Below are positions 1 to 56,908 of a DNA stretch of 56,908 bases, in pieces. Position numbers and translations under genes: made by a program. Origin of the DNA: Bryobacterales bacterium (GTDB lineage Bacteria; Acidobacteriota; Terriglobia; Bryobacterales; Bryobacteraceae); contig CANIIC010000004.1 in the NCBI GenBank assembly GCA_947467395.1, forward strand, positions 1 to 56,908. Direction: 5' to 3'. Numbering within the stretch: the stretch's first letter is position 1; every line of letters begins with the position of its first letter. Below the pieces are notes generated by a model. That model worked only from the letters and a program-made list of their open reading frames with translations, did no database searches and was not told where the DNA came from.

Positions 1-2082
1 ACCACGCCGTGGACGATTCCCGCCAACCTCGGCATTTGCTACAACCCGCGCTTCCCGTACGTTGCCGTTGAAGTCGACGGCGCGGTCTACATCGTGGCTC
101 GCCAGTTGCTCGCCGCGACCGCGGAGAACTGCGGCTGGACGAACCCGGTGGAGATCGCCGAATTCGAAGGCGCAAAGCTCGACGGCACGATGTATCGCCA
201 CCCGTTCCTGGAACGCGATTCCAAGGGAATCGTCGGCGATCACGTGACGCTCGAACAAGGCACCGGCGCGGTTCACACGGCTCCTGGCCACGGTCAGGAA
301 GACTACGTCATCGGCATGCAGAACGGCCTGCCCGTCTACTGCCCGATCGATGGCGCGGGCCGCTTCTTTCACGCCGAAGGCGCTGCCGGCCGCTTGCCCG
401 AAGAGTTCATCGGCAAGACCGTGTGGGAAGGCAACGCGATTTCGATCGGCTTCATGGAAGCCGCTGGCGCACTGCTCGCCCAGAAGAAGATCGAACACAG
501 CTACCCGCATTGCTGGCGCTGCCACAAGCCGACCATCTTCCGTGCAACGGAACAGTGGTTCATTGGCATGGACAAGACTGGCCAGTCCGATCGGAGCTTG
601 CGTGAGCGCTCGCTCGAAGCCATCAAGACCGTGAAGTGGAAGCCCACGTGGGGCGAAGAGCGCATCTCGAACATGATCGCCACGCGCCCGGATTGGTGCA
701 TCTCGCGCCAACGCGCCTGGGGCGTGCCGATCACTGTATTCTTCTGCGAAGGCTGTCACGAGCCTCTGACCGACCGCAAAGTCCTCGATGGGGTGGTCGC
801 GAAGTTCGCCAAGGAAACCTCCGACATCTGGTACACGCAGTCCGCAAAGGAACTCGCCGGGCCTGATGCCAAGTGCGCGAAGTGCGGCGGAACCGAGTTC
901 CGCAAAGAGAACGACATTCTCGACGTGTGGTTCGATTCCGGAGCCTCGCATCTCGCGGTCCTGACAGAAAAGAACGAACTGCCGTGGCCATCCGACATGT
1001 ACCTCGAAGGCGGCGACCAATATCGCGGCTGGTTCCACAGCTCCCTACTCGTTGCTGTCGGCCTGAAGAATGGCGCCCCGTATCGCGCCTGCGCGACCAA
1101 CGGCTGGACGCTCGATGGCGAAGGCCATGCGCTTTCGAAGTCCCGCGGCTCTGAAGCCGTCGAGAAGATGGTGAACAAGTACGGCGCCGAACTGATCCGC
1201 CTGTGGGCGGCCTCCATCGACTTCACCGAAGATGTGCGTTTCTCCGACACGATCCTCGATCGTCTGGTCGAGGCTTATCGCAAGCTGCGCAACACGTTCC
1301 GCTACGCGCTGGGGAATCTCTCTGACTTCGATCCGGCCAAGGACTCCGTCGCGACGAAGGACTTGCTCGAAATCGACCGCTGGATCATCGCCCGGTCGCA
1401 AGATCTGGTGAAGCGCTGCATCACGCACTACGACGCCTTCGAGTTCCACAAGGTGTATCGTGCGATCTATGATTTCGCGACGACTGACCTTAGCGCCGTG
1501 TACTTTGACGTTCTGAAGGATCGACTCTACACGTCGGCCACCAACAGCCGCGCGCGCCGCAGCGGCCAGACCGCTCTGTATCGCGTGCACTACGCGCTCA
1601 CCCGTTTGATTGCGCCGTTGATGTCCTTCACCGCGGAGGAAGTCTGGACGCATACGCCGAAGTCGGCAGGCGCTCCGGAGAGCGTCCACATGGCGATGTT
1701 CCCGACGCCGGAAGAGCTTGATCCCGCCATGAGCGCGGAGCAGCTCGCTGCGTGGGACGAACTGATGGCAGTGCGCGAGCCTGTGCTGAAGGCACTCGAA
1801 GAAGCTCGTGCCGCGAAGTTGATCGGCGCGCCGCTGGAAGCTCGCCTTCGCATCTCGGTCGGCGATCACAAAGTGCTGGAAGCCCACGCCGCCGAACTGC
1901 CTGGACTCTTCATCGTGTCTCAGGTCCTCCTCGAAGCCGGCGACTTCAAGGTCACGGCAGAAAAGGCAGACGGCGTGAAGTGCGACCGCTGCTGGAAATA
2001 TTCGACGCACGTGGGCGAAGACGCGCAATACGCCACCGTGTGCGACACATGCAGTAGCGCCTTACACGAGATGCTCGGCTGA
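1..2082 (+). CDS. ileS: Isoleucyl-tRNA synthetase, 3' part (5' end outside window)
   Basis: Class I aminoacyl-tRNA synthetase charging tRNA-Ile in the cytoplasm. The frame is open from base 1 and begins with TTPWTIPANLGI, the conserved catalytic-core/editing segment of IleRS, so the N-terminal part is missing and 693 residues are visible. Recognisable parts are CWRCHKPTIFRATEQWF, the WCISRQRAWGVP block, a Zn ribbon (CEGC then CAKC), the signature WFDSGASH, and a C-terminal Zn finger CDRCWKY...CDTC of the bacterial FPG/IleRS type. The KMSKS loop reads ALSKSRGS, a diverged but plausible form. It is followed after 2 bp by lspA, a common bacterial pairing. Confidence 0.97.
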   Translation, partial: TTPWTIPANLGICYNPRFPYVAVEVDGAVYIVARQLLAATAENCGWTNPVEIAEFEGAKLDGTMYRHPFLERDSKGIVGDHVTLEQGTGAVHTAPGHGQEDYVIGMQNGLPVYCPIDGAGRFFHAEGAAGRLPEEFIGKTVWEGNAISIGFMEAAGALLAQKKIEHSYPHCWRCHKPTIFRATEQWFIGMDKTGQSDRSLRERSLEAIKTVKWKPTWGEERISNMIATRPDWCISRQRAWGVPITVFFCEGCHEPLTDRKVLDGVVAKFAKETSDIWYTQSAKELAGPDAKCAKCGGTEFRKENDILDVWFDSGASHLAVLTEKNELPWPSDMYLEGGDQYRGWFHSSLLVAVGLKNGAPYRACATNGWTLDGEGHALSKSRGSEAVEKMVNKYGAELIRLWAASIDFTEDVRFSDTILDRLVEAYRKLRNTFRYALGNLSDFDPAKDSVATKDLLEIDRWIIARSQDLVKRCITHYDAFEFHKVYRAIYDFATTDLSAVYFDVLKDRLYTSATNSRARRSGQTALYRVHYALTRLIAPLMSFTAEEVWTHTPKSAGAPESVHMAMFPTPEELDPAMSAEQLAAWDELMAVREPVLKALEEARAAKLIGAPLEARLRISVGDHKVLEAHAAELPGLFIVSQVLLEAGDFKVTAEKADGVKCDRCWKYSTHVGEDAQYATVCDTCSSALHEMLG

Positions 2083-2084
2083 TC

Positions 2085-2573
2085 ATGCTCTGGCGCGTTG
2101 CCATCATCGTGGCGGTCGTTCTCGTCGACCGCCTCACCAAGCTGTACATTCAGTCGAACTTCTCGCCGCTGGACATCGTGCCCGTCATCCCCGGCGTCTT
2201 CAATATTGTTCACGCGGAGAACCCGGGTGCCGCCTTCAGCATGCTGGCCGACGCGCCGCTTGCCGTTCGTCGCGCTGTCCTGGTGGTCCTCTCCGGAGCG
2301 GTGATGGCGGTTATCGGTTTCATGCTGTTCCGTCGGCAGTCCCCCGGCACGAAGGAAACCGTGATCACGCCGATCGGCCTATCCTTGGTTCTCGGTGGAG
2401 CACTCGGCAACTTCTGGGACCGCGTCGTGATCGGCACGGTCACCGACTTCATTCAAGTCTTTCTTGGGTCCTACGAATATCCGTCCTTCAACATCGCTGA
2501 TTCGGCGATCTTCTGCGGTGCAGTGTTGTTGATCGCCGACCTGTGGCGCACGCGCAAAATCCCCTCAGTCTAA
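2085..2573 (+). CDS. lspA: Lipoprotein signal peptidase (signal peptidase II)
   Basis: Inner-membrane aspartyl protease that removes signal peptides from diacylated prolipoproteins. The 162-aa length is typical. It has four predicted membrane helices and the family motifs VDRLTK, NPGAAFSML, GGALGNFWDRV, GTVTDFI and FNIADSAI. The catalytic aspartates are D121 (TVTDF) and D139 (NIADS). It starts 2 bp after the ileS stop and is probably co-transcribed and translationally coupled with it. Confidence 0.97.
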   Translation: MLWRVAIIVAVVLVDRLTKLYIQSNFSPLDIVPVIPGVFNIVHAENPGAAFSMLADAPLAVRRAVLVVLSGAVMAVIGFMLFRRQSPGTKETVITPIGLSLVLGGALGNFWDRVVIGTVTDFIQVFLGSYEYPSFNIADSAIFCGAVLLIADLWRTRKIPSV

Positions 2574-2582
2574 GACGAGTGT

Positions 2583-2588
2583 TATTCT
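2583..2588 (+). promoter_or_regulatory. -10-like box of a probable leaderless promoter (TlpA-like gene)
   Basis: TATTCT, then exactly 6 nt, then the ATG at 2595, with no Shine-Dalgarno sequence between. This spacing puts the transcription start on or next to the start codon. No good -35 box is seen. Confidence 0.5.
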
Positions 2589-2594
2589 GGCCCC

Positions 2595-3431
2595 ATGCGG
2601 AGCCTCCTCGCCGTATTTACCGTCGCGTTCGTTCTCTCGGCGCAGTCACCTACACAAAGCGCCAAAGACATACAAGACAAGATCAAGAGCCTGCGGTCGC
2701 TGGATGACGCCACGCGAACGCGGGTGACGCGCGAACTCACGGCGGGCATCAACGCGCTTCAGACCAAAGACCGCTTGAGCCTCGCATCTTCGTTGACAAA
2801 CCTCTCTACCGAAGGAGACTTCGGACGAGACACGCTGCAAGGCGTCACCACCATGCTGGAGTCGGCCATCAAAGCCTACCCACCACCAGCAACCAAGAAC
2901 GGTCCGGCGGCCGATTACTTCAAGCTCGCTCGCTTGGCGCGCTACGAGAAAATGCGCGTAACGCTCAAGGACCCGCAGTACTCGCAGGCACTCGCACAGT
3001 TGAAGGCTGAAGATGAAGCTCGGGACACGGCGGACTTCACCCTCACGGATCTCTCCGGGCAGAAGTGGTCACGCAAAGCCCTAACCGGCAAAGTCGTGCT
3101 GGTGAATTTCTGGGCGACTTGGTGCCCGCCGTGCCGCAAGGAGATGCCTGACCTCGATGCGCTCTACAAGCGATTCAAAGACAAAGGCCTCGTGGTCCTC
3201 GCGATCTCCGATGAAGAAGCCAAGATCGTGCAGCCGTTCATCGCCACGCAGCAAAAGGTCACGTACCCGATCCTTCTCGATCCCGACGGCAAGGTGAACA
3301 AGCAGTTCGGCGTCGACGGAATCCCCAAGACCTTCATCTACAATCGCGCCGGCAAGCTGGCGGCACAGTCGATCGACATGCGCACGATGGACCAGTTCCT
3401 GATCCTGCTCAAGCAGTCCGGGCTACAGTAA
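2595..3431 (+). CDS. TlpA-like thioredoxin-fold redoxin, exported
   Basis: 278 aa with an N-terminal signal peptide (about residues 1-16, hydrophobic LLAVFTVAFVLSA), a helical region of about 120 residues with no recognised domain, and a C-terminal TlpA/ResA thioredoxin domain (about 140-278). The active site is WATWCPPC (C177, C180), and the cis-proline lies in GIPKTF. Such proteins reduce or transfer electrons to periplasmic or envelope thiols, for example in cytochrome c maturation; the partner here is unknown. The 3' end overlaps the convergent DUF1810 gene by 9 bp. The start has a TATTCT box 6 nt upstream instead of a ribosome-binding site. Confidence 0.88.
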   Translation: MRSLLAVFTVAFVLSAQSPTQSAKDIQDKIKSLRSLDDATRTRVTRELTAGINALQTKDRLSLASSLTNLSTEGDFGRDTLQGVTTMLESAIKAYPPPATKNGPAADYFKLARLARYEKMRVTLKDPQYSQALAQLKAEDEARDTADFTLTDLSGQKWSRKALTGKVVLVNFWATWCPPCRKEMPDLDALYKRFKDKGLVVLAISDEEAKIVQPFIATQQKVTYPILLDPDGKVNKQFGVDGIPKTFIYNRAGKLAAQSIDMRTMDQFLILLKQSGLQ

Positions 3432-3845
3432 CGCCAGCGTGCGCGGATCCTGCTTGCCACCGAAGTAGCGCTCCAGGGCCGTCAGGAATTCCACGTTGTC
3501 CGGTGTGGCGTTCGCAAACAACGTCATCGAAGAGCGGAACTTGAGATCATCCGGCGAACCGAAGATCTCCGATACAGTTCGCCCATCAATCGAGTTCACG
3601 GTCTTCGTGCATTCCCGCAACCTTGGCCCCAACAATGGATGCTGAAGGTAAGCGATGGCCTCTGCGAGCGCTGAAATACCGTATTCGTAGGCCATGGCGC
3701 TATGCCCCAGCCCTCGTAGTTGCGGAAAGATGAACCACATCCAGTGGCTCTGCTTCCGGCCCCCACGGAGTTCCTTCAGGGCCTGATTGTAGATGGGTGC
3801 CTGAGCCTCAACGAACCTGTGCAGGCCGTAAGGATCACGCGACAT
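3423..3845 (-). CDS. DUF1810 family protein
   Basis: 140-aa cytoplasmic protein matching the DUF1810 family: it opens with DPYGLHRFVEAQ, followed by HWMWFIFPQLRGLG and LGPRLRECT, and ends in YFGGKQDPRTLALL. The family has no established biochemical function; the name calpastatin in databases is a legacy label. It lies 6 bp downstream of the CCA-adding enzyme on the same strand, so the two are probably co-transcribed. Its last 9 bp overlap the convergent redoxin gene. Confidence 0.85.
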   Translation of the reverse strand: MSRDPYGLHRFVEAQAPIYNQALKELRGGRKQSHWMWFIFPQLRGLGHSAMAYEYGISALAEAIAYLQHPLLGPRLRECTKTVNSIDGRTVSEIFGSPDDLKFRSSMTLFANATPDNVEFLTALERYFGGKQDPRTLALL

Positions 3846-3851
3846 GTGGTG

Positions 3852-5180
3852 CTACCCGTTGGCGCGACGCGTTCCGCTACCACGTGCGAAGCCGGACATC
3901 GGCGGTGGAGGCGGAGGCGCTTCGACCGGAGCGGCCACCTTCTTCGGGCGCGCATCAAGATGCTTCAGAATCATGTCATGCTTCGCCTTGGTGAACTTCG
4001 GCGTGCCCTTGGTGAAGCCCGCGGCCACGACCTGATCGTCGGTGACCTCTTCGGCCATTAGCATGTATTTGGCGAAGTAATTCTTGATGCGATCCTGGAC
4101 CAAGCGTTGTCCCGAGTGGACCGCCAGATACAGAATCTGTTCGCCCGGAGTCGTAGACAAGAGTTCGTATAAGGCCGATGCTTTTTGCAGCTTCGCACTC
4201 TGCAACGCCTTTTCAAGTTTCTTCGCCGCAGGAGCCAACTTCTGCAGCGCGTTCGTCTCGGCTCGCGTCAACCCCGCTGCCTTCACGACGGCGGCCGTAT
4301 CCTTCGGGCTCAGTTTCTCGAATAGCACGCTCAGGAACAGCGGCATCTGGTCCATCGGGAAATCGACACCGAACGGGAGCAACTGCAGCGCCTTCTGCAA
4401 CTTCATCAGCGCCGCATAGTCGACCTTGCCCGCGCCCAGCGCCGGCGAATACAGGCCCAGTAGTTTCTCTTCTTCCAGCGCCTTGATCAGATCGTGTGGA
4501 TTCGCTTCCCGGGACAAATTCCGAAGCTCCGCGCCCAGCGCTTCTGAGCTGATTTTATCCAGCATGCCGGCTTCCATCGCATTCTCCACCTGAAGGCGTG
4601 TACGGTCATCCAGAGAGTAACCCAAGCGAACTTTGAACCGGATCAGTCGCAACAGGCGGCCCGGATCGTCGTAGAACGAATAGTTGTGAAGCGTACGCAA
4701 CTCGCGGCGCTCAATATCACCCATGCCGTTGCCCGGATCCACCAACAACCCCAGAGAGGCCTTGTTCAACGAAAGAGCCACGGCGTTCACCGTGAAGTCG
4801 CGGCACATCAGGTCTTCATGAATCGTGCCCGCAGAAATTTGCGGCTTGCTGCCGATCTTGCCAAACTTTTCGACACGAGCCATCGCTAGCTCAGCAGTCA
4901 CACCGCCAGGAAACCGAAGTTCGGTCGACTTCTTCTTCTCGTCTTCGGCCACCACCGTCGCGCCCGCGCTTTTCACGAGTGCTTTGACGATCTTCGCCGG
5001 GTTGCCTTCCACCGTGAAATCCAGGTCGCGCACCGGAAAGCCGCCCGTGATGTCTCGCATTGCCCCGCCGGTCAAGAAAATACTGAGCCCGGCGTCGTGT
5101 GCCGCTGCCTGCACCTGGCCCACCACACGGTATTGATCCCCCGTGAGGTGGCTTTCCAGCATGAACATGTAGTCGCTCAT
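3852..5180 (-). CDS. CCA tRNA nucleotidyltransferase / poly(A) polymerase family
   Basis: Class II nucleotidyltransferase that adds or repairs the CCA 3' end of tRNA. The head domain has GGAMRD (residues 38-43) and RDLDFTVEGN with the metal-binding DxD. It is followed by CRDFTVNAVAL, then the tRNA-binding neck containing DDPGRLLRLIRF. No HD domain is seen. From about residue 410 there is an unusual proline-rich, low-complexity tail (six prolines in a row, then a Gly/Arg-rich end). At 442 aa the length is normal. A strong RBS (GAGGAAAC) precedes the ATG. From sequence alone I cannot exclude CC-adding, A-adding or poly(A) polymerase activity. Confidence 0.9.
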   Translation of the reverse strand: MSDYMFMLESHLTGDQYRVVGQVQAAAHDAGLSIFLTGGAMRDITGGFPVRDLDFTVEGNPAKIVKALVKSAGATVVAEDEKKKSTELRFPGGVTAELAMARVEKFGKIGSKPQISAGTIHEDLMCRDFTVNAVALSLNKASLGLLVDPGNGMGDIERRELRTLHNYSFYDDPGRLLRLIRFKVRLGYSLDDRTRLQVENAMEAGMLDKISSEALGAELRNLSREANPHDLIKALEEEKLLGLYSPALGAGKVDYAALMKLQKALQLLPFGVDFPMDQMPLFLSVLFEKLSPKDTAAVVKAAGLTRAETNALQKLAPAAKKLEKALQSAKLQKASALYELLSTTPGEQILYLAVHSGQRLVQDRIKNYFAKYMLMAEEVTDDQVVAAGFTKGTPKFTKAKHDMILKHLDARPKKVAAPVEAPPPPPPMSGFARGSGTRRANG

Positions 5181-5233
5181 TGTTTCCTCAATCTGCTTTC
5201 CTCCGGCGCCGCGTTCGTATTCGGGGCCGGGTT

Positions 5234-6151
5234 TTAACTTCTTGGGTGATGCCGGTCAATCGTATCGCGGAGTCTGCGCTGCGCCACGTGCGTGTACACC
5301 TGGGTGGTGGAAATATCCGCGTGTCCCAACATCGTTTGGACGCTGCGCAGGTCCGCCCCGCCTTCCACCAAATGGGTGGCAAAGCTGTGGCGCACCACGT
5401 GCGGCGTCAGTTTTCGAAAAATCCCTACGCTACGGCCATGCTTGCGTAATAGCAGCCAGAAGGTCTGCCGCGTCATCGCTCGGCCCCGCGCGGTCAAGAA
5501 TACATGCTTGCTGGGGCGACCCTTCAGCAGCTTACCCCGCCCCTCAGCCAAGTATTTGTCCACAGCTTCCCCGGCCGATTCCCCGAACGGCACAATGCGC
5601 TGCTTGTTACCCTTGCCCGTCACCTTCAACAGGCTCAACCCACGTTCGATGGCCGACATCTCCAGCTTGCACAGCTCCGACACGCGCAGCCCCGTCGCAT
5701 ACAGTAATTCGATCATCGCCCGATCGCGCAGGTCCGTGGGGGTATCCTTCACCGGCGCCGCCACCAACCGGTCGACTTCGTCCCGATTTAGGTACTTCGG
5801 GATCGTGGACCACTGCTTGGGCGACGAGATAAATTCTGCCGGATCGCGGGCGATGGTGCCCTCGGCGGTCAGGAACTGGTAAAAATTACGGATGGTCGCC
5901 ACATGCCGGGCGATCGTCCGGGGTGAGTACTTCGCCCCGTACAACCCCTCTAAATAGGTGGTAAGGTCGGTCGCTGTCGCGTCCCGTTCGGGCACCGATA
6001 ATGTGGCCGTAAGTCGTTCCAAATCTTTGCGATAGGAGGAGATACTGTTGCTCGCCAAGCCCTTCTCCACGCGACAATAGTCCAGGAAGGATTGGGCCAG
6101 CCCGGAAACGGGCCTCGCCACGGGACTAGCCACGCGCTGAGGCGGCAACAT
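5234..6151 (-). CDS. Tyrosine recombinase, XerC/XerD type
   Basis: 305-aa site-specific recombinase that resolves chromosome dimers at dif with a partner Xer protein. It has a SAM-like N-terminal DNA-binding domain (FLDYCRVEKGLASNSISSY) and a C-terminal catalytic domain. Catalytic residues visible are R in TGLRVSEL, K in TGKGNKQR, HxxR in HVVRHSFATH, H in MLGHADIS and Y in VYTH. I chose the ATG at 6151. A TTG at 6211 would add 20 residues but lie only 5 bp from the divergent start at 6216. The ATG has no RBS but has TATCAT 7 nt upstream. Confidence 0.92.
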   Translation of the reverse strand: MLPPQRVASPVARPVSGLAQSFLDYCRVEKGLASNSISSYRKDLERLTATLSVPERDATATDLTTYLEGLYGAKYSPRTIARHVATIRNFYQFLTAEGTIARDPAEFISSPKQWSTIPKYLNRDEVDRLVAAPVKDTPTDLRDRAMIELLYATGLRVSELCKLEMSAIERGLSLLKVTGKGNKQRIVPFGESAGEAVDKYLAEGRGKLLKGRPSKHVFLTARGRAMTRQTFWLLLRKHGRSVGIFRKLTPHVVRHSFATHLVEGGADLRSVQTMLGHADISTTQVYTHVAQRRLRDTIDRHHPRS

Positions 6152-6158
6152 TCTGCTA

Positions 6159-6164
6159 ATGATA
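6159..6164 (-). promoter_or_regulatory. -10-like box of a probable leaderless promoter (xer gene)
   Basis: TATCAT on the minus strand, then 7 nt, then the ATG at 6151, with no Shine-Dalgarno. This is one of several genes in this window with the same layout. Confidence 0.45.
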
Positions 6165-6215
6165 CAATAACTGCGAAATTGTTTGAAAGGGAAACCCTTC
6201 AAAAACTTCAACTAA

Positions 6216-6704
6216 GTGTCCACCTCCACCAACAAGAAGGTCCTGGTCTCCCGCTTCGAAAAGGCGGCGCTGGAGGGCTTTGTCCAGGTTCCAGAGGGCC
6301 TAGGCCCCGACGGATTGGACGTCCTGAGCCCAACCGGCACCTTAACCCGGGTCCCTTTGGCGGAGGTACGCGCTGTGTGCTACGTTCGCGAATTTGAGGA
6401 CGGAGAGACCTGGCGCAAGCACCGGGCGTTCCTGAGCCGCCCTAAGGCCCCAGGATTGTGGGTCAGGGTCCAGTTCCGGGACGGCGAACTGCTGGAGGGT
6501 GTCATGCCCAACAATCTCCTGAGCGACCCCGGCGGAATCTCCCTGGTCCCACCTGACCCCAGTTTTCAGAACCAGCGGATCTTCATCCCCCGCGAAGCCG
6601 CCGCCACGGTCGAAGTTCTGGGCGTCATCGGCAGCCCCCTACGTCGGACAACCGGCAAGAAGAAACCGGTCGACGCCGACACGCAGCTCGAGATGTTCCC
6701 TTAA
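6216..6704 (+). CDS. Conserved hypothetical protein (DUF6982-like)
   Basis: 162-aa soluble protein starting at GTG, with no signal peptide or membrane segment. It is rich in beta-strand-like stretches: VPLAEVRAVCYVREF, then PGLWVRVQFRDGELLEGV, LVPPDPSFQNQRIFIPREA and VLGVIGSP. I recognise the pattern as a family common in Acidobacteriota that I associate with DUF6982, but the name is from memory and the function unknown. It diverges from the xer gene. Its stop TAA overlaps the nadD stop (TTAA, 4 bp). Confidence 0.75.
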   Translation: MSTSTNKKVLVSRFEKAALEGFVQVPEGLGPDGLDVLSPTGTLTRVPLAEVRAVCYVREFEDGETWRKHRAFLSRPKAPGLWVRVQFRDGELLEGVMPNNLLSDPGGISLVPPDPSFQNQRIFIPREAAATVEVLGVIGSPLRRTTGKKKPVDADTQLEMFP

Positions 6705-7252
6705 CGGTAGAGGCCGTTCGCTAGGATGTAGTCGGCCACTTCCGGCGCGATATCTGCCGGCCGGCGTCCTCGAGCCAGTTCGGCCCGGATCTCCGAAGAA
6801 GAAACTGGCATCGCTACCGTTTCCAGCCGGTGCACCCGAGCCCCCGGCGGAACCTCGTAGCGATGCCCAGGCCGCGAGACAACGATGAACTGGACGGCTC
6901 GAATCACGTCCTCAGCCCGGAACCACGTCCGGATCTCGGCAAACGCATCGGAGCCGATGATGAAGTACAACTCCCCGCCGTCGGCCTTCAATCTCTCAAT
7001 CGTGTGGATCGAGTAGCTGCGCGCCTGCCCCTCCTCGATCCGCGACGGCACCAGCCGAGCGTCGCCCTTGCAGGCCAGTTCCACCATCCTGAACCTGTGC
7101 TCATACGGTGTCCCCGTGCCCTTGTGGGGAGGCTGGCCAGCGGGAATCATCAATACTTGGTCCAGGCCGAACGCATCCGCCGCCTCGCGCGCCATCACGA
7201 CGTGGGCTTTATGAATCGGATCGAAGGTACCGCCGAACATTGCTCGCTTCAT
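6701..7252 (-). CDS. nadD: Nicotinate-nucleotide adenylyltransferase
   Basis: Transfers AMP from ATP to nicotinate mononucleotide, giving deamido-NAD in NAD biosynthesis. The 183 aa form a nucleotidyltransferase fold: GGTFDPIHKAH near the N-terminus carries the HxGH-like ATP-binding signature, PAGQPPHK follows, then GSDAF, and SSSEIRAEL near the C-terminus is the family ISSTxIR-type motif. A clear RBS (GAAGGA) precedes the ATG. It lies 8 bp after waaA-lpxK and is probably co-transcribed. Its stop codon shares 4 bp with the convergent gene. Confidence 0.94.
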   Translation of the reverse strand: MKRAMFGGTFDPIHKAHVVMAREAADAFGLDQVLMIPAGQPPHKGTGTPYEHRFRMVELACKGDARLVPSRIEEGQARSYSIHTIERLKADGGELYFIIGSDAFAEIRTWFRAEDVIRAVQFIVVSRPGHRYEVPPGARVHRLETVAMPVSSSEIRAELARGRRPADIAPEVADYILANGLYR

Positions 7253-7260
7253 TTTTTCCT

Positions 7261-9591
7261 TCAGGCGTTTCCTAAGATTGCGTCCCGAATCAACTGCAAC
7301 AAATCAGCTTCGCCTTCGATCTCCATGCCGATACGCACGCATTCCAAAGGAAGCGGCAATTGCAGGCGGTCCGGCAGATTCATCATGTCTTTTTCGGTGG
7401 TCACCAACGCCTCAGCCCCGGCTGCCTGGGCTTCGCGAGCCACGCGTTGCAGGTCGTCCAGGCTGTAGAAGTGATGATCGCGAAACGCCTCGCGCGAGAC
7501 GATCTCCAGCCCCATCCCTTCAAGTGTGTGCCAGAACGCACGGGGAGAGCCGATACCGCAGAACGCTCCTACTTTGCGCGCGGACGAAGTCCACGGCTCC
7601 GGCACCATGCGCGAACGGAAGATCGGCGCCGAGCGGTTGTAGCGGCGGATCACCCGCTCGATGCCGGCCATTCTCGCACCCGGCGGAACGCGCGTCAGCA
7701 CAACCACCGAGGCCCGCAGCAACGCGTCCAACGGTTCACGCCTCCGTCCCAGAGGGAACAGTCCCCCGCCCCACGGGTTCTCTGCGTCGATCAACACAAT
7801 ATCCAAATCCCGATGTAAGCGCACATGCTGGAACCCGTCGTCGAGCAGCATCCAATCGGGACTCAGTTCCAGCTCAATCGTCAGCCCCACGGCGTATCGA
7901 TCCGGACCGACGCCCACATGCGCCACTCCGCGCCGCACGAACATTTGCGCTTCATCCCCCGTGCTCGCAATGTTGGCCGCCACACCCCGATGCACCACTA
8001 ATGATGTTTTTGAGTTTTGTCGACGGTAGCCACGTGTGAGGATCGCGCAACCATCGATCTTGGCCGCCAGATGCGCCACCATCGGGGATTTTCCAGTTCC
8101 GCCCATCGTCAAGCCGCCGACGCTGACGACGGGCGTCCTCAGACGCCGTATTTCCGCGCGAGCCCGCGCCAGGTTGCGACGATTTCCCGCCGCCCACGCC
8201 AAGGACAGGGGCCACAGCGCTAGCCGCGCCAGCAATCGTTTGGGCGGGTTTGGGACGCCGTCGTCGATCGCTGCCAGAACGCGCCGCGAGACGCGCTCGA
8301 CGACGCCCCGTTTTGCCTCGGCCAAGGACTGCGCCTTCGCTCCATGCAGTCCGGGATTCTGAAGCAGCCGATCGACCGCAGCCGCGAGTACCGCCGGATC
8401 AGCGATCTGCACTACGGCATCGCTCTCCAGAAACTCGCTGGCAATCTCAGCGAAGTTCTCCATGTGCGGACCAACGATCACGGGTTTGGCGAAATACGCC
8501 GGTTCCAGGATGTTGTGTCCACCGCGGCTAGCCAGCGTCCCACCCATGAACACCACGTCGGCTCGCGAAAATACGGCGCCCAACTCGCCAATCGTGTCCA
8601 GCAGCAACACGCCGGGCAATGCCAGGTTTGCGGGTAACTGCGAACGACGCGCGTAGCGAATCCCTGCCGCGTCGAGTTTACGAGCAGCTTCATCGAAGCG
8701 CTCCGGACGTCTCGGAGCCAGAATCAACAGCAGCCCTTCGCGCTTTAATTGTTGGAACGCGGCAATGACGACGTCATCTTCGTCGGGATCCCCGGCCACG
8801 GCAGGCGGCATGGTGCTCGCCGCCACCCAAACCTTGTCGGCTGCCGTCCGATTTAGAAACTCCCGAATCGGCGGTGCAACCTCGGCAGGCGGGCGGAAGT
8901 CGTACTTTAGATTGCCTGCCGCGATGACCTTGTCTTTCGGAGCCCCAGCGAGAACGTACCGCGCGGCATCCTGCTCCGACTGCACCCAGATCGCGTCCGG
9001 CCAGCGCAGCGCATGTTGAAAGAACCACCGGAACCGCAGATAGCGTGGCAACGCCCGATCGGAGATACGACCGTTGATCACCAGCAGCGACGCTCCCGCG
9101 CGTTTCGACTCGCGATACAGATTCGGCCAGATCTCCGTCTCCATCACCACGACCGCCGACGGCCGCAACCGGCGCAACACACGCCGCACCACACTGCGGT
9201 AATCAAGCGGCGCATAGAAGATGCCCTTCACCAGTCCCGTGAGGCGTTGCTCCGCCGTCGCTCGCCCAGCCAACGTTGCGGTCGAAAGGAAGACGTCGAC
9301 ATCTGGCCGCTCCGCGCGAACCCGGCGAATCAGTTCGATTGCCGACAGCACTTCCCCCACCGAAACCGCATGGAACCAGACCGAGCCCGTGCCCGTCGAA
9401 TCAAAGGACGCTGGCAGGAACCCGAAACGCTCGCCCAAGCCGCGGAAGTACGCAGAATTGCGAAAACCCCGGTACAGTAAGTACAGGGCCAGCGCGGGAC
9501 TCAGCGCAAGTTGCAGGAGCTGGTAGAGGAGAAAAATGAGACGACTCGCCGTAATCGTACTGAGTATAGCTTCGGCTTTCGCAGTGGACAA
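7261..9591 (-). CDS. Fused Kdo transferase (WaaA) - tetraacyldisaccharide 4'-kinase (LpxK)
   Basis: 776-aa protein joining two consecutive lipid A/Kdo enzymes that are usually separate. Residues about 20-440 are WaaA/KdtA, a GT30 Kdo transferase with an N-terminal membrane anchor, the base WFHAVSVGEV (E80) and GGHNILEP. Residues about 486-776 are LpxK with P-loop GGLTMGGTGKSP, DDGFQHVRLHRDLD and TTEKDMMNL. LpxK phosphorylates the 4' position of the lipid A disaccharide, then WaaA adds Kdo at the cytoplasmic face. The start is uncertain: TTG at 9591 has an AGAGG 4 nt upstream but overlaps the divergent gene by 56 bp. The homology begins at LIFLLYQ, where only ATT is available. Confidence 0.93.
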   Translation of the reverse strand: MSTAKAEAILSTITASRLIFLLYQLLQLALSPALALYLLYRGFRNSAYFRGLGERFGFLPASFDSTGTGSVWFHAVSVGEVLSAIELIRRVRAERPDVDVFLSTATLAGRATAEQRLTGLVKGIFYAPLDYRSVVRRVLRRLRPSAVVVMETEIWPNLYRESKRAGASLLVINGRISDRALPRYLRFRWFFQHALRWPDAIWVQSEQDAARYVLAGAPKDKVIAAGNLKYDFRPPAEVAPPIREFLNRTAADKVWVAASTMPPAVAGDPDEDDVVIAAFQQLKREGLLLILAPRRPERFDEAARKLDAAGIRYARRSQLPANLALPGVLLLDTIGELGAVFSRADVVFMGGTLASRGGHNILEPAYFAKPVIVGPHMENFAEIASEFLESDAVVQIADPAVLAAAVDRLLQNPGLHGAKAQSLAEAKRGVVERVSRRVLAAIDDGVPNPPKRLLARLALWPLSLAWAAGNRRNLARARAEIRRLRTPVVSVGGLTMGGTGKSPMVAHLAAKIDGCAILTRGYRRQNSKTSLVVHRGVAANIASTGDEAQMFVRRGVAHVGVGPDRYAVGLTIELELSPDWMLLDDGFQHVRLHRDLDIVLIDAENPWGGGLFPLGRRREPLDALLRASVVVLTRVPPGARMAGIERVIRRYNRSAPIFRSRMVPEPWTSSARKVGAFCGIGSPRAFWHTLEGMGLEIVSREAFRDHHFYSLDDLQRVAREAQAAGAEALVTTEKDMMNLPDRLQLPLPLECVRIGMEIEGEADLLQLIRDAILGNA

Positions 9592-10129
9592 GAAGCCTCT
9601 GTTTTCGACCCAGCCCGCCGGGGCTTACCCGGGCCACGCCACGCAGGAGAAGATCACCGTCGGCGTGAAGCCCTACAACACCGATGCGCTCGCAGCGACG
9701 GCGTTCGGCAAAGTGAAACCGCATGAGCGCGGAATCCTCCCCGTGTTGGTCGTCATCCAGAACGATACCGGGAAACCGCTGCGCCTGGATCTCCAGGCCG
9801 AGTTCGTTACTGCGGACATGGTCCACCTCGACGCAATGACGCCAGATGACGTCGTACGTTTTGAGGGGATCCAGAAGCGCCCGGGGATGCGCCCTCCAAC
9901 CGCTCCCATTCCGATTCCGCGCAAGGTGAAGAAAGGGCCCCTCAATACGCCCGAAATCGAAGGCCGCGCGTTCAACGTGAAGCTGCTGCCGCCGGGCGAA
10001 TCCGCCAACGGCTTCTTCTACTTCCAGGCCAGCGACATCGCAGGCTCGCACTTGTACCTGACAGGCATCAAGGACGCCGCATCGAACCAGTCGTATTTTT
10101 ACTTTGAAGTGCCGCTCGACAAGAAGTAG
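9536..10129 (+). CDS. Exported protein of unknown function
   Basis: 197 aa with a short signal peptide (MRRLAVIVLSIASAFA) and no later membrane segment. The mature part contains PGHATQEKITVGVKPY, VLVVIQNDTGKPLRLD (resembling a beta-sandwich strand pattern), a proline-rich stretch (PPTAPIPIPRKVKKGP) and a final FYFEVPL. I recognise no named domain. A strong RBS (AGAGGAG) sits 5 nt before the ATG, which lies inside the 5' end of the divergent waaA-lpxK gene if that gene starts at TTG. Envelope location is inferred from the signal peptide. Confidence 0.8.
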   Translation: MRRLAVIVLSIASAFAVDKKPLFSTQPAGAYPGHATQEKITVGVKPYNTDALAATAFGKVKPHERGILPVLVVIQNDTGKPLRLDLQAEFVTADMVHLDAMTPDDVVRFEGIQKRPGMRPPTAPIPIPRKVKKGPLNTPEIEGRAFNVKLLPPGESANGFFYFQASDIAGSHLYLTGIKDAASNQSYFYFEVPLDKK

Positions 10130-10133
10130 TTAG

Positions 10134-10163
10134 GCGTAGTGAACGGCGCTATGCGTAGTGAAC
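10134..10163. repeat. Short direct repeat duplicating the 3' end of tpiA
   Basis: The 11-mer GCGTAGTGAAC occurs at 10134-10144 and 10153-10163, a 19-bp period. The second copy encodes the last residues of TpiA (VHYA). The first copy, just past the stop, would encode the same residues and a stop again, which looks like a small tandem duplication of the gene end. Confidence 0.7.
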
Positions 10164-10907
10164 AATAGACGCGAAGGATTTCGCGTCCAGGCTCGCGCCC
10201 CCCACCAACGCCCCGTCAATATCGTCCTGCGCCATCAGCGCGGCGATGTTATCGGGCTTCACGCTGCCACCGTACAGGATGCGGCAGGTGTCGGCGATTT
10301 CCGCACCGAAACTCTTGTGAACCTGTGTACGGATGAACTTGTGCGCAGCCGATGCCATCTCAGGCGTAGCCGTCCGGCCCGTGCCAATCGCCCACACTGG
10401 CTCGTAAGCGATCACGATGCGCGCCATCTGATCCGGCGCCAACCGAGCCAGCCCACCTTCGAACTGAGCGGCCAGCACATCCTCGGTTTGTCCAGCTTCG
10501 CGTTCTTCCAGGCGTTCGCCCACGCACACAATCGGCTTCAACCCGGACTCGATCGCAGCGACCGTCTTCTTGAATACGGTTTCGTCGGTCTCGCCGAAAT
10601 ATTCACGACGTTCGCTATGGCCGATGATCACCCACTGGCACCCGATCGCCAGCAGCATGGGAGCCGAAATCTCCCCTGTGTAAGCGCCTTCTTTGAGCCA
10701 GAACACGTCTTGTGCGCCCACGTCGATTCCGGACCCTCGCGCAGCGCTCACCGCCGCAGGCAACGCCACGAACGGAGGGCACACCACTACCTCACGGTGA
10801 CGGGAGTCACGCACCAAAGGGACCAGTTCGTTCAGGAACGCCGACGCCTCGTGCGCGCTCTTGTACATCTTCCAATTACCGGCCAGGACAGGCGTGCGCA
10901 TATTCAT
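10149..10907 (-). CDS. tpiA: Triose-phosphate isomerase
   Basis: Interconverts dihydroxyacetone phosphate and glyceraldehyde 3-phosphate. At 252 aa it is full length, a TIM barrel with GNWKMYK (substrate lysine), the catalytic histidine in IIGHSERREYFGE, the catalytic glutamate in AYEPVWAIGTG (loop 6), and YGGSVKP near the C-terminus. The ATG at 10907 is followed by a second at 10901 and either could be used. It stands alone between an exported-protein gene on the other strand and the DUF362 gene, rather than in the common gap-pgk-tpi cluster. Confidence 0.97.
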   Translation of the reverse strand: MNMRTPVLAGNWKMYKSAHEASAFLNELVPLVRDSRHREVVVCPPFVALPAAVSAARGSGIDVGAQDVFWLKEGAYTGEISAPMLLAIGCQWVIIGHSERREYFGETDETVFKKTVAAIESGLKPIVCVGERLEEREAGQTEDVLAAQFEGGLARLAPDQMARIVIAYEPVWAIGTGRTATPEMASAAHKFIRTQVHKSFGAEIADTCRILYGGSVKPDNIAALMAQDDIDGALVGGASLDAKSFASIVHYA

Positions 10908-10937
10908 CTCAGAGTAGCCGCAAGCGATGGTGGCCGT

Positions 10938-11840
10938 CTAGACAGAGGCCGGGCGGAACGAGGTGCGGAAGGATTCGATGGACTCCCCGGTCTGCTCCGC
11001 ACCCATCTCCGTGAGCACGCCGTGAGCACCGGACAGACGCAGGTGATCGATCTTTTTCGGATTCAGCCCGATGACTCGGCTGCACGTCGCATCGACGGCA
11101 ACCAAATCACGCCCCATTGCGAGCATGCCCAGCGCCTTAGGATCCCCGTCGCCCTCCAGCGCCACGATTCCATCGACGATCGCAAAGCTTCGGCGGAAAG
11201 TACGCACCAATTCCGAAGCAGCTGCCGCCGTGGCCAGTGGATGGGCTCCCTGTGGCCAGCCATATACCGAGCCCGGCACCAAGCCAAATAAATTCGTAAT
11301 CGCTCCACCCACTGTATAGTGCCGATCCGTGCGCAACTTGCCCAGGGAGATCACCAGATCGGCTCGAATCGCCGTATCAGGGAAATACACTTCCGGACCC
11401 TGGAGGAAACCTTGAACCGGACAAACATCATCGCAATTCAGGTCCACGAACACGTCCTCAAAGTTCGGGATCCGATGCCGGTATCCGGCCGCTTCCGCCA
11501 GCGCCAGAGCATCTCCGCCAGTCGCATCGCCGATCCAGACCTGCGCCGCTCCCAATTCCTCCACCGCGGCGTAGGCCGCCGCCACCACTGCCGGATGTGT
11601 GCTGTTCGCACCACCAGCCAGGTACGGCTTCAGCAGAACTCGGGCCCCGGTCACGTCCAAGTCCTGTTCGTGGAAGCTTTCGAGGATAAACTCAGTCAGA
11701 TCGTCTTCGTATTGCGCCTTGCGAAGGCGAACCTTGGCCGAATCCGGTCCAGGCAAGGGGGTCGTCCTCCCACCTTGAAACCCGGCAATGCCGCTCAACA
11801 GCCCAGCCGCGGCTAGGGGGATAAAGTCACGACGATTCAT
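10938..11840 (-). CDS. DUF362-family protein with Tat-like signal
   Basis: 300 aa opening with NRRDFIPLAAAGLL, a twin-arginine-type signal, so probably exported folded. The remainder matches DUF362, a family often found with ferredoxin-like proteins but without established chemistry: VLLKPYLAG, HPAVVAAAYAAVEELG, IGDATGG, ADLVISLGKLRTD, VDGIVALEGDG and RDLVAVDATCSRVIG. I see no 4Fe-4S cysteine motif. Its start overlaps the end of the squalene-cyclase-like gene by ATGA, so the two form a translationally coupled pair. Confidence 0.85.
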   Translation of the reverse strand: MNRRDFIPLAAAGLLSGIAGFQGGRTTPLPGPDSAKVRLRKAQYEDDLTEFILESFHEQDLDVTGARVLLKPYLAGGANSTHPAVVAAAYAAVEELGAAQVWIGDATGGDALALAEAAGYRHRIPNFEDVFVDLNCDDVCPVQGFLQGPEVYFPDTAIRADLVISLGKLRTDRHYTVGGAITNLFGLVPGSVYGWPQGAHPLATAAAASELVRTFRRSFAIVDGIVALEGDGDPKALGMLAMGRDLVAVDATCSRVIGLNPKKIDHLRLSGAHGVLTEMGAEQTGESIESFRTSFRPASV

Positions 11841-12559
11841 GCTGCGGCCTCCGCCTTCAAGATCGCGAAACGTCCGTCACGCGCACCCAGCGCTTCCAGC
11901 GCCACAATCGCCTGGTTGGTCGCAACCGGGGTGTCGGCTGCTTCGGTGACGTCTACTCCGTGAACGCGCAGACCCAACGTCAAACGCGCCCGATTGAGAC
12001 GCGAATCCGTCTCCGCGACCCACTTCGCGCCGACTGTTTTCAGTTCTTCCGCTGCCGGGGAACCCTGCATCGCCAGCAGCGTCGGCCCGCACGATTCCGG
12101 AGTCAACGTCTCCGCGAGCAGGAACGTCCGCGCCACTTGAACGAGTTTGTCCGAAGTCTTCATTTTCGCCATCGCCAGCATGGCCCACGCCGTAGGTTCG
12201 GCGGCGGGAGCAGACTCGTCTTTCCAAGCCCAACAGCCTGAGCGCACCGTCTGAGCCAGCCATTGGTCGGCTGCGGCGCTCTGGTGTCCCTTCACCGCTG
12301 CCAGCAATGCGGCCAGCGAGGATGTCCAGTTGCTTTGAGGCACATTCGCCGCCAGCTGCCAGCTACCGTTTGGCCGCTGCCACCGACGGACCAGTTCCCA
12401 AGCCTTGTCCGATTCCGGCGATCCGTGCAGCGCTAAGGCTGCGTACACCGTCGGCTCTAACCAGGAATTCTGGTTGCCCGGAGTATAGGCCCAGCCCCCG
12501 TCCGCGTTCTGGGACCGACGCAGAGCCTCTAACCGATTGACGAGATAGACATTTGCCAC
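11837..12559 (-). CDS. Squalene-cyclase/prenyltransferase-repeat-like protein
   Basis: 240-aa protein of repeated helical units resembling the alpha-alpha toroid of squalene-hopene cyclases: RRSQNADGGWAYTPG and RWQRPNGSWQL are QW-like motifs, and WAWKDESAPAAEPTAWAML is a further repeat. It is far shorter than a true cyclase (about 630 aa) and lacks the DxDD acid motif, so I do not assign cyclase activity. No signal peptide is seen. The start is GTG at 12559 with a weak GAGAAG upstream. It overlaps the DUF362 gene by 4 bp as the first gene of that pair. Confidence 0.75.
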   Translation of the reverse strand: MANVYLVNRLEALRRSQNADGGWAYTPGNQNSWLEPTVYAALALHGSPESDKAWELVRRWQRPNGSWQLAANVPQSNWTSSLAALLAAVKGHQSAAADQWLAQTVRSGCWAWKDESAPAAEPTAWAMLAMAKMKTSDKLVQVARTFLLAETLTPESCGPTLLAMQGSPAAEELKTVGAKWVAETDSRLNRARLTLGLRVHGVDVTEAADTPVATNQAIVALEALGARDGRFAILKAEAAA

Positions 12560-12635
12560 GTCTTCTCATCGGCAGGATACGCGCGAAACTTCTGGGGTAC
12601 TAGTCACACACCGTACCTTTCGGTCCTAAGTGATT

Positions 12636-12683
12636 GGGACTGTACTGGTTACACCGAACCATTTACGCAGTTCGGCCAGTCCC
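12636..12683. repeat. Interrupted inverted repeat in divergent intergenic region
   Basis: GGGACTG (12636-12642) pairs with CAGTCCC (12677-12683), and CCGAA (12654-12658) pairs with TTCGG (12671-12675), leaving an 11-nt bulge on one side and 1 nt on the other. It lies in the 164-bp gap (12560-12723) between the divergent squalene-cyclase-like and small-membrane-protein genes. It could be an operator or a structured leader; no known RNA family is recognised. Confidence 0.45.
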
Positions 12684-12723
12684 GTACATTGGGTGAGCTA
12701 GGATTTGAAGGGATCAACCAAGG

Positions 12724-13011
12724 GTGAACCAAGCCATGCTGCAATACTCGTATTTACAGGTGCTCGACTTCCTTACGACGATCGCGTTCCTGCTACAGGG
12801 GGTAAAGGAAGGTAACCCGCTGGTCCGGTTCGCTATCGACTACGCGCCCAATCCGATCACCGGCCTGCTGGCGATCAAAGTGGCGGCCATCGGCCTAGGC
12901 ATCTACTGCTGGCGCGTCGGCAAGCTGCGCTTGCTGGGCCGCATGAACATCATGTTCGCGGTGATCGTCGCCTGGAACCTCGGAGCCCTGATCGTCGGGT
13001 CTGTCGCCTAA
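12724..13011 (+). CDS. Small membrane protein (DUF5658-like)
   Basis: 95 aa with about three hydrophobic segments (residues about 10-28, 44-60, 72-93). It carries LDFLTTIAFLLQGVKEGNPLVR, the pattern LD-LTT...G-EgNPl seen in DUF5658-type small membrane proteins. The function is unknown. The start is GTG at 12724 or ATG at 12736; the purine-rich AAGG sits directly before the GTG, so ATG with AAGGGTG upstream is a fair alternative. The last 4 bp (CTAA) overlap the convergent rnhA stop. Confidence 0.7.
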   Translation: MNQAMLQYSYLQVLDFLTTIAFLLQGVKEGNPLVRFAIDYAPNPITGLLAIKVAAIGLGIYCWRVGKLRLLGRMNIMFAVIVAWNLGALIVGSVA

Positions 13012-13442
13012 ACACCTTCGCGCGCGGCCCGCGTGGCGAGTTCGTCACAGCGATTGTTGTCCGGGTGATCGGCGTGGCCTTTGGTCCACGTCCACTCAAT
13101 CGTGTGACCGCGCGTCAGTTCATCCAACTCCACCCATAGGTCCTGATTCAGCACCGGTTTTTTGGCCGCTGTCCGCCAGCCATTGCGCTTCCATCCCTGG
13201 ATCCACTTGGTGATGCCGTTCTTCAGATACTCGGAATCGGTCACCACCTCCACGTCGCACGGCTCTTTCAATAACTTCAATCCCTCTATCGCGGCGGTAA
13301 TTTCCATCCGATTATTGGTCGTCTGTGGAACCGCTCCAGAGAGTTCCTTGGCGTGGCTGTTGTAGCGCAAAATGCACGCCCAGCCGCCCGGGCCGGGGTT
13401 TCCCAGGCACGCGCCGTCTGTAATAAGTTGAATACGTTTCAT
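13008..13442 (-). CDS. rnhA: Ribonuclease HI
   Basis: Degrades the RNA strand of RNA:DNA hybrids (R-loops, Okazaki primers). The 144 aa match the usual length. The acidic catalytic residues are visible in ITDGACLGNPGPGGW (first Asp), NNRMEITAAIEGL (Glu), VVTDSEYLKNGITKW (Asp), and NRCDELA (last Asp), and KGHADHPDN carries the conserved histidine. It is transcribed divergently from the TPR gene, with only 17 bp between the two start codons. Confidence 0.97.
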   Translation of the reverse strand: MKRIQLITDGACLGNPGPGGWACILRYNSHAKELSGAVPQTTNNRMEITAAIEGLKLLKEPCDVEVVTDSEYLKNGITKWIQGWKRNGWRTAAKKPVLNQDLWVELDELTRGHTIEWTWTKGHADHPDNNRCDELATRAAREGV

Positions 13443-13459
13443 TCGGGCAATCTTCTATC

Positions 13460-14308
13460 ATGGAACAAGTGGCCGATCAAAACCAATATCCGGAGAAACC
13501 TCGGAACTTCGACGCCGACCAGGCTCGGGACATGTTCACGCCCCCTGAGGACGCGGATCTGCAGTGGGTCCTGGTTCCGGTCACACATACGGACCATGCC
13601 CGCCGCCGCCGCCGTATGTACATGCTGGCGGGTGCATTTCTTGCCGTGGCCGCGATCTTCGCCAGTTGGATGTACAAACGCACCGTCGATCCCGTGCGCG
13701 CTTTGGATGAATACGATGCCGGCGAGCGTTCGCTGAAGATCGCGCGCTATCAACAGGCCATCGTGTCCTTCGACCGCGCGATTGCGTTAAAGTCAGACTT
13801 CGCTGACGCCTACGCGCTCCGTGGCCGGGCCAACATGGCGCTCATCCGCGCCCAAGCCGCGTTGCCGGACTTCGACAAAGTGGTGGAACTTCGGCCGCTG
13901 GATCCCGTCGCGTTCTTGGATCGTGGTTCTGCTCATATGTCCCTCGATGAGTACAAAGAAGCTTTGGCCGATTTCAGCCGGGCCATCGAACTCGATCCCA
14001 AACTCGCGCGCGGTTACAACCTCCGCGGCACCGCGCTTCGGGCCATGGGTGAGCCTAAGAAAGCACTGGAAGACTTCACAAAAGCGGTGGACTTGGATCC
14101 GAACATGGACAATCTCTTCCAGCGCGGCGCCACCTACCAGTTGCTGAACGATCACGAGTTCGCCATCGCCGACTTCAGTCAGGTCATCCGCCTCGATCAG
14201 AACAGCGCGCAGGGATACTACGCGCGCTCTCAATCTTTCAAGGCACTCGGCGATCTGGAATCGGCCGAACGCGATCACCAGCAGGGTCGGATCAACGACG
14301 GCCGCTAG
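13460..14308 (+). CDS. Membrane-anchored TPR-repeat protein
   Basis: 282 aa: a cytoplasmic N-terminal stretch of about 55 residues ending in an arginine run, one membrane helix (about 59-74), then about six tetratricopeptide repeats with the usual pattern (AIVSFDRAIALKSDFADAY, ALADFSRAIELDPK, ALEDFTKAVDLDP, AIADFSQVIRLDQ). TPR arrays scaffold protein complexes; the partner is not identifiable. The repeats would lie outside the cytoplasm by the positive-inside rule. The stop shares CTAG with convergent dusB. Confidence 0.85.
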   Translation: MEQVADQNQYPEKPRNFDADQARDMFTPPEDADLQWVLVPVTHTDHARRRRRMYMLAGAFLAVAAIFASWMYKRTVDPVRALDEYDAGERSLKIARYQQAIVSFDRAIALKSDFADAYALRGRANMALIRAQAALPDFDKVVELRPLDPVAFLDRGSAHMSLDEYKEALADFSRAIELDPKLARGYNLRGTALRAMGEPKKALEDFTKAVDLDPNMDNLFQRGATYQLLNDHEFAIADFSQVIRLDQNSAQGYYARSQSFKALGDLESAERDHQQGRINDGR

Positions 14309-15312
14309 ACGGTGGTAGACAATTCCGCTTCAAAGAAGCGATCCACTGCATCCAGAATCGGTTGCGCTTCGTGCAGTGTGTAGATCTCCGCACGCAGCCT
14401 CGCCCCGTTCCGCACACCGTGCGTGAAATACGTCGCGAATTGCTTCATCTTGCCCACGTTGTCCGAGGTCGCCTTGTCGCAGAGCATCGAGTAGTAACGC
14501 CGCATGATGGCGTACCGCTCCTGCTCGGTCGGGGTTTCGTACGCGCCCGTCTTCACATACGATTCGATCTGACGGAAGATCCACGGATTGGACGACGCCG
14601 TCCGCCCGATCATCACCGCGTCGCAACCGGTCTCTTTCACCATGCGAACTGCGTCTTCAGGCTTCACGATGTCGCCATTGCCGATCACCGGGATCTTCAC
14701 GGCCTGCTTCACGTCCGCGATGCGCGTCCAATCGGCATGCCCACTGTAGCCCTGCTCCCGCGTGCGCGGATGCAGCGCAATTGCCTGCAAGCCACAATCC
14801 TCGGCTAGCTTCGCCATCTGCACGTGCACCAGTTCCCGATCGCTCCAACCAGCGCGAAACTTCATCGTCAGAGGAATCGAGATCGCACCGCGAACCTTCT
14901 TCAGGAGTTGCTCCACAAGCGGCAAATCACGCAACATCCCGCTGCCACCGTTGCAGCGCACGACCTTCTTTACCGGACAGCCGAAGTTAATATCGACGAT
15001 GTCGAAACCCTGATCCTGGCAATACCGCGCCGCATCGGCCATCACGTCCGGATCCGCGCCAAACAACTGCGCCGAAATCGGGTGCTCTTCGGGTTCGAAA
15101 TACAGGTAGCGGAAACTCCGCGTCGGCTTGCCGGTCTTCTTGGCCGTCGCCACAATTCCATGCGAACTGGTGAATTCCGTCATGATCAGTCCGCAGCCGC
15201 CTTGAGAGCGGATCATCCGCCGGAAGACGGTATCCGTGACGCCCACCATGGGCGCAAGTACGGTCGCGGGTTGAAGCTGAATCGGGCCGATCTGGAAGGA
15301 TTCCGGAAACAT
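14305..15312 (-). CDS. dusB: tRNA-dihydrouridine synthase (DusB type)
   Basis: Flavin enzyme reducing specific uridines in tRNA to dihydrouridine. The 335-aa TIM-barrel protein has APMVGVTDTVFRR near the N-terminus, DINFGCPVKKV followed by the catalytic cysteine in RCNGGSGML, LTMKFRAGWSD, HPRTREQGYSG, IPVIGNGDI and VMIGRTASSNPWIF, which are DusB-type signatures. No strong RBS precedes the ATG. Its 3' end shares the 4-bp CTAG with the TPR gene. Confidence 0.95.
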   Translation of the reverse strand: MFPESFQIGPIQLQPATVLAPMVGVTDTVFRRMIRSQGGCGLIMTEFTSSHGIVATAKKTGKPTRSFRYLYFEPEEHPISAQLFGADPDVMADAARYCQDQGFDIVDINFGCPVKKVVRCNGGSGMLRDLPLVEQLLKKVRGAISIPLTMKFRAGWSDRELVHVQMAKLAEDCGLQAIALHPRTREQGYSGHADWTRIADVKQAVKIPVIGNGDIVKPEDAVRMVKETGCDAVMIGRTASSNPWIFRQIESYVKTGAYETPTEQERYAIMRRYYSMLCDKATSDNVGKMKQFATYFTHGVRNGARLRAEIYTLHEAQPILDAVDRFFEAELSTTV

Positions 15313-15368
15313 CTTTCTCTATCTTAACGTTTTCGCAACTTCTTCCCTGCGAGCCGCGTTTAACCAAT

Positions 15369-16256
15369 ATGGGACCGAAACTCTTCGCTGCCTTCGGAGC
15401 CGGCGCGTTGTTCGCCTCGGCCATCCTGTTCTTTGCTGGACGCCAGGAAACACCCGTTCCTGCGCCCTCCGTGCCACCTGTTCAGGCTACGCCCGTGGTG
15501 AGGCCGGTCGCCGAACCGCTCCCCGTTCCCGAACCAGCCAAGCCTGAGCCGAGGCCTGTACCATCGCGCCGGCCCTTGCCTCGTGTCGAAGAAAGGGTCT
15601 TCCGGGCTGTGGTTACGCCCAAGCCCGTTGCGCCCACGCTTCGCACCGTCACCGTCGATGCGAACCTGCCTACGGCCATGGTGGACGCGAACGCCGACTT
15701 TGCCGCACCCATCGCCGTGCTGCCGCCGCGCGAGCCGCAAACCGTCACCATCAAGCCCGGCACGCTGCTCCAAGTGCGTCTCGGCGAACGCTTGGCCAGT
15801 GATCGAAATGTCACAGGCGACACCTTCATTGCGACTCTCGATCAGCCCCTCGTCGTCGACGGCTGGATCGTCGCCGAACGAGGCGCGCGTGTCCGCGGTC
15901 ACATCGCGGAAGCCGACCAAGCGGGCCGCGTCCAAGGCGTCGCGAGTCTGGCACTCCAGCTGGATTCACTCACCACCGCTGACGGACAGAAGATCCAGTT
16001 CCGCACAGCGAGCTTCGTCCGCAAAGGAGAATCCTCCACGAAGGACGATGCCGTCCAGATTGGGATCGGCACTGCGATCGGCGCGGCCATTGGTGCCGCC
16101 GTCGGTGGAGGCAAAGGAGCCGCCATCGGTGCAGCTTCCGGTGGAGCCGCAGGAGCCGGGACCGTCCTCGCTACGCGTGGCAAACCGGCGGTCCTCGAAA
16201 ACGAAACCCGGCTCAGCTTTCGCATCGATCAACCCGTCACCATTACCGAGCGGTAG
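15369..16256 (+). CDS. Envelope protein with Pro-rich linker and glycine-zipper C-terminus
   Basis: 295 aa. An N-terminal hydrophobic segment (residues about 4-23, GAGALFASAILFFAG) is a signal anchor, followed by a proline-rich linker (about 28-75) and a folded middle (TIKPGTLLQVRLGERL; DTFIATLDQPLVVDGWIVAERGA) resembling conjugation/TrbI-like beta domains. At about 238-270 a glycine zipper (IGTAIGAAIGAAVGGGKGAAIG) could insert in a membrane. Glycine-zipper proteins are often envelope or outer-membrane components. Function unknown. It stands between dusB and a DUF6152 gene that has its own RBS. Confidence 0.75.
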   Translation: MGPKLFAAFGAGALFASAILFFAGRQETPVPAPSVPPVQATPVVRPVAEPLPVPEPAKPEPRPVPSRRPLPRVEERVFRAVVTPKPVAPTLRTVTVDANLPTAMVDANADFAAPIAVLPPREPQTVTIKPGTLLQVRLGERLASDRNVTGDTFIATLDQPLVVDGWIVAERGARVRGHIAEADQAGRVQGVASLALQLDSLTTADGQKIQFRTASFVRKGESSTKDDAVQIGIGTAIGAAIGAAVGGGKGAAIGAASGGAAGAGTVLATRGKPAVLENETRLSFRIDQPVTITER

Positions 16257-16280
16257 AATCGGTCGCAGGAGGTCACAGCC

Positions 16281-16655
16281 TTGAAGATCGCTCGCGTTCT
16301 CGCCGTTGTTCTAGCCTTGGTCGCCGTTCAGCTTCCGGTCGCCGCTCACCATTCGTGGCCGGTAAACACTACGAAGCTCGTCACGGTGAAAGGAACCGTG
16401 ACGGCAGTCGATTGGTCGAATCCTCATCCGATGTTTGGACTCGAAGTGCGAAACACCAAAGGCGTGGTCGAAAAATGGGCGATCGGCGGACCTGCCATCA
16501 TTCGCATGGAAGCCAACGGCTGGACGAAAACCACGCTCGCTGTCGGGGATGTCATCACCGGCGTTGGCTACCAGTTCTCGGACGGCCAGAAGATCATCCG
16601 CCTGGAACGCGTCGTCCTACCCAACGGCAAGGAAATTCCCGTCTACGGCCGCTAG
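16281..16655 (+). CDS. Exported DUF6152-family protein
   Basis: 124 aa with a signal peptide (MKIARVLAVVLALVAVQLPVAA), then HHSWPV, VTVKGTVTAVDWSNPHPMF, and GWTKTTLAVGDVITGVGY, matching the DUF6152 pattern (HHS near the mature N-terminus, a WxNPH core, GW-T---GD). The function is unknown. The start is TTG at 16281, supported by a perfect AGGAGG 8 nt upstream (16267-16272), so this rare start is convincing. The histidine pair at the mature N-terminus could bind metal, which is inference only. Confidence 0.85.
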   Translation: MKIARVLAVVLALVAVQLPVAAHHSWPVNTTKLVTVKGTVTAVDWSNPHPMFGLEVRNTKGVVEKWAIGGPAIIRMEANGWTKTTLAVGDVITGVGYQFSDGQKIIRLERVVLPNGKEIPVYGR

Positions 16656-16744
16656 CCCAGCAGCAACCGTCGTCACTTCGCCCTCCAGAACGCTTGCCAC
16701 AGAAATAGGCCTCTGCCCGCGCGCGGCTCTGACTGCACAGAAAA

Positions 16745-17068
16745 CTAAGTTAAGCCGGTCTCCGTATCGAGCAGGTACATACCCGCCGCATTCTCGCGAG
16801 TTACGATCTGGAACCGCGGCACCGCACCTGCCACAGGACGCTCTGGAACCTCAACGGTTTCCCAACGGGTTCCCTGACGATCGTCGATACGTCGCAGTGT
16901 CTCTCCCGTGTAGCGATCCAGGCGAATGACAACGTTGCCCGATTCCACGATCTCATAGCGCGCACTGCCGGGTGCTTGCGTCCGTTGCGCGACAGGGGGC
17001 GGGACAGTCCGATCCTGGCCCAAGGCGAAGGTCGCCGCAAGCAGGATCAAGGCAAGGGTCTTGGACAT
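16745..17068 (-). CDS. Small exported protein of unknown function
   Basis: 107 aa with a signal peptide (MSKTLALILLAATFALG) and a mature part containing ARYEIVESGNVVIRLDRYTGET and a closing FQIVTRENAAGMYLLDTETG. These paired R-L-D-x-x-T-G-type strands recur in small bacterial exported proteins; I know no named function. It lies 58 bp downstream of thrC on the same strand. Its strong ribosome-binding site AGGAGGA is buried in a perfect 10-bp hairpin directly before the ATG (17069-17104). The convergent gap to the DUF6152 gene (16656-16744) holds nothing I recognise. Confidence 0.75.
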   Translation of the reverse strand: MSKTLALILLAATFALGQDRTVPPPVAQRTQAPGSARYEIVESGNVVIRLDRYTGETLRRIDDRQGTRWETVEVPERPVAGAVPRFQIVTRENAAGMYLLDTETGLT

Positions 17069-17104
17069 GAGTCCTCCTCGCCAACATCTGACCCAGGAGG
17101 ACTC
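17069..17104 (-). promoter_or_regulatory. Hairpin sequestering a Shine-Dalgarno sequence
   Basis: In the minus-strand RNA, GAGTCCTCCT (17104-17095) and AGGAGGACTC (17078-17069) form a perfect 10-bp stem with a 16-nt loop, immediately followed by the ATG at 17068. The Shine-Dalgarno AGGAGGA is wholly inside the 3' arm. There is no U-tract, so it is not a standard terminator for upstream thrC. Translation of the small exported protein is probably off unless the stem is opened. Confidence 0.75.
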
Positions 17105-17126
17105 TGTCCCGTGGAAACGAAAGTAA

Positions 17127-18455
17127 CTACTTCTTCAGCAACTCCGCGATTTTGTCCGCGTCGTTCGGCACCACGAGCGCCTGATTCGCAAACGTGCCGC
17201 GGATCTTCGTGCCATCGGGAGCTTCCAACTGACCCGTGTGGTACTTGTAGATGTAATCCGGGTCCTTCATCACATTGCCCGTGAGTACCGCGACCACATC
17301 CGCGCCCTTATCGATCACACCCTGTGCGACCAGTTTCTTGATGCCGGCCAGCGTCGCCGCCGAAGCCGGTTCGCAGCCGATGCCCGCCAAACCGATCTGA
17401 GCCTTGGCGTCGGCGATCTCCTGCTCCGTCACCTTCTCCACCGTCCCGTTGGTCGTCCGGACCTCGTGCAGCGCCTTTGGCCACGACACGGGATCGCCAA
17501 TGCGAATCGCCGTCGCCAGCGTTTCCGGATTCGTCACCGCATGGAACTCGCCCGTGCCGCCACGCTTCCAATACTCATCGAACGGAGCCGAATGTTCCGC
17601 CTGAATCACCGCCAGCCGAGGCAGCTTGTCGATCAAGCCCAGAGCCTTCGCCTCACGCAGCCCCTTGCCGAACGCCGACGTGTTGCCGAGGTTGCCGCCG
17701 GGCAGCACCACCCAATCCGGCACCTTCCAATCGCGCTGGTCCAACATCTCGAACATGATCGCCTTCTGGCCCTCGACGCGGAACGGATTCATGGAGTTCA
17801 GCAAGTAGATCCCCAGCCGCTCGGCCAGTACGCGGATCAACGCCAGGATCTGATCGAAGTTCGCTTCCACCTGCAAGGTCTTCGCGCCATATTCCAGCGC
17901 CTGCGCCAGTTTCGAGAACGCGATCTTGCCGTTGGGCAGGAAGATCAACGGCTCCATGCCGGCTGAGGCCGCATACGCCGCCATCGAAGCCGAGGTGTTG
18001 CCGGTCGACACACACGCCACGCGCGTCATACCCAGGCGTTTGGCCTGCGACGCACCCGCCGTCATGCCGTTGTCCTTGAACGAACCCGTAGGATTGAAGC
18101 CCTGATGCTTGAAGACCACGGCATCCAGGCCCCCATACTTGGCCGCGCTCGGGGCGTTCAACAGAGGGGTGTTCCCTTCCCTCAACGTGACCACATGTTT
18201 GTAGTCATCCAGGAACGGCATCAACTCGCGATAGCGCCACACGCCGCTCTGGTTGATGGGTGAGTTGTCCATGCGCCGTTCGCGGAACAAGCGCTTCAAC
18301 TGCTCGGGATCCTGAGCCGGGCCATCGTAGTTGGCCTCCAGCAAACCGCCGCACTTGGGGCAGCTATAGAGAACATCGGTAATCGCGTACCGCGCGCGGC
18401 AGGAGGGTTCGAAACAAACCAGTTCCGCCACCGCGGATTGCGTCGCTTGAGCCAT
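17127..18455 (-). CDS. thrC: Threonine synthase
   Basis: PLP enzyme converting O-phospho-L-homoserine to threonine. The 442 aa are of the class with an N-terminal zinc-ribbon-like element (CFEPSC...CPKCGG) seen in many bacteria and archaea. The PLP lysine is in FNPTGSFKDNGM, the phosphate-binding loop region in LPGGNLGNTSAFGKG, and TGNTSASMAAYAASAG is also conserved. I chose the ATG at 18455 because a longer frame from 18521 would run into the divergent dehydrogenase gene. The two divergent starts are 18 bp apart. Confidence 0.95.
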   Translation of the reverse strand: MAQATQSAVAELVCFEPSCRARYAITDVLYSCPKCGGLLEANYDGPAQDPEQLKRLFRERRMDNSPINQSGVWRYRELMPFLDDYKHVVTLREGNTPLLNAPSAAKYGGLDAVVFKHQGFNPTGSFKDNGMTAGASQAKRLGMTRVACVSTGNTSASMAAYAASAGMEPLIFLPNGKIAFSKLAQALEYGAKTLQVEANFDQILALIRVLAERLGIYLLNSMNPFRVEGQKAIMFEMLDQRDWKVPDWVVLPGGNLGNTSAFGKGLREAKALGLIDKLPRLAVIQAEHSAPFDEYWKRGGTGEFHAVTNPETLATAIRIGDPVSWPKALHEVRTTNGTVEKVTEQEIADAKAQIGLAGIGCEPASAATLAGIKKLVAQGVIDKGADVVAVLTGNVMKDPDYIYKYHTGQLEAPDGTKIRGTFANQALVVPNDADKIAELLKK

Positions 18456-18461
18456 ATACTC

Positions 18462-18467
18462 TAACTT
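18462..18467 (+). promoter_or_regulatory. -10-like box of a probable leaderless promoter (dehydrogenase gene)
   Basis: TAACTT, then 6 nt, then the ATG at 18474, with no Shine-Dalgarno. It lies in the 18-bp gap between the start codons of thrC and this gene. On the other strand TAAAGT lies 8 nt before the thrC ATG, so the two promoters may overlap. Confidence 0.45.
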
Positions 18468-18473
18468 TAAACG

Positions 18474-19433
18474 ATGCTGGCCGTTCACTTGGAAAAAGGT
18501 CGTGTGGAAGTTCGCAAGCAACCCTTGCCCCGGGTGCCCGATGGCTTCGCGCGCATTCGATTACTGGCTGCGGGCATCTGCTCGACCGACCTCGAACTGC
18601 AGCGCGGCTATTACGGTTTTTCCGGCACGCCTGGCCACGAATTTGTCGGCGAAGTGACCGACTGCGCGGATGCTAAATGGCTCGGGAGGCGTGTTTGCGG
18701 CGAGATCAACCTCGCTTGCGGGGAATGTGAATGGTGCAAACGCAAGCTCGGGCGGCACTGCCCGACGCGCACGGTGCTCGGGATCGTGAAACATCCCGGC
18801 GCGTTTCGTGAGTATCTGACGTTGCCCACGCGCAACCTGCACGTTGTTCCGAAATCGATCACCACCGAGCAAGCCGTCTTCGTCGAACCCGTCGCGGCCG
18901 CCTGCGAAATCCTGGATCAGGTGAAGATCCCCAAAGGCTCGCCCGTAGCCGTCCTGGGCGACGGCAAACTCGGGCTGCTGATCGCGCAAGTGCTGCAAGC
19001 CCACGGCGCCAAGGTCCAATTGTTCGGACGGCACAAGGAGAAGATGCGGCTGGTCGAGCCCATGGGCGTGACTACCCAACTCGCAGGACCTAAAATGCCG
19101 CAGCGCGAGTTCCGCTATGTCGTGGATTCCACCGGTTCCAGCGAAGGACTCGCCACGTCGATCGCCATGACCGAACCGCGCGGCACCGTTGTGATGAAGT
19201 CAACCGTTCATGGCTTGGTGTCGATCGATACCGCCGTGCCGATTGTGAACGAGATTACCCTGGTCGGCTCCCGCTGCGGTCGCATGGAAGCCGCGATCCC
19301 GTTGCTCAAGTCCGGCAAGGTGCGGGTGGATGGGTTAATCTCGGACCGATTCTCGCTGGATCGTGCTCCCGAGGCGTTCGCGAAAGCCGCGACCAAGGGT
19401 GTGATGAAAGTGCTGCTCACCTCGGCGAGCTAG
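18474..19433 (+). CDS. Zinc-dependent medium-chain alcohol/threonine dehydrogenase-like
   Basis: 319-aa MDR-family oxidoreductase. Catalytic-zinc ligands are in GICSTDLE (Cys) and GHEFVGEV (His-Glu). The structural zinc lobe is CGECEWCKRKLGRHC (four Cys). A Rossmann domain follows, with VAVLGDGKLGLLIAQ, then a diverged C-terminal part ending in FAKAATKGVMKVLL. The substrate is unknown; its position divergent from thrC makes L-threonine a reasonable guess, but the gene is shorter than typical Tdh (about 340 aa). The stop shares CTAG with the prepilin peptidase gene. Confidence 0.87.
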   Translation: MLAVHLEKGRVEVRKQPLPRVPDGFARIRLLAAGICSTDLELQRGYYGFSGTPGHEFVGEVTDCADAKWLGRRVCGEINLACGECEWCKRKLGRHCPTRTVLGIVKHPGAFREYLTLPTRNLHVVPKSITTEQAVFVEPVAAACEILDQVKIPKGSPVAVLGDGKLGLLIAQVLQAHGAKVQLFGRHKEKMRLVEPMGVTTQLAGPKMPQREFRYVVDSTGSSEGLATSIAMTEPRGTVVMKSTVHGLVSIDTAVPIVNEITLVGSRCGRMEAAIPLLKSGKVRVDGLISDRFSLDRAPEAFAKAATKGVMKVLLTSAS

Positions 19434-20224
19434 CGCAGCCAGAAAGCCGTAACCAGCGACATCGCCCCGAGGAAGCTCCCGAACGGCAGTTCATAAGAGC
19501 CTGCTTCTTTCTTCGCAAGCCAGATAAACAGAATCCCCACTACCGAGCCCACTAGCGACGCCAGGAAGAAGGTGAACAGCGTCTCCCGCAGGCCCAGGAA
19601 TGCGCCCATGACCAGCATCATTTTCATGTCGCCCATGCCCATGCCCTCTTTGTGACGAATCTTCTCGAAGGCCCACGCCACAAACCACAGCAGCCCACCG
19701 CAAAAGAGTCCGGCAAACGCTGCTTCGCTCACCGACAGCAACTGTGGACTCACGGTGATGTCTTCCAGCGAAAGGATCAGTGCCAGGATGTCATCGCTCA
19801 ACGGGACAAACCACGCCAGCACGAGGCCGACCACTGCACCACCTAACGTAAATTCATCGGGCAGGATGCGCTCTTCGAAATCCGTGAACATCAGATCGAT
19901 CATGATGGCCGAGAAGATCGCGTACTTCAGCGCCTCCAGCGTCACACCGAACATCCACACGCTGAGCGCGAAGAAGACACCGGTCACGCATTCAACGAGC
20001 GGGTAGCGAGTCGGGATGCGCTGCTGGCAGCAGCGCGACTTGCCACCCAGCAACGCGTAGCTGACCAGCGGAATGTTGTCGTACCAGGCAATCGTCGTCT
20101 CACAACCCGGGCAGAACGATCGCGCCGGTTTGGCCACCGAGAGATCCCGAGGCAAACGATAAATGCAGACGTTGAGAAAGCTGCCGATCAACAGGCCTGC
20201 GAGAAACGCGAGCAAGAGTTCCAT
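19430..20224 (-). CDS. pilD: Prepilin peptidase (type IV leader peptidase)
   Basis: Inner-membrane aspartyl protease that cleaves and N-methylates type IV prepilins and pseudopilins. The 264 aa have about seven membrane helices. N-terminal GSFLNVCIYRLPR and a cytoplasmic loop with two cysteine pairs (CPGC, CC) form the zinc/methylase domain. The aspartates are in FTDFEERILPDE and GMGMGDMKMM. It directly abuts the glycosyltransferase gene (TAA then ATG with no gap), as the last gene of the HU-M50-GT block. No pilin gene lies in this window. Confidence 0.94.
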   Translation of the reverse strand: MELLLAFLAGLLIGSFLNVCIYRLPRDLSVAKPARSFCPGCETTIAWYDNIPLVSYALLGGKSRCCQQRIPTRYPLVECVTGVFFALSVWMFGVTLEALKYAIFSAIMIDLMFTDFEERILPDEFTLGGAVVGLVLAWFVPLSDDILALILSLEDITVSPQLLSVSEAAFAGLFCGGLLWFVAWAFEKIRHKEGMGMGDMKMMLVMGAFLGLRETLFTFFLASLVGSVVGILFIWLAKKEAGSYELPFGSFLGAMSLVTAFWLR

Positions 20225-20977
20225 TTATTCGCGCCCCGGAGCCATGAAGCGCGCTTTCGCATACTTCAAAAAGTTGTACAGCGCGGCCATGTTCGCGATC
20301 GCCAATCCTTCCACACCATCCAGATACCCGGCCTTCACCACATAGGTGCGGAAGAAGGTCCAGGGCGGTTCGAAAATCAGCCGGCCCCACGTCACCTTGC
20401 GACCCGACGCCACGATCTGTTCGGCCGCCAGCGTAGTGTAGCGGTCCATGGTCTTCAGATGCTCCGACAAGGACTCGCAGGTGAAGTGCAACAGGTTGCC
20501 TTCCATGTGCCCCACAGAGCCAGTGACCTGAACCGATTCATGCACGTATTCGCCCGCCCAAGTGCCCTTGGCGCGATGATATAGGCGCACCTTGCGATCG
20601 GGATACCAACCGGAGTGTGTGATCCAGCGCCCCAGATACCGGGCCATGCGCGGCATGGTGTAGGCGTCATGCTGCGGACCAGCCTTCTTTAACTTCCAGA
20701 TCTCGGCTTCCAGCGCCTCGCTCAAGGATTCATCGGCGTCCAGCGACAGGATCCAGTCATTCTCCGCCCGCTCCGCCGCGAAGTTCTTCTGCTTGGCGTA
20801 CCCCGGCCACGGACTGTCGATCACCTTGGCACCCAGCTTCTCCGCGATCTCCACGGTGCGATCCGACGACCCGCTATCCACCACCAGAATCTCGTCGGCG
20901 CAACGCAGGCTCTCAATCGCGCGCGGAAGATTGCGCTCTTCGTTATAGGTGATGATGGTAGCCGAGATTTTCATCAT
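20225..20977 (-). CDS. Family 2 glycosyltransferase, WaaE/KdtX-like
   Basis: 250-aa GT-A enzyme: SATIITYNEERNL at the N-terminus, EILVVDSGSSDRT, the DxD region LSLDADESL, then RYLGRWITHSGWYPDRKVRLYHR and a C-terminal amphipathic/hydrophobic part (FFRTYVVKAGYLDGVEG). This pattern matches GT2 enzymes of the LPS-core WaaE/KdtX type, which add a sugar to inner-core heptose; the acceptor here is not proven. The start at 20977 overlaps the M50 gene stop by ATGA, so the proteins are translationally coupled. Confidence 0.88.
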   Translation of the reverse strand: MMKISATIITYNEERNLPRAIESLRCADEILVVDSGSSDRTVEIAEKLGAKVIDSPWPGYAKQKNFAAERAENDWILSLDADESLSEALEAEIWKLKKAGPQHDAYTMPRMARYLGRWITHSGWYPDRKVRLYHRAKGTWAGEYVHESVQVTGSVGHMEGNLLHFTCESLSEHLKTMDRYTTLAAEQIVASGRKVTWGRLIFEPPWTFFRTYVVKAGYLDGVEGLAIANMAALYNFLKYAKARFMAPGRE

Positions 20978-21933
20978 CGAATCGGAGACGGCGTGAAGCA
21001 CAATACCAGCACGAACAGCGCCAGCACAGCCAATCTAGATCGTGTAGGGCCGATCGGCGTGTGATCCACGATGCTGGGGTGCTTCATCCCGAAAAAGAAT
21101 AAGATCGCCGCCCAGAACCACCAACTGTAGGCGAAGAAATAGCCCATCGGCAAAAATACCAGCACCAGGAACCACGAGAAATACTTCATACGATCGCCCA
21201 GGAACGCGTAAAGGATGTGCCCGCCATCCAACTGCCCGATCGGCAGCAGATTCAGCGATGTCGCCATCACTCCGACCCACGCGCCACGCGCCATGGGATG
21301 CAGGTAAATATCGGACGATGGGATCCCCGGGAACTGGGCCATCTCGATCAGCCGCAGTAACAGTGGCGTCCCGAACTCCACGTCCCCGCTGGTGGCGATA
21401 CCCGGCACCACTTTAGACAACGAAACACCCGCGATCATCGGCAGGATCAGCGCGGCAAACCCGGCCAGCGGACCGGCAATGCCCACGTCAAACAGGATGC
21501 GCTTCGACACGATCGCCGACCGGATCCGGATGAAGGCCCCGAACGTCCCGATGAGCGTCGGCACTGGCAGGAAGTACGGCAGGCTGGCATCCACATGATA
21601 GTAACGAGCCGTCAGGAAGTGCCCCATCTCATGGGTCAGCAGCACCCCGATCAGGGTCAACGAAAACGGCAGCCCCTGCAGCAAGTAGCGAGGCTCCTGC
21701 CAGGCGAGTAGGTAACCGTAGGTATCGTCGATGTTGAACGGGCGCCCGTCGGCGAATCCTGCGGCCAGTCCGGCTCCGACCACACTGGTGGTGACTAGCG
21801 TGAGCAACAGCAGGAGGAGATGCAGCCAGTAGCGGTGCTGCGGGCGACTCCGTTCGATGAGGGTATACAGGCTCGCGCCCGGAGGAAGTTCCGGAATGCG
21901 GTACTCGGGTAGGCGCGAGCCGTTCGTGGACAC
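20974..21933 (-). CDS. Site-2-protease family (M50) membrane metalloprotease
   Basis: 319 aa, about seven membrane helices, with the zinc motif HEMGH (in LLTHEMGHFLTARYY) and the second metal ligand region LNLLPIGQLDGGHI. No PDZ domain is present, which places it with the EGY1/short S2P group rather than RseP. These enzymes cleave substrates in the membrane; the substrate is unknown. It starts at GTG (21933), 17 bp after HU on the same strand, and overlaps the glycosyltransferase start. Confidence 0.9.
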   Translation of the reverse strand: MSTNGSRLPEYRIPELPPGASLYTLIERSRPQHRYWLHLLLLLLTLVTTSVVGAGLAAGFADGRPFNIDDTYGYLLAWQEPRYLLQGLPFSLTLIGVLLTHEMGHFLTARYYHVDASLPYFLPVPTLIGTFGAFIRIRSAIVSKRILFDVGIAGPLAGFAALILPMIAGVSLSKVVPGIATSGDVEFGTPLLLRLIEMAQFPGIPSSDIYLHPMARGAWVGVMATSLNLLPIGQLDGGHILYAFLGDRMKYFSWFLVLVFLPMGYFFAYSWWFWAAILFFFGMKHPSIVDHTPIGPTRSRLAVLALFVLVLCFTPSPIR

Positions 21934-21950
21934 AGCGCGTCCGTGATTGC

Positions 21951-22220
21951 TTACTGCAGTGCCTGCAACTCTTTGCCGGGTTTAAACCGCACAGCCTTGC
22001 CCGGGGGAATGGCCACTTCGGCGCCCGTGCGCGGGTTGCGGCCGATGCCGGTCTTGCGCGGGCGCACGTTAAAGATTCCGAAGCCGCGAAGCTCAATGCG
22101 CTCGCCGCGTTCTAGCGACCGCTTCATGCTTTCAAACACGGTCTCCACGGCCATCTCCGCCTTGGTCTTAGTGATGCCCGTCTTGTTGACCACTTCGTTG
22201 ATGATGTCTAGCTTGATCAC
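21951..22220 (-). CDS. HU/IHF-family nucleoid DNA-binding protein
   Basis: 89 aa of a typical HU: KLDIINEVVNKTGITKTKAEMAV, the dimer-forming helices, GFGIFNVRPRKTGIGRNPRTG (DNA-binding beta arm with the proline), and AVRFKPGKEL at the end. The start is GTG at 22220 because GGGGAG lies 8 nt upstream and the resulting length fits HU. An in-frame ATG at 22274 would add 18 non-homologous residues. It heads a cluster with the M50 protease, glycosyltransferase and prepilin peptidase. Confidence 0.95.
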   Translation of the reverse strand: MIKLDIINEVVNKTGITKTKAEMAVETVFESMKRSLERGERIELRGFGIFNVRPRKTGIGRNPRTGAEVAIPPGKAVRFKPGKELQALQ

Positions 22221-22295
22221 GTTGAAATCTCCCCGTTCCCGGAATATACCCCGGAGGAACACCCGAAACCCCATGATAGGATTGAGTTTAATCCA

Positions 22296-22688
22296 GTGTC
22301 AAGCACGCCTCTCCTCTTCGTCTATGGAACTTTGAAGAGTTCGGCCACCAGGAACCGCTATTCGCGCTATCTTGCTCAGCACGCGGACCTTGTCGGGCGA
22401 GCGCTCCTCCCTGGCCGACTCTACGGTTTGCGGCGGTATCCATGCATGCGGCCACCGCAATCCGAGCAGGATTGGATCGCTGGCGAAGTCTTCCGCCTGC
22501 GCACTCCAACCCAGACCCTTGCCGTACTAGACGCCTATGAAGATCGGGATTACAGTCGCCTGCGAAAGTCGGCGACGCTGGAGAACGGTCACGTCGTAAG
22601 TTGCTGGGTCTACATGTACACGCACCCTCTCCCTCGGCATAGACGCATTGTCAGTGGGGCGTGGGAGAATGGTCCGTCATGCTCTTAA
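22296..22688 (+). CDS. Gamma-glutamylcyclotransferase-like protein (AIG2/GGCT fold)
   Basis: 130 aa with LLFVYGTLKSS at the N-terminus (the conserved YGTL loop) and the putative catalytic glutamate in LDAYEDRDYSR. GLRRYPCMRP and GEVFRL also match. GGCT-fold proteins cyclise gamma-glutamyl amines to 5-oxoproline, but many relatives have unknown substrates. The start is GTG at 22296 without a clear RBS. The 3' end overlaps the following membrane-protein gene by 10 bp. Confidence 0.85.
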   Translation: MSSTPLLFVYGTLKSSATRNRYSRYLAQHADLVGRALLPGRLYGLRRYPCMRPPQSEQDWIAGEVFRLRTPTQTLAVLDAYEDRDYSRLRKSATLENGHVVSCWVYMYTHPLPRHRRIVSGAWENGPSCS

Positions 22689-23164
22689 GCTTGTGCGAGT
22701 GGTTGGGTTCGACAGACCTCAGCACAACAATTCGCGAGTCCCTGTGGGTCTACCCGATGCTGCACTGGTGGCACATCCTGTCGAACACCTTCATGTTCGG
22801 GACCATTGTGTTTCTCGACCTGCGGCTAATCGGCATCGGCTTCGCCAAGCGCCGCGTTACGGACATCGCCGAACAGTTGCTGCCGTGGACCTGGTTCGGC
22901 TGGGCAATGATGTTCGCCAGCGGCGCACTCATATTCACCTCTGATCCGGTCAAATACTACGGCAACTTCTTCTTCCGCGTGAAGCTCGTATTGATGCTGC
23001 TGGCCGGCGTAAACGCGCTGCTGTTCCACTCCACCATCTACCGCGGCGTGGCGGCCTGGAATGAAGGCAAGGCTCCCGCGCGAGCCCGCATTGCCGGAGC
23101 GATTTCGCTCGCCAGCTGGGTCGCCATCGTCATGGTCGGTCGGGCTGTGGGGTACTTCCAATGA
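22679..23164 (+). CDS. Integral membrane protein, first of two paralogs (DUF6644-like)
   Basis: 161 aa with four predicted membrane helices: WWHILSNTFMFGTIVFLDLRLIG, FGWAMMFASGALIFTS, VKLVLMLLAGVNALLFH and ISLASWVAIVMVGRAVGYF. The next gene repeats the same plan. I link the pair to DUF6644 from memory; function unknown, though conserved histidines in the first helix could suggest a cofactor role. I chose the ATG at 22679 with GGAGA about 10 nt upstream. It ends in an ATGA overlap with the paralog. Confidence 0.72.
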   Translation: MLLSLCEWLGSTDLSTTIRESLWVYPMLHWWHILSNTFMFGTIVFLDLRLIGIGFAKRRVTDIAEQLLPWTWFGWAMMFASGALIFTSDPVKYYGNFFFRVKLVLMLLAGVNALLFHSTIYRGVAAWNEGKAPARARIAGAISLASWVAIVMVGRAVGYFQ

Positions 23165-23625
23165 AAGCGATCTTCGACTTCTTCGGAGAATCCGCGCTCG
23201 GCGTGGCGATCCGCAATTCGCGCTACGCGTTCCCCTTCGTCGAGATGGCGCACTTGCTTGGCTTGGGGATGCTGCTCGGGTCGATCCTGCTGCTGAACAT
23301 CCGCTTCTTCGGCTTCGGCCTGAAGCGCGAGAAGGTGTCCGAGGTTGCCGAAGACCTGGTTCCCTGGACTCGCCTGAGCCTCATCCTCATGGCGATCTCC
23401 GGAATCGGACTGTTTGCGTCCAAGGCCCCGGATCTCTGGGAGCAGGACCGCGACTACTTCTACCTGAAGATGTCGCTGTTGGCCTTGGGCACGCTGTTTC
23501 ACTACTTGATTCAGGTGCCACTCGCTCGCAAGGAGAACATGACCGCCGGCAAACTGGCCGCGGTTGTTTCGCTCATCCTGTGGTTTGGCGGCGCGTTGGC
23601 CGGACTGTCGCTCGAGTTCCTCTAA
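23161..23625 (+). CDS. Integral membrane protein, second paralog (DUF6644-like)
   Basis: 154 aa, four membrane helices, clearly related to the preceding protein: PFVEMAHLLGLGMLLGSILLLNIRFFGFGL aligns with its first helix, EVAEDLVPWTRLSLILMAISGIGLF with the second, and KMSLLALGTLFHYLIQ with the third. A histidine recurs in the first and third helices. The pair may form a heterodimer (inference from overlap and equal size). The start overlaps the upstream stop (ATGA), and the stop shares CTAA with the response regulator gene. Confidence 0.72.
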   Translation: MKAIFDFFGESALGVAIRNSRYAFPFVEMAHLLGLGMLLGSILLLNIRFFGFGLKREKVSEVAEDLVPWTRLSLILMAISGIGLFASKAPDLWEQDRDYFYLKMSLLALGTLFHYLIQVPLARKENMTAGKLAAVVSLILWFGGALAGLSLEFL

Positions 23626-25088
23626 GCGTTATTGGAGCGCTTGCGAATCTCGATGTTCAACCGCTTGATCTTCTGATTCAGCGTCGACAGCGGAACCCGG
23701 AAGCTCTCGGCCGCGGCGGTTTGGCTCCAGTCGCAAGCTTCCAGCTTTTCCATGATGGTGCGACGCTCGAAGTCCGCCACGATCTCGAACAACGAGGCAT
23801 CGGCCGCAAGATCGCCCGCTTCATCACGCCGAATCCGCAGACCCTTGGCTTCGAGGAGATGATCCGGCAGCACGTCGACCGTCACCGTCTGCTGCGACGC
23901 CAGCACCACCGCGCGCTCCACGACGTTTTCTAATTCACGAACATTGCCCGGCCAGGCGTGGTCCATCAGCACATGCATCGCTTCCGGCTCGAACTTCAAC
24001 ACGGAATGCTGCTGTTCATCCAGGTATTTCTCATTCTCGCGGCAGTACTTATTGAAGAAGTGCTCGACCAGTGCCGGGATATCTTCCTTGCGATCCCGCA
24101 GAGGCGGCAACGCCAAGTTGATCACGTTGAGGCGATAATAGAGATCCTCGCGGAACTTCCCTTCCTCGACCAGTTTCTTCAGATCCGCATTCGTCGCCGC
24201 GACGATACGGACATCCACCCTCACCGTCTCGGCCGACCCTAGCGGCATAAACTCGCGCTCTTGAATCACTCGCAGCAGTTTGGTCTGCGTCTCGAGCGAA
24301 ATCGTCCCGATCTCATCGAAGAAAATCGTACCGCGATCCGCCACCTCAAAGTAGCCCTTGCGGGACGTCATCGCACCGGTGAAGGCGCCTTTCACATGCC
24401 CGAATAACGCGGATTCCAGCAGGTCCGGCGGCACCGATCCAGAATGCACCGGCACGAACGGATGTTCCGCCCGGGCCGAATGCGCATGAATCGCGTTGGC
24501 GATGAGTTCCTTGCCAGTGCCGGTTTCTCCAGTGATCAGGATGGTTGCACGACTCGACGCCACCTGGCCCACAAGATCCAGGATGCGCTGCATCCGCTCA
24601 CTCTTGCCGACGATATTCGGGAAGCTGTAGCGCTGCTTGAGGGCGCGCTTCAGTTCCGCGTTCTCGCGCTCCAGGCGATGCTTCGAGATCATGTGCTCGA
24701 TCTCGATCAGCAGTTTCTCGTTATCCCACGGCTTCGAGAAATAATCACTGGCGCCGCGCTTCAGCGCCTGCACCGCAACCTCCACCGAACCATAGGCCGT
24801 GATCATGAATATCGGAGTTTCGCGATCCCGCGCGCGCACTTCTTCCAGCACCTGCATGCCGCTCTTGTCGGGCATCATCAGGTCTAGAATCACCAGATCG
24901 TAGGTGTGCGTTTCGAGCCGCTTCAGGCCCTCCGTGGCATTTGACGCCAACTCCACGCGGTAGCCTTCCGCCGACAGCAACGCTTCCAAGCTGTCGCGAA
25001 TATCGGGTTCGTCGTCGATCACCAGAATGCGTCCCGGCGCTCCATGCGCGCTCAAAACGTCCGGTGGTAAATCGATTGCCGTGGCCAT
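23622..25088 (-). CDS. NtrC-family sigma-54-dependent response regulator
   Basis: 488 aa: receiver domain (about 20-135) with phospho-acceptor D69 in LVILDLMMP, AAA+ sigma-54 activation domain (about 158-395) with Walker A GETGTGKE (187-194) and the sigma-54 contact loop GAFTGA (234-239), and a C-terminal Fis-type HTH. It activates RNA polymerase-sigma54 promoters after phosphorylation, almost certainly by the kinase encoded 3 bp upstream on the same strand. The target genes are not evident here. The 3' end overlaps a convergent membrane-protein gene by 4 bp. Confidence 0.95.
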   Translation of the reverse strand: MATAIDLPPDVLSAHGAPGRILVIDDEPDIRDSLEALLSAEGYRVELASNATEGLKRLETHTYDLVILDLMMPDKSGMQVLEEVRARDRETPIFMITAYGSVEVAVQALKRGASDYFSKPWDNEKLLIEIEHMISKHRLERENAELKRALKQRYSFPNIVGKSERMQRILDLVGQVASSRATILITGETGTGKELIANAIHAHSARAEHPFVPVHSGSVPPDLLESALFGHVKGAFTGAMTSRKGYFEVADRGTIFFDEIGTISLETQTKLLRVIQEREFMPLGSAETVRVDVRIVAATNADLKKLVEEGKFREDLYYRLNVINLALPPLRDRKEDIPALVEHFFNKYCRENEKYLDEQQHSVLKFEPEAMHVLMDHAWPGNVRELENVVERAVVLASQQTVTVDVLPDHLLEAKGLRIRRDEAGDLAADASLFEIVADFERRTIMEKLEACDWSQTAAAESFRVPLSTLNQKIKRLNIEIRKRSNNA

Positions 25089-25091
25089 GAA

Positions 25092-28064
25092 TTAGTGGAT
25101 CATCCTGTCAGACTGCGCGATGTAAGTAACGGGAACGGACGTCGTGGAAATTTCAGAACGGGCGATCGCGCTTACCGGCCCCGAAGCCGGCCGCAACGCC
25201 TCCAGCACCGCCGCTGGACGGGGCACAGCGGGCGTGGCCGGTTTGATGGGCAACGTTACGATGAACCGGGTTCCTTCCCCGACCACACTCTCCACTTCGA
25301 TTTCGCCGCCATGCTCGCGAACAATGCCGTAGCTAACCGACAGACCCAGCCCCGTGCCCTTGCGAGCCCCTTCCGGAGTCAACGACGCGTCGTTCTTCGT
25401 CGTGAAGAACGGATCGAAGATGCGCGGCAGCACGTGCGCAGGGATGCCGGAGCCTGTGTCGGTGACCACCACGCGCAGATGATCGCCCGAGCGGCTGGTG
25501 TAGATGTTCATCGCACCACCTTCGGGCATGGCGTCCTTGGCGTTCATCACCAGGTTCAGCATCACCTGTTGCAGCTTGCCAGGGCTGCCCTTGATCACGC
25601 CTGCCGTATCATCCAACGCGAGTTCGATTTTGACCCGCGACTGCACCAATTGGTGGTCGACCAGCGTCACCGTCTCGCGAATCACCTTGTTCAGATCTAC
25701 AGAGATGAACTCCGTGGGCGATACGCGAGAAAAATTCAACAACGAATTCACGATTTCGCTTGCCCGGAAGGTTTGCCGCGCGATCTTCTCGAGGAGCGGC
25801 GCCTTCTGTTCGTCACCCGAAATCTGCTTGGCCAGCATCTGCGCGTAGGTTGAGATGACGGCCAACGGCGTATTTACCTCATGCGCCACGCCCGCCGCCA
25901 GCAACCCGATCGAGCTCAGCTTGTCGGCCTGCACCAAGCGACGTTCCAACTCCGCGCGATCGGTCACGTCATCGAAAATAATCAGCCGACCGATGCGCGC
26001 GCCTTCTTTAGAAAACAGCGGCGCCGTCGCGATGTTCAACGTGGCCTCGCGAGCCTTGAAGAAATACTGATAAATGTTCTGCAGTCCGCTGCCGCCCGCT
26101 GATGGAGCCAGCGATTCGTACAGATCCTGCGGCAGCAACCCGCTCAGCGACCGGCCCAATGCGCTTTGCCGCGAGACTCCGGTCAGCTTCTCCATCTGGG
26201 AATTCCAGCTCTCCACGCGGTCGTCCAAGTCCGCCGCCAAAATGCCGACGTGTATCGATTCGACGATATTTTCCGAGAACTCCTTCAACCGCTCGTACTC
26301 ATCTACCTTGCGCTGCAGCGACGAATACAGCTTTGCGTTGTCGATCGCGATGCCCACGTAGCCGGTCAGCGTTTGCAACAACTGAATGTCTTCACTCGAA
26401 AGGAAGTCACCCGAATCGGTGCGGCTCACGCCCAGGTAGGCGATGGTTCGTCCCCGCGCCGCGCACGGCAAGTAGTACGTCAACTCCAGATCCGAAATCG
26501 ACCGCCGCGCCGCCGGAGGAAGTTCGTGCGACACCACATCGAGCATGTGCCGCGTGCGTTCAAAGAAGAGATACGGCTTGTCCGGCGTTGCGCTCAGGAA
26601 GCTTAAGTCGAGCCCCGGCACTCCATCTGTCTGATCCCCCGCCCGGTTGCTGGCCAGTTCCAGGAAGAACCGGTCATCGGCCTCATCGCGCACGAAGAAC
26701 GCGACGTGCCGGATGCCCAGCGTTCGAATCAAACGATCCGCCACCGACTCCAGCATCGCGTGCAGATCCGTGGGAGAACCCAGTTCGCGTGCAAACTCAA
26801 TCAAGGTCCGCCGATAGTCGTAACGGTCCTTGTAGAAGACGTAGCGGTCCAGCATCTCGCGAATCCACACGCGAATCGGTTGGAAGATGAACGCTGCGAT
26901 CAGGATGATTGCTCCCATGCCGAGCCCATTCAATTCCCCCGTGCCGCTGACCGAGAAGATCAGGCCATAGAAGATCCCCAACACCGCGACCGTCGCGAGC
27001 GTATACACCGCGCCCTGCTCGAAGATGATGTCGACGTCCATCAGGCGGTAACGCAGGATCGCGTAAGACCATGTCAACGGAATCAACGGCAGCGACAAGA
27101 CCGCCAGATTCATGCCCTGATTCGGCACAACGCCCAACAGATACGGCAGCGCGTAGATCAGGGTGAACGGGAGAATCCCCGCCAGCGCTCCATTGCGCAG
27201 CCACGTCAGCTGACGCCGCACAATCGCATCCGTTGCACGGCTGCGTTGATACCCGAACACGGCGGCACCTGCCAGGTAGAACACGCACAGGTAGGCCAGC
27301 CACACGCGATCCAAAACCCACAGTACTTCGATCAGCGGCGTCGCCGAACGAAACCAGCCGAAGTTGAACGCCAGGTGTGCCGTCACCAGCGCAAGCCCCG
27401 GCAGATACGCCAGCAGCACGGCCCCACGACGACGAATCCAGGCCTGCTGTTCCGGATACGAACATGCAAAATGTAGGAACAACGCCGGAGCCAGGAAGCC
27501 CGCCGTGACGTTGCCGAGGTAGATGATTTTGTCGAAGTTGTTCAGCTTGCCCGTGTAATGGAACGTGGACAGGATGAACGACGCCAAACACAGCAGGAAG
27601 AAATGCAGAGCTCGCGGAGCACCGCGCCGCCGGACATACACATACAGTCCGATCGCCAGATAAATGACGCCGACCAGATACTGATAGTAGAGAGTGCCGT
27701 CGTGCGTCGCCTCGCCAATGACGACCGTGGCCGGAACCTCCACGCCACCGTGCACGATCCGATAGTCGGTCTTCCGCCACGGCCCCAGGCTCGCGAGAAT
27801 CTGGGTGGCTTGCGAGGCGTTATTCACCCGCACTCCGGCGATGGACTTTAGCGAATCGCCCGGATGAATGCCCGCGTGTGACGCAGGGCTTCCTCGCGTC
27901 ACATCCACCGCAACCACGTGCCCGCCCTGATCTACCCAGGTGGCGCCATCCACCGGCAGGCGGAACTTCGCCTGTTGCTGGAAGTTGATTCCCGCCGCGA
28001 TCAAAGCCGCGACGGTCAACACCGCCATCAGTGCGTTCGTAAGCTGTTGCCGAAGTTCACGCAT
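25092..28064 (-). CDS. Multidomain sensor histidine kinase (PDZ-7TM-GAF-PAS-HK)
   Basis: 990 aa. One N-terminal helix (9-26) is followed by a periplasmic PDZ-like domain (about 35-110; RGSPASHAGIHPGDSLKSI), seven or so membrane helices (about 125-400), a GAF domain (about 425-580), a PAS domain (about 595-700), HisKA with H728 in GVAHEVNTPLAVIS, and HATPase with N-box NLVMNAKDAMPEGG and G-boxes DTGSGIP and GTGLGLSVSYG. The PDZ placed outside the membrane could sense unfolded envelope proteins, which is inference. It is co-transcribed with the NtrC-type regulator 3 bp downstream. Confidence 0.93.
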   Translation of the reverse strand: MRELRQQLTNALMAVLTVAALIAAGINFQQQAKFRLPVDGATWVDQGGHVVAVDVTRGSPASHAGIHPGDSLKSIAGVRVNNASQATQILASLGPWRKTDYRIVHGGVEVPATVVIGEATHDGTLYYQYLVGVIYLAIGLYVYVRRRGAPRALHFFLLCLASFILSTFHYTGKLNNFDKIIYLGNVTAGFLAPALFLHFACSYPEQQAWIRRRGAVLLAYLPGLALVTAHLAFNFGWFRSATPLIEVLWVLDRVWLAYLCVFYLAGAAVFGYQRSRATDAIVRRQLTWLRNGALAGILPFTLIYALPYLLGVVPNQGMNLAVLSLPLIPLTWSYAILRYRLMDVDIIFEQGAVYTLATVAVLGIFYGLIFSVSGTGELNGLGMGAIILIAAFIFQPIRVWIREMLDRYVFYKDRYDYRRTLIEFARELGSPTDLHAMLESVADRLIRTLGIRHVAFFVRDEADDRFFLELASNRAGDQTDGVPGLDLSFLSATPDKPYLFFERTRHMLDVVSHELPPAARRSISDLELTYYLPCAARGRTIAYLGVSRTDSGDFLSSEDIQLLQTLTGYVGIAIDNAKLYSSLQRKVDEYERLKEFSENIVESIHVGILAADLDDRVESWNSQMEKLTGVSRQSALGRSLSGLLPQDLYESLAPSAGGSGLQNIYQYFFKAREATLNIATAPLFSKEGARIGRLIIFDDVTDRAELERRLVQADKLSSIGLLAAGVAHEVNTPLAVISTYAQMLAKQISGDEQKAPLLEKIARQTFRASEIVNSLLNFSRVSPTEFISVDLNKVIRETVTLVDHQLVQSRVKIELALDDTAGVIKGSPGKLQQVMLNLVMNAKDAMPEGGAMNIYTSRSGDHLRVVVTDTGSGIPAHVLPRIFDPFFTTKNDASLTPEGARKGTGLGLSVSYGIVREHGGEIEVESVVGEGTRFIVTLPIKPATPAVPRPAAVLEALRPASGPVSAIARSEISTTSVPVTYIAQSDRMIH

Positions 28065-28243
28065 CTAGCTACACGTATCCATCAGTTTCGCAGCATTTTC
28101 TCTTCCAATCTAGGGAGTACGCAGAATTCCCCAAATTTGCAGGAACTTAGGCCGGGGACCACACCCGAACTATGAAGTCTGGAAGTTTGTCTTCCAAAAA
28201 CGGAATGTCGAGTCCGTCGAATCTTGCCGCATACTGGAAATTC

Positions 28244-28717
28244 ATGGAGTTATACCTACTGCGGCATGGCGCTGCGGAATCCCGAGCCGCCTCTGGCCGC
28301 GATCAGGACCGCGCCCTCACCGACGTCGGCGAAACCGCCGTCAAAGCCCTGCTCGAACAAGCCCGTGAGGACGGCGTCGCACCCCGCTGGATTGTCGCGA
28401 GTCCCTACCTGCGCGCCCAACAGACCGCCCGCATAGCGGCGCGCGTCTTCGACTACGAGGAACCTGTGCTCGTCAGCACCCGCCTCACGCCCGAATCGGC
28501 CCCGATCGACCTGTGGGCCGAGGTGCGCGACATGGACCCCGATTCCCCGCTGCTGTTCGTCGCACATGAGCCATTGCTCTCTTCCGCCGCATCTTGGCTG
28601 CTCGGCGAATCCCGTGTGATCATCAACTTCAGGCCCGGCACGCTGGTGCGCATCGATTTCGACAGCATCGGCGTCACCCCGCAGGGCCAGCATGCCTGGA
28701 CACTTCATGGAACCTAA
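28244..28717 (+). CDS. sixA: Phosphohistidine phosphatase SixA-like
   Basis: 157 aa of the histidine phosphatase superfamily: the catalytic RHG is in MELYLLRHGAAES, LTDVGE follows, then SPYLRAQQTA and the second histidine in FVAHEPLLSS. SixA removes phosphate from histidine-phosphotransfer proteins. I start at the ATG 28244; an upstream in-frame ATG (28172) would add 24 residues outside the fold. It overlaps mazG by 11 bp. The 179-bp gap to the divergent kinase (28065-28243) holds a small hairpin without a U-tract and no clear promoter. Confidence 0.88.
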   Translation: MELYLLRHGAAESRAASGRDQDRALTDVGETAVKALLEQAREDGVAPRWIVASPYLRAQQTARIAARVFDYEEPVLVSTRLTPESAPIDLWAEVRDMDPDSPLLFVAHEPLLSSAASWLLGESRVIINFRPGTLVRIDFDSIGVTPQGQHAWTLHGT

Positions 28718-29498
28718 ACAACTCGCAGCCGAAAAGTTCGCCCAACTCGTCGAGATCATGGCCCGGCTGCGCGCCCCCGACGGCTGCCCGTGGGATCGCG
28801 AACAGACCTTCGACACCATCAAGCCCTACCTGCTCGAAGAGACCTACGAAGTGATGCAGGCCATCGATGAGCGCGACTGGAAGGAACTCTCCGAAGAACT
28901 CGGCGACATCCTGCTGCAAGTGGTCTTCTTCTCTCAAATGGCCGCCGAAGCCGGACACTTCGATGTGACCGATGCCATCGAGGCCATCAACAGCAAGATG
29001 ATCCGCCGCCACCCGCACGTCTTCGGAGACGGCGACGCGAAGACCTCCAAAGAAGTCCTGAAGCGCTGGGATGAGATCAAGGCTGTCGAGAACAAATCCA
29101 AGGACAAACCCAAGGGTCTGCTGGCCAACATCCCGCGAGCCTTACCGGCACTGGTCGAAGGAGAACACATCGCCCGCAAAGCAGCTGGCGTCGGTTTCGA
29201 CTGGGAGAACGTCGATCAAGTCTTCGACAAGATGCGCGAGGAATTGGGCGAGCTCGACGAAGCCCGCAGGACTGGTTCGCAAGAAGACGTCGAAGGCGAG
29301 ATCGGGGACTTGCTGTTCGTCATCATCAACATCGCCCGCTTCCTGAAGGTCGATCCGGAGCAAGCCTTGCGCAAGACCAACTCAAAGTTCCGCCGCCGCT
29401 TCGCTCATGTCGAAGACGGCTTGGGCAAGCCGCTCAAGGAAGCCACGGTCGCCGAAATGGAAGCCCTGTGGCAGGAAGCCAAACGCGCTGGCAAGTAA
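28707..29498 (+). CDS. mazG: Nucleoside triphosphate pyrophosphohydrolase
   Basis: 263 aa with the two-domain layout of full-length MazG, which hydrolyses NTPs to NMP and PPi and helps clear aberrant nucleotides. The first domain has CPWDREQTFDTIKPYLLEE and the metal site EExxE...ExxD in EETYEVMQ and ELSEELGDILLQ. The second carries a like arrangement near EEIGDLLFVIINIARFL (read as GEIGDLLF). An alternative ATG at 28692 exists. The start overlaps sixA, suggesting translational coupling. Confidence 0.94.
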   Translation: MEPKQLAAEKFAQLVEIMARLRAPDGCPWDREQTFDTIKPYLLEETYEVMQAIDERDWKELSEELGDILLQVVFFSQMAAEAGHFDVTDAIEAINSKMIRRHPHVFGDGDAKTSKEVLKRWDEIKAVENKSKDKPKGLLANIPRALPALVEGEHIARKAAGVGFDWENVDQVFDKMREELGELDEARRTGSQEDVEGEIGDLLFVIINIARFLKVDPEQALRKTNSKFRRRFAHVEDGLGKPLKEATVAEMEALWQEAKRAGK

Positions 29499-29517
29499 CC
29501 TGGCAAGCAACAACGAC

Positions 29518-30792
29518 GTGAGCAGTCTCACCGGCATTCTCCGTTCCAACCGCAACTTTCGCTACGCCTGGATCGGACAAGTCATCAGCGAAGTCGGCGA
29601 CAACTATAACAACGTCGCCGTCTTCGCCCTCGCCATGGCCAACACCGGCTCCGGCTTGGTGGTCGCTGGCATCCTGATCGCACGAGCTGTTCCTATGATG
29701 TTCGCCGGACCACTTGCAGGCGTCCTGCTCGATCGCATGGATCGCCGCAAGATCATGATCGCCAGCGATCTCGTCCGCGCCTGCATTGCACTCGCCTTCT
29801 TGCTGGGCATCCCGGCCTCGCGTACCTGGCTGCTCTACATCCTGAGCGGCATGCTGATGTTCGCGTCGCCGTTCTTCACTGCCGGACGTTCGGCGATCAT
29901 GCCGTCGATCGCGTCCGGACCCGAGCTCCAATCCGCCAACGCCCTCACACAGATGACGCGCTGGACCTCGCAGGCCGTCGGTTCCCTGATCGGTGGAGCC
30001 TGGATCGCAGGCTTTGGCTACGAGACCGCGTTCGTCCTCAATGCCTGTTCGTTCCTTGCCTCGGCCTGGTGCATCTGGCAACTACGACTGCCGCCCGACG
30101 CGAGCACACGGCGCGGCAACGTCACCCTGCGAAGCCTCGCGCCCTGGCACGACTACACCGCAGGACTCCGCTACATGCGAGGCACACCGCTCATCTTCGG
30201 CATCGGCCTCATCTCGGTCGGCTGGGCCACCGGAGGCGGCGCGGCGCAGATCCTGTTCAGCCTGTTTGGTGAAGTTGTCTTCCAGCGCGGTCCAGCCGGT
30301 ATCGGAATCGTGTGGGCCGCCGCCGGTGTTGGCCTCGTCATTGGAGCCGTCGTCGCCCACCGCCTTAGCCCGCGCCTCTCGCACGAAGGCTTCAAGCGCA
30401 CGATCTCGATCGCCTACGTCATCCACGGCGGCAGCTACGTGCTGTTCGCGCTTTCGCCGACCTTCAACATGGCGCTCTTCTGGATCGGCATGTCCCGAGC
30501 CGCCATGGGCGTCAGCAATGTGCTGAACACCGGCCAACTGTTGCGTTACGTCTCGAACGACTACCGCGGCCGCGTCTTCTCCACCGTCGAAAGCTGGAGC
30601 TGGACCATGATGATCCTCTCCATGGCCGCCGCCGGCGTCGCCTCCGAGCACGTCTCGCCCCGCGTCATCGGCGTGTGGAGCGGAATCTTCAGTTCCACCA
30701 CCGCCGTCTGGTGGGCGTGGGCCAACTGGACCGGACGCCTGCCCAAGCCCGGCCACGAACGTAAAGAACCGGATACAGTAGAAGTTCGCTGA
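29518..30792 (+). CDS. Major facilitator superfamily transporter (EntS/DUF894 type)
   Basis: 424 aa with about 12 membrane helices. RNFRYAWIGQVISEVGDNYNNVA at the N-terminus, DRMDRRKIMIASDLVRA between helices 2 and 3 (MFS loop motif), and GRVFSTVESWSW near the end are typical of the EntS/MFS_3 group, which exports siderophores or drugs. The substrate is unknown. The start is GTG at 29518, the first in-frame start after the mazG stop. The stop overlaps the SDR start by 1 bp (TGATG). Confidence 0.88.
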   Translation: MSSLTGILRSNRNFRYAWIGQVISEVGDNYNNVAVFALAMANTGSGLVVAGILIARAVPMMFAGPLAGVLLDRMDRRKIMIASDLVRACIALAFLLGIPASRTWLLYILSGMLMFASPFFTAGRSAIMPSIASGPELQSANALTQMTRWTSQAVGSLIGGAWIAGFGYETAFVLNACSFLASAWCIWQLRLPPDASTRRGNVTLRSLAPWHDYTAGLRYMRGTPLIFGIGLISVGWATGGGAAQILFSLFGEVVFQRGPAGIGIVWAAAGVGLVIGAVVAHRLSPRLSHEGFKRTISIAYVIHGGSYVLFALSPTFNMALFWIGMSRAAMGVSNVLNTGQLLRYVSNDYRGRVFSTVESWSWTMMILSMAAAGVASEHVSPRVIGVWSGIFSSTTAVWWAWANWTGRLPKPGHERKEPDTVEVR

Positions 30793-31511
30793 TGCAACCT
30801 CTCACCGGCAAAGTCATCCTGGTTACCGGCGCAGCCCGTCGCGTGGGACGCGGCATCGCCCTGCGACTCCATCGCGAAGGCGCACGTGTCGCGATCCACT
30901 ACAGCTCATCTGAAACCGAAGCCCGAGAAACCTCCGCCGAATGCGGCAACGCCCCGCTCTTCCGCGCCAACCTCGTCCACGTCGAAGAAATTGAGCAACT
31001 GTTCTCCGAAGTCGAAGGCCACTTCGGCCACATCGATGGCGTCGTGAACAATGCCGCTCGCTTCACGCGCATCGATCCCCTGAAGATCACCGAAGCCGAC
31101 TGGGACTTCATCCACGACGTGAACCTGAAAGCGACTTTCTTCTGTTGCCAGCAAGCGGCGAAACGCATGCTCGCCACCGGAGGCGGCCGCATCGTCAATA
31201 TCAGCTCCATGGGCGCTATCCGAGCCTGGGCAGAGCACGCTCACTACTGCGCCTCGAAGGCCGGCGTCGCTATGTTGACCCGAGCCTTGGCCCAAGCCTT
31301 CGCCCCCAGTATCTCTGTGAACGCTGTCGCCCCCGGGGTGATCCCGTTCGGCGAACAAGACGAACGCATCGCCCGCCTAATCGAGAAAACGCCGATAAAG
31401 CGCGCCGGTACCGCCGACGAAATCGCCGATGCCGTGGTCTTCTTCCTCACCGCGTCAGAGTTCATTACCGGCCAACAGATCGCCGTCGATGGCGGCTTGA
31501 GCCAGCGCTAG
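30792..31511 (+). CDS. Short-chain dehydrogenase/reductase (FabG/pteridine-reductase-like)
   Basis: 239 aa. The NAD(P) motif TGAARRVGRGIA has the arginine-rich form seen in pteridine reductase/FolM-like SDRs. NNAARF, the catalytic Ser in NISSMG and the YxxxK in HYCASKAG follow, with GQQIAVDGG at the end. The substrate is not determinable from sequence. It is the last gene of the sixA-mazG-MFS-SDR run. The stop shares CTAG with the convergent ykgJ-like gene. Confidence 0.9.
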   Translation: MQPLTGKVILVTGAARRVGRGIALRLHREGARVAIHYSSSETEARETSAECGNAPLFRANLVHVEEIEQLFSEVEGHFGHIDGVVNNAARFTRIDPLKITEADWDFIHDVNLKATFFCCQQAAKRMLATGGGRIVNISSMGAIRAWAEHAHYCASKAGVAMLTRALAQAFAPSISVNAVAPGVIPFGEQDERIARLIEKTPIKRAGTADEIADAVVFFLTASEFITGQQIAVDGGLSQR

Positions 31512-31927
31512 CCCGGGTAGTCTTCCGGGTACGCGAGCCGCTGTTCCTCGGCCCGTTCCATTGCCTCACCGATCTGAATCAGTTCGCCCTTGCCAATCCC
31601 AGGGCAATACTTCCCCGTGCGCTTCCACTCCGCGCGATTCTCCACCAGTTCCGGCCAGAACGGAAACGTCTTACACTGCGTCGGCTTCGCTGGATGGATC
31701 GAGCAGCCGTAGCTCTCAAGAAACGGACACTGCTTCTCCGGAGGCTTGCGGAATCGCCGTTGATTCGTCGTGCGGTACACATACTTCTCTTCGAACTTCG
31801 CGGGCGATAGCTTCACGAACTTCGCCGCCCGCAGGATATCTGCCTCGCTCACATAGACGAACCCCTGCTGGTCGCAACACTTCGTGCAACCAGGCTGACA
31901 GGTGAACCGAATCTCAGGAGCCTTCAC
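31508..31927 (-). CDS. YkgJ-family cysteine-cluster protein
   Basis: 139 aa with the conserved cysteine pattern CQPGCTKCC near the N-terminus and CPFLESYGCSIHPAKPTQCKTFPFWP in the middle, typical of the YkgJ/UPF0153 family that binds zinc or an Fe-S cluster. A further Cys follows in KYCPGIG. The function is unknown. The start overlaps the propeller gene stop (ATGA), and the stop shares CTAG with the SDR gene. Confidence 0.9.
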   Translation of the reverse strand: MKAPEIRFTCQPGCTKCCDQQGFVYVSEADILRAAKFVKLSPAKFEEKYVYRTTNQRRFRKPPEKQCPFLESYGCSIHPAKPTQCKTFPFWPELVENRAEWKRTGKYCPGIGKGELIQIGEAMERAEEQRLAYPEDYPG

Positions 31928-33033
31928 TTGTACAGAGCCTCCGTCTGCGCCGTATCGGAAACCAGTTTCTCCACATCCATGCGATAAATCGCGGGCTTGC
32001 CGTGCAGGTCGCTAGAGAAGAACACCTGCTGGCTGTTCGGCGAAAACTGCGGATGTACCATCGCGGGATTGCTGGCCCGATGTTCGCACAACGTCAATTC
32101 ACGCTTCACCGCTCGCGCCAGCAACAACACATACGGCGACGCCTTGCTGATGCTCGCCCCCACAAACACGCTCGCGTCGGCGTTGCGCGCAAACGCCGCG
32201 AACTGCGTTGTATCCGCAACCGCGCGATCTTCATTCGTATCCGGCGTGAACTCGCGAATACTGCGGAGCTTCCCCGCTTCGCTCGGCACATGCAGGTACA
32301 ACAGCGATCGCCCATCCGGACTCCACTGCGCCTGCGCCACCGAACCGTCCAGCGTCTTCAATCGATAATTCTGTTTCCCATCGAAGTTCGCTAGATACAG
32401 GCTCCCGCCCCGCCGATACAACACCGACGCGCGCTTGGGCCGCACCGACGGTTCCAGCATGGGTTCGTCATCCTCAGCCAGCGTTGTCGACGTGCCCAGT
32501 CGCACATTCACCAGCCGCAGCCGATGCACCGCGGCCTTCTTCTCGATGACAGCCGAGAACAGTCCATCCACGCTCACGGCAGCGGACGGCACCAACTCAA
32601 ACCCCTCCGATGCCTTCAACCACTGGGTCGTTCTCGCACCCGTGAACAACTGACTCATCAGCCGCCCGCCGTCGAAGTAACAAAATCCCGCCTCGCCGGG
32701 CACCATGACAAGCGACTGGGGATCCAAATCTGCAGCCTCAGTCAACTGCCGCGATTCTCCCTTCTTCAGGTCCATGCGATACCCCTCAAAGCGGCCAGAA
32801 AGGTCCGACGCATACAACAGAAACCCGCCCTTGCGAGCTACGGGAAGCGCCGCCGCCGCAGGTAGGATAGCTGTGGAGTTGGGGTCGGTCAGACGCAGCA
32901 CCGGCAGTTCCGTCGCTAAGTCTTCATAGCGGAAAAACGCCGAAGCGATCAGCGAGCCGCGCGCGGCAGCCCGCAAAAAGGTGGGTGCAAAAGAAGAAGC
33001 GGCGACCGCCAGTAGGGATCGCCGCGAGATCAT
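31924..33033 (-). CDS. Exported beta-propeller (PD40/TolB-like) protein
   Basis: 369 aa. The N-terminus ISRRSLLAVAASSFAPTFLRA is a Tat-like signal. The rest is built of PD40-type blades, for example LLYASDLSGRFEGYRMDLKKGE, AQWSPDGRSLLYLHV and HPQFSPNSQQVFFSSDLHG, resembling oligogalacturonate-lyase-like/TolB propellers. No catalytic residues can be assigned. It lies between the M23 peptidase (26 bp upstream) and ykgJ (4-bp overlap), and the ATG has a TAACAT box 6 nt upstream, so it may have its own leaderless promoter. Confidence 0.8.
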   Translation of the reverse strand: MISRRSLLAVAASSFAPTFLRAAARGSLIASAFFRYEDLATELPVLRLTDPNSTAILPAAAALPVARKGGFLLYASDLSGRFEGYRMDLKKGESRQLTEAADLDPQSLVMVPGEAGFCYFDGGRLMSQLFTGARTTQWLKASEGFELVPSAAVSVDGLFSAVIEKKAAVHRLRLVNVRLGTSTTLAEDDEPMLEPSVRPKRASVLYRRGGSLYLANFDGKQNYRLKTLDGSVAQAQWSPDGRSLLYLHVPSEAGKLRSIREFTPDTNEDRAVADTTQFAAFARNADASVFVGASISKASPYVLLLARAVKRELTLCEHRASNPAMVHPQFSPNSQQVFFSSDLHGKPAIYRMDVEKLVSDTAQTEALYK

Positions 33034-33039
33034 GTATCG

Positions 33040-33045
33040 ATGTTA
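33040..33045 (-). promoter_or_regulatory. -10-like box of a probable leaderless promoter (propeller gene)
   Basis: TAACAT on the minus strand, then 6 nt, then the ATG at 33033, no Shine-Dalgarno. It lies in the 26-bp gap after the M23 peptidase gene. Confidence 0.45.
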
Positions 33046-33059
33046 CTAGAAAGTCGGTC

Positions 33060-33944
33060 TTAGAACGGAAGGTCTGGACGAACCTGCGTCATCATCGCCG
33101 AATGCGACAAGTACCGCGACGGGTTCACTGGGCTGCCACCTTGACGTACTTCAAAGTGCAGGTGCGGACCCGAAACGCGCCCCGTGGCACCGGAGTGCGC
33201 GATCAACTGACCACGGCGAACTTCTTCGCCAGGGATCACTTCGAAATTCGAAAGATGCGCGTACAACGTGGTCATGCCGTTGCCGTGATCCACCACGATC
33301 GCCTTGCCGTAACGCCCCGCGTACTGCGCCGCCGTCACGATGCCGTCCGCCGCCGACAACACAGGAGTGCCGGTATGCGCGCTCAAATCGACGCCCGTGT
33401 GGAAGCCGCCTTCGCCGTTCAACGGATCGGAGCGGTCGCCAAAGTGGCTCACGATCTGGCCGTTCACCGGCCACACCGTAGGAACAATGTTCTTCTGGTA
33501 GGCGCGAGCGTACAAACGCTGACCGCGCGAAAGCGTCGCCGCCTTCAGGAAGTTGTACTCTTCGATGGATTCGCTGTAGGTCGGAATCAACGCGCCTTCG
33601 GCCGAAATATCGTCGGCACCTTCCAGGCGGCGCTTCAGACCCAGCGCCAAACTCACTTCGGAAGCCATCACCTGCAGAGAAGCCAGTTGTTCCTGCTTTT
33701 CCACATTCTGCCGCTGCAGTTCTTTGTATTGATTGCGCAGGGTGTCTACTTCAGAGCGCAGGTTGTTGTAATTCGCGACCTTCCAGGCCATCCGCATGTA
33801 GCTCGAAACCGCGCCGAATAACGACACAGATCCCAGCAGCGCCAGGCCGAGAACCACGTACAGTGCGTGGTGAGGAACGTGAATCCGTCGTAGACGTCCA
33901 TGGAGCGAGTGCGCCAGGACCACTACGAAGTAGTGTTGTTTCAT
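33060..33944 (-). CDS. Membrane-anchored M23 (LytM) metallopeptidase
   Basis: 294 aa: an arginine-rich N-terminus, one membrane helix (about 24-44), a coiled coil (about 55-95), and a C-terminal M23 domain with zinc ligands in HTGVDLSAHTGTPV and HLHFEVRQG. It is a peptidoglycan endopeptidase or, as with EnvC, an amidase activator; the HxH and HTGVD residues suggest it is active. The start is the ATG at 33944 with AGGAG 5 nt upstream; a longer frame from 33983 is not supported. It is preceded by a sigma70-like promoter and a structured leader. Confidence 0.92.
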   Translation of the reverse strand: MKQHYFVVVLAHSLHGRLRRIHVPHHALYVVLGLALLGSVSLFGAVSSYMRMAWKVANYNNLRSEVDTLRNQYKELQRQNVEKQEQLASLQVMASEVSLALGLKRRLEGADDISAEGALIPTYSESIEEYNFLKAATLSRGQRLYARAYQKNIVPTVWPVNGQIVSHFGDRSDPLNGEGGFHTGVDLSAHTGTPVLSAADGIVTAAQYAGRYGKAIVVDHGNGMTTLYAHLSNFEVIPGEEVRRGQLIAHSGATGRVSGPHLHFEVRQGGSPVNPSRYLSHSAMMTQVRPDLPF

Positions 33945-33977
33945 TGCTCTCCTACTAACGTATGTAACGTCGCCTTT

Positions 33978-34011
33978 GCCCAAAACGTTTAGCCGGTAGG
34001 CTTGTTTGGGC
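33978..34011 (-). promoter_or_regulatory. Nested hairpin in the leader of the M23 peptidase gene
   Basis: In the minus-strand RNA, GCCCAAAC (34011-34004) pairs with GUUUUGGGC (33986-33978, one bulged U) around an inner AGCC-UACC-GGCU hairpin (34002-33991). The leader from the predicted start to the ATG is about 110 nt. It does not match any riboswitch class I can align by eye. Confidence 0.5.
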
Positions 34012-34062
34012 TGGGCCGGAGACTCACACCGGGGTGAACCTTATCCGGGTATCGGAAACTTT

Positions 34063-34092
34063 AATGTAGCCAAAGCGTAGCCCGACTGTCAA
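34063..34092 (-). promoter_or_regulatory. Sigma70-like promoter of the M23 peptidase gene
   Basis: TTGACA (34092-34087), 18-nt spacer, TACATT (34068-34063) on the minus strand. It is the best -35/-10 pair seen in this window and predicts a leader of about 110 nt before the ATG at 33944. Most of the 203-bp divergent gap (33945-34147) is thereby explained. Confidence 0.6.
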
Positions 34093-34147
34093 CCCTGAAA
34101 CCGTCAACTCAGCCGCCATCCTTCGCTGCATCTTATTGATTCTAAGC

Positions 34148-34690
34148 ATGCGATCCAAAACTTGCGCCACCTCCCAGCCCCCTGTGATAGCGTGGAAAGA
34201 CGTGAAGGCGAACCTCGAACAGCTCCAAAGAGAGATTCTCACCCATCTGCAGGACCGTGGACTTGCGATATTCCGCAGTTTCCCCCGTGGGCCCGAGCTC
34301 GGTGCCGATGCTGTCTACTGGGATACCGAATCGTTCCCGGACTATCGCGACTTCGTCACTGCCGCGGAAGCCACGGGAGCCAAGCTCATCACTGTATATG
34401 GCCGCCGCTTCACCTCCGAGGTGATCGAGGACGCCATGGAACACCTGGCCGCCGCCCGCATGGAGCGCGAGGATCGCCGCACCATCGAATCCCGCCTCCG
34501 CGACTTGCGAGCCTACGAAGGTTTCCTCTGCCAGGTGGAACTGTCGTTCTCCCACGGCCGCCGCACCTATATTTTTGACCAACCGACCGACTGGTACGAC
34601 GAACTCACCGAACTGCTGGAAACCATCGAAGATTCCTTCAGCAGCCCAGCCGACGAGCGTCCCCTGGGCGGCTTCTACTCGAACAATTGA
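34148..34690 (+). CDS. Conserved hypothetical protein upstream of recJ
   Basis: 180 aa, soluble, acidic and helix-rich. There is no signal peptide, membrane helix or motif I recognise. Features include VKANLEQLQREILTHLQDRG, GADAVYWDTESFPDYRDFV, KLITVYGRRFT and SRLRDLRAYEGFLCQVEL. The first approximately 15 residues look non-conserved, and the true start could be a downstream GTG. The stop overlaps the recJ start (TTGA), so it is coupled to recJ; a role in DNA repair is possible but is only positional inference. Confidence 0.7.
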   Translation: MRSKTCATSQPPVIAWKDVKANLEQLQREILTHLQDRGLAIFRSFPRGPELGADAVYWDTESFPDYRDFVTAAEATGAKLITVYGRRFTSEVIEDAMEHLAAARMEREDRRTIESRLRDLRAYEGFLCQVELSFSHGRRTYIFDQPTDWYDELTELLETIEDSFSSPADERPLGGFYSNN

Positions 34691-36438
34691 AGTGGACCTT
34701 CGTCAGTGACGTCGCGCAGGACGCCGAGGCCATCGCCCGCCTCGCCCACGATATCGGCTTGGGCGTTCCCGCCACCCGAGTTCTCTGGTCTCGAGGTCAT
34801 CGCACGCTCGAAGCCGCCCGCCGCTACTTCTCGCCCGAACTCTCTGATCTGCACTCTCCTGCCCTATTGAAGGACATGGAGCAGGCTGTCGAACGCCTCC
34901 ATCGCGCCATCACGCAGCGTGAGAAGATCCTGCTTTACGGCGACTACGACGTGGACGGAACCAGTGCCGTGGTCGTCATGAAAAAGGGCATCGAACTGCT
35001 AGGTGGACAAGTCGACTTCCACGTCCCGCATCGCCTCCGTGATGGCTACGGCATGCGCAGCGAAGTGGTCGAAGAAGCGGCCGCATCCGGCGTCGCCCTG
35101 ATCGTCAGCGTCGATACCGGCATCCGCGCCAACGCCGTCGTCGAACACGCCCGCAGTCTGGGCATCGATTGCATCGTCACCGATCATCACCTCCCCGAAA
35201 CCGAACTGCCTCCGGCCGTCGCGGTGCTCAACCCCAACCGGCCCGACTGCGACTATCCAGAAAAGAATCTCTGCGGCGCCGGTGTTGCGTTCAAACTCAT
35301 GGACGCCCTCGCTACCCGCTTCGGCTGGGAAGGCACCAAGCGCGAACGCCTGCTCGATTCGTTCCTCAAACTGGTCGCCATCGCCACCGTCGCCGACGTG
35401 GTGCCGCTCACCGGTGAGAACCGCGTCATCGTAAAGCGCGGACTTGAAGGTCTCCAAGACGTCCGCAATCCCGGGCTCCGCGCCTTGCTGGACGTCTCCG
35501 GCTTCCCTCCCGGAGAGCCGTATCCCAGTGCCACCCAGATCGCCTTCCGGGTCGCCCCCCGCATCAACGCCGCCGGACGCATGGCCAGCGCTTCCGATGT
35601 GATCGAGATGTTCCTCACCAGCGACGTCGAACGCGCCCAGACCCTGGCCAAGCAGCTTCACGAGCTGAACACGGATCGCCAGCAGACCGAACAAGGCATC
35701 TCCGAGGCCATTCTCAAACTGTGCCTCGAACAACCTGTCACCGATGACGATGCCGCGCTTATCTTCGCTGGCGAAGGCTGGCATCGCGGCGTGGTCGGCA
35801 TCGTCGCCAGCCGCGTCGTCGAACGCTATCATCGCCCCGTCTTTGTTCTAGGCATCGAAAACGGTCTGGCGCAGGGCTCCGGCCGCAGCATCGCCGCGTT
35901 CCACCTGCTCGACGGCCTCGAATCCATGCCCGAACTGTTCCAGAAGTTCGGTGGCCATCGCCAAGCTGCCGGCCTAACAATGGACGCAGCCAACGTTGCC
36001 GAGTTCCGCGGACGCTTCCGCGCCTACGCGGCTTCACGACTCAGCCCATCCGACTTTGAAGCCGAGTTACTCCTCGACGGTGAAATTGAGATGAATGAAG
36101 TGAATGACGACGCCGTTCTGGAAATACTGAAGCTCGCGCCCTTCGGCTTCGGCAATCCCGCGCCTATGTTTGCGCTACGCGGCGTTGAGGTCTCCAAGCT
36201 CGATATCAAGAAAGAGAAGCACGTATTTGTCGATTTCCGCCGCTCCTCCGGTCGCGCGCTCAAAGCGAAGGCCTGGAATTTCGCGGAACGCGCGAACGAA
36301 CTTCAGCCCGGCTCCATCGTGGATCTGGTGGTGCAATTTGAAGACGACGCCTATAGCGCCGCGCGCGGCTACGCGCCCTGGCAGACCATCATCAAGGACG
36401 TGCGTCCCGCCGCCACGGCTACCGGAGCTCGGCGATAA
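34687..36438 (+). CDS. recJ: Single-stranded-DNA-specific exonuclease RecJ
   Basis: 5'-3' ssDNA exonuclease of recombination and mismatch repair. The 583 aa have the DHH phosphoesterase core (GDYDVDGTSAVVVM, SVDTGIRA, CIVTDHHLPE), the DHHA1 part with GSGRSIAAFHLLDGLE and FGGHRQAAGL, and a C-terminal OB-fold. The start is TTG at 34687 in a TTGA overlap with the upstream gene; no ATG or GTG fits the N-terminal homology (VPATRVLWSRG...AARRYF). The last 20 bp overlap the convergent phosphatase gene. Confidence 0.95.
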   Translation: MKWTFVSDVAQDAEAIARLAHDIGLGVPATRVLWSRGHRTLEAARRYFSPELSDLHSPALLKDMEQAVERLHRAITQREKILLYGDYDVDGTSAVVVMKKGIELLGGQVDFHVPHRLRDGYGMRSEVVEEAAASGVALIVSVDTGIRANAVVEHARSLGIDCIVTDHHLPETELPPAVAVLNPNRPDCDYPEKNLCGAGVAFKLMDALATRFGWEGTKRERLLDSFLKLVAIATVADVVPLTGENRVIVKRGLEGLQDVRNPGLRALLDVSGFPPGEPYPSATQIAFRVAPRINAAGRMASASDVIEMFLTSDVERAQTLAKQLHELNTDRQQTEQGISEAILKLCLEQPVTDDDAALIFAGEGWHRGVVGIVASRVVERYHRPVFVLGIENGLAQGSGRSIAAFHLLDGLESMPELFQKFGGHRQAAGLTMDAANVAEFRGRFRAYAASRLSPSDFEAELLLDGEIEMNEVNDDAVLEILKLAPFGFGNPAPMFALRGVEVSKLDIKKEKHVFVDFRRSSGRALKAKAWNFAERANELQPGSIVDLVVQFEDDAYSAARGYAPWQTIIKDVRPAATATGARR

Positions 36439-36946
36439 GTCCCTTGACCATTCGCTCGATCTGCTCGGCGACTTCTTGGTAGATCTCGTCCGACCGCCCA
36501 ATCGGGTCACGAACCTTCCATTCCAGAATCCGCGCCGCGTTCATGCGAGGCAGGACGTCGCCGCTCATGTTCACCACCACGTCAAACGGCGCGCGAACCA
36601 TCATCTCGATGCCCTTAGGAAACTGCCCTTCCAACTTTACGCCCCGTTCGAGCATGGTTTGGAATGTCTCATCCTGCACGATCATCGCGGGACTCAAGCC
36701 TGCGCTGTAGACGTCCAGGACATCGTGGCCATAAGCCTTGGCGAAGCCTTCCGCCATCTGGCTGCGGCACGAATTCCCGATGCACACAAACAATACCTTC
36801 TTGCGCCCGCGGACGGCTTGGTGCTGCGGCAAGGTATGAAACACCACCGGCCCGGTATACGTCGGCGCCGTGGGTGGTTGGCCGGAAGTGGGGCGCGGGC
36901 GCGAACTGCCACGCATGCTGGGACGTCCGTTGCGGATGCCACTCAT
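36419..36946 (-). CDS. Low-molecular-weight phosphatase / arsenate reductase (ArsC) family
   Basis: 175 aa. From about residue 47 it is an LMW protein-tyrosine-phosphatase fold: P-loop CIGNSCR (C55-R61) in VLFVCIGNSCRSQMAEG, VYSAGLSP, VVVNMSGDV and the acid loop WKVRDPIG. The VRDP form resembles thioredoxin-type arsenate reductases. The first 46 residues are an unusual basic, proline-rich extension with no signal peptide. The ATG has a TAAACT box 6 nt upstream. Whether the substrate is arsenate or phosphotyrosine is undetermined; no arsR or arsB is adjacent. Confidence 0.85.
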   Translation of the reverse strand: MSGIRNGRPSMRGSSRPRPTSGQPPTAPTYTGPVVFHTLPQHQAVRGRKKVLFVCIGNSCRSQMAEGFAKAYGHDVLDVYSAGLSPAMIVQDETFQTMLERGVKLEGQFPKGIEMMVRAPFDVVVNMSGDVLPRMNAARILEWKVRDPIGRSDEIYQEVAEQIERMVKGLIAELR

Positions 36947-36952
36947 AACGAC

Positions 36953-36958
36953 AGTTTA
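36953..36958 (-). promoter_or_regulatory. -10-like box of a probable leaderless promoter (ArsC-like gene)
   Basis: TAAACT on the minus strand, 6 nt, then the ATG at 36946. No Shine-Dalgarno. It lies in the 22-bp gap after the epimerase gene on the same strand. Confidence 0.45.
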
Positions 36959-36968
36959 CGATGCTCGC

Positions 36969-37910
36969 TTAGAGCGATGTCCGGTACCATTCGAGCGTGC
37001 GCTTTAAGCCTTCTTCAAACGAGAACTGCGGCGCATGTCCCAACTCGCGCACCGCGGAAGCCGTATCCGCCATCGACGCACGTACGTCGCCGGCGCGAGG
37101 CGGACCGTAATTCGCCGGTAACGAAACACCTTCTATTTCTTGCAGCAGCTTCCACGTCTGATTCAGCGTGAAATTGCCTCCGTTACCCGCGTTGAACATC
37201 TTGCCCGCCACACCATTTGCCAGCGAGGCCTTGTACACTAGGCCCGCAACATCTTCCACATATGTAAAATCGCGCGACTGCTCGCCGTCGCCAAAGATCG
37301 TTGGCGAAGTGCGCGCCAGCAAATGCTTCATGAACAGGCTCAGCACGCCGGAATAAGCGCTAGACGGATCCTGGCGCGGTCCGAAGACATTAAAGAATCG
37401 CAGCGCTACGGTTTCGAGACCAAAGCAACTGTGAAACACCGATGCGTAATACTCGCCAACCAGCTTCTGCACCGCATACGGGGACATCGGCCGCGGCGCC
37501 ATAGACTCCGTCTTCGGCAACACTTCCGTATCGCCATACGCCGACGACGAAGCGGCATACACCACCCGACGAACACCACCCAGTTGTGCGGCGCGGAACA
37601 CATTGAAGGTTCCGTCAATATTCACCGTGTGAGACGGCTCCGGTTCATCGATCGAACGCGGCACGGATGGAATCGCCGCCAGATGAAACACCGTGTCGAC
37701 GCCTTGCATCACCGGCAGCAACGCCGCCGCATCCCGGATGTCGATTTTGTGAAACTCGATCTGTGACCGGACCTCGGCTACGTTGTTTTCATGCCCTGTC
37801 AGCAGATTGTCCACCACAGCCACGGATCCATGCGGCAGCAAAGTTCGAACCAGTTGCGAGCCGATAAAGCCCGCACCACCAGTCACCACAAATTTCTTTT
37901 GGGAAGCCAT
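36969..37910 (-). CDS. NAD-dependent nucleotide-sugar epimerase (GalE/WbpP-like)
   Basis: 313-aa extended SDR: NAD motif GGAGFIGSQLV, DNLLTGH, FHLAAIPSVPRS, the catalytic Ser/Tyr/Lys in YAASSSAYGD and SPYAVQKL, then FFNVFGPRQDP and DFTYVEDVA. This pattern fits UDP-glucose/UDP-GlcNAc 4-epimerases or dehydratases used in surface polysaccharide synthesis; the exact sugar is not determinable. It starts 31 bp after the glycosyltransferase-methyltransferase stop, so the two probably form one transcript. Confidence 0.9.
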   Translation of the reverse strand: MASQKKFVVTGGAGFIGSQLVRTLLPHGSVAVVDNLLTGHENNVAEVRSQIEFHKIDIRDAAALLPVMQGVDTVFHLAAIPSVPRSIDEPEPSHTVNIDGTFNVFRAAQLGGVRRVVYAASSSAYGDTEVLPKTESMAPRPMSPYAVQKLVGEYYASVFHSCFGLETVALRFFNVFGPRQDPSSAYSGVLSLFMKHLLARTSPTIFGDGEQSRDFTYVEDVAGLVYKASLANGVAGKMFNAGNGGNFTLNQTWKLLQEIEGVSLPANYGPPRAGDVRASMADTASAVRELGHAPQFSFEEGLKRTLEWYRTSL

Positions 37911-37941
37911 GTTCTCTCTTCTGCGTATCGGCGAAATCCGG

Positions 37942-39351
37942 TTACGCCTTCAGGCGTGCCACCGCGATCAAGGACAAGCCGCGCCACGGCAGCAGCACAT
38001 CCACGCGCCGCCAGAACCACACCGTCTTGTCCCACAACTTCAGCAATAGGCGATTCATCTGGCGCTGTCCCAGCAACTTGCCGGAAATCCACCACGACAA
38101 CGATCCGATCTTGTTGAATCCCTGTTCCTGCACCACTTCGAAGCCGGCGCCCTCCAGCAGTTGTCGCAGTTGTTCGGCGGAGAATCGGCGCTTCTGGCCC
38201 AGGCCCACATCCAACGGTCCGAACAACCCCGGTCCCTGTGGCACCAGGACCACGATATTCCCGCCCGGCTTGAGAGAGGCTGCCAGTGACTTCAACACGC
38301 TTGCCGGATCTTCGACCGAATCCAGCGTGTTCACGCACAATGCGCTTTCGAACTGGCCTGCCCATAACCCGTACGCTGTCGGATCGTCAGGGTCCAATTG
38401 TGCAACGTGAACGCTCGGCGTCTTCAGAAACCGGTTTCGCAACGCGTGGAGATACAGGGGATCTTTCTCCGCCGCCACGAACTGCAGCTTCTTTCCCATT
38501 AACCGGCCTGTGAAATTCCCCAGGCCCGCACCAATCTCCAAAATCGTGGCGCCCAGATGCGGACGGATCAGGCTGGTCACCCAGTTCACATACTGCGGCG
38601 TACCCGTCAGACTATTCAGCAGCCCGCGCCCATAATCCGGCGTGTACAGATCGTCCACCGCCCAGAAATACAGCACCACACCCAAGGCCTTCGCCCCGTC
38701 CTTCCAGCCGATCTTTTTGCCTTCCTCATACGTGCGCCCGTGGTAGCTGATCGGGACTTCGTACACGCGCAGCTTGCGTTTGGAGACCTTCATCGTGATC
38801 TCCGGCTCAAAGCCGAACCGGTCACTACGAATCGGGATGCTCTTCAGTAGATCCGTCCGGAACACCTTGTAACAGGTCTCCATATCCGTAACGTTCAGGT
38901 TGCTGAACATGTTCGAGACCAGCGTAAGGAACTTGTTGATCATCGAATGCCAGTACGGCAGCACACGCGTCTGGTCGCCGGCCAAATACCGCGACCCGAA
39001 CACGGCATCAGCGTGCCCGTCCAGCAGCGGTTTCATCAGCTTCGGATACTCCGCGGCATCGTATTCCAGATCCGCGTCCTGAATCAGGCAGAAGTCGCCC
39101 ACCGCTTCCTGAATCGCCCGCCGCACTGCCGCACCCTTGCCCTGATTCACCTTTTGCCGGAATAAGCGGATCTCCGGGTGTTCGCTCGCAATTCGCTCCA
39201 GAATCGCTGACGTTCCGTCCGTCGAACAATCGTCCACGATCACCAGTTCCCGATCCATGTTCTCTGGTAACGGAGCGGCTAGAACCATCGCCAGACTTCG
39301 TTCTACAACTGTTCGCTCGTTATAAACCGGGATCAAGATGGAAAGAAGCAT
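37942..39351 (-). CDS. Bifunctional family 2 glycosyltransferase / SAM methyltransferase
   Basis: 469 aa. The N-terminal 240 residues are a dolichol-phosphate-mannose-synthase-like GT2 (SILIPVYNERTVVER, VIVDDCSTDGT, VNQGKGAAVR, IQDADLEYD). From about 260 a class I methyltransferase follows (motif I ILEIGAGLGNFTG, acidic residue in FVAAEKDP, then LKPGGNIVVLVPQG). The fused product likely acts on a lipid-linked or surface glycan. The start is the ATG at 39351; a GTG at 39360 is possible. It shares a very short divergent promoter region with purC. Confidence 0.9.
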   Translation of the reverse strand: MLLSILIPVYNERTVVERSLAMVLAAPLPENMDRELVIVDDCSTDGTSAILERIASEHPEIRLFRQKVNQGKGAAVRRAIQEAVGDFCLIQDADLEYDAAEYPKLMKPLLDGHADAVFGSRYLAGDQTRVLPYWHSMINKFLTLVSNMFSNLNVTDMETCYKVFRTDLLKSIPIRSDRFGFEPEITMKVSKRKLRVYEVPISYHGRTYEEGKKIGWKDGAKALGVVLYFWAVDDLYTPDYGRGLLNSLTGTPQYVNWVTSLIRPHLGATILEIGAGLGNFTGRLMGKKLQFVAAEKDPLYLHALRNRFLKTPSVHVAQLDPDDPTAYGLWAGQFESALCVNTLDSVEDPASVLKSLAASLKPGGNIVVLVPQGPGLFGPLDVGLGQKRRFSAEQLRQLLEGAGFEVVQEQGFNKIGSLSWWISGKLLGQRQMNRLLLKLWDKTVWFWRRVDVLLPWRGLSLIAVARLKA

Positions 39352-39364
39352 GGAATTCACTTAG

Positions 39365-39370
39365 TATAAT
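39365..39370 (+). promoter_or_regulatory. Consensus -10 box at the start of purC
   Basis: A perfect TATAAT, followed after 5 nt by the TTG at 39376. With normal -10 to start spacing, transcription begins at the start codon, so purC may be leaderless. On the other strand TATACT (39368-39363) overlaps it and could serve the divergent glycosyltransferase gene. Confidence 0.5.
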
Positions 39371-39375
39371 TGGGT

Positions 39376-40272
39376 TTGGCCTCTTTACCTGAAAACCAAC
39401 CCTCCGGCGTCGTCCTTGAGACGCAACTCGCCGGGTACAAACTCCTAGGACGTGGTAAGGTCCGTGACGTCTATGAAGCTCCATCGGCGGATCGGCTCCT
39501 CATCATTACTACGGACCGGATCTCCGCCTTCGACTACATCCTGCCCACAGGCATCCCCGATAAGGGCCGCGTTCTCACGCAGATGACGCTGTTCTGGCTC
39601 GATTTCCTGAAGGACCTGGTCCCCAACCACTTCATCAGCAGCGACACCACCGGCTTGCCGCCCGAAATGGCCGGCCGCTCCATGTGGGTGAAACGCTGCG
39701 ACATGTTCCAGGTGGAATGTGTCGTCCGGGGCTACCTGTCCGGTTCCGGCTGGAAGGACTACAAGCAGACTGGCTCGGTGTGCGGAATCAAGCTTCCCGC
39801 CGGCTTGCGCGAATCGGACAAGCTGCCCGAACCCATCTTCACCCCGGCAACGAAAGCCGAAAGCGGTCACGACGAGAACATCTCGTTTGAGGAAACCGTG
39901 AAGCTCATCGGCGCGGACAACGCCGCCAAGCTCCGCGATCTCACTTTGGCCGTCTATCAGAAGGCCTCCGAATACGCGCGCTCGAAGGGCATCATCATCG
40001 CCGACACGAAACTCGAATTCGGCGTCTATGACGGCCAGATCACGCTCGCCGACGAAGTGCTCACGCCCGACTCCTCTCGTTTCTGGAGCGTCGACACCTA
40101 CACGCCGGGCCAAAGCCAGGCGTCCTTCGACAAGCAGTTCGTGCGCGACTATCTGGAATCCATCCACTGGGACAAACAGCCGCCCGCTCCGCCGCTGCCG
40201 CCCGAGGTGGCCAAGAAAACCGCCGAGAAGTACATTGAGGCTTACCGCATCCTCAGCGGCCGGACTCTGTAA
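39376..40272 (+). CDS. purC: Phosphoribosylaminoimidazole-succinocarboxamide synthase
   Basis: SAICAR synthetase of purine biosynthesis, ligating aspartate to CAIR with ATP. The 298-aa protein has [61 protein letters not shown] and [13 protein letters not shown], all family signatures of the longer (about 300 aa) eukaryote-like form. The start is TTG at 39376 or 39370; no RBS is present. It heads a purC-cvpA-gph run (3-bp gap, then a 4-bp overlap). Confidence 0.95.
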
Positions 40273-40275
40273 GCC

Positions 40276-40980
40276 ATGAATTTCGTAGACATCCTGCTGG
40301 CGGTGATCGTCGGGGGCTCAGTCATCGCCGGCTTCATGTCCGGCTTCACCCGAGCCGCCTTCGGCCTCATCGCCGCCTTCGCAGGCGTCCTGCTGGGCTT
40401 CTGGTTCTATAAAACGCCCGCCGCCTGGTATGTCGGCACGCTCGGATCAGAGACCGTGGCCGACTTATTCGGCTTCCTCACCGTCTTCCTGATCGTGATG
40501 GTGGCCGGCGGCATCCTGGGCCGCATCATCTCGACCGCCTTCAAGTTCGTCGGATTGGGACCGCTCGATCGCCTGGCTGGCGCAGGCTTCGGCCTCGTGC
40601 GCGGGATCTTCGTCGCCGCCGCGGCCACCGCTGCCCTGATCGCCGCCACCCCGCGACCTGTACCGGAGTTCATGCGCAGCTCCACCCTACTGCCTTACGC
40701 CCTGAGTGCTTCGGACTTCGTCACGGGCCTCGCACCCTCCGGACTGAAGAAGGCTGTCTCAGGAAGCGTCACCGAAATCAAGAAATCCTGGAACGAAGAA
40801 GTCGAGAAAGCCAAGCGCCGCGTCGAACAGCGCTTCGATGCTACGCCAGCCGTCAAGGATGAACCCAAGGCCGAGCCGAAACCGAAGCAGGTGGAAATCA
40901 TCCCGCCCAAAGCAAATTCCAAGACCAAGGCGAAGTCCAAGCTACCCAAAGCTGCTCCCCCCAAGGCCGTCCAACAATGA
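40276..40980 (+). CDS. cvpA: CvpA-family membrane protein
   Basis: 234 aa. Four membrane helices in the first 130 residues (NFVDILLAVIVGGSVIAGFMSGFTRAAFGLIAAFAG pattern) match CvpA/colicin V production protein, which in other bacteria is linked to envelope integrity and often lies near purine genes. The C-terminal 90 residues are a Lys/Pro/Glu-rich hydrophilic tail (AEPKPKQVE, PKAAPPKA), probably disordered. It starts 3 bp after purC and overlaps gph by ATGA. Confidence 0.88.
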   Translation: MNFVDILLAVIVGGSVIAGFMSGFTRAAFGLIAAFAGVLLGFWFYKTPAAWYVGTLGSETVADLFGFLTVFLIVMVAGGILGRIISTAFKFVGLGPLDRLAGAGFGLVRGIFVAAAATAALIAATPRPVPEFMRSSTLLPYALSASDFVTGLAPSGLKKAVSGSVTEIKKSWNEEVEKAKRRVEQRFDATPAVKDEPKAEPKPKQVEIIPPKANSKTKAKSKLPKAAPPKAVQQ

Positions 40981-41627
40981 AGTCCGCTGAACTCCTGATC
41001 TTTGACCTCGACGGGACCTTGATCGATTCGAAAACCGACTTGGCCAACTCCGTAAACGCCACCCGAGCGTGGATGGGCCTAGGCCCTCTTCCGCTCGAAC
41101 AGGTCTCGTCTTACGTCGGCAACGGCGCACCGATGCTGGTGAAGCGCGCACTGCCCGATGCCACGCAGGCGCAGTTGGACGAAGCCCTCAAATACTTCCT
41201 TGAGTATTACCGCGAGCACATGCTCGACGACACCACGCTGTACCCCGGCGTGCGCGAAGCCCTCGACCAGATGCACGATGCCGGCAAATCGCTCGCCATC
41301 CTCACCAACAAGCCGGTGCGCTTCAGCGTCACGCTGCTCGAAGGTCTGGGCCTCGACCTCCACTTCTTCAGGATCTACGGTGGCAACAGTTTCGTCGAAA
41401 AGAAGCCGCATCCCGTAGGCCTGAACGCACTCGTCCAGGAACGTGGTGTCGCTCCCAGGAAGACCGTGATGGTCGGCGATAGCTCCATCGACATCCTGAC
41501 CGCGCGCAACGCAGGCACGTTGTCCGTGGGTGTCAGTTGGGGCTTCCAGCCCTACACGTTAAAAGAAGTCCCGCCCGATCTGCTGATCGACGACCTGCGC
41601 GAACTCTCGAACCTTGTCTGCGGCTAG
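40977..41627 (+). CDS. gph: Phosphoglycolate phosphatase-like HAD hydrolase
   Basis: 216 aa of the HAD superfamily: nucleophile motif FDLDGTLIDSK near the N-terminus, helical cap (NSVNATRAWMGLGPL), motif II AILTNKP, Lys in motif III, and motif IV VGDSSIDILTARNAG. Gph-type enzymes dephosphorylate 2-phosphoglycolate formed during DNA repair, though related HADs have other substrates. It is the third gene of the purC-cvpA-gph group. The stop is 12 bp from a convergent gene; an imperfect CTAG-containing hairpin (41620-41648) spans the junction without a U-tract. Confidence 0.87.
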   Translation: MKSAELLIFDLDGTLIDSKTDLANSVNATRAWMGLGPLPLEQVSSYVGNGAPMLVKRALPDATQAQLDEALKYFLEYYREHMLDDTTLYPGVREALDQMHDAGKSLAILTNKPVRFSVTLLEGLGLDLHFFRIYGGNSFVEKKPHPVGLNALVQERGVAPRKTVMVGDSSIDILTARNAGTLSVGVSWGFQPYTLKEVPPDLLIDDLRELSNLVCG

Positions 41628-41639
41628 CGGTCCGGCGAG

Positions 41640-41999
41640 CTAGGCCGCTTCCGACAATACTCGAATATCCACGATCGCCGAAGTCACAATCACGCCCGGA
41701 AACTGCGGATGGCGGAATTCCATGTGCATGCCCCGCCCCAGATAGTGGGCCTTGATCATCGACCCGCCCCAGTTCGATCCCGCGATCTCCACCAGCACCG
41801 GCTCCGGGCAAAACTGCGGATGCCCCTCAATCCAGGCCTCGTTATCACCTTCCATCACCAGCCTATAGCGCGTGTTTTGCGTGGAAACTTCGACCAATGC
41901 AGGACGTGCCAGGTGCCGCAAGTCGAGGCCACCCTCGATCTCGCTCTGCACAATGTTGCGATTCACTTCATCGCTCAGGTTGTGGTGCGGGTGAAACAT
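41640..41999 (-). CDS. Conserved hypothetical protein
   Basis: 119 aa, soluble, no signal peptide. Mostly beta-strand-like with [32 protein letters not shown] and [30 protein letters not shown]. It resembles a PilZ-like or small beta-barrel module by length and strand pattern, but no PilZ RxxxR motif is visible, so I assign no domain. The RBS is weak (AGGAC directly before ATG). It diverges from the MATE gene. Confidence 0.65.
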
Positions 42000-42073
42000 G
42001 TCCTGTTGTTTCAGATGCTATCGCATTTCGAAGGTTTCAGCATTCGGTCAGATACCGTAGAGGGTGCTCACGC

Positions 42074-42079
42074 TACACT
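42074..42079 (+). promoter_or_regulatory. -10-like box upstream of the MATE gene
   Basis: TACACT, 11 nt before the AAGGA Shine-Dalgarno (42091-42095). It would give a short leader before the proposed ATT start at 42105. No strong -35 is seen. It lies in the 105-bp gap 42000-42104. Confidence 0.35.
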
Positions 42080-42104
42080 GAGAGACTCGTAAGGACCCAC
42101 CGTT

Positions 42105-43505
42105 ATTTCCACCGTTCCCCAACCTTCCTGGCGCTCTGAAATCTGGGACGCCATCCGCGGCGTGCATCACGACTACACAGCCGGCAGCCTCAACCGCGCC
42201 ATCTTCTTGCTGGCCGTGCCCATGGTCCTCGAGATGTTTATGGAGTCTCTCTTCGGCCTCGCAGACGTCTTCTGGGTCGCGCGGCTCGGTGCCGACGCCA
42301 TCGCCACAGTCGGCCTCACCGAAACCGGACTCACGCTGGTCTTCTGCATGGCCATCGGCTTGAGCGTCGGAGCCACCGCCGTCGTCGCCCGCCGTGTCGG
42401 CGAGAAGGACAACGCCGGAGCCGGCATCGCGGCGATCCAAGCTATCCTGCTGGGCCTCATCATCTCCAGCATCGTCGCCATCATCGGCTACGTTTTCGCG
42501 CCCGACCTCCTGCGCGTCCTCGGAGGCTCGGAAAGCGTCATCCGCACCGGCACCAACTACACGCGCACCATCGTCAGTGGCAGCGCGACCGTCTTCCTGC
42601 TCTTCCTGATCAACGCCGTCTTCCGCGGTGCTGGCGATCCCGCCATCGCCATGCGCGTCCTGTGGATCGCGAATCTGGTGAACATCGTCCTCAACCCGTT
42701 CCTGATCTTCGGTTGGGGGCCCTTCCCCGAGCTCGGCGTCACAGGCTCGGCCGTCGGCACCACCATCGGACGCGGCACCGGCGTGCTGCTGCAACTGTGG
42801 ATCCTGTTCCGGGGCAAAGGCCGCATCTCTATCCATCACGAACAAGTCCGCATCGACACGAAAGTGATGTTCAGCATGCTCCGCCTCTCGCTCACCGCCA
42901 TGTTTCAATACCTGGTGCAGATGGCGTCCTGGGTCGGCATCGTGCGCATCATTGCCGGATTCTCTTCCGCCGCCGTCGCCGCGAACACACTCGCTATCAA
43001 GATCGTCCTCTTCGCGATTCTCCCCAGTTGGGGCATGAGCAACGCCGCCGCCACGCTAGTCGGACAGAACCTGGGAGCCAAACGCCCCGACCGTGCCGAA
43101 CAGGCCGTCTGGCGCACTGGCCTCTTCAATACGATCTTCCTGGGAGCCATCGGCGTCTTCTTCATCGCCTTCGCCGAACCGTTGATCCACCTGTTCACCG
43201 ACGATCCTGAAGTGGTCCCCATTGCCGTCAGCGGCCTGCGCATGCTGAGCTACGGCAACATCTCGTATGCCTACGGCATGGTGCTCTCCGCGGCCTTCAA
43301 CGGCGCGGGCGATACCTTCACTCCAACGATCCTGAACCTGATCTGCTTCTGGCTGTGCCAGATTCCGCTCGGTTACTACCTGGCCATCCCCATGGGATGG
43401 GGACCCGTCGGAGCCTGGACCGCCATCATCACCGCCGACACCCTGCTCGCCCTCCTCGCCGTGATCCTGTTTCGCCGCGGTAAATGGAAAGGCGCCGTCG
43501 TCTAA
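42105..43505 (+). CDS. MATE-family multidrug/Na+ antiporter, probable ATT start
   Basis: 466-aa exporter with about 12 membrane helices: SLNRAIFLLAVPMVLEMFMESLFGLADVFWVARLG opens the first MATE half and ASWVGIVRIIAGFSS starts the second. The first standard start codon is GTG at 42162, but the reading frame upstream encodes conserved-looking IWDAIRGVHHDYTAGSLN, typical for this subgroup. The frame is closed at 42090 (TAA). The only suitable start in between is ATT at 42105, which has AAGGA 9 nt upstream. If GTG is used instead the protein is 447 aa. Confidence 0.85.
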   Translation: MSTVPQPSWRSEIWDAIRGVHHDYTAGSLNRAIFLLAVPMVLEMFMESLFGLADVFWVARLGADAIATVGLTETGLTLVFCMAIGLSVGATAVVARRVGEKDNAGAGIAAIQAILLGLIISSIVAIIGYVFAPDLLRVLGGSESVIRTGTNYTRTIVSGSATVFLLFLINAVFRGAGDPAIAMRVLWIANLVNIVLNPFLIFGWGPFPELGVTGSAVGTTIGRGTGVLLQLWILFRGKGRISIHHEQVRIDTKVMFSMLRLSLTAMFQYLVQMASWVGIVRIIAGFSSAAVAANTLAIKIVLFAILPSWGMSNAAATLVGQNLGAKRPDRAEQAVWRTGLFNTIFLGAIGVFFIAFAEPLIHLFTDDPEVVPIAVSGLRMLSYGNISYAYGMVLSAAFNGAGDTFTPTILNLICFWLCQIPLGYYLAIPMGWGPVGAWTAIITADTLLALLAVILFRRGKWKGAVV

Positions 43506-43506
43506 C

Positions 43507-43538
43507 AAAAAAGGGCAGCCCGGCGAACCGGACTGCCC
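43507..43538 (-). terminator. Intrinsic terminator of the Do-type protease gene
   Basis: The minus-strand RNA forms an 11-bp stem GGGCAGUCCGG/CCGGGCUGCCC (43538-43528 with 43523-43513, one G-U pair), a UUCG tetraloop, then six U (43512-43507). It lies 27 bp past the protease stop and directly abuts the MATE stop codon on the other strand. Confidence 0.9.
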
Positions 43539-43564
43539 ACAGTTTCACTACAGGGGAATAAGTC

Positions 43565-45061
43565 TTAGCGCGGTTGCACCGTCGCAAAGTGCCGAGCAGA
43601 AGCTCCCTTCTGCGTCCCGCGATCACTACTACTCTCTACGTACAGCAGCAGCGGTTCGTTCGCGGATTCTCGCACCATCTTCTGGAACTCAGCCGGATCG
43701 CTGATCGGCTTCCGGTTTACTTCCAGGATGATGTCGCCACTGCGCAAACCGGCCTCTTCCGCCGCGCTGCCCTGAGCCACGTTGGTGATCACCAGGCCAC
43801 CCGTCCGCCCACGCCCCGAGCGCGACGCCGGCTCGACCGAAACGCCTAACCGGGGACCATCGCCCTGGTTCTGCCCGCGCTCGTTCGACGCCACTTCCTG
43901 ACCCGGCTGCGAACCCAACACCACGTTGATGTCGCGCTCCGATCCATCACGGAACACGCGCAACTTGGCCGTCGAACCCGGACTCAGTGCCGCGATCCGC
44001 ACCCGCAGGTCAGCCGAATCCGCCACCTTCGTGCCGTTCACTTCCGTCAGGATGTCGCCCGCTTTGATCCCCGCCTTATCCGCGGGGCTGTCCGGACTCA
44101 CATCACTCACCAGCGCGCCGCGCGACCCGCTGTACTTGAACTGCTTGGCCACCGAACCATTCAGCGACTGAATCGTGACGCCCATGAAGCCGCGCGATAC
44201 CTTGCCGTGCTTCACGATCTGGTCCATCACGTTGTGCGCTGTGCGGGCCGGGATCGCGAACCCAACGCCCTGGTTACCGCCGCTGCGGCTTAGGATCGCG
44301 GTATTGATGCCGATCAACTCACCCTTCAGGTTCACCAGCGCCCCGCCCGAATTACCAGGATTAATCGCCGCGTCCGTCTGGATAAAGTCTTCATAATCTT
44401 CAATGCCCTGGTTGGTGTTGCGATGCGTCGCACCCACGATGCCCATGGTCACCGTCTGGCCGATGCCGAACGGATTCCCCAATGCCAGCACGATGTCGCC
44501 CACCTGCACGCCTTCGGAATCGCCGAAGTTCACGTACGGCAAGCCCGAGGCCTCAATCTTCACCACCGCCACATCGCTCTGCGCGTCCTTGCCGATCACC
44601 TTCGCCGTGAACTCGCGATTGTCCTGCAGGTTCACCCGCACCTGGTCGGCGCCATCCACCACGTGGTTATTGGTCAGGATGTAGCCATCCGCCGACACGA
44701 TCACGCCGGAGCCCAAGCCCTGCTTCGGCCCCTGCGGCACATCGAACGGGATCTGTCCGCCGCCTCCAAAGAAGTCACGCAGGTCAAACCCATCCGGCAA
44801 ATTCGGTTGCTGACCACGCCGGTTTTCCACCACCTTCGCATTCGTGGTCGCCATGATGCTGACCACCGCCGGTTGCACTTTCTTTACAACCTGACCAAAC
44901 CCAGCACGGAAGGAAACTTCCGGCTCGGCATTCGATTGCGCCGCCGCCGGAACCTGTTGAAACGGGAACATACCGGTCTTGGCCGTGACCCAAGCTCCGG
45001 CTACAGCGCCGATCGCCGCCAGCGCCGCCCCTGCCAATACCGACCGTTTATTAGATGTCAT
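43565..45061 (-). CDS. Do/DegP-type periplasmic serine protease with two PDZ domains
   Basis: 498 aa. N-terminal signal anchor (about 7-25), trypsin-like domain (about 50-285) with the catalytic triad H133 (NNHVV), D163 (QSDVAVV) and S238 (NPGNSGGAL), then PDZ1 (about 290-385; RGFMGVTI, SPADKAGIKAGDIL) and PDZ2 (about 400-490; LGVSVEP, GSAAEEAGLRSGDIIL). A glycine-rich loop (FFGGGG) lies before the protease core. It degrades or chaperones misfolded envelope proteins. The RBS-like GAGGAG lies 15 nt from the ATG, unusually far. A strong terminator follows. Confidence 0.95.
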   Translation of the reverse strand: MTSNKRSVLAGAALAAIGAVAGAWVTAKTGMFPFQQVPAAAQSNAEPEVSFRAGFGQVVKKVQPAVVSIMATTNAKVVENRRGQQPNLPDGFDLRDFFGGGGQIPFDVPQGPKQGLGSGVIVSADGYILTNNHVVDGADQVRVNLQDNREFTAKVIGKDAQSDVAVVKIEASGLPYVNFGDSEGVQVGDIVLALGNPFGIGQTVTMGIVGATHRNTNQGIEDYEDFIQTDAAINPGNSGGALVNLKGELIGINTAILSRSGGNQGVGFAIPARTAHNVMDQIVKHGKVSRGFMGVTIQSLNGSVAKQFKYSGSRGALVSDVSPDSPADKAGIKAGDILTEVNGTKVADSADLRVRIAALSPGSTAKLRVFRDGSERDINVVLGSQPGQEVASNERGQNQGDGPRLGVSVEPASRSGRGRTGGLVITNVAQGSAAEEAGLRSGDIILEVNRKPISDPAEFQKMVRESANEPLLLYVESSSDRGTQKGASARHFATVQPR

Positions 45062-45187
45062 AGAGTGTTGGAACTTCTCCTCACTGCAATCGACGCAGAA
45101 CTTTCAAAAACGTTTCGTGCCCCCTGTGTAGAAAATTTATCGAACCCTTTCGGCCGCGTTTACGTCTAAAGGGACAGAAGGAAAACT

Positions 45188-45424
45188 ATGACAAAGCTGC
45201 AAAACTCCGGAAACAAATTCGCGGCTTGGGGCGTAGCTGCCCTTGCCGTAGGTGTGCTGGCCGCCACTGTGCGTGCCGCGGTCCAACATGAACTAGGCAA
45301 CTTCGATGCAGTGCTGACGGCACAAATCGCCCTCGTGGCCTTGGCCTTCACACCGCCCATCCTCTCCGAACTGCGCGATCGGCAAACTCTCTCCGTCTAT
45401 CGCGCCATGCGCTCCGGCAACTAA
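45188..45424 (+). CDS. Small membrane-associated hypothetical protein
   Basis: 78 aa with one hydrophobic segment near the N-terminus (WGVAALAVGVLAATV) and a second weaker one (AQIALVALAFTPPIL). A good RBS (AAGGA, 5 nt before ATG) supports the start. I recognise no family. It is followed after 45 bp by rfaE2. The 126-bp gap to the divergent protease gene (45062-45187) is AT-richer and must hold promoters for both, but I cannot place them. Confidence 0.65.
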   Translation: MTKLQNSGNKFAAWGVAALAVGVLAATVRAAVQHELGNFDAVLTAQIALVALAFTPPILSELRDRQTLSVYRAMRSGN

Positions 45425-45441
45425 GCCGGAGGTAAACTAAG

Positions 45442-45466
45442 GGAGGCGGGACCTCCGCCCGTCTCC
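45442..45466 (+). promoter_or_regulatory. Alternative hairpins in the rfaE2 leader
   Basis: Two mutually exclusive stems overlap: GGAGG-CGGGA-CCTCC (45442-45456) and GGCGG-GACCT-CCGCC (45445-45459). They end just before the ATG at 45470, which lacks a normally spaced Shine-Dalgarno. A regulatory role is possible but unproven. Confidence 0.4.
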
Positions 45467-45469
45467 TTT

Positions 45470-45943
45470 ATGGGCACCTTCTACACTCGACCTGAACTCG
45501 TTCGTCAACGCGCCCAGTGGCGCATCGCTGGCAAGACCGTCGTTTTCACCAACGGCTGTTACGACCTTCTCCATCCGGGCCATATCCGCCTACTCGAACG
45601 CTCCCGCTCCGAAGGCGACGTCCTTATTCTCGCCCTGAACACCGATGCCAGCGTTGCGCGTCTCAAAGGACCCTCGCGTCCCCTGATGAACGAACAGGAC
45701 CGCGCCGCCATGGCCCTCGCGCTCGAAGCCGTCGATGCCGTTACCTTCTTTGACGAAGACACCCCGCGCGAACTCATCGCCGAAGTCCTGCCGGACATCC
45801 TGATCAAAGGCGCAGATTGGGCCCACTTCATCGCCGGGCGCGAAGAAGTCGAAGCCGCTGGCGGTCAAGTGATGGCGCTCTCCCTCGAACCCGGCTTCTC
45901 CACCACCAATATCGAGAAAGAACTCCTGGCCCGCCTTCCGTGA
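45470..45943 (+). CDS. rfaE2: Heptose 1-phosphate adenylyltransferase (HldE C-terminal type)
   Basis: 157-aa cytidylyltransferase-fold enzyme: TNGCYDLLHPGHIRLL carries the HxGH nucleotide-binding motif, followed by LNTDASVARLKGPSRP and ADILIKGADW-type sequence (DILIKGADW), with GFSTTNIEKE at the C-terminus. It makes ADP-heptose from D-glycero-beta-D-manno-heptose 1-phosphate, needed for LPS inner core. Here it is stand-alone (RfaE domain II only); the kinase domain must be elsewhere. The stop overlaps the mfd start (GTGA). Confidence 0.93.
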   Translation: MGTFYTRPELVRQRAQWRIAGKTVVFTNGCYDLLHPGHIRLLERSRSEGDVLILALNTDASVARLKGPSRPLMNEQDRAAMALALEAVDAVTFFDEDTPRELIAEVLPDILIKGADWAHFIAGREEVEAAGGQVMALSLEPGFSTTNIEKELLARLP

Positions 45944-48900
45944 CGCATCCCGCCGTCCGCGATCTCTTTCAGACCGTTTCCAAAGATCCTGCCTTTCAGG
46001 ACATCGTTGCGCGCCTCATCCGTGGCGAAGCCGGACCGTATTCACTCTCCGGCCTTACGCCCACCGCCAAGGCCCTCTATACCGTCCTACTCTGGCAGCT
46101 CACCGAACGACCCATCGTCCTGATCGCCGACGGCAACCAACGCGCCGAAACCTTGGCCGAACTCGCGGAGAGTTTCTTCACGCTGCTCATCGGCCGACCC
46201 GAAGCAGGTCGGCCTTCCCTGCTCCCTGGATTCGACGTGCTCCCCGGCCAACACCTATCGCCGCATTCGGAAATCAGTGAACAGCGCGCCATCGGCCTCT
46301 ATCGACTCTCAAACGGCCACTCCCCGATCACCGTCGCGCCGCTGGCCTCAGCCCTGGTCCGCACCAACGATGCCGACTTCTATCGCAGTCTCTCGTTGAC
46401 GCTCCGCAAAGGCGAAGAGCTTCCGCTCGAGATGATCGAGGCGCATCTCAAGTCGATCGGCTACGAACGACGCGACCCCGTCGAGATGGTCGGCGAATAC
46501 TCCATCCGCGGCGGCATCCTCGACGTCTTTGGGTCGGAAAGCGCCCAACCGTTGCGCGTCGAATTCTTCGGCGATGAGATCGAGTCGATCCGTAGGTTCG
46601 ACGTCGCCACTCAACGCAGCGTCCACAAAATCACCGAAGCCGAGATCCTCCCGCTGCGCGAAACCCCGCAAGGCGATGCTGACCACCTCGGCTGGGAATT
46701 CTCGGTCGCCATCGATCAGCCGCGCCCGAACTCGCTGCTCGACCTCGCCCCGCGCGCCCTCGTCCTGCTCGACGAACCCGCCGACATCGTCTCCGCCGCC
46801 GAACGACTCTGGAAGCGCCTCACCCAACTCGAAGCCGATCACGAAGAATGCGCCGGAGAGGCCGCCGCGAACTTCTTCACCTGGCCGGAATTCGCCGAGC
46901 GCGCCGCCAAGCACACCCAGCTGACCTTCGAAGAACTCCACATCGGCGCCGACTCGCCGCACATCGCCAGCCGACCGGCCCTGACCTTCGGCGGCAACAT
47001 GCAGGTCGCCGTCGCCGAAGCCAAGAACTTCGTCGAGCAAGGCTACCGGGTCGCCTTCTGCGCCCCTTCGAACGGCGAACTCGAACGTCTCGCCGACGTC
47101 CTTCGCGAATACTCCGTGCCCTTCACCCTCGGCCTCGCGCCGAACGAAGCCGCCACGCCCTATCTCTCTGAGCGTTCCTATCTCGCCGGCCCTGTCGCCA
47201 GCACCTATCTCGTTAAAGGCCACATCCGCCGCGGGACCGTCTTCCCCGAATCCAAGATCGCTTTCATCGGTAGCGAGGACCTGTTCGGCTCCTCCGACCT
47301 GATGCCGCAGGCGCCCGGCTTCAACAAAGCCGCCGCAGCAGCCTTCGCCAGTGACATCGCCGACCTCAAGCCCGGCGACTACGTCGTCCACAAGCAACAC
47401 GGTGTTGGCAAATTCGTCGCCATCCGCGAGATCGCCCAGGGTGAGCAAAAGGGCGACTTCATGGTGTTGGAATACGCCAACGAAGCCAAGCTCTACGTCC
47501 CGCTCACCCGTCTCGATCTGGTCGAGAAATACCGTGGAGCCGGCGAAGGCACGCCGCAGGTCGACAAGCTCGGCGGCAGCACCTGGACCGCCCGCAAAGC
47601 CCGTGTCAAAACCAAGATGCGCGACATGGCCGACGAGCTACTCAAGCTCTACGCCCAGCGCCGCATGACCGACGGCTTCGCCTTCTCCCCCGATTCCAAC
47701 TGGCAACGCGAGTTCGAAGACGCCTTCGACTTCACCGAAACCAAAGACCAGTTGCAGGCCGTCAAAGAGATCAAGCGCGACCTCGAATCCACGCATCCCA
47801 TGGACCGCTTGCTGTGCGGCGACGTCGGCTTCGGCAAGACTGAAGTCGCCATGCGTGCCGCCTTCAAGGCTCTGGGCGACGGCAAGCAAGTCGCCGTCCT
47901 CGCACCCACCACCGTCCTCGCCTTCCAGCACTTTGAAACCTTCAAGCGTCGCTTCGCCGCCTTCCCCGTGAAGATCGAGATGTACTCGCGCCTCACCCCC
48001 GCGAAGCATCTCAAGGAAGCGATGGAGAAACTGGAGTCCGGCCAGGTCGATATCGCCATCGGCACCCACAAGCTGCTGTCGAAGGACATCAAGTTCGCCG
48101 ACCTCGGCATCCTCATCATCGACGAAGAACAACGCTTCGGCGTCGCACACAAAGAACGCCTGAAACACATGCGCCAGAACGTACACGTGCTGACGATGAG
48201 CGCCACGCCCATCCCGCGCACGCTGCACATGTCCCTACTCGGCATCCGCGACATGAGCGTCATCGAGACGCCCCCCAAGGATCGCCTCGCCATCCACACC
48301 GTCGTCGCTCACTTCGACGGGGACCTCATCAAAACCGCCATCGAACAGGAGATGTCCCGAGGCGGCCAGGTCTACTTCATCCACAACCGCGTCGAATCGA
48401 TCTTCGCCCGCGCTGCCTGGATTCAAGAGATGGTGCCCAACGCCCGCATCGCCGTCGGCCACGGCCAGATGGGCGAAAAGGAACTGGAGCGCGTCCTGCT
48501 CGGCTTCATGCGCCACGAATTCGACGTCTTCGTCTGCACCACGATCGTCGAAAACGGCATCGATGTCCCGCTCGCCAACACCATCGTCATCGATCATGCC
48601 GAACGCCACGGCTTAAGCGAGCTCTACCAGCTGCGTGGCCGCGTCGGCCGCAGCAACCGCCGTGCCTATGCGTACCTGCTGGTCCCCGGCGACAAGGAGA
48701 TCAGCGAGATCGCCCGCAAGCGCCTCGCCGCACTCCGCGAATTCTCCGACCTCGGCGCCGGCTTCAAAATCGCCGCCCTCGACCTCGAACTCCGCGGCGC
48801 AGGCAACATCCTCAGCGGCGAACAGCACGGCCACATCGCCAGCGTCGGCTTCGACACCTACGTCCGCCTGCTCGAAGAAACCGTCCGCGAACTGCGCGGC

Positions 48901-49356
48901 GAAGAGGCCCCGCTCGAAGTCTCTTCCACACTCAACCTCGGCCTCGATATCCGCATTCCGTCGGAATACGTCACCGACGAACAGCAGCGCCTGCGCGCTT
49001 ACAAGAAAATCGCCGACGTCCACGACGACAGCCAGGCCGAAACCACCCGAGCAGAACTCAGCGACCGCTACGGTGCCATTCCGGAAGCCGTCGAAACCCT
49101 CATCCAGTTCGCCCAGCTCAAGGCCGCCGCCCAGCGCCTGGCCATCGAAGCCGTCGACCGCCGCGGCACCTGGCTGAACATCAAATTCCACCCCGGCTCC
49201 CGCATCGAGCCGGCCAAACTCATGACCCTGCTCAACACCAAGGCCGGCGCACAGTTTACGCCCGCCGGTGTTTTGCGCATTCCAATGAAAAACGCCTCCG
49301 AAAGCCCCCAAGCCGTGCTCGGGGATCTTAAGGAGGCGTTTGCCAGTCTTTCGTAA
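45940..49356 (+). CDS. mfd: Transcription-repair coupling factor
   Basis: 1138-aa DNA translocase that removes stalled RNA polymerase and recruits UvrA. It has the UvrB-like N-terminal part (YSIRGGILDVFGSESAQPLRVEFFGDEIESIR), the CarD-like RNA-polymerase interaction domain (KPGDYVVHKQHGVGKF), the RecG-like helicase with Walker A GDVGFGKTEVAMRAAF, the DEEQRFGV box, SATPIPRTLHMSLLGIRD, and GRVGRSNRRAYAYLL, and the TRCF C-terminal domain. The start is GTG at 45940, overlapping rfaE2 by GTGA; a longer frame from 45817 is only an open frame over rfaE2. Its 3' end contains a terminator for the opposite strand. Confidence 0.96.
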   Translation: MTHPAVRDLFQTVSKDPAFQDIVARLIRGEAGPYSLSGLTPTAKALYTVLLWQLTERPIVLIADGNQRAETLAELAESFFTLLIGRPEAGRPSLLPGFDVLPGQHLSPHSEISEQRAIGLYRLSNGHSPITVAPLASALVRTNDADFYRSLSLTLRKGEELPLEMIEAHLKSIGYERRDPVEMVGEYSIRGGILDVFGSESAQPLRVEFFGDEIESIRRFDVATQRSVHKITEAEILPLRETPQGDADHLGWEFSVAIDQPRPNSLLDLAPRALVLLDEPADIVSAAERLWKRLTQLEADHEECAGEAAANFFTWPEFAERAAKHTQLTFEELHIGADSPHIASRPALTFGGNMQVAVAEAKNFVEQGYRVAFCAPSNGELERLADVLREYSVPFTLGLAPNEAATPYLSERSYLAGPVASTYLVKGHIRRGTVFPESKIAFIGSEDLFGSSDLMPQAPGFNKAAAAAFASDIADLKPGDYVVHKQHGVGKFVAIREIAQGEQKGDFMVLEYANEAKLYVPLTRLDLVEKYRGAGEGTPQVDKLGGSTWTARKARVKTKMRDMADELLKLYAQRRMTDGFAFSPDSNWQREFEDAFDFTETKDQLQAVKEIKRDLESTHPMDRLLCGDVGFGKTEVAMRAAFKALGDGKQVAVLAPTTVLAFQHFETFKRRFAAFPVKIEMYSRLTPAKHLKEAMEKLESGQVDIAIGTHKLLSKDIKFADLGILIIDEEQRFGVAHKERLKHMRQNVHVLTMSATPIPRTLHMSLLGIRDMSVIETPPKDRLAIHTVVAHFDGDLIKTAIEQEMSRGGQVYFIHNRVESIFARAAWIQEMVPNARIAVGHGQMGEKELERVLLGFMRHEFDVFVCTTIVENGIDVPLANTIVIDHAERHGLSELYQLRGRVGRSNRRAYAYLLVPGDKEISEIARKRLAALREFSDLGAGFKIAALDLELRGAGNILSGEQHGHIASVGFDTYVRLLEETVRELRGEEAPLEVSSTLNLGLDIRIPSEYVTDEQQRLRAYKKIADVHDDSQAETTRAELSDRYGAIPEAVETLIQFAQLKAAAQRLAIEAVDRRGTWLNIKFHPGSRIEPAKLMTLLNTKAGAQFTPAGVLRIPMKNASESPQAVLGDLKEAFASLS
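49288..49341 (-). terminator. Intrinsic terminator for the cytochrome gene, inside the 3' end of mfd
   Basis: AAACGCCTCC (49341-49332) and GGAGGCGTTT (49299-49290) form a perfect 10-bp stem on the minus strand, with an inner CCCC/GGGG stem, and are followed by a run of five U (49292-49288). It would end transcripts of the cytochrome c gene (stop at 49360) while lying wholly in mfd coding sequence. On the plus strand only three U follow. Confidence 0.8.
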
Positions 49357-49359
49357 TTC

Positions 49360-49815
49360 TTAGAACTTCAGGCGAGCCTTCAGCGCGGTCAGTTCCTTTA
49401 CGTTCACGCCGGGGACCTTCACCAACGCATCGAAGTTCGCGATCTTCGCCGCCGTGCGAGCCGCCACGATCGCGTCCACTTCGGCCTTCTTCAAGCCAAG
49501 GTCCGTTTCCAATTCCGCCGGCGTCGCGGTGTTCATATTCACGGACTGGCCGAAATAACGCGCCAGATAATTCGTCACGATCTTGAAGTCTTCTTCGCTG
49601 CCCGACGCGCCGCGATTCTTCATCGCGTCCACAGTCTCTTCCCAGCGAGTCTTCGAGCCCTGAGAACCAATCACAATATCCGCTCCGTGGCAGGCGCCAC
49701 AGACGTTCTCGTAAACGTCGCGGCCTTCACCGTCCGGGAGTCCCTGCGCCATGGCCGAACCCGAACCAACCAGCGCAATCGCCAAGGGCGTCAACAACAG
49801 AACCGTTCGTTTCAT
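49360..49815 (-). CDS. Exported monohaem cytochrome c fused to a helix-hairpin-helix domain
   Basis: 151 aa: signal peptide (about 1-23, ending SAMAQ), cytochrome-c-like domain with one haem motif CGACH (C39, C42, H43), and a C-terminal ComEA-like HhH (about 92-151: VNMNTATPAELETDLGLKKAEVDAI, FDALVKVPGVNVKEL). The HhH usually binds DNA; the combination with c-type haem suggests an electron-transfer protein with a docking module (inference). The start is the ATG at 49815; a frame open up to 50160 overlaps another gene. It is 3 bp from convergent mfd. Confidence 0.85.
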   Translation of the reverse strand: MKRTVLLLTPLAIALVGSGSAMAQGLPDGEGRDVYENVCGACHGADIVIGSQGSKTRWEETVDAMKNRGASGSEEDFKIVTNYLARYFGQSVNMNTATPAELETDLGLKKAEVDAIVAARTAAKIANFDALVKVPGVNVKELTALKARLKF

Positions 49816-49882
49816 GTTGTCCATCATATCTAGTCTTTGGATGTCCCCGCATCTGCCCGCGTTACAGAATTCCGTGCCCTTG

Positions 49883-49888
49883 TACAAT
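49883..49888 (+). promoter_or_regulatory. -10-like box of a probable leaderless promoter
   Basis: TACAAT, 6 nt, then the ATG at 49895, with no Shine-Dalgarno. A weak GTTACA lies 16 nt upstream as a -35 candidate. Confidence 0.55.
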
Positions 49889-49894
49889 CGTTCC

Positions 49895-50647
49895 ATGCGC
49901 TTTTTGCTTCCCTTCCTGCTCGCCGCCTCCGTTGCCGCCGTTACGGCCAATGCCGAGACTCCCATTGAGCATAGTAACGAGACCCGCTTCCAACTAGACC
50001 TCAAGGTCCCCGACGCCGAACTCGCCAAGTTCGTCCCCTCCGGCTTCACCATGAATGTCTCGACCACCGGAGCCGCCAAGGACTGCAACGTGCGCGTCGT
50101 ATTCATTGACCGCGTCACCATCAACAACCCCGACGGCACCCCCAAGGGCAAAGGCAGCAACCGCTTGGTCTACCTGGCCGTTCCAGTCAAGAACGCCGCC
50201 GGCGAAGGCTCGCAGCTGATCATCGGCGGCCTTACCGCAGACGACGCCCCCGGTCCGTACGCGAACTACCTGCTCGCCAGCAAACACTCGATGACCACCG
50301 AAACCAGCGGCTTCAACCCCATCCTGCAGACCCAACATTGGTCCTTCCAAGCCGCCACCGGCGAACACCTGGAAATGGACATCACCTTCCAACGCGGTTC
50401 CGCCGCCGTCCGCCCCCTGGGTGATACCAAGTTCTATTCCGCCAAGAACCCGACCTTCTACCAGATCTCCCGCCAGGAACAAGTGCTCGACATCATGAAG
50501 AATGTGACCACCAATCCGCCTGACCACGTGAAGAGCTTCAAATTCAAAGCCGGCGGCGGCAGTTGGTCGAAGTTGTTCGACGGCACCGAGAAGGTCCTGA
50601 GCTGGGATAACATTCTGTGGCTGAATCGGACCGTTTTGCTGCCGTAG
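49895..50647 (+). CDS. Exported protein of unknown function
   Basis: 250 aa with a signal peptide (MRFLLPFLLAASVAAVTANA) and one globular domain. The mature part has RFQLDLKVPDAELAKFVPSGFTM, VRVVFIDRVTINNPDGTP, SNRLVYLAVPVKN and LIIGGLTADDAPGPY. The opening resembles acetoacetate-decarboxylase-like or DUF2071-like folds, but catalytic residues are not clear, so I leave the function open. There is a TACAAT box 6 nt before the ATG. It is convergent with the TonB-C gene with one base between stop codons. Confidence 0.75.
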   Translation: MRFLLPFLLAASVAAVTANAETPIEHSNETRFQLDLKVPDAELAKFVPSGFTMNVSTTGAAKDCNVRVVFIDRVTINNPDGTPKGKGSNRLVYLAVPVKNAAGEGSQLIIGGLTADDAPGPYANYLLASKHSMTTETSGFNPILQTQHWSFQAATGEHLEMDITFQRGSAAVRPLGDTKFYSAKNPTFYQISRQEQVLDIMKNVTTNPPDHVKSFKFKAGGGSWSKLFDGTEKVLSWDNILWLNRTVLLP

Positions 50648-50648
50648 G

Positions 50649-51017
50649 CTACCGAAGCGTGAAGGGAACGTCGATTTCCGTCATCACCGGTACGGCTTGC
50701 CCGTTACGAACAAACGGATCGTAGACCCAGCGCTCGACAGCACTCAAAGCGGCCTCGCGAAGCATCGCCGGGCCGCGAACAACCCGAGCCTCTTGGATTC
50801 GCCCATCGGATCCAATCCGGACCACGACTCTGACCACGCCCTGCACCCGAGCTTCGCGGGCGCTGTCCGGATACTGAGGCGCTACTTTCTGGCGAAGGTT
50901 GCGTTCTGCGAGGCGAGGCTCGATCTGAGCGACAACTGGCCCTGGAGGTACACGCTGTTGAGCGTCGATCGTTCCCAGTGTCAAACCTATCAAAAGCATC
51001 CCGATCCACTTCGACAT
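50649..51017 (-). CDS. TonB C-terminal-domain protein, exported
   Basis: 122 aa: signal peptide (MSKWIGMLLIGLTLGTIDA) followed by a TonB-like C-terminal domain (YPDSAREARVQGVVRVVVRIGSDGRIQEARVV, SAVERWVYDPFVRNGQAV, VPFTL). It has no long proline-rich spanning region and no retained membrane helix, so it is a periplasmic TonB-C-like protein rather than a full energy transducer. It lies 42 bp downstream of the SDR-DUF2867 gene on the same strand, and TAGACT lies 6 nt before the ATG. Confidence 0.88.
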   Translation of the reverse strand: MSKWIGMLLIGLTLGTIDAQQRVPPGPVVAQIEPRLAERNLRQKVAPQYPDSAREARVQGVVRVVVRIGSDGRIQEARVVRGPAMLREAALSAVERWVYDPFVRNGQAVPVMTEIDVPFTLR

Positions 51018-51023
51018 AGTGGA

Positions 51024-51029
51024 AGTCTA
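51024..51029 (-). promoter_or_regulatory. -10-like box of a probable leaderless promoter (TonB-C gene)
   Basis: TAGACT on the minus strand, 6 nt, then the ATG at 51017, no Shine-Dalgarno. Confidence 0.45.
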
Positions 51030-51059
51030 CAGGCCTAAAACACTCCTGTCGAGCCGGTG

Positions 51060-52529
51060 CTACACCTCGCGCTCGCCGAACTCCCCAAGCCCCGCGATCC
51101 GCACCGCATCCCGCTCAATCCCCGCCAACATCCCGCGAAACACCAGCCCGTGGAACGGCAGCACGGCATACCAGTACAGCAACCCGAACAATCCCTTGGG
51201 CTCGAACAGCGCGGTTTGCACCAACTTGCACCGGCCATCGTCCTCCGCCTCAATGCGAAAATCCAGCAGAGCCTCGCCCGGCACCCGCATCTCCGCGCGC
51301 AATGAAAGCGACCGATTCTTCTCCAACCCCACCACGCGCCAGAAATCCAGAGCATCGCCATACCGCAGCGAATCCGGATGCCTGCGACCTCGCCGCAAAC
51401 CCGGCCCGCCCGCCGCACGATCCAGCCAGCCTCGGATCTTCCACAACCACACCGCGTACCAACCGTTCGCGCCGCCCACCCGGCACACGGCCCGATAGGC
51501 AGCCCACGCAGGAGCCTCTATCGTCACCTCGCGCGCATCGCGAAACACCGTTCCGCCTGACCAATCCGGATCGCCCGCCATGGGCCCCGCCATCGACCAG
51601 TTCGTCTCCACCATGCGCGACGCCACCTGACTCAGCGCGGCGTGGATGGCCTCCCGCACACTCATCAGCTTCTGCGGAATCAGGCGCGTGATGCGGTCTT
51701 CGCGGCACACAACTTCATTCTTCAAACCCTCGGCCAAAGGCCTCGCGATCTTGCGGCTGAGCGGCGTCACCAAGTGAATCCAGTACGAACTCAACCGCGG
51801 CGTCAGAACCGGCACCGGAATGATCCACCGTCGCGGCAGCTTCAGCTCCTCGGCCATAATCCGCATGATGTCGCGATAACACAGGACTTCGCTCCCGCCG
51901 ATATCAAACACCTCACCGATCGTCTCCGGCACTGCGAGTGCACCCACCAGGTACGTCAGCACATTCTCCACCGCAATCGGCTGGCAAGCAGTGCTCACCC
52001 ACTTCGGCGTGATCATCACCGGCAGCCGTTGCACCAGATAGCGCAGAATCTCAAATGAAGCCGAGCCCGACCCGATGATCATCGCCGCACGCAGCACCGT
52101 GACCGGCACACCCGTCGATCCCAACGCGCCCTCTACGTCACGACGCGAAGTCAGGTGTTCGCTCAACCCCGCACCCATCTCACCCAGCCCGCCCAGATAG
52201 AGGATACGCTTCACTCCGGCCGCGCGAGCCGCCGTTGCGAAACTGTGCGCCAACGCCAAATCCTGACGCGCGTACTCGCCATCGTCGGACATCATGGAGT
52301 GGACTAAATAGAAGGCGGCGCTACAGCCCACCAGATTCGGGATGAGCGTGGCGTCGTCGCTGAGTTCGACTGCGCGAATTTCGACGTCAGGGTTTGACGT
52401 CCAGTCGCGACCATCCAGCTTGCGCGGCGATCGTACCAGGCACCGGATCGCGTACCCGGCCTCCAGAAGCAACGGCGCGAGCCGTCCGCCGATGTAACCC
52501 GTCGCGCCTACTATGGCAATGCGTTCCAG
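51060..52529 (-). CDS. NAD(P)-binding SDR-like protein with DUF2867 domain
   Basis: 489 aa. The N-terminal Rossmann domain begins at once (ERIAIVGATGYIGGRLAPLL), with AAFYLVHSM, YLGGLGEMG and GSEVLCYRDIMRIM, like atypical SDR (NmrA/complex-I-type) proteins. The C-terminal about 150 residues are DUF2867 (SRPBCC-like: WYAVWLWKIRGWLDRAAGG, KGLFGLLYWYAVLPFHGLVF). Substrate unknown. The only start close to the fold is CTG at 52529; the next AUG-like start lies inside moaD over 100 bp upstream. It follows moaD by 38 bp. Confidence 0.82.
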   Translation of the reverse strand: MERIAIVGATGYIGGRLAPLLLEAGYAIRCLVRSPRKLDGRDWTSNPDVEIRAVELSDDATLIPNLVGCSAAFYLVHSMMSDDGEYARQDLALAHSFATAARAAGVKRILYLGGLGEMGAGLSEHLTSRRDVEGALGSTGVPVTVLRAAMIIGSGSASFEILRYLVQRLPVMITPKWVSTACQPIAVENVLTYLVGALAVPETIGEVFDIGGSEVLCYRDIMRIMAEELKLPRRWIIPVPVLTPRLSSYWIHLVTPLSRKIARPLAEGLKNEVVCREDRITRLIPQKLMSVREAIHAALSQVASRMVETNWSMAGPMAGDPDWSGGTVFRDAREVTIEAPAWAAYRAVCRVGGANGWYAVWLWKIRGWLDRAAGGPGLRRGRRHPDSLRYGDALDFWRVVGLEKNRSLSLRAEMRVPGEALLDFRIEAEDDGRCKLVQTALFEPKGLFGLLYWYAVLPFHGLVFRGMLAGIERDAVRIAGLGEFGEREV

Positions 52530-52567
52530 TGAGGACCCGCTCTCAGTGTAGCCCCGGCGGGCCTGGA

Positions 52568-52864
52568 CTATCCTCCGGATAACGAGCCGACCACCAGGAA
52601 CGGTTCCTTGCCCGACACCACATCCTCCGGCAGCTCCGCGTCCATCGGGGCGAACGACACATCTTCCATACACGCGAAATACCGCACGTACGCCCGGCGT
52701 TCCTTCGACACGTGATCCCGAATCGTTCCCTGCAACTGCGGGAACTTGGCCTCCAGCGCATCCAACAGGCGGCGCTGTGTCACCGGAGCTTCTACCTCCA
52801 GTGACACCTCGCCCACCACTTTTGCCAGCGTGCGCAAATGCGCCGGCATCTGCACGCGAATCAT
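52568..52864 (-). CDS. MoaD/ThiS-family sulfur-carrier-like protein
   Basis: 98 aa with the ubiquitin-like MoaD/ThiS pattern: [33 protein letters not shown] and a C-terminal ...[10 protein letters not shown]. The diglycine end is the site of thiocarboxylation in sulfur carriers. This one is a little longer than typical MoaD (80-90 aa), and no E1-like MoeB/ThiF or MoaE is nearby. The start overlaps the BNR-propeller stop (ATGA), so it is translationally coupled to it. Confidence 0.85.
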
Positions 52865-53976
52865 TTCAGCGACTGAACCTCAACCGACAAAACCGCCGGC
52901 AGATCGTGCACGATCGCCTTCCACGACTCGCCGCCGTCAGCCGACGCATACACCTGTCCGCCCGTCGTGCCGAAGTACACGCCGCAATCCTCCAGCGAAT
53001 CCACGCACATCGCATCGCGCAGCACGTTGACGTAACAGTTCTCCTGCGGCAGACCCTTCGTCATCGCTTCCCACTCATTGCCGCCCGACTTACTGCGATA
53101 CACGCGCAACGCGCCGTCCAGGGGGAAATGTTCGCTATCGCTCTTGATCGGAACCGTGAAGATCGTCTCCGGCTCATGCGCATGAACATCGATCACGAAC
53201 CCGAAGTCCGTCGGCAGATTGCCGCTCACTTCGGTCCACTTCTCGCCCGCATCATCGGTCCGCAATACGTCCCAGTGCTTCTGCATGAACAGCGTGTTCG
53301 GCTTCGACGGATGCATCGCGATGCGGTGCACACAATGGCCGACCTCGGCAGTCGGATTCGGGATGTGCAGCGAGCTCAAGCCATTATTGATCGGCTTCCA
53401 ACTCACGCCCGCGTCCTCGCTCCGGAATGCGCCCGCCGCCGAGATCGCGCCATACATGCGATTGTGATTCGTCGGATCAATCAGGATCGTGTGCAACCCC
53501 ATGCCGCCTGCGCCCGGACACCACTTCTCACCCGTCGGATGCGTGCGCAGCCCGGCCAGTTCCACCCACGACTTGCCGCCGTCCGTCGTTTTGAAGAGCG
53601 CGGCATCTTCGACGCCCGCATACACCGTATCCGGATCGCTCAGCGAAGGCTCCACGTGCCACACGCGCTTAAACTCCCACGGATGCGGCGTGCCGTCGTA
53701 CCAAAGATGCTTGCCCGTCGGGCCGTCATACAGGAACTTGTTGTCCACCGGCTCCCATGTCTTGCCGCCATCATCGGACCGCTGCATCAGCTGCCCGAAC
53801 CAATCGCTGCATTGCGACGCGTAGATCCGATTCGGGTCCACTGGAGAACCCTTCAAGTGATACATGTTGAAGCCCGCAAAGAACGGACCTTTCACATCCC
53901 ACTTGTCTCTCTTGCCGTCTGCTTCAAGAATGAACGCGCCCTTGCGCGTGCCCACTAGAACTCGTACGCCGCTCAT
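52861..53976 (-). CDS. BNR/Asp-box beta-propeller (sialidase-like) protein
   Basis: 371 aa without a signal peptide, so probably cytoplasmic. At least five Asp-box motifs are visible: [32 protein letters not shown] and SADGGESW. The first strand is [14 protein letters not shown]. The catalytic arginines of true sialidases are not evident; it fits WD40/YVTN/BNR-like repeat proteins. The start is the ATG at 53976 with GAGGGA 7 nt upstream. It sits 10 bp after the HxlR-type regulator gene and overlaps moaD by 4 bp. Confidence 0.88.
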
Positions 53977-53986
53977 ATAAGGTCCC

Positions 53987-54445
53987 TCAACCTCCAAATT
54001 TCGGGATCAACGGCGTCAAATCGCGTTCCTCCCATCGTTTCCTGACTTCCGCCAGAAACCCCACGCGATCCTTCGCCATCATCGCCATCATCTGCTTCAT
54101 CACCGGACCCGCCGACTTCGGAGCCTCATGCCGAGCGCCCCACATCAGCAACTCCAGCAGAACCGGAGCCAGGTCAATGCCCTTCTCCGTTAGCCGATAA
54201 AACACCCGCCGCGCATCTTCGGGGTCTTTCTCCGAAGACACGATCCCCGCCGTCTCCAACCTCTGGAGCCGGTCGGCCAGGATGTTCGTGGCGATCCCCT
54301 CACCCGAACCCTGGAACTCCTTAAATGTCCGATACCCGCGCACCATCAGATCGCGAATGATCAACATCGACCAGCGATCCCCCAGTACATCCAAGGCCGC
54401 GCCCACCGGGCATCCGGACCTGTGCTTCCCCTTCAGCCCAGGCAT
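53987..54445 (-). CDS. HxlR-family winged-helix transcriptional regulator
   Basis: 152 aa with HxlR features: [23 protein letters not shown] near the N-terminus with one conserved cysteine (a redox/electrophile sensor in several family members), [20 protein letters not shown] (recognition helix region) and [13 protein letters not shown] (wing). The C-terminal 45 residues are helical. It probably autoregulates and controls the BNR/MoaD genes and perhaps msrB through the palindrome at 54465-54483. The Cys with nearby msrB hints at oxidative signals, which is inference. Confidence 0.92.
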
Positions 54446-54464
54446 GGGAATACGCCAACAGGAT

Positions 54465-54483
54465 TACTTGCAGATCGCAAGTA
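54465..54483. promoter_or_regulatory. Palindromic operator, probably for the HxlR-type regulator
   Basis: TACTTGC-AGATC-GCAAGTA is a perfect 7-bp inverted repeat with a 5-bp spacer, the arrangement (ACTT...AAGT) common for HxlR regulators. It lies between the divergent hxlR and msrB starts, about 12 bp upstream of a CATAAT -10 box (54496-54501) for msrB, so binding would cover the -35 region. Confidence 0.75.
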
Positions 54484-54495
54484 GTGCAGTGGGGC

Positions 54496-54501
54496 CATAA
54501 T
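54496..54501 (+). promoter_or_regulatory. -10-like box of msrB
   Basis: CATAAT, followed by the AAAGGAG ribosome-binding site (54503-54509) and the msrB ATG at 54513. The -35 region falls within the palindrome at 54465-54483. The leader would be very short. Confidence 0.45.
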
Positions 54502-54512
54502 GAAAGGAGCAC

Positions 54513-54965
54513 ATGCCCACACTCTCCCGCACCGGCTATACCCTAGAACCGATCTCCCCAGCCGAACGCGATCGCCTCGCCAAACGCCTTACGGAGGAAC
54601 AACGCCGCGTCCTACTTGCGCACGGCACCGAACTGCCCTTCTGTGGAGGCCTGCTCGACAACAAAGAGCCGGGCACTTACGCCTGCCGCCTCTGCGGCCT
54701 ACCCCTCTTCTCTTCCGACGCCAAGTTTGAATCCGGCACCGGTTGGCCCAGCTTCTTCCACCCCTTCGATGCCTCGCACATCAGCACCGTCGTTGACGAG
54801 AGCTTCAACATCCGCCGTGTGGAAACTCGCTGTGTCCGTTGCGAAGGTCACTTGGGCCACGTCTTCCCCGACGGCCCGCCGCCCACGCACGTTCGTTATT
54901 GCATGAACTCGGCGGCCCTCGAATTCTTCCCGAGAGGAACGGAGCCGAAACCCGACTCTATTTAA
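54513..54965 (+). CDS. msrB: Peptide-methionine (R)-S-oxide reductase
   Basis: 150 aa. Reduces methionine R-sulfoxide in proteins. The zinc-binding cysteines are C58 and C61 (ACRLC) and C107 and C110 (CVRC); the catalytic Cys is C130 in VRYCMNSAALEF. A possible resolving Cys is C44. GTGWPSFF and EGHLGHVFPDG also match. It has no signal peptide, so is cytosolic. It is divergent from the HxlR-type regulator across the proposed operator and 15 bp upstream of pyk. Confidence 0.96.
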   Translation: MPTLSRTGYTLEPISPAERDRLAKRLTEEQRRVLLAHGTELPFCGGLLDNKEPGTYACRLCGLPLFSSDAKFESGTGWPSFFHPFDASHISTVVDESFNIRRVETRCVRCEGHLGHVFPDGPPPTHVRYCMNSAALEFFPRGTEPKPDSI

Positions 54966-54980
54966 GATCAGCTCCCTGGA

Positions 54981-56393
54981 ATGAGATCCACAAAAATCGT
55001 AGCCACGCTCGGGCCCGCCACCGACCCGCCCGAAGTCCTCCGTAATCTCTTTACTGCGGGAGTCAACGTCTTTCGCCTGAACGCCAGCCACGGCGACTGG
55101 CCTCAACATCAGGCGCGCATCGATGCCATCCGCAAAATGGCCGCAGTGCGAGGCGTCCACGCCGGCATCCTACTGGATCTGCAGGGCCCCAAGATCCGCC
55201 TCGGCGAGTTCGAAGGCGGCGGTTGCGAACTGCGCACCGGCTCCACCTTCACCATCACGACGGACCCAACGCTCGGCACCTGCGAACGCGCGACCTGCAC
55301 CTATGAACCGCTGCCTCAGGAAGTCCATCCCGGCGATTGCGTGCTGCTCGCCGACGGAGCTGTCGAGCTCAAAGCCATCACGGTCCGCCCCAACGCCGTC
55401 GACTTCAAGGTCGTCTCCGGCGGCCCCATCGGCAATCACAAGGGCATCAACCTTCCGGGAGTGAAGCTCAGCACGCCGTCCATGACGCCCAAGGATCGCG
55501 AGGATCTCGAAGCCGGCATCGAAGCCGACGTGGACTTCGTCGCGCTCTCCTTCGTCCGCACCGCGCACGACGTTTACTCCTTGCGCCGCTGCCTGGAAGA
55601 ACGCGACTCCAGAGCCATGCTCATCGCGAAGATTGAAAAACCCGAAGCCTGGGACAACATAGATGCAATCCTCGATGCCAGCGACGGCGTGATGGTTGCC
55701 CGCGGCGATCTCGGTGTGGAGATGCCACTGCAGCAGGTCCCGCTCATCCAGAAGCAGCTCATCGAAAAGGCGCGAACCAAGGGCAAGTTCGTCATCACCG
55801 CCACGCAGATGCTGGAATCGATGATCGAAAACGCGCGCCCCACCCGCGCTGAGGTCAGCGACGTCGCCAACGCCATCTGCGACGGCACCGATGCTGTCAT
55901 GCTCTCGGCCGAAACCTCGGTCGGACACGATCCTGCCGGCGCCGTGAACATTATGGCCAGCATCGCTACCGAAACCGAAGGTTGGCTCCGCCCGAAGGGC
56001 TTCCCCGATCCACTCCCCCGCGTCACGCCTTCGAACGCTGAAATCGTGGCCGAAGCCGCCTATTGGTCCGCGCGTTCAGCAGGCGTCGCCGCGATCGTGG
56101 TCTACACCACCAGCGGCTCCACAGCGCGCCTGATTTCCCGCTTCCGTCCACCGGTGCCCATCTACGCCTTCACCCACAACCCGGGCTCTGCGCGTCAAAT
56201 GGCCGTGTCGTTCGGCATCCACCCTATCCTCGCCCCCGAGGTATTAACTACCGAAGCTATGTTGCTCCAAATGGAGCAAATGCTGGTGAAACAAGGCCTC
56301 CTCCGCAGCGGAGACAACGTCGTCTTCGTCGCCGGCCAACCCATCGGCGAAGTCGGCAGCACCAATCTGATGAAACTCCACCGCCTCAAGTAG
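54981..56393 (+). CDS. pyk: Pyruvate kinase
   Basis: 470 aa, converting phosphoenolpyruvate and ADP to pyruvate and ATP. RSTKIVATLGPA starts the barrel; NVFRLNASHGD, LDLQGPKIRLGEF (B-domain border), IAKIEKPEAWDNI (catalytic Lys/Glu), ARGDLGVEMPL, MLSAETSVG and a C-terminal allosteric-type domain follow. It starts 15 bp after msrB, with no strong RBS, and may be co-transcribed with it. Confidence 0.97.
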   Translation: MRSTKIVATLGPATDPPEVLRNLFTAGVNVFRLNASHGDWPQHQARIDAIRKMAAVRGVHAGILLDLQGPKIRLGEFEGGGCELRTGSTFTITTDPTLGTCERATCTYEPLPQEVHPGDCVLLADGAVELKAITVRPNAVDFKVVSGGPIGNHKGINLPGVKLSTPSMTPKDREDLEAGIEADVDFVALSFVRTAHDVYSLRRCLEERDSRAMLIAKIEKPEAWDNIDAILDASDGVMVARGDLGVEMPLQQVPLIQKQLIEKARTKGKFVITATQMLESMIENARPTRAEVSDVANAICDGTDAVMLSAETSVGHDPAGAVNIMASIATETEGWLRPKGFPDPLPRVTPSNAEIVAEAAYWSARSAGVAAIVVYTTSGSTARLISRFRPPVPIYAFTHNPGSARQMAVSFGIHPILAPEVLTTEAMLLQMEQMLVKQGLLRSGDNVVFVAGQPIGEVGSTNLMKLHRLK

Positions 56394-56428
56394 CGTCGCA
56401 ATCCTGTGCCGGTGCTCCGGAGCGAGGT

Positions 56429-56434
56429 TATAAT
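56429..56434 (+). promoter_or_regulatory. Consensus -10 box of a probable leaderless promoter (surA-like gene)
   Basis: A perfect TATAAT, 6 nt, then the ATG at 56441, and no Shine-Dalgarno. It is the clearest case of the leaderless layout in the window. No good -35 box is visible. Confidence 0.6.
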
Positions 56435-56440
56435 CAGAAC

Positions 56441-56908
56441 ATGCGGAAATTGTACGTAGCCATGGTCTTGGCCCTTGCCGCGCCCTTCTTTTTGCGGGCC
56501 GCGGAAGTCGTGCTCATGGAGGAAATCGTCGCCAAGGTCAACAGCGACATCATCACCAGCGCCGAACTCCGCGATGACAAGAAGGGTGTCGAAGAAGAAC
56601 TCTCCAAGCAGGGCCTGACAGGCGCCGAACTCGAGCGCACACGCGAAGCCATGCTGGCCGACCTGCTGCGCAACCGCATCGATGAAATCCTGCTCCGTCA
56701 AAAGGGCAAAGATTTGAACCTGAAGGTCGACTCCGACCTAAACAAGCAGATCGCGGACTATCAGCGCCAATTCCAGCTGCCGGATCCCGACGCCTTCCAG
56801 AAGTTCGTTGTCGAACAGACCGGCAAATCCTACGAAGATTTCCGTGGTTCCCTGCAAGACAAGTTATTGGTGGATGGCGTGGTTCGCGACGAAATCATGC
56901 GCAAGATC
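56441..56908 (+). CDS. surA: SurA-like periplasmic chaperone/PPIase, 5' part (runs off window)
   Basis: 156 residues visible, still open at the window end. A signal peptide (MRKLYVAMVLALAAPFFLRA) is followed by a SurA N-terminal chaperone domain: IVAKVNSDIITSAELRDD, MLADLLRNRIDEILLRQKGKDLNLKVD and KFVVEQTGKSYEDFRGSLQDKLL. The parvulin domains expected next lie outside the window. SurA escorts outer-membrane proteins across the periplasm, which fits a diderm cell. It starts 47 bp after pyk from its own TATAAT box. Confidence 0.85.
   Translation, partial: MRKLYVAMVLALAAPFFLRAAEVVLMEEIVAKVNSDIITSAELRDDKKGVEEELSKQGLTGAELERTREAMLADLLRNRIDEILLRQKGKDLNLKVDSDLNKQIADYQRQFQLPDPDAFQKFVVEQTGKSYEDFRGSLQDKLLVDGVVRDEIMRKI

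Follow-up and report, generated by a model that had tools for sequence, protein, structure and literature searches.

The pathways known to depend on ubiquitin-like carriers in bacteria are few. In the MoaD-MoaE and ThiS-ThiG systems, a small carrier ending in GG is encoded with one partner; neither MoaE nor ThiG is a propeller or related to one in fold, and no propeller is known to us as a sulfur acceptor. Some Asp-box propellers, such as Ycf48, are assembly factors. In the CysO system of Mycobacterium tuberculosis and Amycolatopsis orientalis, the partners are CysM and Mec; according to the available text of PMC3227635, CysO is activated by a rhodanese-type E1, and a single E1, MoeZR, sulfurates MoaD1, MoaD2 and CysO. 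Glycine ends are also recognized by the Kelch E3 receptors KLHDC2, KLHDC3 and KLHDC10, whose propeller top binds C-terminal glycine ends including GG (PMC11568203, available text). For the Asp-box protein Reut_B4987 of Ralstonia eutropha JMP134 (PDB 3b7f), the function is listed as not known, and the accessible part of the source mentions no link to a carrier (PMC2716378).

Here, we have analysed a 56,908-nucleotide stretch of a Bryobacterales genome (the window), in which a gene for an Asp-box (BNR) propeller overlaps a gene for a GG-ending carrier. The pair resembles MoaD-MoaE and ThiS-ThiG in that a small GG-ending carrier is encoded with one partner, but differs in that the propeller fold is unrelated to MoaE or ThiG. 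The carrier is similar to CysO in fold (Z 11.1-11.8) and in its GG end, whereas the gene beside it encodes an Asp-box propeller rather than CysM or Mec. Its best structural match is SAMP1 of Haloferax volcanii (Z 12.8, 1.9 A over 88 residues), although identity is about 20% and conjugation is a property of SAMP1, the carrier here being known from genes and a model. The propeller belongs to the same family as 3b7f (profile E 1e-79), and the match of its predicted fold to that structure (TM 0.89) indicates that the propeller fold is present. The KLHDC receptors offer an analogy only, as they are Kelch rather than Asp-box propellers and act in eukaryotic degradation. No published description of a propeller-carrier pair was found by full-text searches of the literature, in which subscription papers are largely absent; in the text available for PMC1779556, supplementary neighbourhood lists aside, the words "propeller" and "BNR" occur 0 times, and in that for PMC1949818 "propeller" occurs once, in a figure legend, and the pair is not described.

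Organization of the locus

The features of the locus are listed in Table 1.

Table 1. Features in and around the propeller-carrier pair, in window coordinates
Feature	Position	Strand	Details
TonB C-terminal domain protein	50649..51017	minus	42 bp beyond the DUF2867 gene; 1/176 related loci
NAD(P)-binding/DUF2867 protein	51060..52529	minus	outside the module; 0/176 related loci by tblastn
Ubiquitin-like (beta-grasp) carrier	52568..52864	minus	98 aa, C-terminal SLSGG
ATGA stop/start overlap, propeller/carrier	52861..52864	minus	direct reading; 4-nt overlap in 64/76 pairs
Asp-box (BNR) propeller	52861..53976	minus	371 aa, 7-bladed; ATG 53976, stop 52861
HxlR-type regulator	53987..54445	minus	152 aa, N-terminal SGCP cysteine; PF01638 E 9.7e-20
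Palindrome TACTTGCN5GCAAGTA, candidate HxlR operator	54465..54483	.	exact copy in window
msrB	54513..54965	plus	divergent; shares the intergenic palindrome here; outside the conserved module, 0/176 loci by tblastn

The initial annotation described a block of five minus-strand genes, from hxlR to the TonB-C gene, with a divergent msrB. The genes, the 10-bp gap between hxlR and the propeller gene, the 4-bp overlap and the 42-bp spacing were all recovered, whereas the 38 bp given between the carrier and the SDR (DUF2867) gene presupposes a CTG start at 52529, and the start of that gene is uncertain. For the propeller, an alternative in-frame TTG lies at 53997, and the methionine of MSxVRV is the point from which relatives align. 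The block itself did not hold up: tblastn with the window proteins against 176 related loci, about half of which extend only 1.5 kb past the propeller and are too short to reveal TonB-C, placed neither the downstream genes nor msrB in the module (Table 1). As conservation of the pair extends neither to the genes downstream of it nor to the divergent one, the five-gene operon is rejected. Scans for promoters and terminators gave results at chance level. Elsewhere, the neighbours that recur often are YciI, glyoxalase-fold, DoxX, Polyketide_cyc2 and ECF sigma genes, any one third gene cluster being present at no more than 13 of 81 loci.

Conservation of the propeller-carrier pair

A set of 80 named propeller loci was obtained by scanning genome contigs with a seven-sequence propeller alignment and is biased to the subtype of the window, because this alignment served as the query; a more diverse one of 17 propellers (A1) had diverged too far to be of use in scanning the collection. 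The carrier is present at 76 of these loci, within 62 nt of the propeller gene at 71 and with the 4-nt overlap at 64, taking the nearest in-frame start for each of the 76 pairs. Such an arrangement exceeds chance, because the same overlap and frame recur in tens of genomes, and the ATGA overlap is likely, judging from the sequences, to couple translation of the two proteins. One open reading frame (L020) that looked like a natural propeller-carrier fusion crosses unread bases (X), both where the two parts meet and within the propeller, and was discarded as an assembly artefact.

The initial annotation proposed that the propeller and the carrier act together, and conserved adjacency outside close relatives was indeed found across phyla. 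A carrier lies within about 1.5 kb of the propeller in 22 of the best 30 actinomycetotal loci and in 30/30 fetched loci from the phylum of genome G064, and all 10 plasmid records matching a Mitsuaria carrier have the carrier 5' of a propeller. Both gene orders occur with the pairing kept, and two carrier subtypes are found among the pairs. Of the 198 actinomycetotal genomes sampled, 57 have the propeller. Among 149 genomes from another phylum it was detected in 89, comprising 83 with both genes and 6 with the propeller only, beside 3 with the carrier only and 57 with neither (Fisher p 2.5e-30, relatedness not corrected). A mirror-tree comparison gave a Mantel r of 0.44 (n=74; 0/2000 permutations as high), to which we attach no weight because species relatedness has not been removed from it. 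Some lineages have propellers with no carrier detected nearby (8 of the 30 actinomycetotal loci, as well as L021-L024, L031, L032, L034, L069 and L116). Since 15 of 16 propeller genomes searched for a carrier elsewhere encode one, many of them CysO-like, the propeller does not always require a carrier dedicated to it. Taken with the coupled translation and the co-occurrence, the adjacency supports the view that the two belong together, and the pair (52568-53976, minus strand) is confirmed at the sequence level as a conserved, translationally coupled unit.

Features of the two proteins

The carrier is predicted to adopt a beta-grasp fold (model pLDDT 91.7), in agreement with its earlier assignment to the MoaD/ThiS type, which is also its public label ("MoaD/ThiS family"), but Pfam does not reach that call here: no family matches the window carrier at E <= 0.1, the NCBIfam SAMP1 model gives E 0.03 at best, and PF02597 (ThiS) is detected at E <= 0.01 in only 3 of 46 carrier homologs (best 5.5e-4). 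The GG end noted initially is kept in all 74 complete carriers from the 80 loci, 69 of which end exactly there and five of which add 1-14 residues; the carrier of Nonomuraea (L035) is an exception that has lost it.

The propeller matches PF02012 and PF15902 in Pfam, which shows the presence of Asp-box repeats, and no signal peptide is apparent by eye in its translation. Ten residues (T10, K12, W106, W152, H162, S179, H217, Q232, H234 and R320) are invariant in 172-173 of 173 relatives; K12, kept in 172 of them, is the sole lysine present in at least 12 of 21 non-redundant propellers. When faces were assigned by strand order in the model rather than from coordinates, one face was the nearer one for 10 of the 11 conserved residues that are polar or aromatic and lie outside the Asp boxes, and likewise for 198 of 304 background positions (p 0.06), which is weak as a statistic and only suggestive of a gathering towards one active face. 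In the sequences of the 21 non-redundant propellers, the only acidic residue outside the Asp boxes kept at 90% or more is D326, at the other end, and position 211 is acidic in at least 80% only.

Putative regulation by HxlR

HxlR and its palindrome are supported as a regulatory unit, as the palindrome accompanies the regulator at all 15 HxlR loci (9 exact and, by eye, 6 near copies; L007 and L043 belong to one contig). At these nine loci the exact palindromes precede the HxlR start position by 13-27 nt, L044 having a second copy at 65 nt. Ten exact copies occur in the 176 loci, against a mean of 0.11 and a maximum of 2 for 179 shuffled half-sites. The palindrome is likely the HxlR operator, and in some Acidobacteria the module includes HxlR with this palindrome as an optional component. 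The pair may respond to redox or electrophile stress, as initially suggested.

E1 and other sulfur-carrier genes

The statement that no E1 is close to the pair holds in the window but not throughout the family. The genome of the window has a single ThiF-family match, away from the pair and next to cysO-mec-cysM (contig C92, locus L123; genes named from translations), and none of cysM, mec, cysO and E1 flanks the pair. The CysO of this genome has extra residues after GG; the genome's only MoaE match lies on another contig (C39) with a MoaD-like carrier of its own, so that the pair is not beside moaE, and a further ThiS-family locus is separate. In three relatives (L041, L100 and L103) a ThiF-rhodanese E1 gene adjoins the pair, and by coordinates the genomes of L041 and L100 contain no strong ThiF match other than this one. 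The ThiF family was present in 30/30 chosen genomes (28 with the pair, 2 with the propeller only) and also in 12 of 14 control genomes.

Possible functions of the pair

Considering all of these data, the two genes point to a system of two proteins, not described before, whose probable role is to pass on sulfur or a protein tag. Our leading reading, held at a little below even confidence, is that they form a carrier/acceptor pair in which the carrier is activated by an E1 and the propeller is the sulfur acceptor enzyme. An E1-rhodanese would adenylate the carrier at its GG end and turn that end into a thiocarboxylate, a JAMM (Mec-type) peptidase first trimming those carriers that have residues past GG. 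The GG tail would then insert into the propeller mouth near K12, H162, S179, H217, H234 and R320, and the propeller would act as MoaE does for MoaD and ThiG for ThiS, passing the sulfur to a small molecule; K12 is the best candidate for a reacting lysine, and the propeller might alternatively accept the carrier itself rather than sulfur. In some Acidobacteria, HxlR would govern the pair via the palindrome, probably in response to thiol-reactive compounds. The recurrent neighbours listed above suit small-molecule repair or detoxification. This chemistry is inferred. A fuller version, advanced more tentatively, is that of a widespread bacterial sulfur-transfer (or protein-tagging) pathway in which the E1-activated carrier has the Asp-box propeller, with its invariant lysine-histidine-arginine mouth site, as a dedicated acceptor. 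Its probable role would be the synthesis or repair, under thiol stress, of a small molecule that contains sulfur.

Protein tagging is a less likely alternative, in which the carrier would be a modifier that becomes conjugated to proteins in cells under stress. The propeller would be what it is attached to, what recognises it or an adaptor resembling a ligase, and the GG tail would be read at the propeller top or joined to K12. Such a role would suit the closeness of the carrier fold to SAMP1, an archaeal modifier, the residues past GG in some carriers, which resemble modifier precursors, and the Asp-box relatives that, according to structure titles, have been solved with bound peptides (such as Ycf48 with a D1 peptide); it would also parallel the binding of GG ends of ubiquitin-like proteins on the top side of KLHDC propellers (PMC11568203, available text). 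However, inspection by eye of a set of neighbour clusters turned up neither an E2-like nor a JAMM-E1 gene, the recurrent neighbours resemble small-molecule enzymes, and the rhodanese domain of the three E1s beside the pair suits sulfur transfer.

It is less probable still that the partnership is non-catalytic, with the propeller as a chaperone, store or allosteric holder and the carrier delivering sulfur to an enzyme encoded elsewhere. Orphan propellers in genomes with other carriers, a one-face count that is no more than suggestive and the part that related Asp-box propellers such as Ycf48 play as assembly factors are compatible with such a role, but ten near-universally invariant residues exceed the needs of a holder, and no third gene cluster accompanies more than 13 of 81 loci.

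The public annotation as exo-alpha-sialidase or glycosyl hydrolase, with an incidental carrier neighbour, draws on a fold and weak sequence similarity in common with GH74 propellers and is very improbable given the adjacency, coupling and co-occurrence with the carrier, the lack of an apparent signal peptide and of an invariant acidic residue on the active face at the sequence level, and the listing of 3b7f without a function in the accessible part of PMC2716378. Equally remote is the view of the pair as a cassette, selfish or spread by horizontal transfer, whose genes are adjacent through joint transfer only and have no common biochemical role: propeller identity of 70-79% across records named as many phyla (suggesting transfer, or partly misbinned MAGs) and the patchy presence in Actinomycetota would fit, but the pairing is kept in either gene order and with two subtypes of carrier, both proteins are strongly conserved, and no match was found among 50,697 phage records.

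Implications

A widespread pair is filed in public databases under "sialidase" and "MoaD/ThiS family", and it offers concrete residues and strains for testing. If the propeller is truly a dedicated partner of the carrier, it would represent a new acceptor fold in sulfur-carrier biology and a new kind of partner for the ubiquitin-like carriers, and would inform ideas on how the reading of glycine tails arose in propellers.

Conserved pairing of the propeller and the carrier

The Asp-box propeller gene and the MoaD/ThiS-like carrier gene of the window form a real pair. The initial annotation had suggested that they act together, and their pairing was borne out in the genome_contigs collection, where tblastn (E <= 1e-3) detected the carrier in 76 of the 80 best propeller loci, drawn from at least 587 propeller relatives. 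Record titles cover Acidobacteria, Planctomycetes, Gemmatimonadales, Chloroflexi, Rokuibacteriota, Verrucomicrobia, Actinomycetota, Hydrogenedentota, Omnitrophota and others; MAGs, which may be misbinned, make up many of these records, but the cultured Edaphobacter aggregans, Acidipila rosea, Granulicella and Amycolatopsis alkalitolerans also occur, and each has the carrier. Of the four loci in which no carrier was found, L038 and L107 extend only 186 and 304 nt beyond the propeller; in L069 and L116, tblastn detected none within 6 kb.

The carrier lies at most 62 nt from the propeller in 71 loci, in one relative frame throughout, and 233-1495 nt away in five (L062, L063, L067, L095 and L100). 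When the nearest in-frame start is taken, 64 of the 76 pairs overlap by 4 nt (53 ATGA, 11 GTGA), the others comprising two TGATG overlaps, five spacings of 5-17 nt and five of at least 70 nt. The gaps of 591-753 nt in L063, L067 and L095 keep the same frame and may be insertions or assembly joins.

Features of the propeller-carrier region in the window
Feature	Position	Strand	Remark
HxlR regulator, Asp-box (BNR) propeller and 98-residue protein	52568-54445	minus	
Asp-box propeller	52861-53976	minus	
98-residue carrier protein	52568-52864	minus	C-terminus SLSGG
ATGA	52861-52864		common to propeller stop and carrier start
Palindrome TACTTGCN5GCAAGTA	54465-54483		perfect; between hxlR and divergent msrB
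DUF2867/NAD(P)-binding protein			downstream; start codon uncertain (CTG implied by the spacing in the initial annotation)
TonB C-terminal protein			downstream
Cytochrome-like CGACH segment joined to ComEA-like helix-hairpin-helix end (VNMNTATPAEL)	49360-50160	minus	translation read by eye

Further samples were counted separately because the sets partly overlap (for example, L007 and L043 are one contig). A propeller match at E <= 0.001, the weak ones of which may be other Asp-box proteins, occurred in 40 of 41 genomes (relatives and the window's own). Among 198 evenly drawn Actinomycetota genomes, 57 had a propeller at E <= 1e-40; among their 30 top-scoring loci, 22 had the carrier within approximately 1.5 kb (upstream of the propeller in two), and none was detected in the other eight. 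In the phylum of G064 (seed MAG titled Rhodospirillales), the propeller was found in 89 of 149 genomes, the window-type carrier in 86, and the carrier in all 30 best-scoring loci. Both genes co-occurred in 83 genomes, with six having the propeller only, three the carrier only and 57 neither (Fisher p 2.5e-30, relatedness not removed). In two of the three carrier-only genomes the carrier sits no more than 60 nt from the start of a contig, a position that would leave the propeller off the contig, and in one propeller-only genome (G275) the other carrier subtype adjoins the propeller. Among plasmid records, all 10 with a match to a Mitsuaria carrier place it just 5' of a propeller. These upstream and downstream placements, together with the subtype cases, indicate that pairing is kept in both gene orders and with two carrier subtypes.

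Features of the two proteins

No Pfam family was found in the window carrier, and ThiS was recognized by Pfam in 3 of 46 carrier homologs. The predicted model of the window carrier is a beta-grasp fold (pLDDT 91.7), the nearest solved structures being SAMP1 (Z 12.8), a Thermus MoaD-related protein (12.2) and CysO (11.8 and 11.3). Carrier ends were complete in 74 of the 76 carriers (two are cut by contig ends), with an exact GG end in 69 and GG followed by 1-14 residues in the other five. Residues past GG also occur in the carriers of several genus relatives, and CysO of the window's own genome extends likewise (IAGGAQ). A Nonomuraea carrier (L035), which ends in PALA, is a clear exception.

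The propeller is predicted to have seven blades (pLDDT 90.6) and is a sequence relative (E 1e-79) of 3b7f, a Ralstonia eutropha structure whose function was given as "not known" in a 2009 survey (PMC2716378). In an alignment of 173 sequences retained by length and E-value (21 non-redundant at 70%), the conserved polar or aromatic residues besides Asp-box positions are T10, K12, W106, W152, H162, S179, H217, Q232, H234, R239, R320 and D326. Seven (T10, W152, H162, S179, H217, H234 and R320) are unchanged in all 173 propellers and three (K12, W106 and Q232) in 172, K12 being the only lysine present in at least 12 of the 21 non-redundant sequences. By strand order in the predicted model, ten of the twelve are closer to the D-A/B-C loop face, whereas D326 is on the opposite face; R239, which adjoins an Asp box, is slightly closer to that opposite face. 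As a statistic, this modelled placement is weak (10/11 without Asp-box positions versus 198/304 background, p 0.06), and all conserved residues together give no top-face excess (14/132 top-loop versus 14/91 bottom-loop positions) because the bottom is occupied by the Asp boxes. In the propeller evidence, the constancy of these residues weighs more than their placement. A propeller of the same family, annotated as sialidase, is divergent from egtB/egtD, genes for biosynthesis of the sulfur metabolite ergothioneine, on a Rhodobacter sp. CZR27 plasmid (L211, 1583-5110), with no carrier annotated beside it.

Neighboring genes and putative HxlR control

Recurrent neighbor clusters in 81 loci (window included) are YciI, glyoxalase-fold, HxlR, ECF sigma, DoxX, Polyketide_cyc2/SRPBCC, ArsR and DUF1428, named by Pfam on one or two members of most, and by eye for ArsR and a second SRPBCC cluster; none occurs in more than 13 loci. 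Their ORFs number 73, 15, 13 and 7 in successive bins of approximately 1.5 kb, and 98 of 108 share the same orientation. Such densities (33 versus 5 per 100 kb) are descriptive, since the clusters were picked for recurrence.

HxlR orthologs were found in 15 of 176 loci; the exact palindrome is present in nine of these and a near copy, recognized by eye, in six. Exact palindromes are placed 13-27 nt ahead of the HxlR start position, with a second copy at 65 nt in L044. They occur 10 times in 1.29 Mb, whereas 179 shuffled half-sites averaged 0.11 copies and reached 2 at most. All 11 HxlR proteins of the neighbor cluster contain SGCP near the N-terminus, whose cysteine is a putative thiol sensor by analogy with the family.

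Candidate activating enzymes and carriers encoded elsewhere

The window's assembly is 95.67% complete; a single ThiF-family match, a single MoaE and three PF02597 carriers were identified in it, all off the window's contig. Its cluster of cysM, JAMM peptidase, cysO (GGAQ end) and E1 (L123, contig C92, 828-3698), named by reading translations, may also act on the carrier of the pair, activating and trimming it. Thirty genomes chosen from the 80 loci (28 pair-bearing, two with propeller only) all had a ThiF-family match, as did 12/14 controls; since E1 is common in bacteria, this leaves activation unrefuted but does no more. More telling is an E1 adjoining the pair: a ThiF+rhodanese gene directly follows the carrier in L041 and L100, where it is the only strong ThiF match of the genome by coordinates, and is divergent from the propeller in L103. 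Several carriers are reported to be served by one mycobacterial E1 of this type (PMC3227635).

No carrier was detected near the propeller in L021-L024, L031, L032, L034, L069 and L116. A second-subtype carrier matched in 15 of 16 propeller genomes searched (eight Actinomycetota, those of L021-L024 and four of the six propeller-only genomes), with many matches adjoining cysM or mec homologs; a general carrier, rather than a dedicated one, may thus serve the propeller as well. L021-L024, from the window's genus, encode a second propeller subtype (~45% identical) for which no carrier was detected at distances up to 1.5 kb, although a cysO-type carrier is encoded elsewhere in three of these genomes (L196, L198 and L199).

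Possible role of the pair

No description of the pair was found in the literature searched; the individual genes do carry annotations in public records. Protein tagging, or reading of the carrier tail, ranks second after sulfur transfer and is less likely. A propeller face is capable of GG-end reading, as shown by KLHDC propellers, whose top side binds such ends of ubiquitin-like proteins (PMC11568203). Sulfur transfer is, tentatively, the most likely role by analogy: in its anatomy the pair resembles MoaD-MoaE, ThiS-ThiG and CysO-CysM, each of which joins one carrier to one acceptor, in which case the propeller would be the acceptor in place of MoaE, ThiG or CysM.
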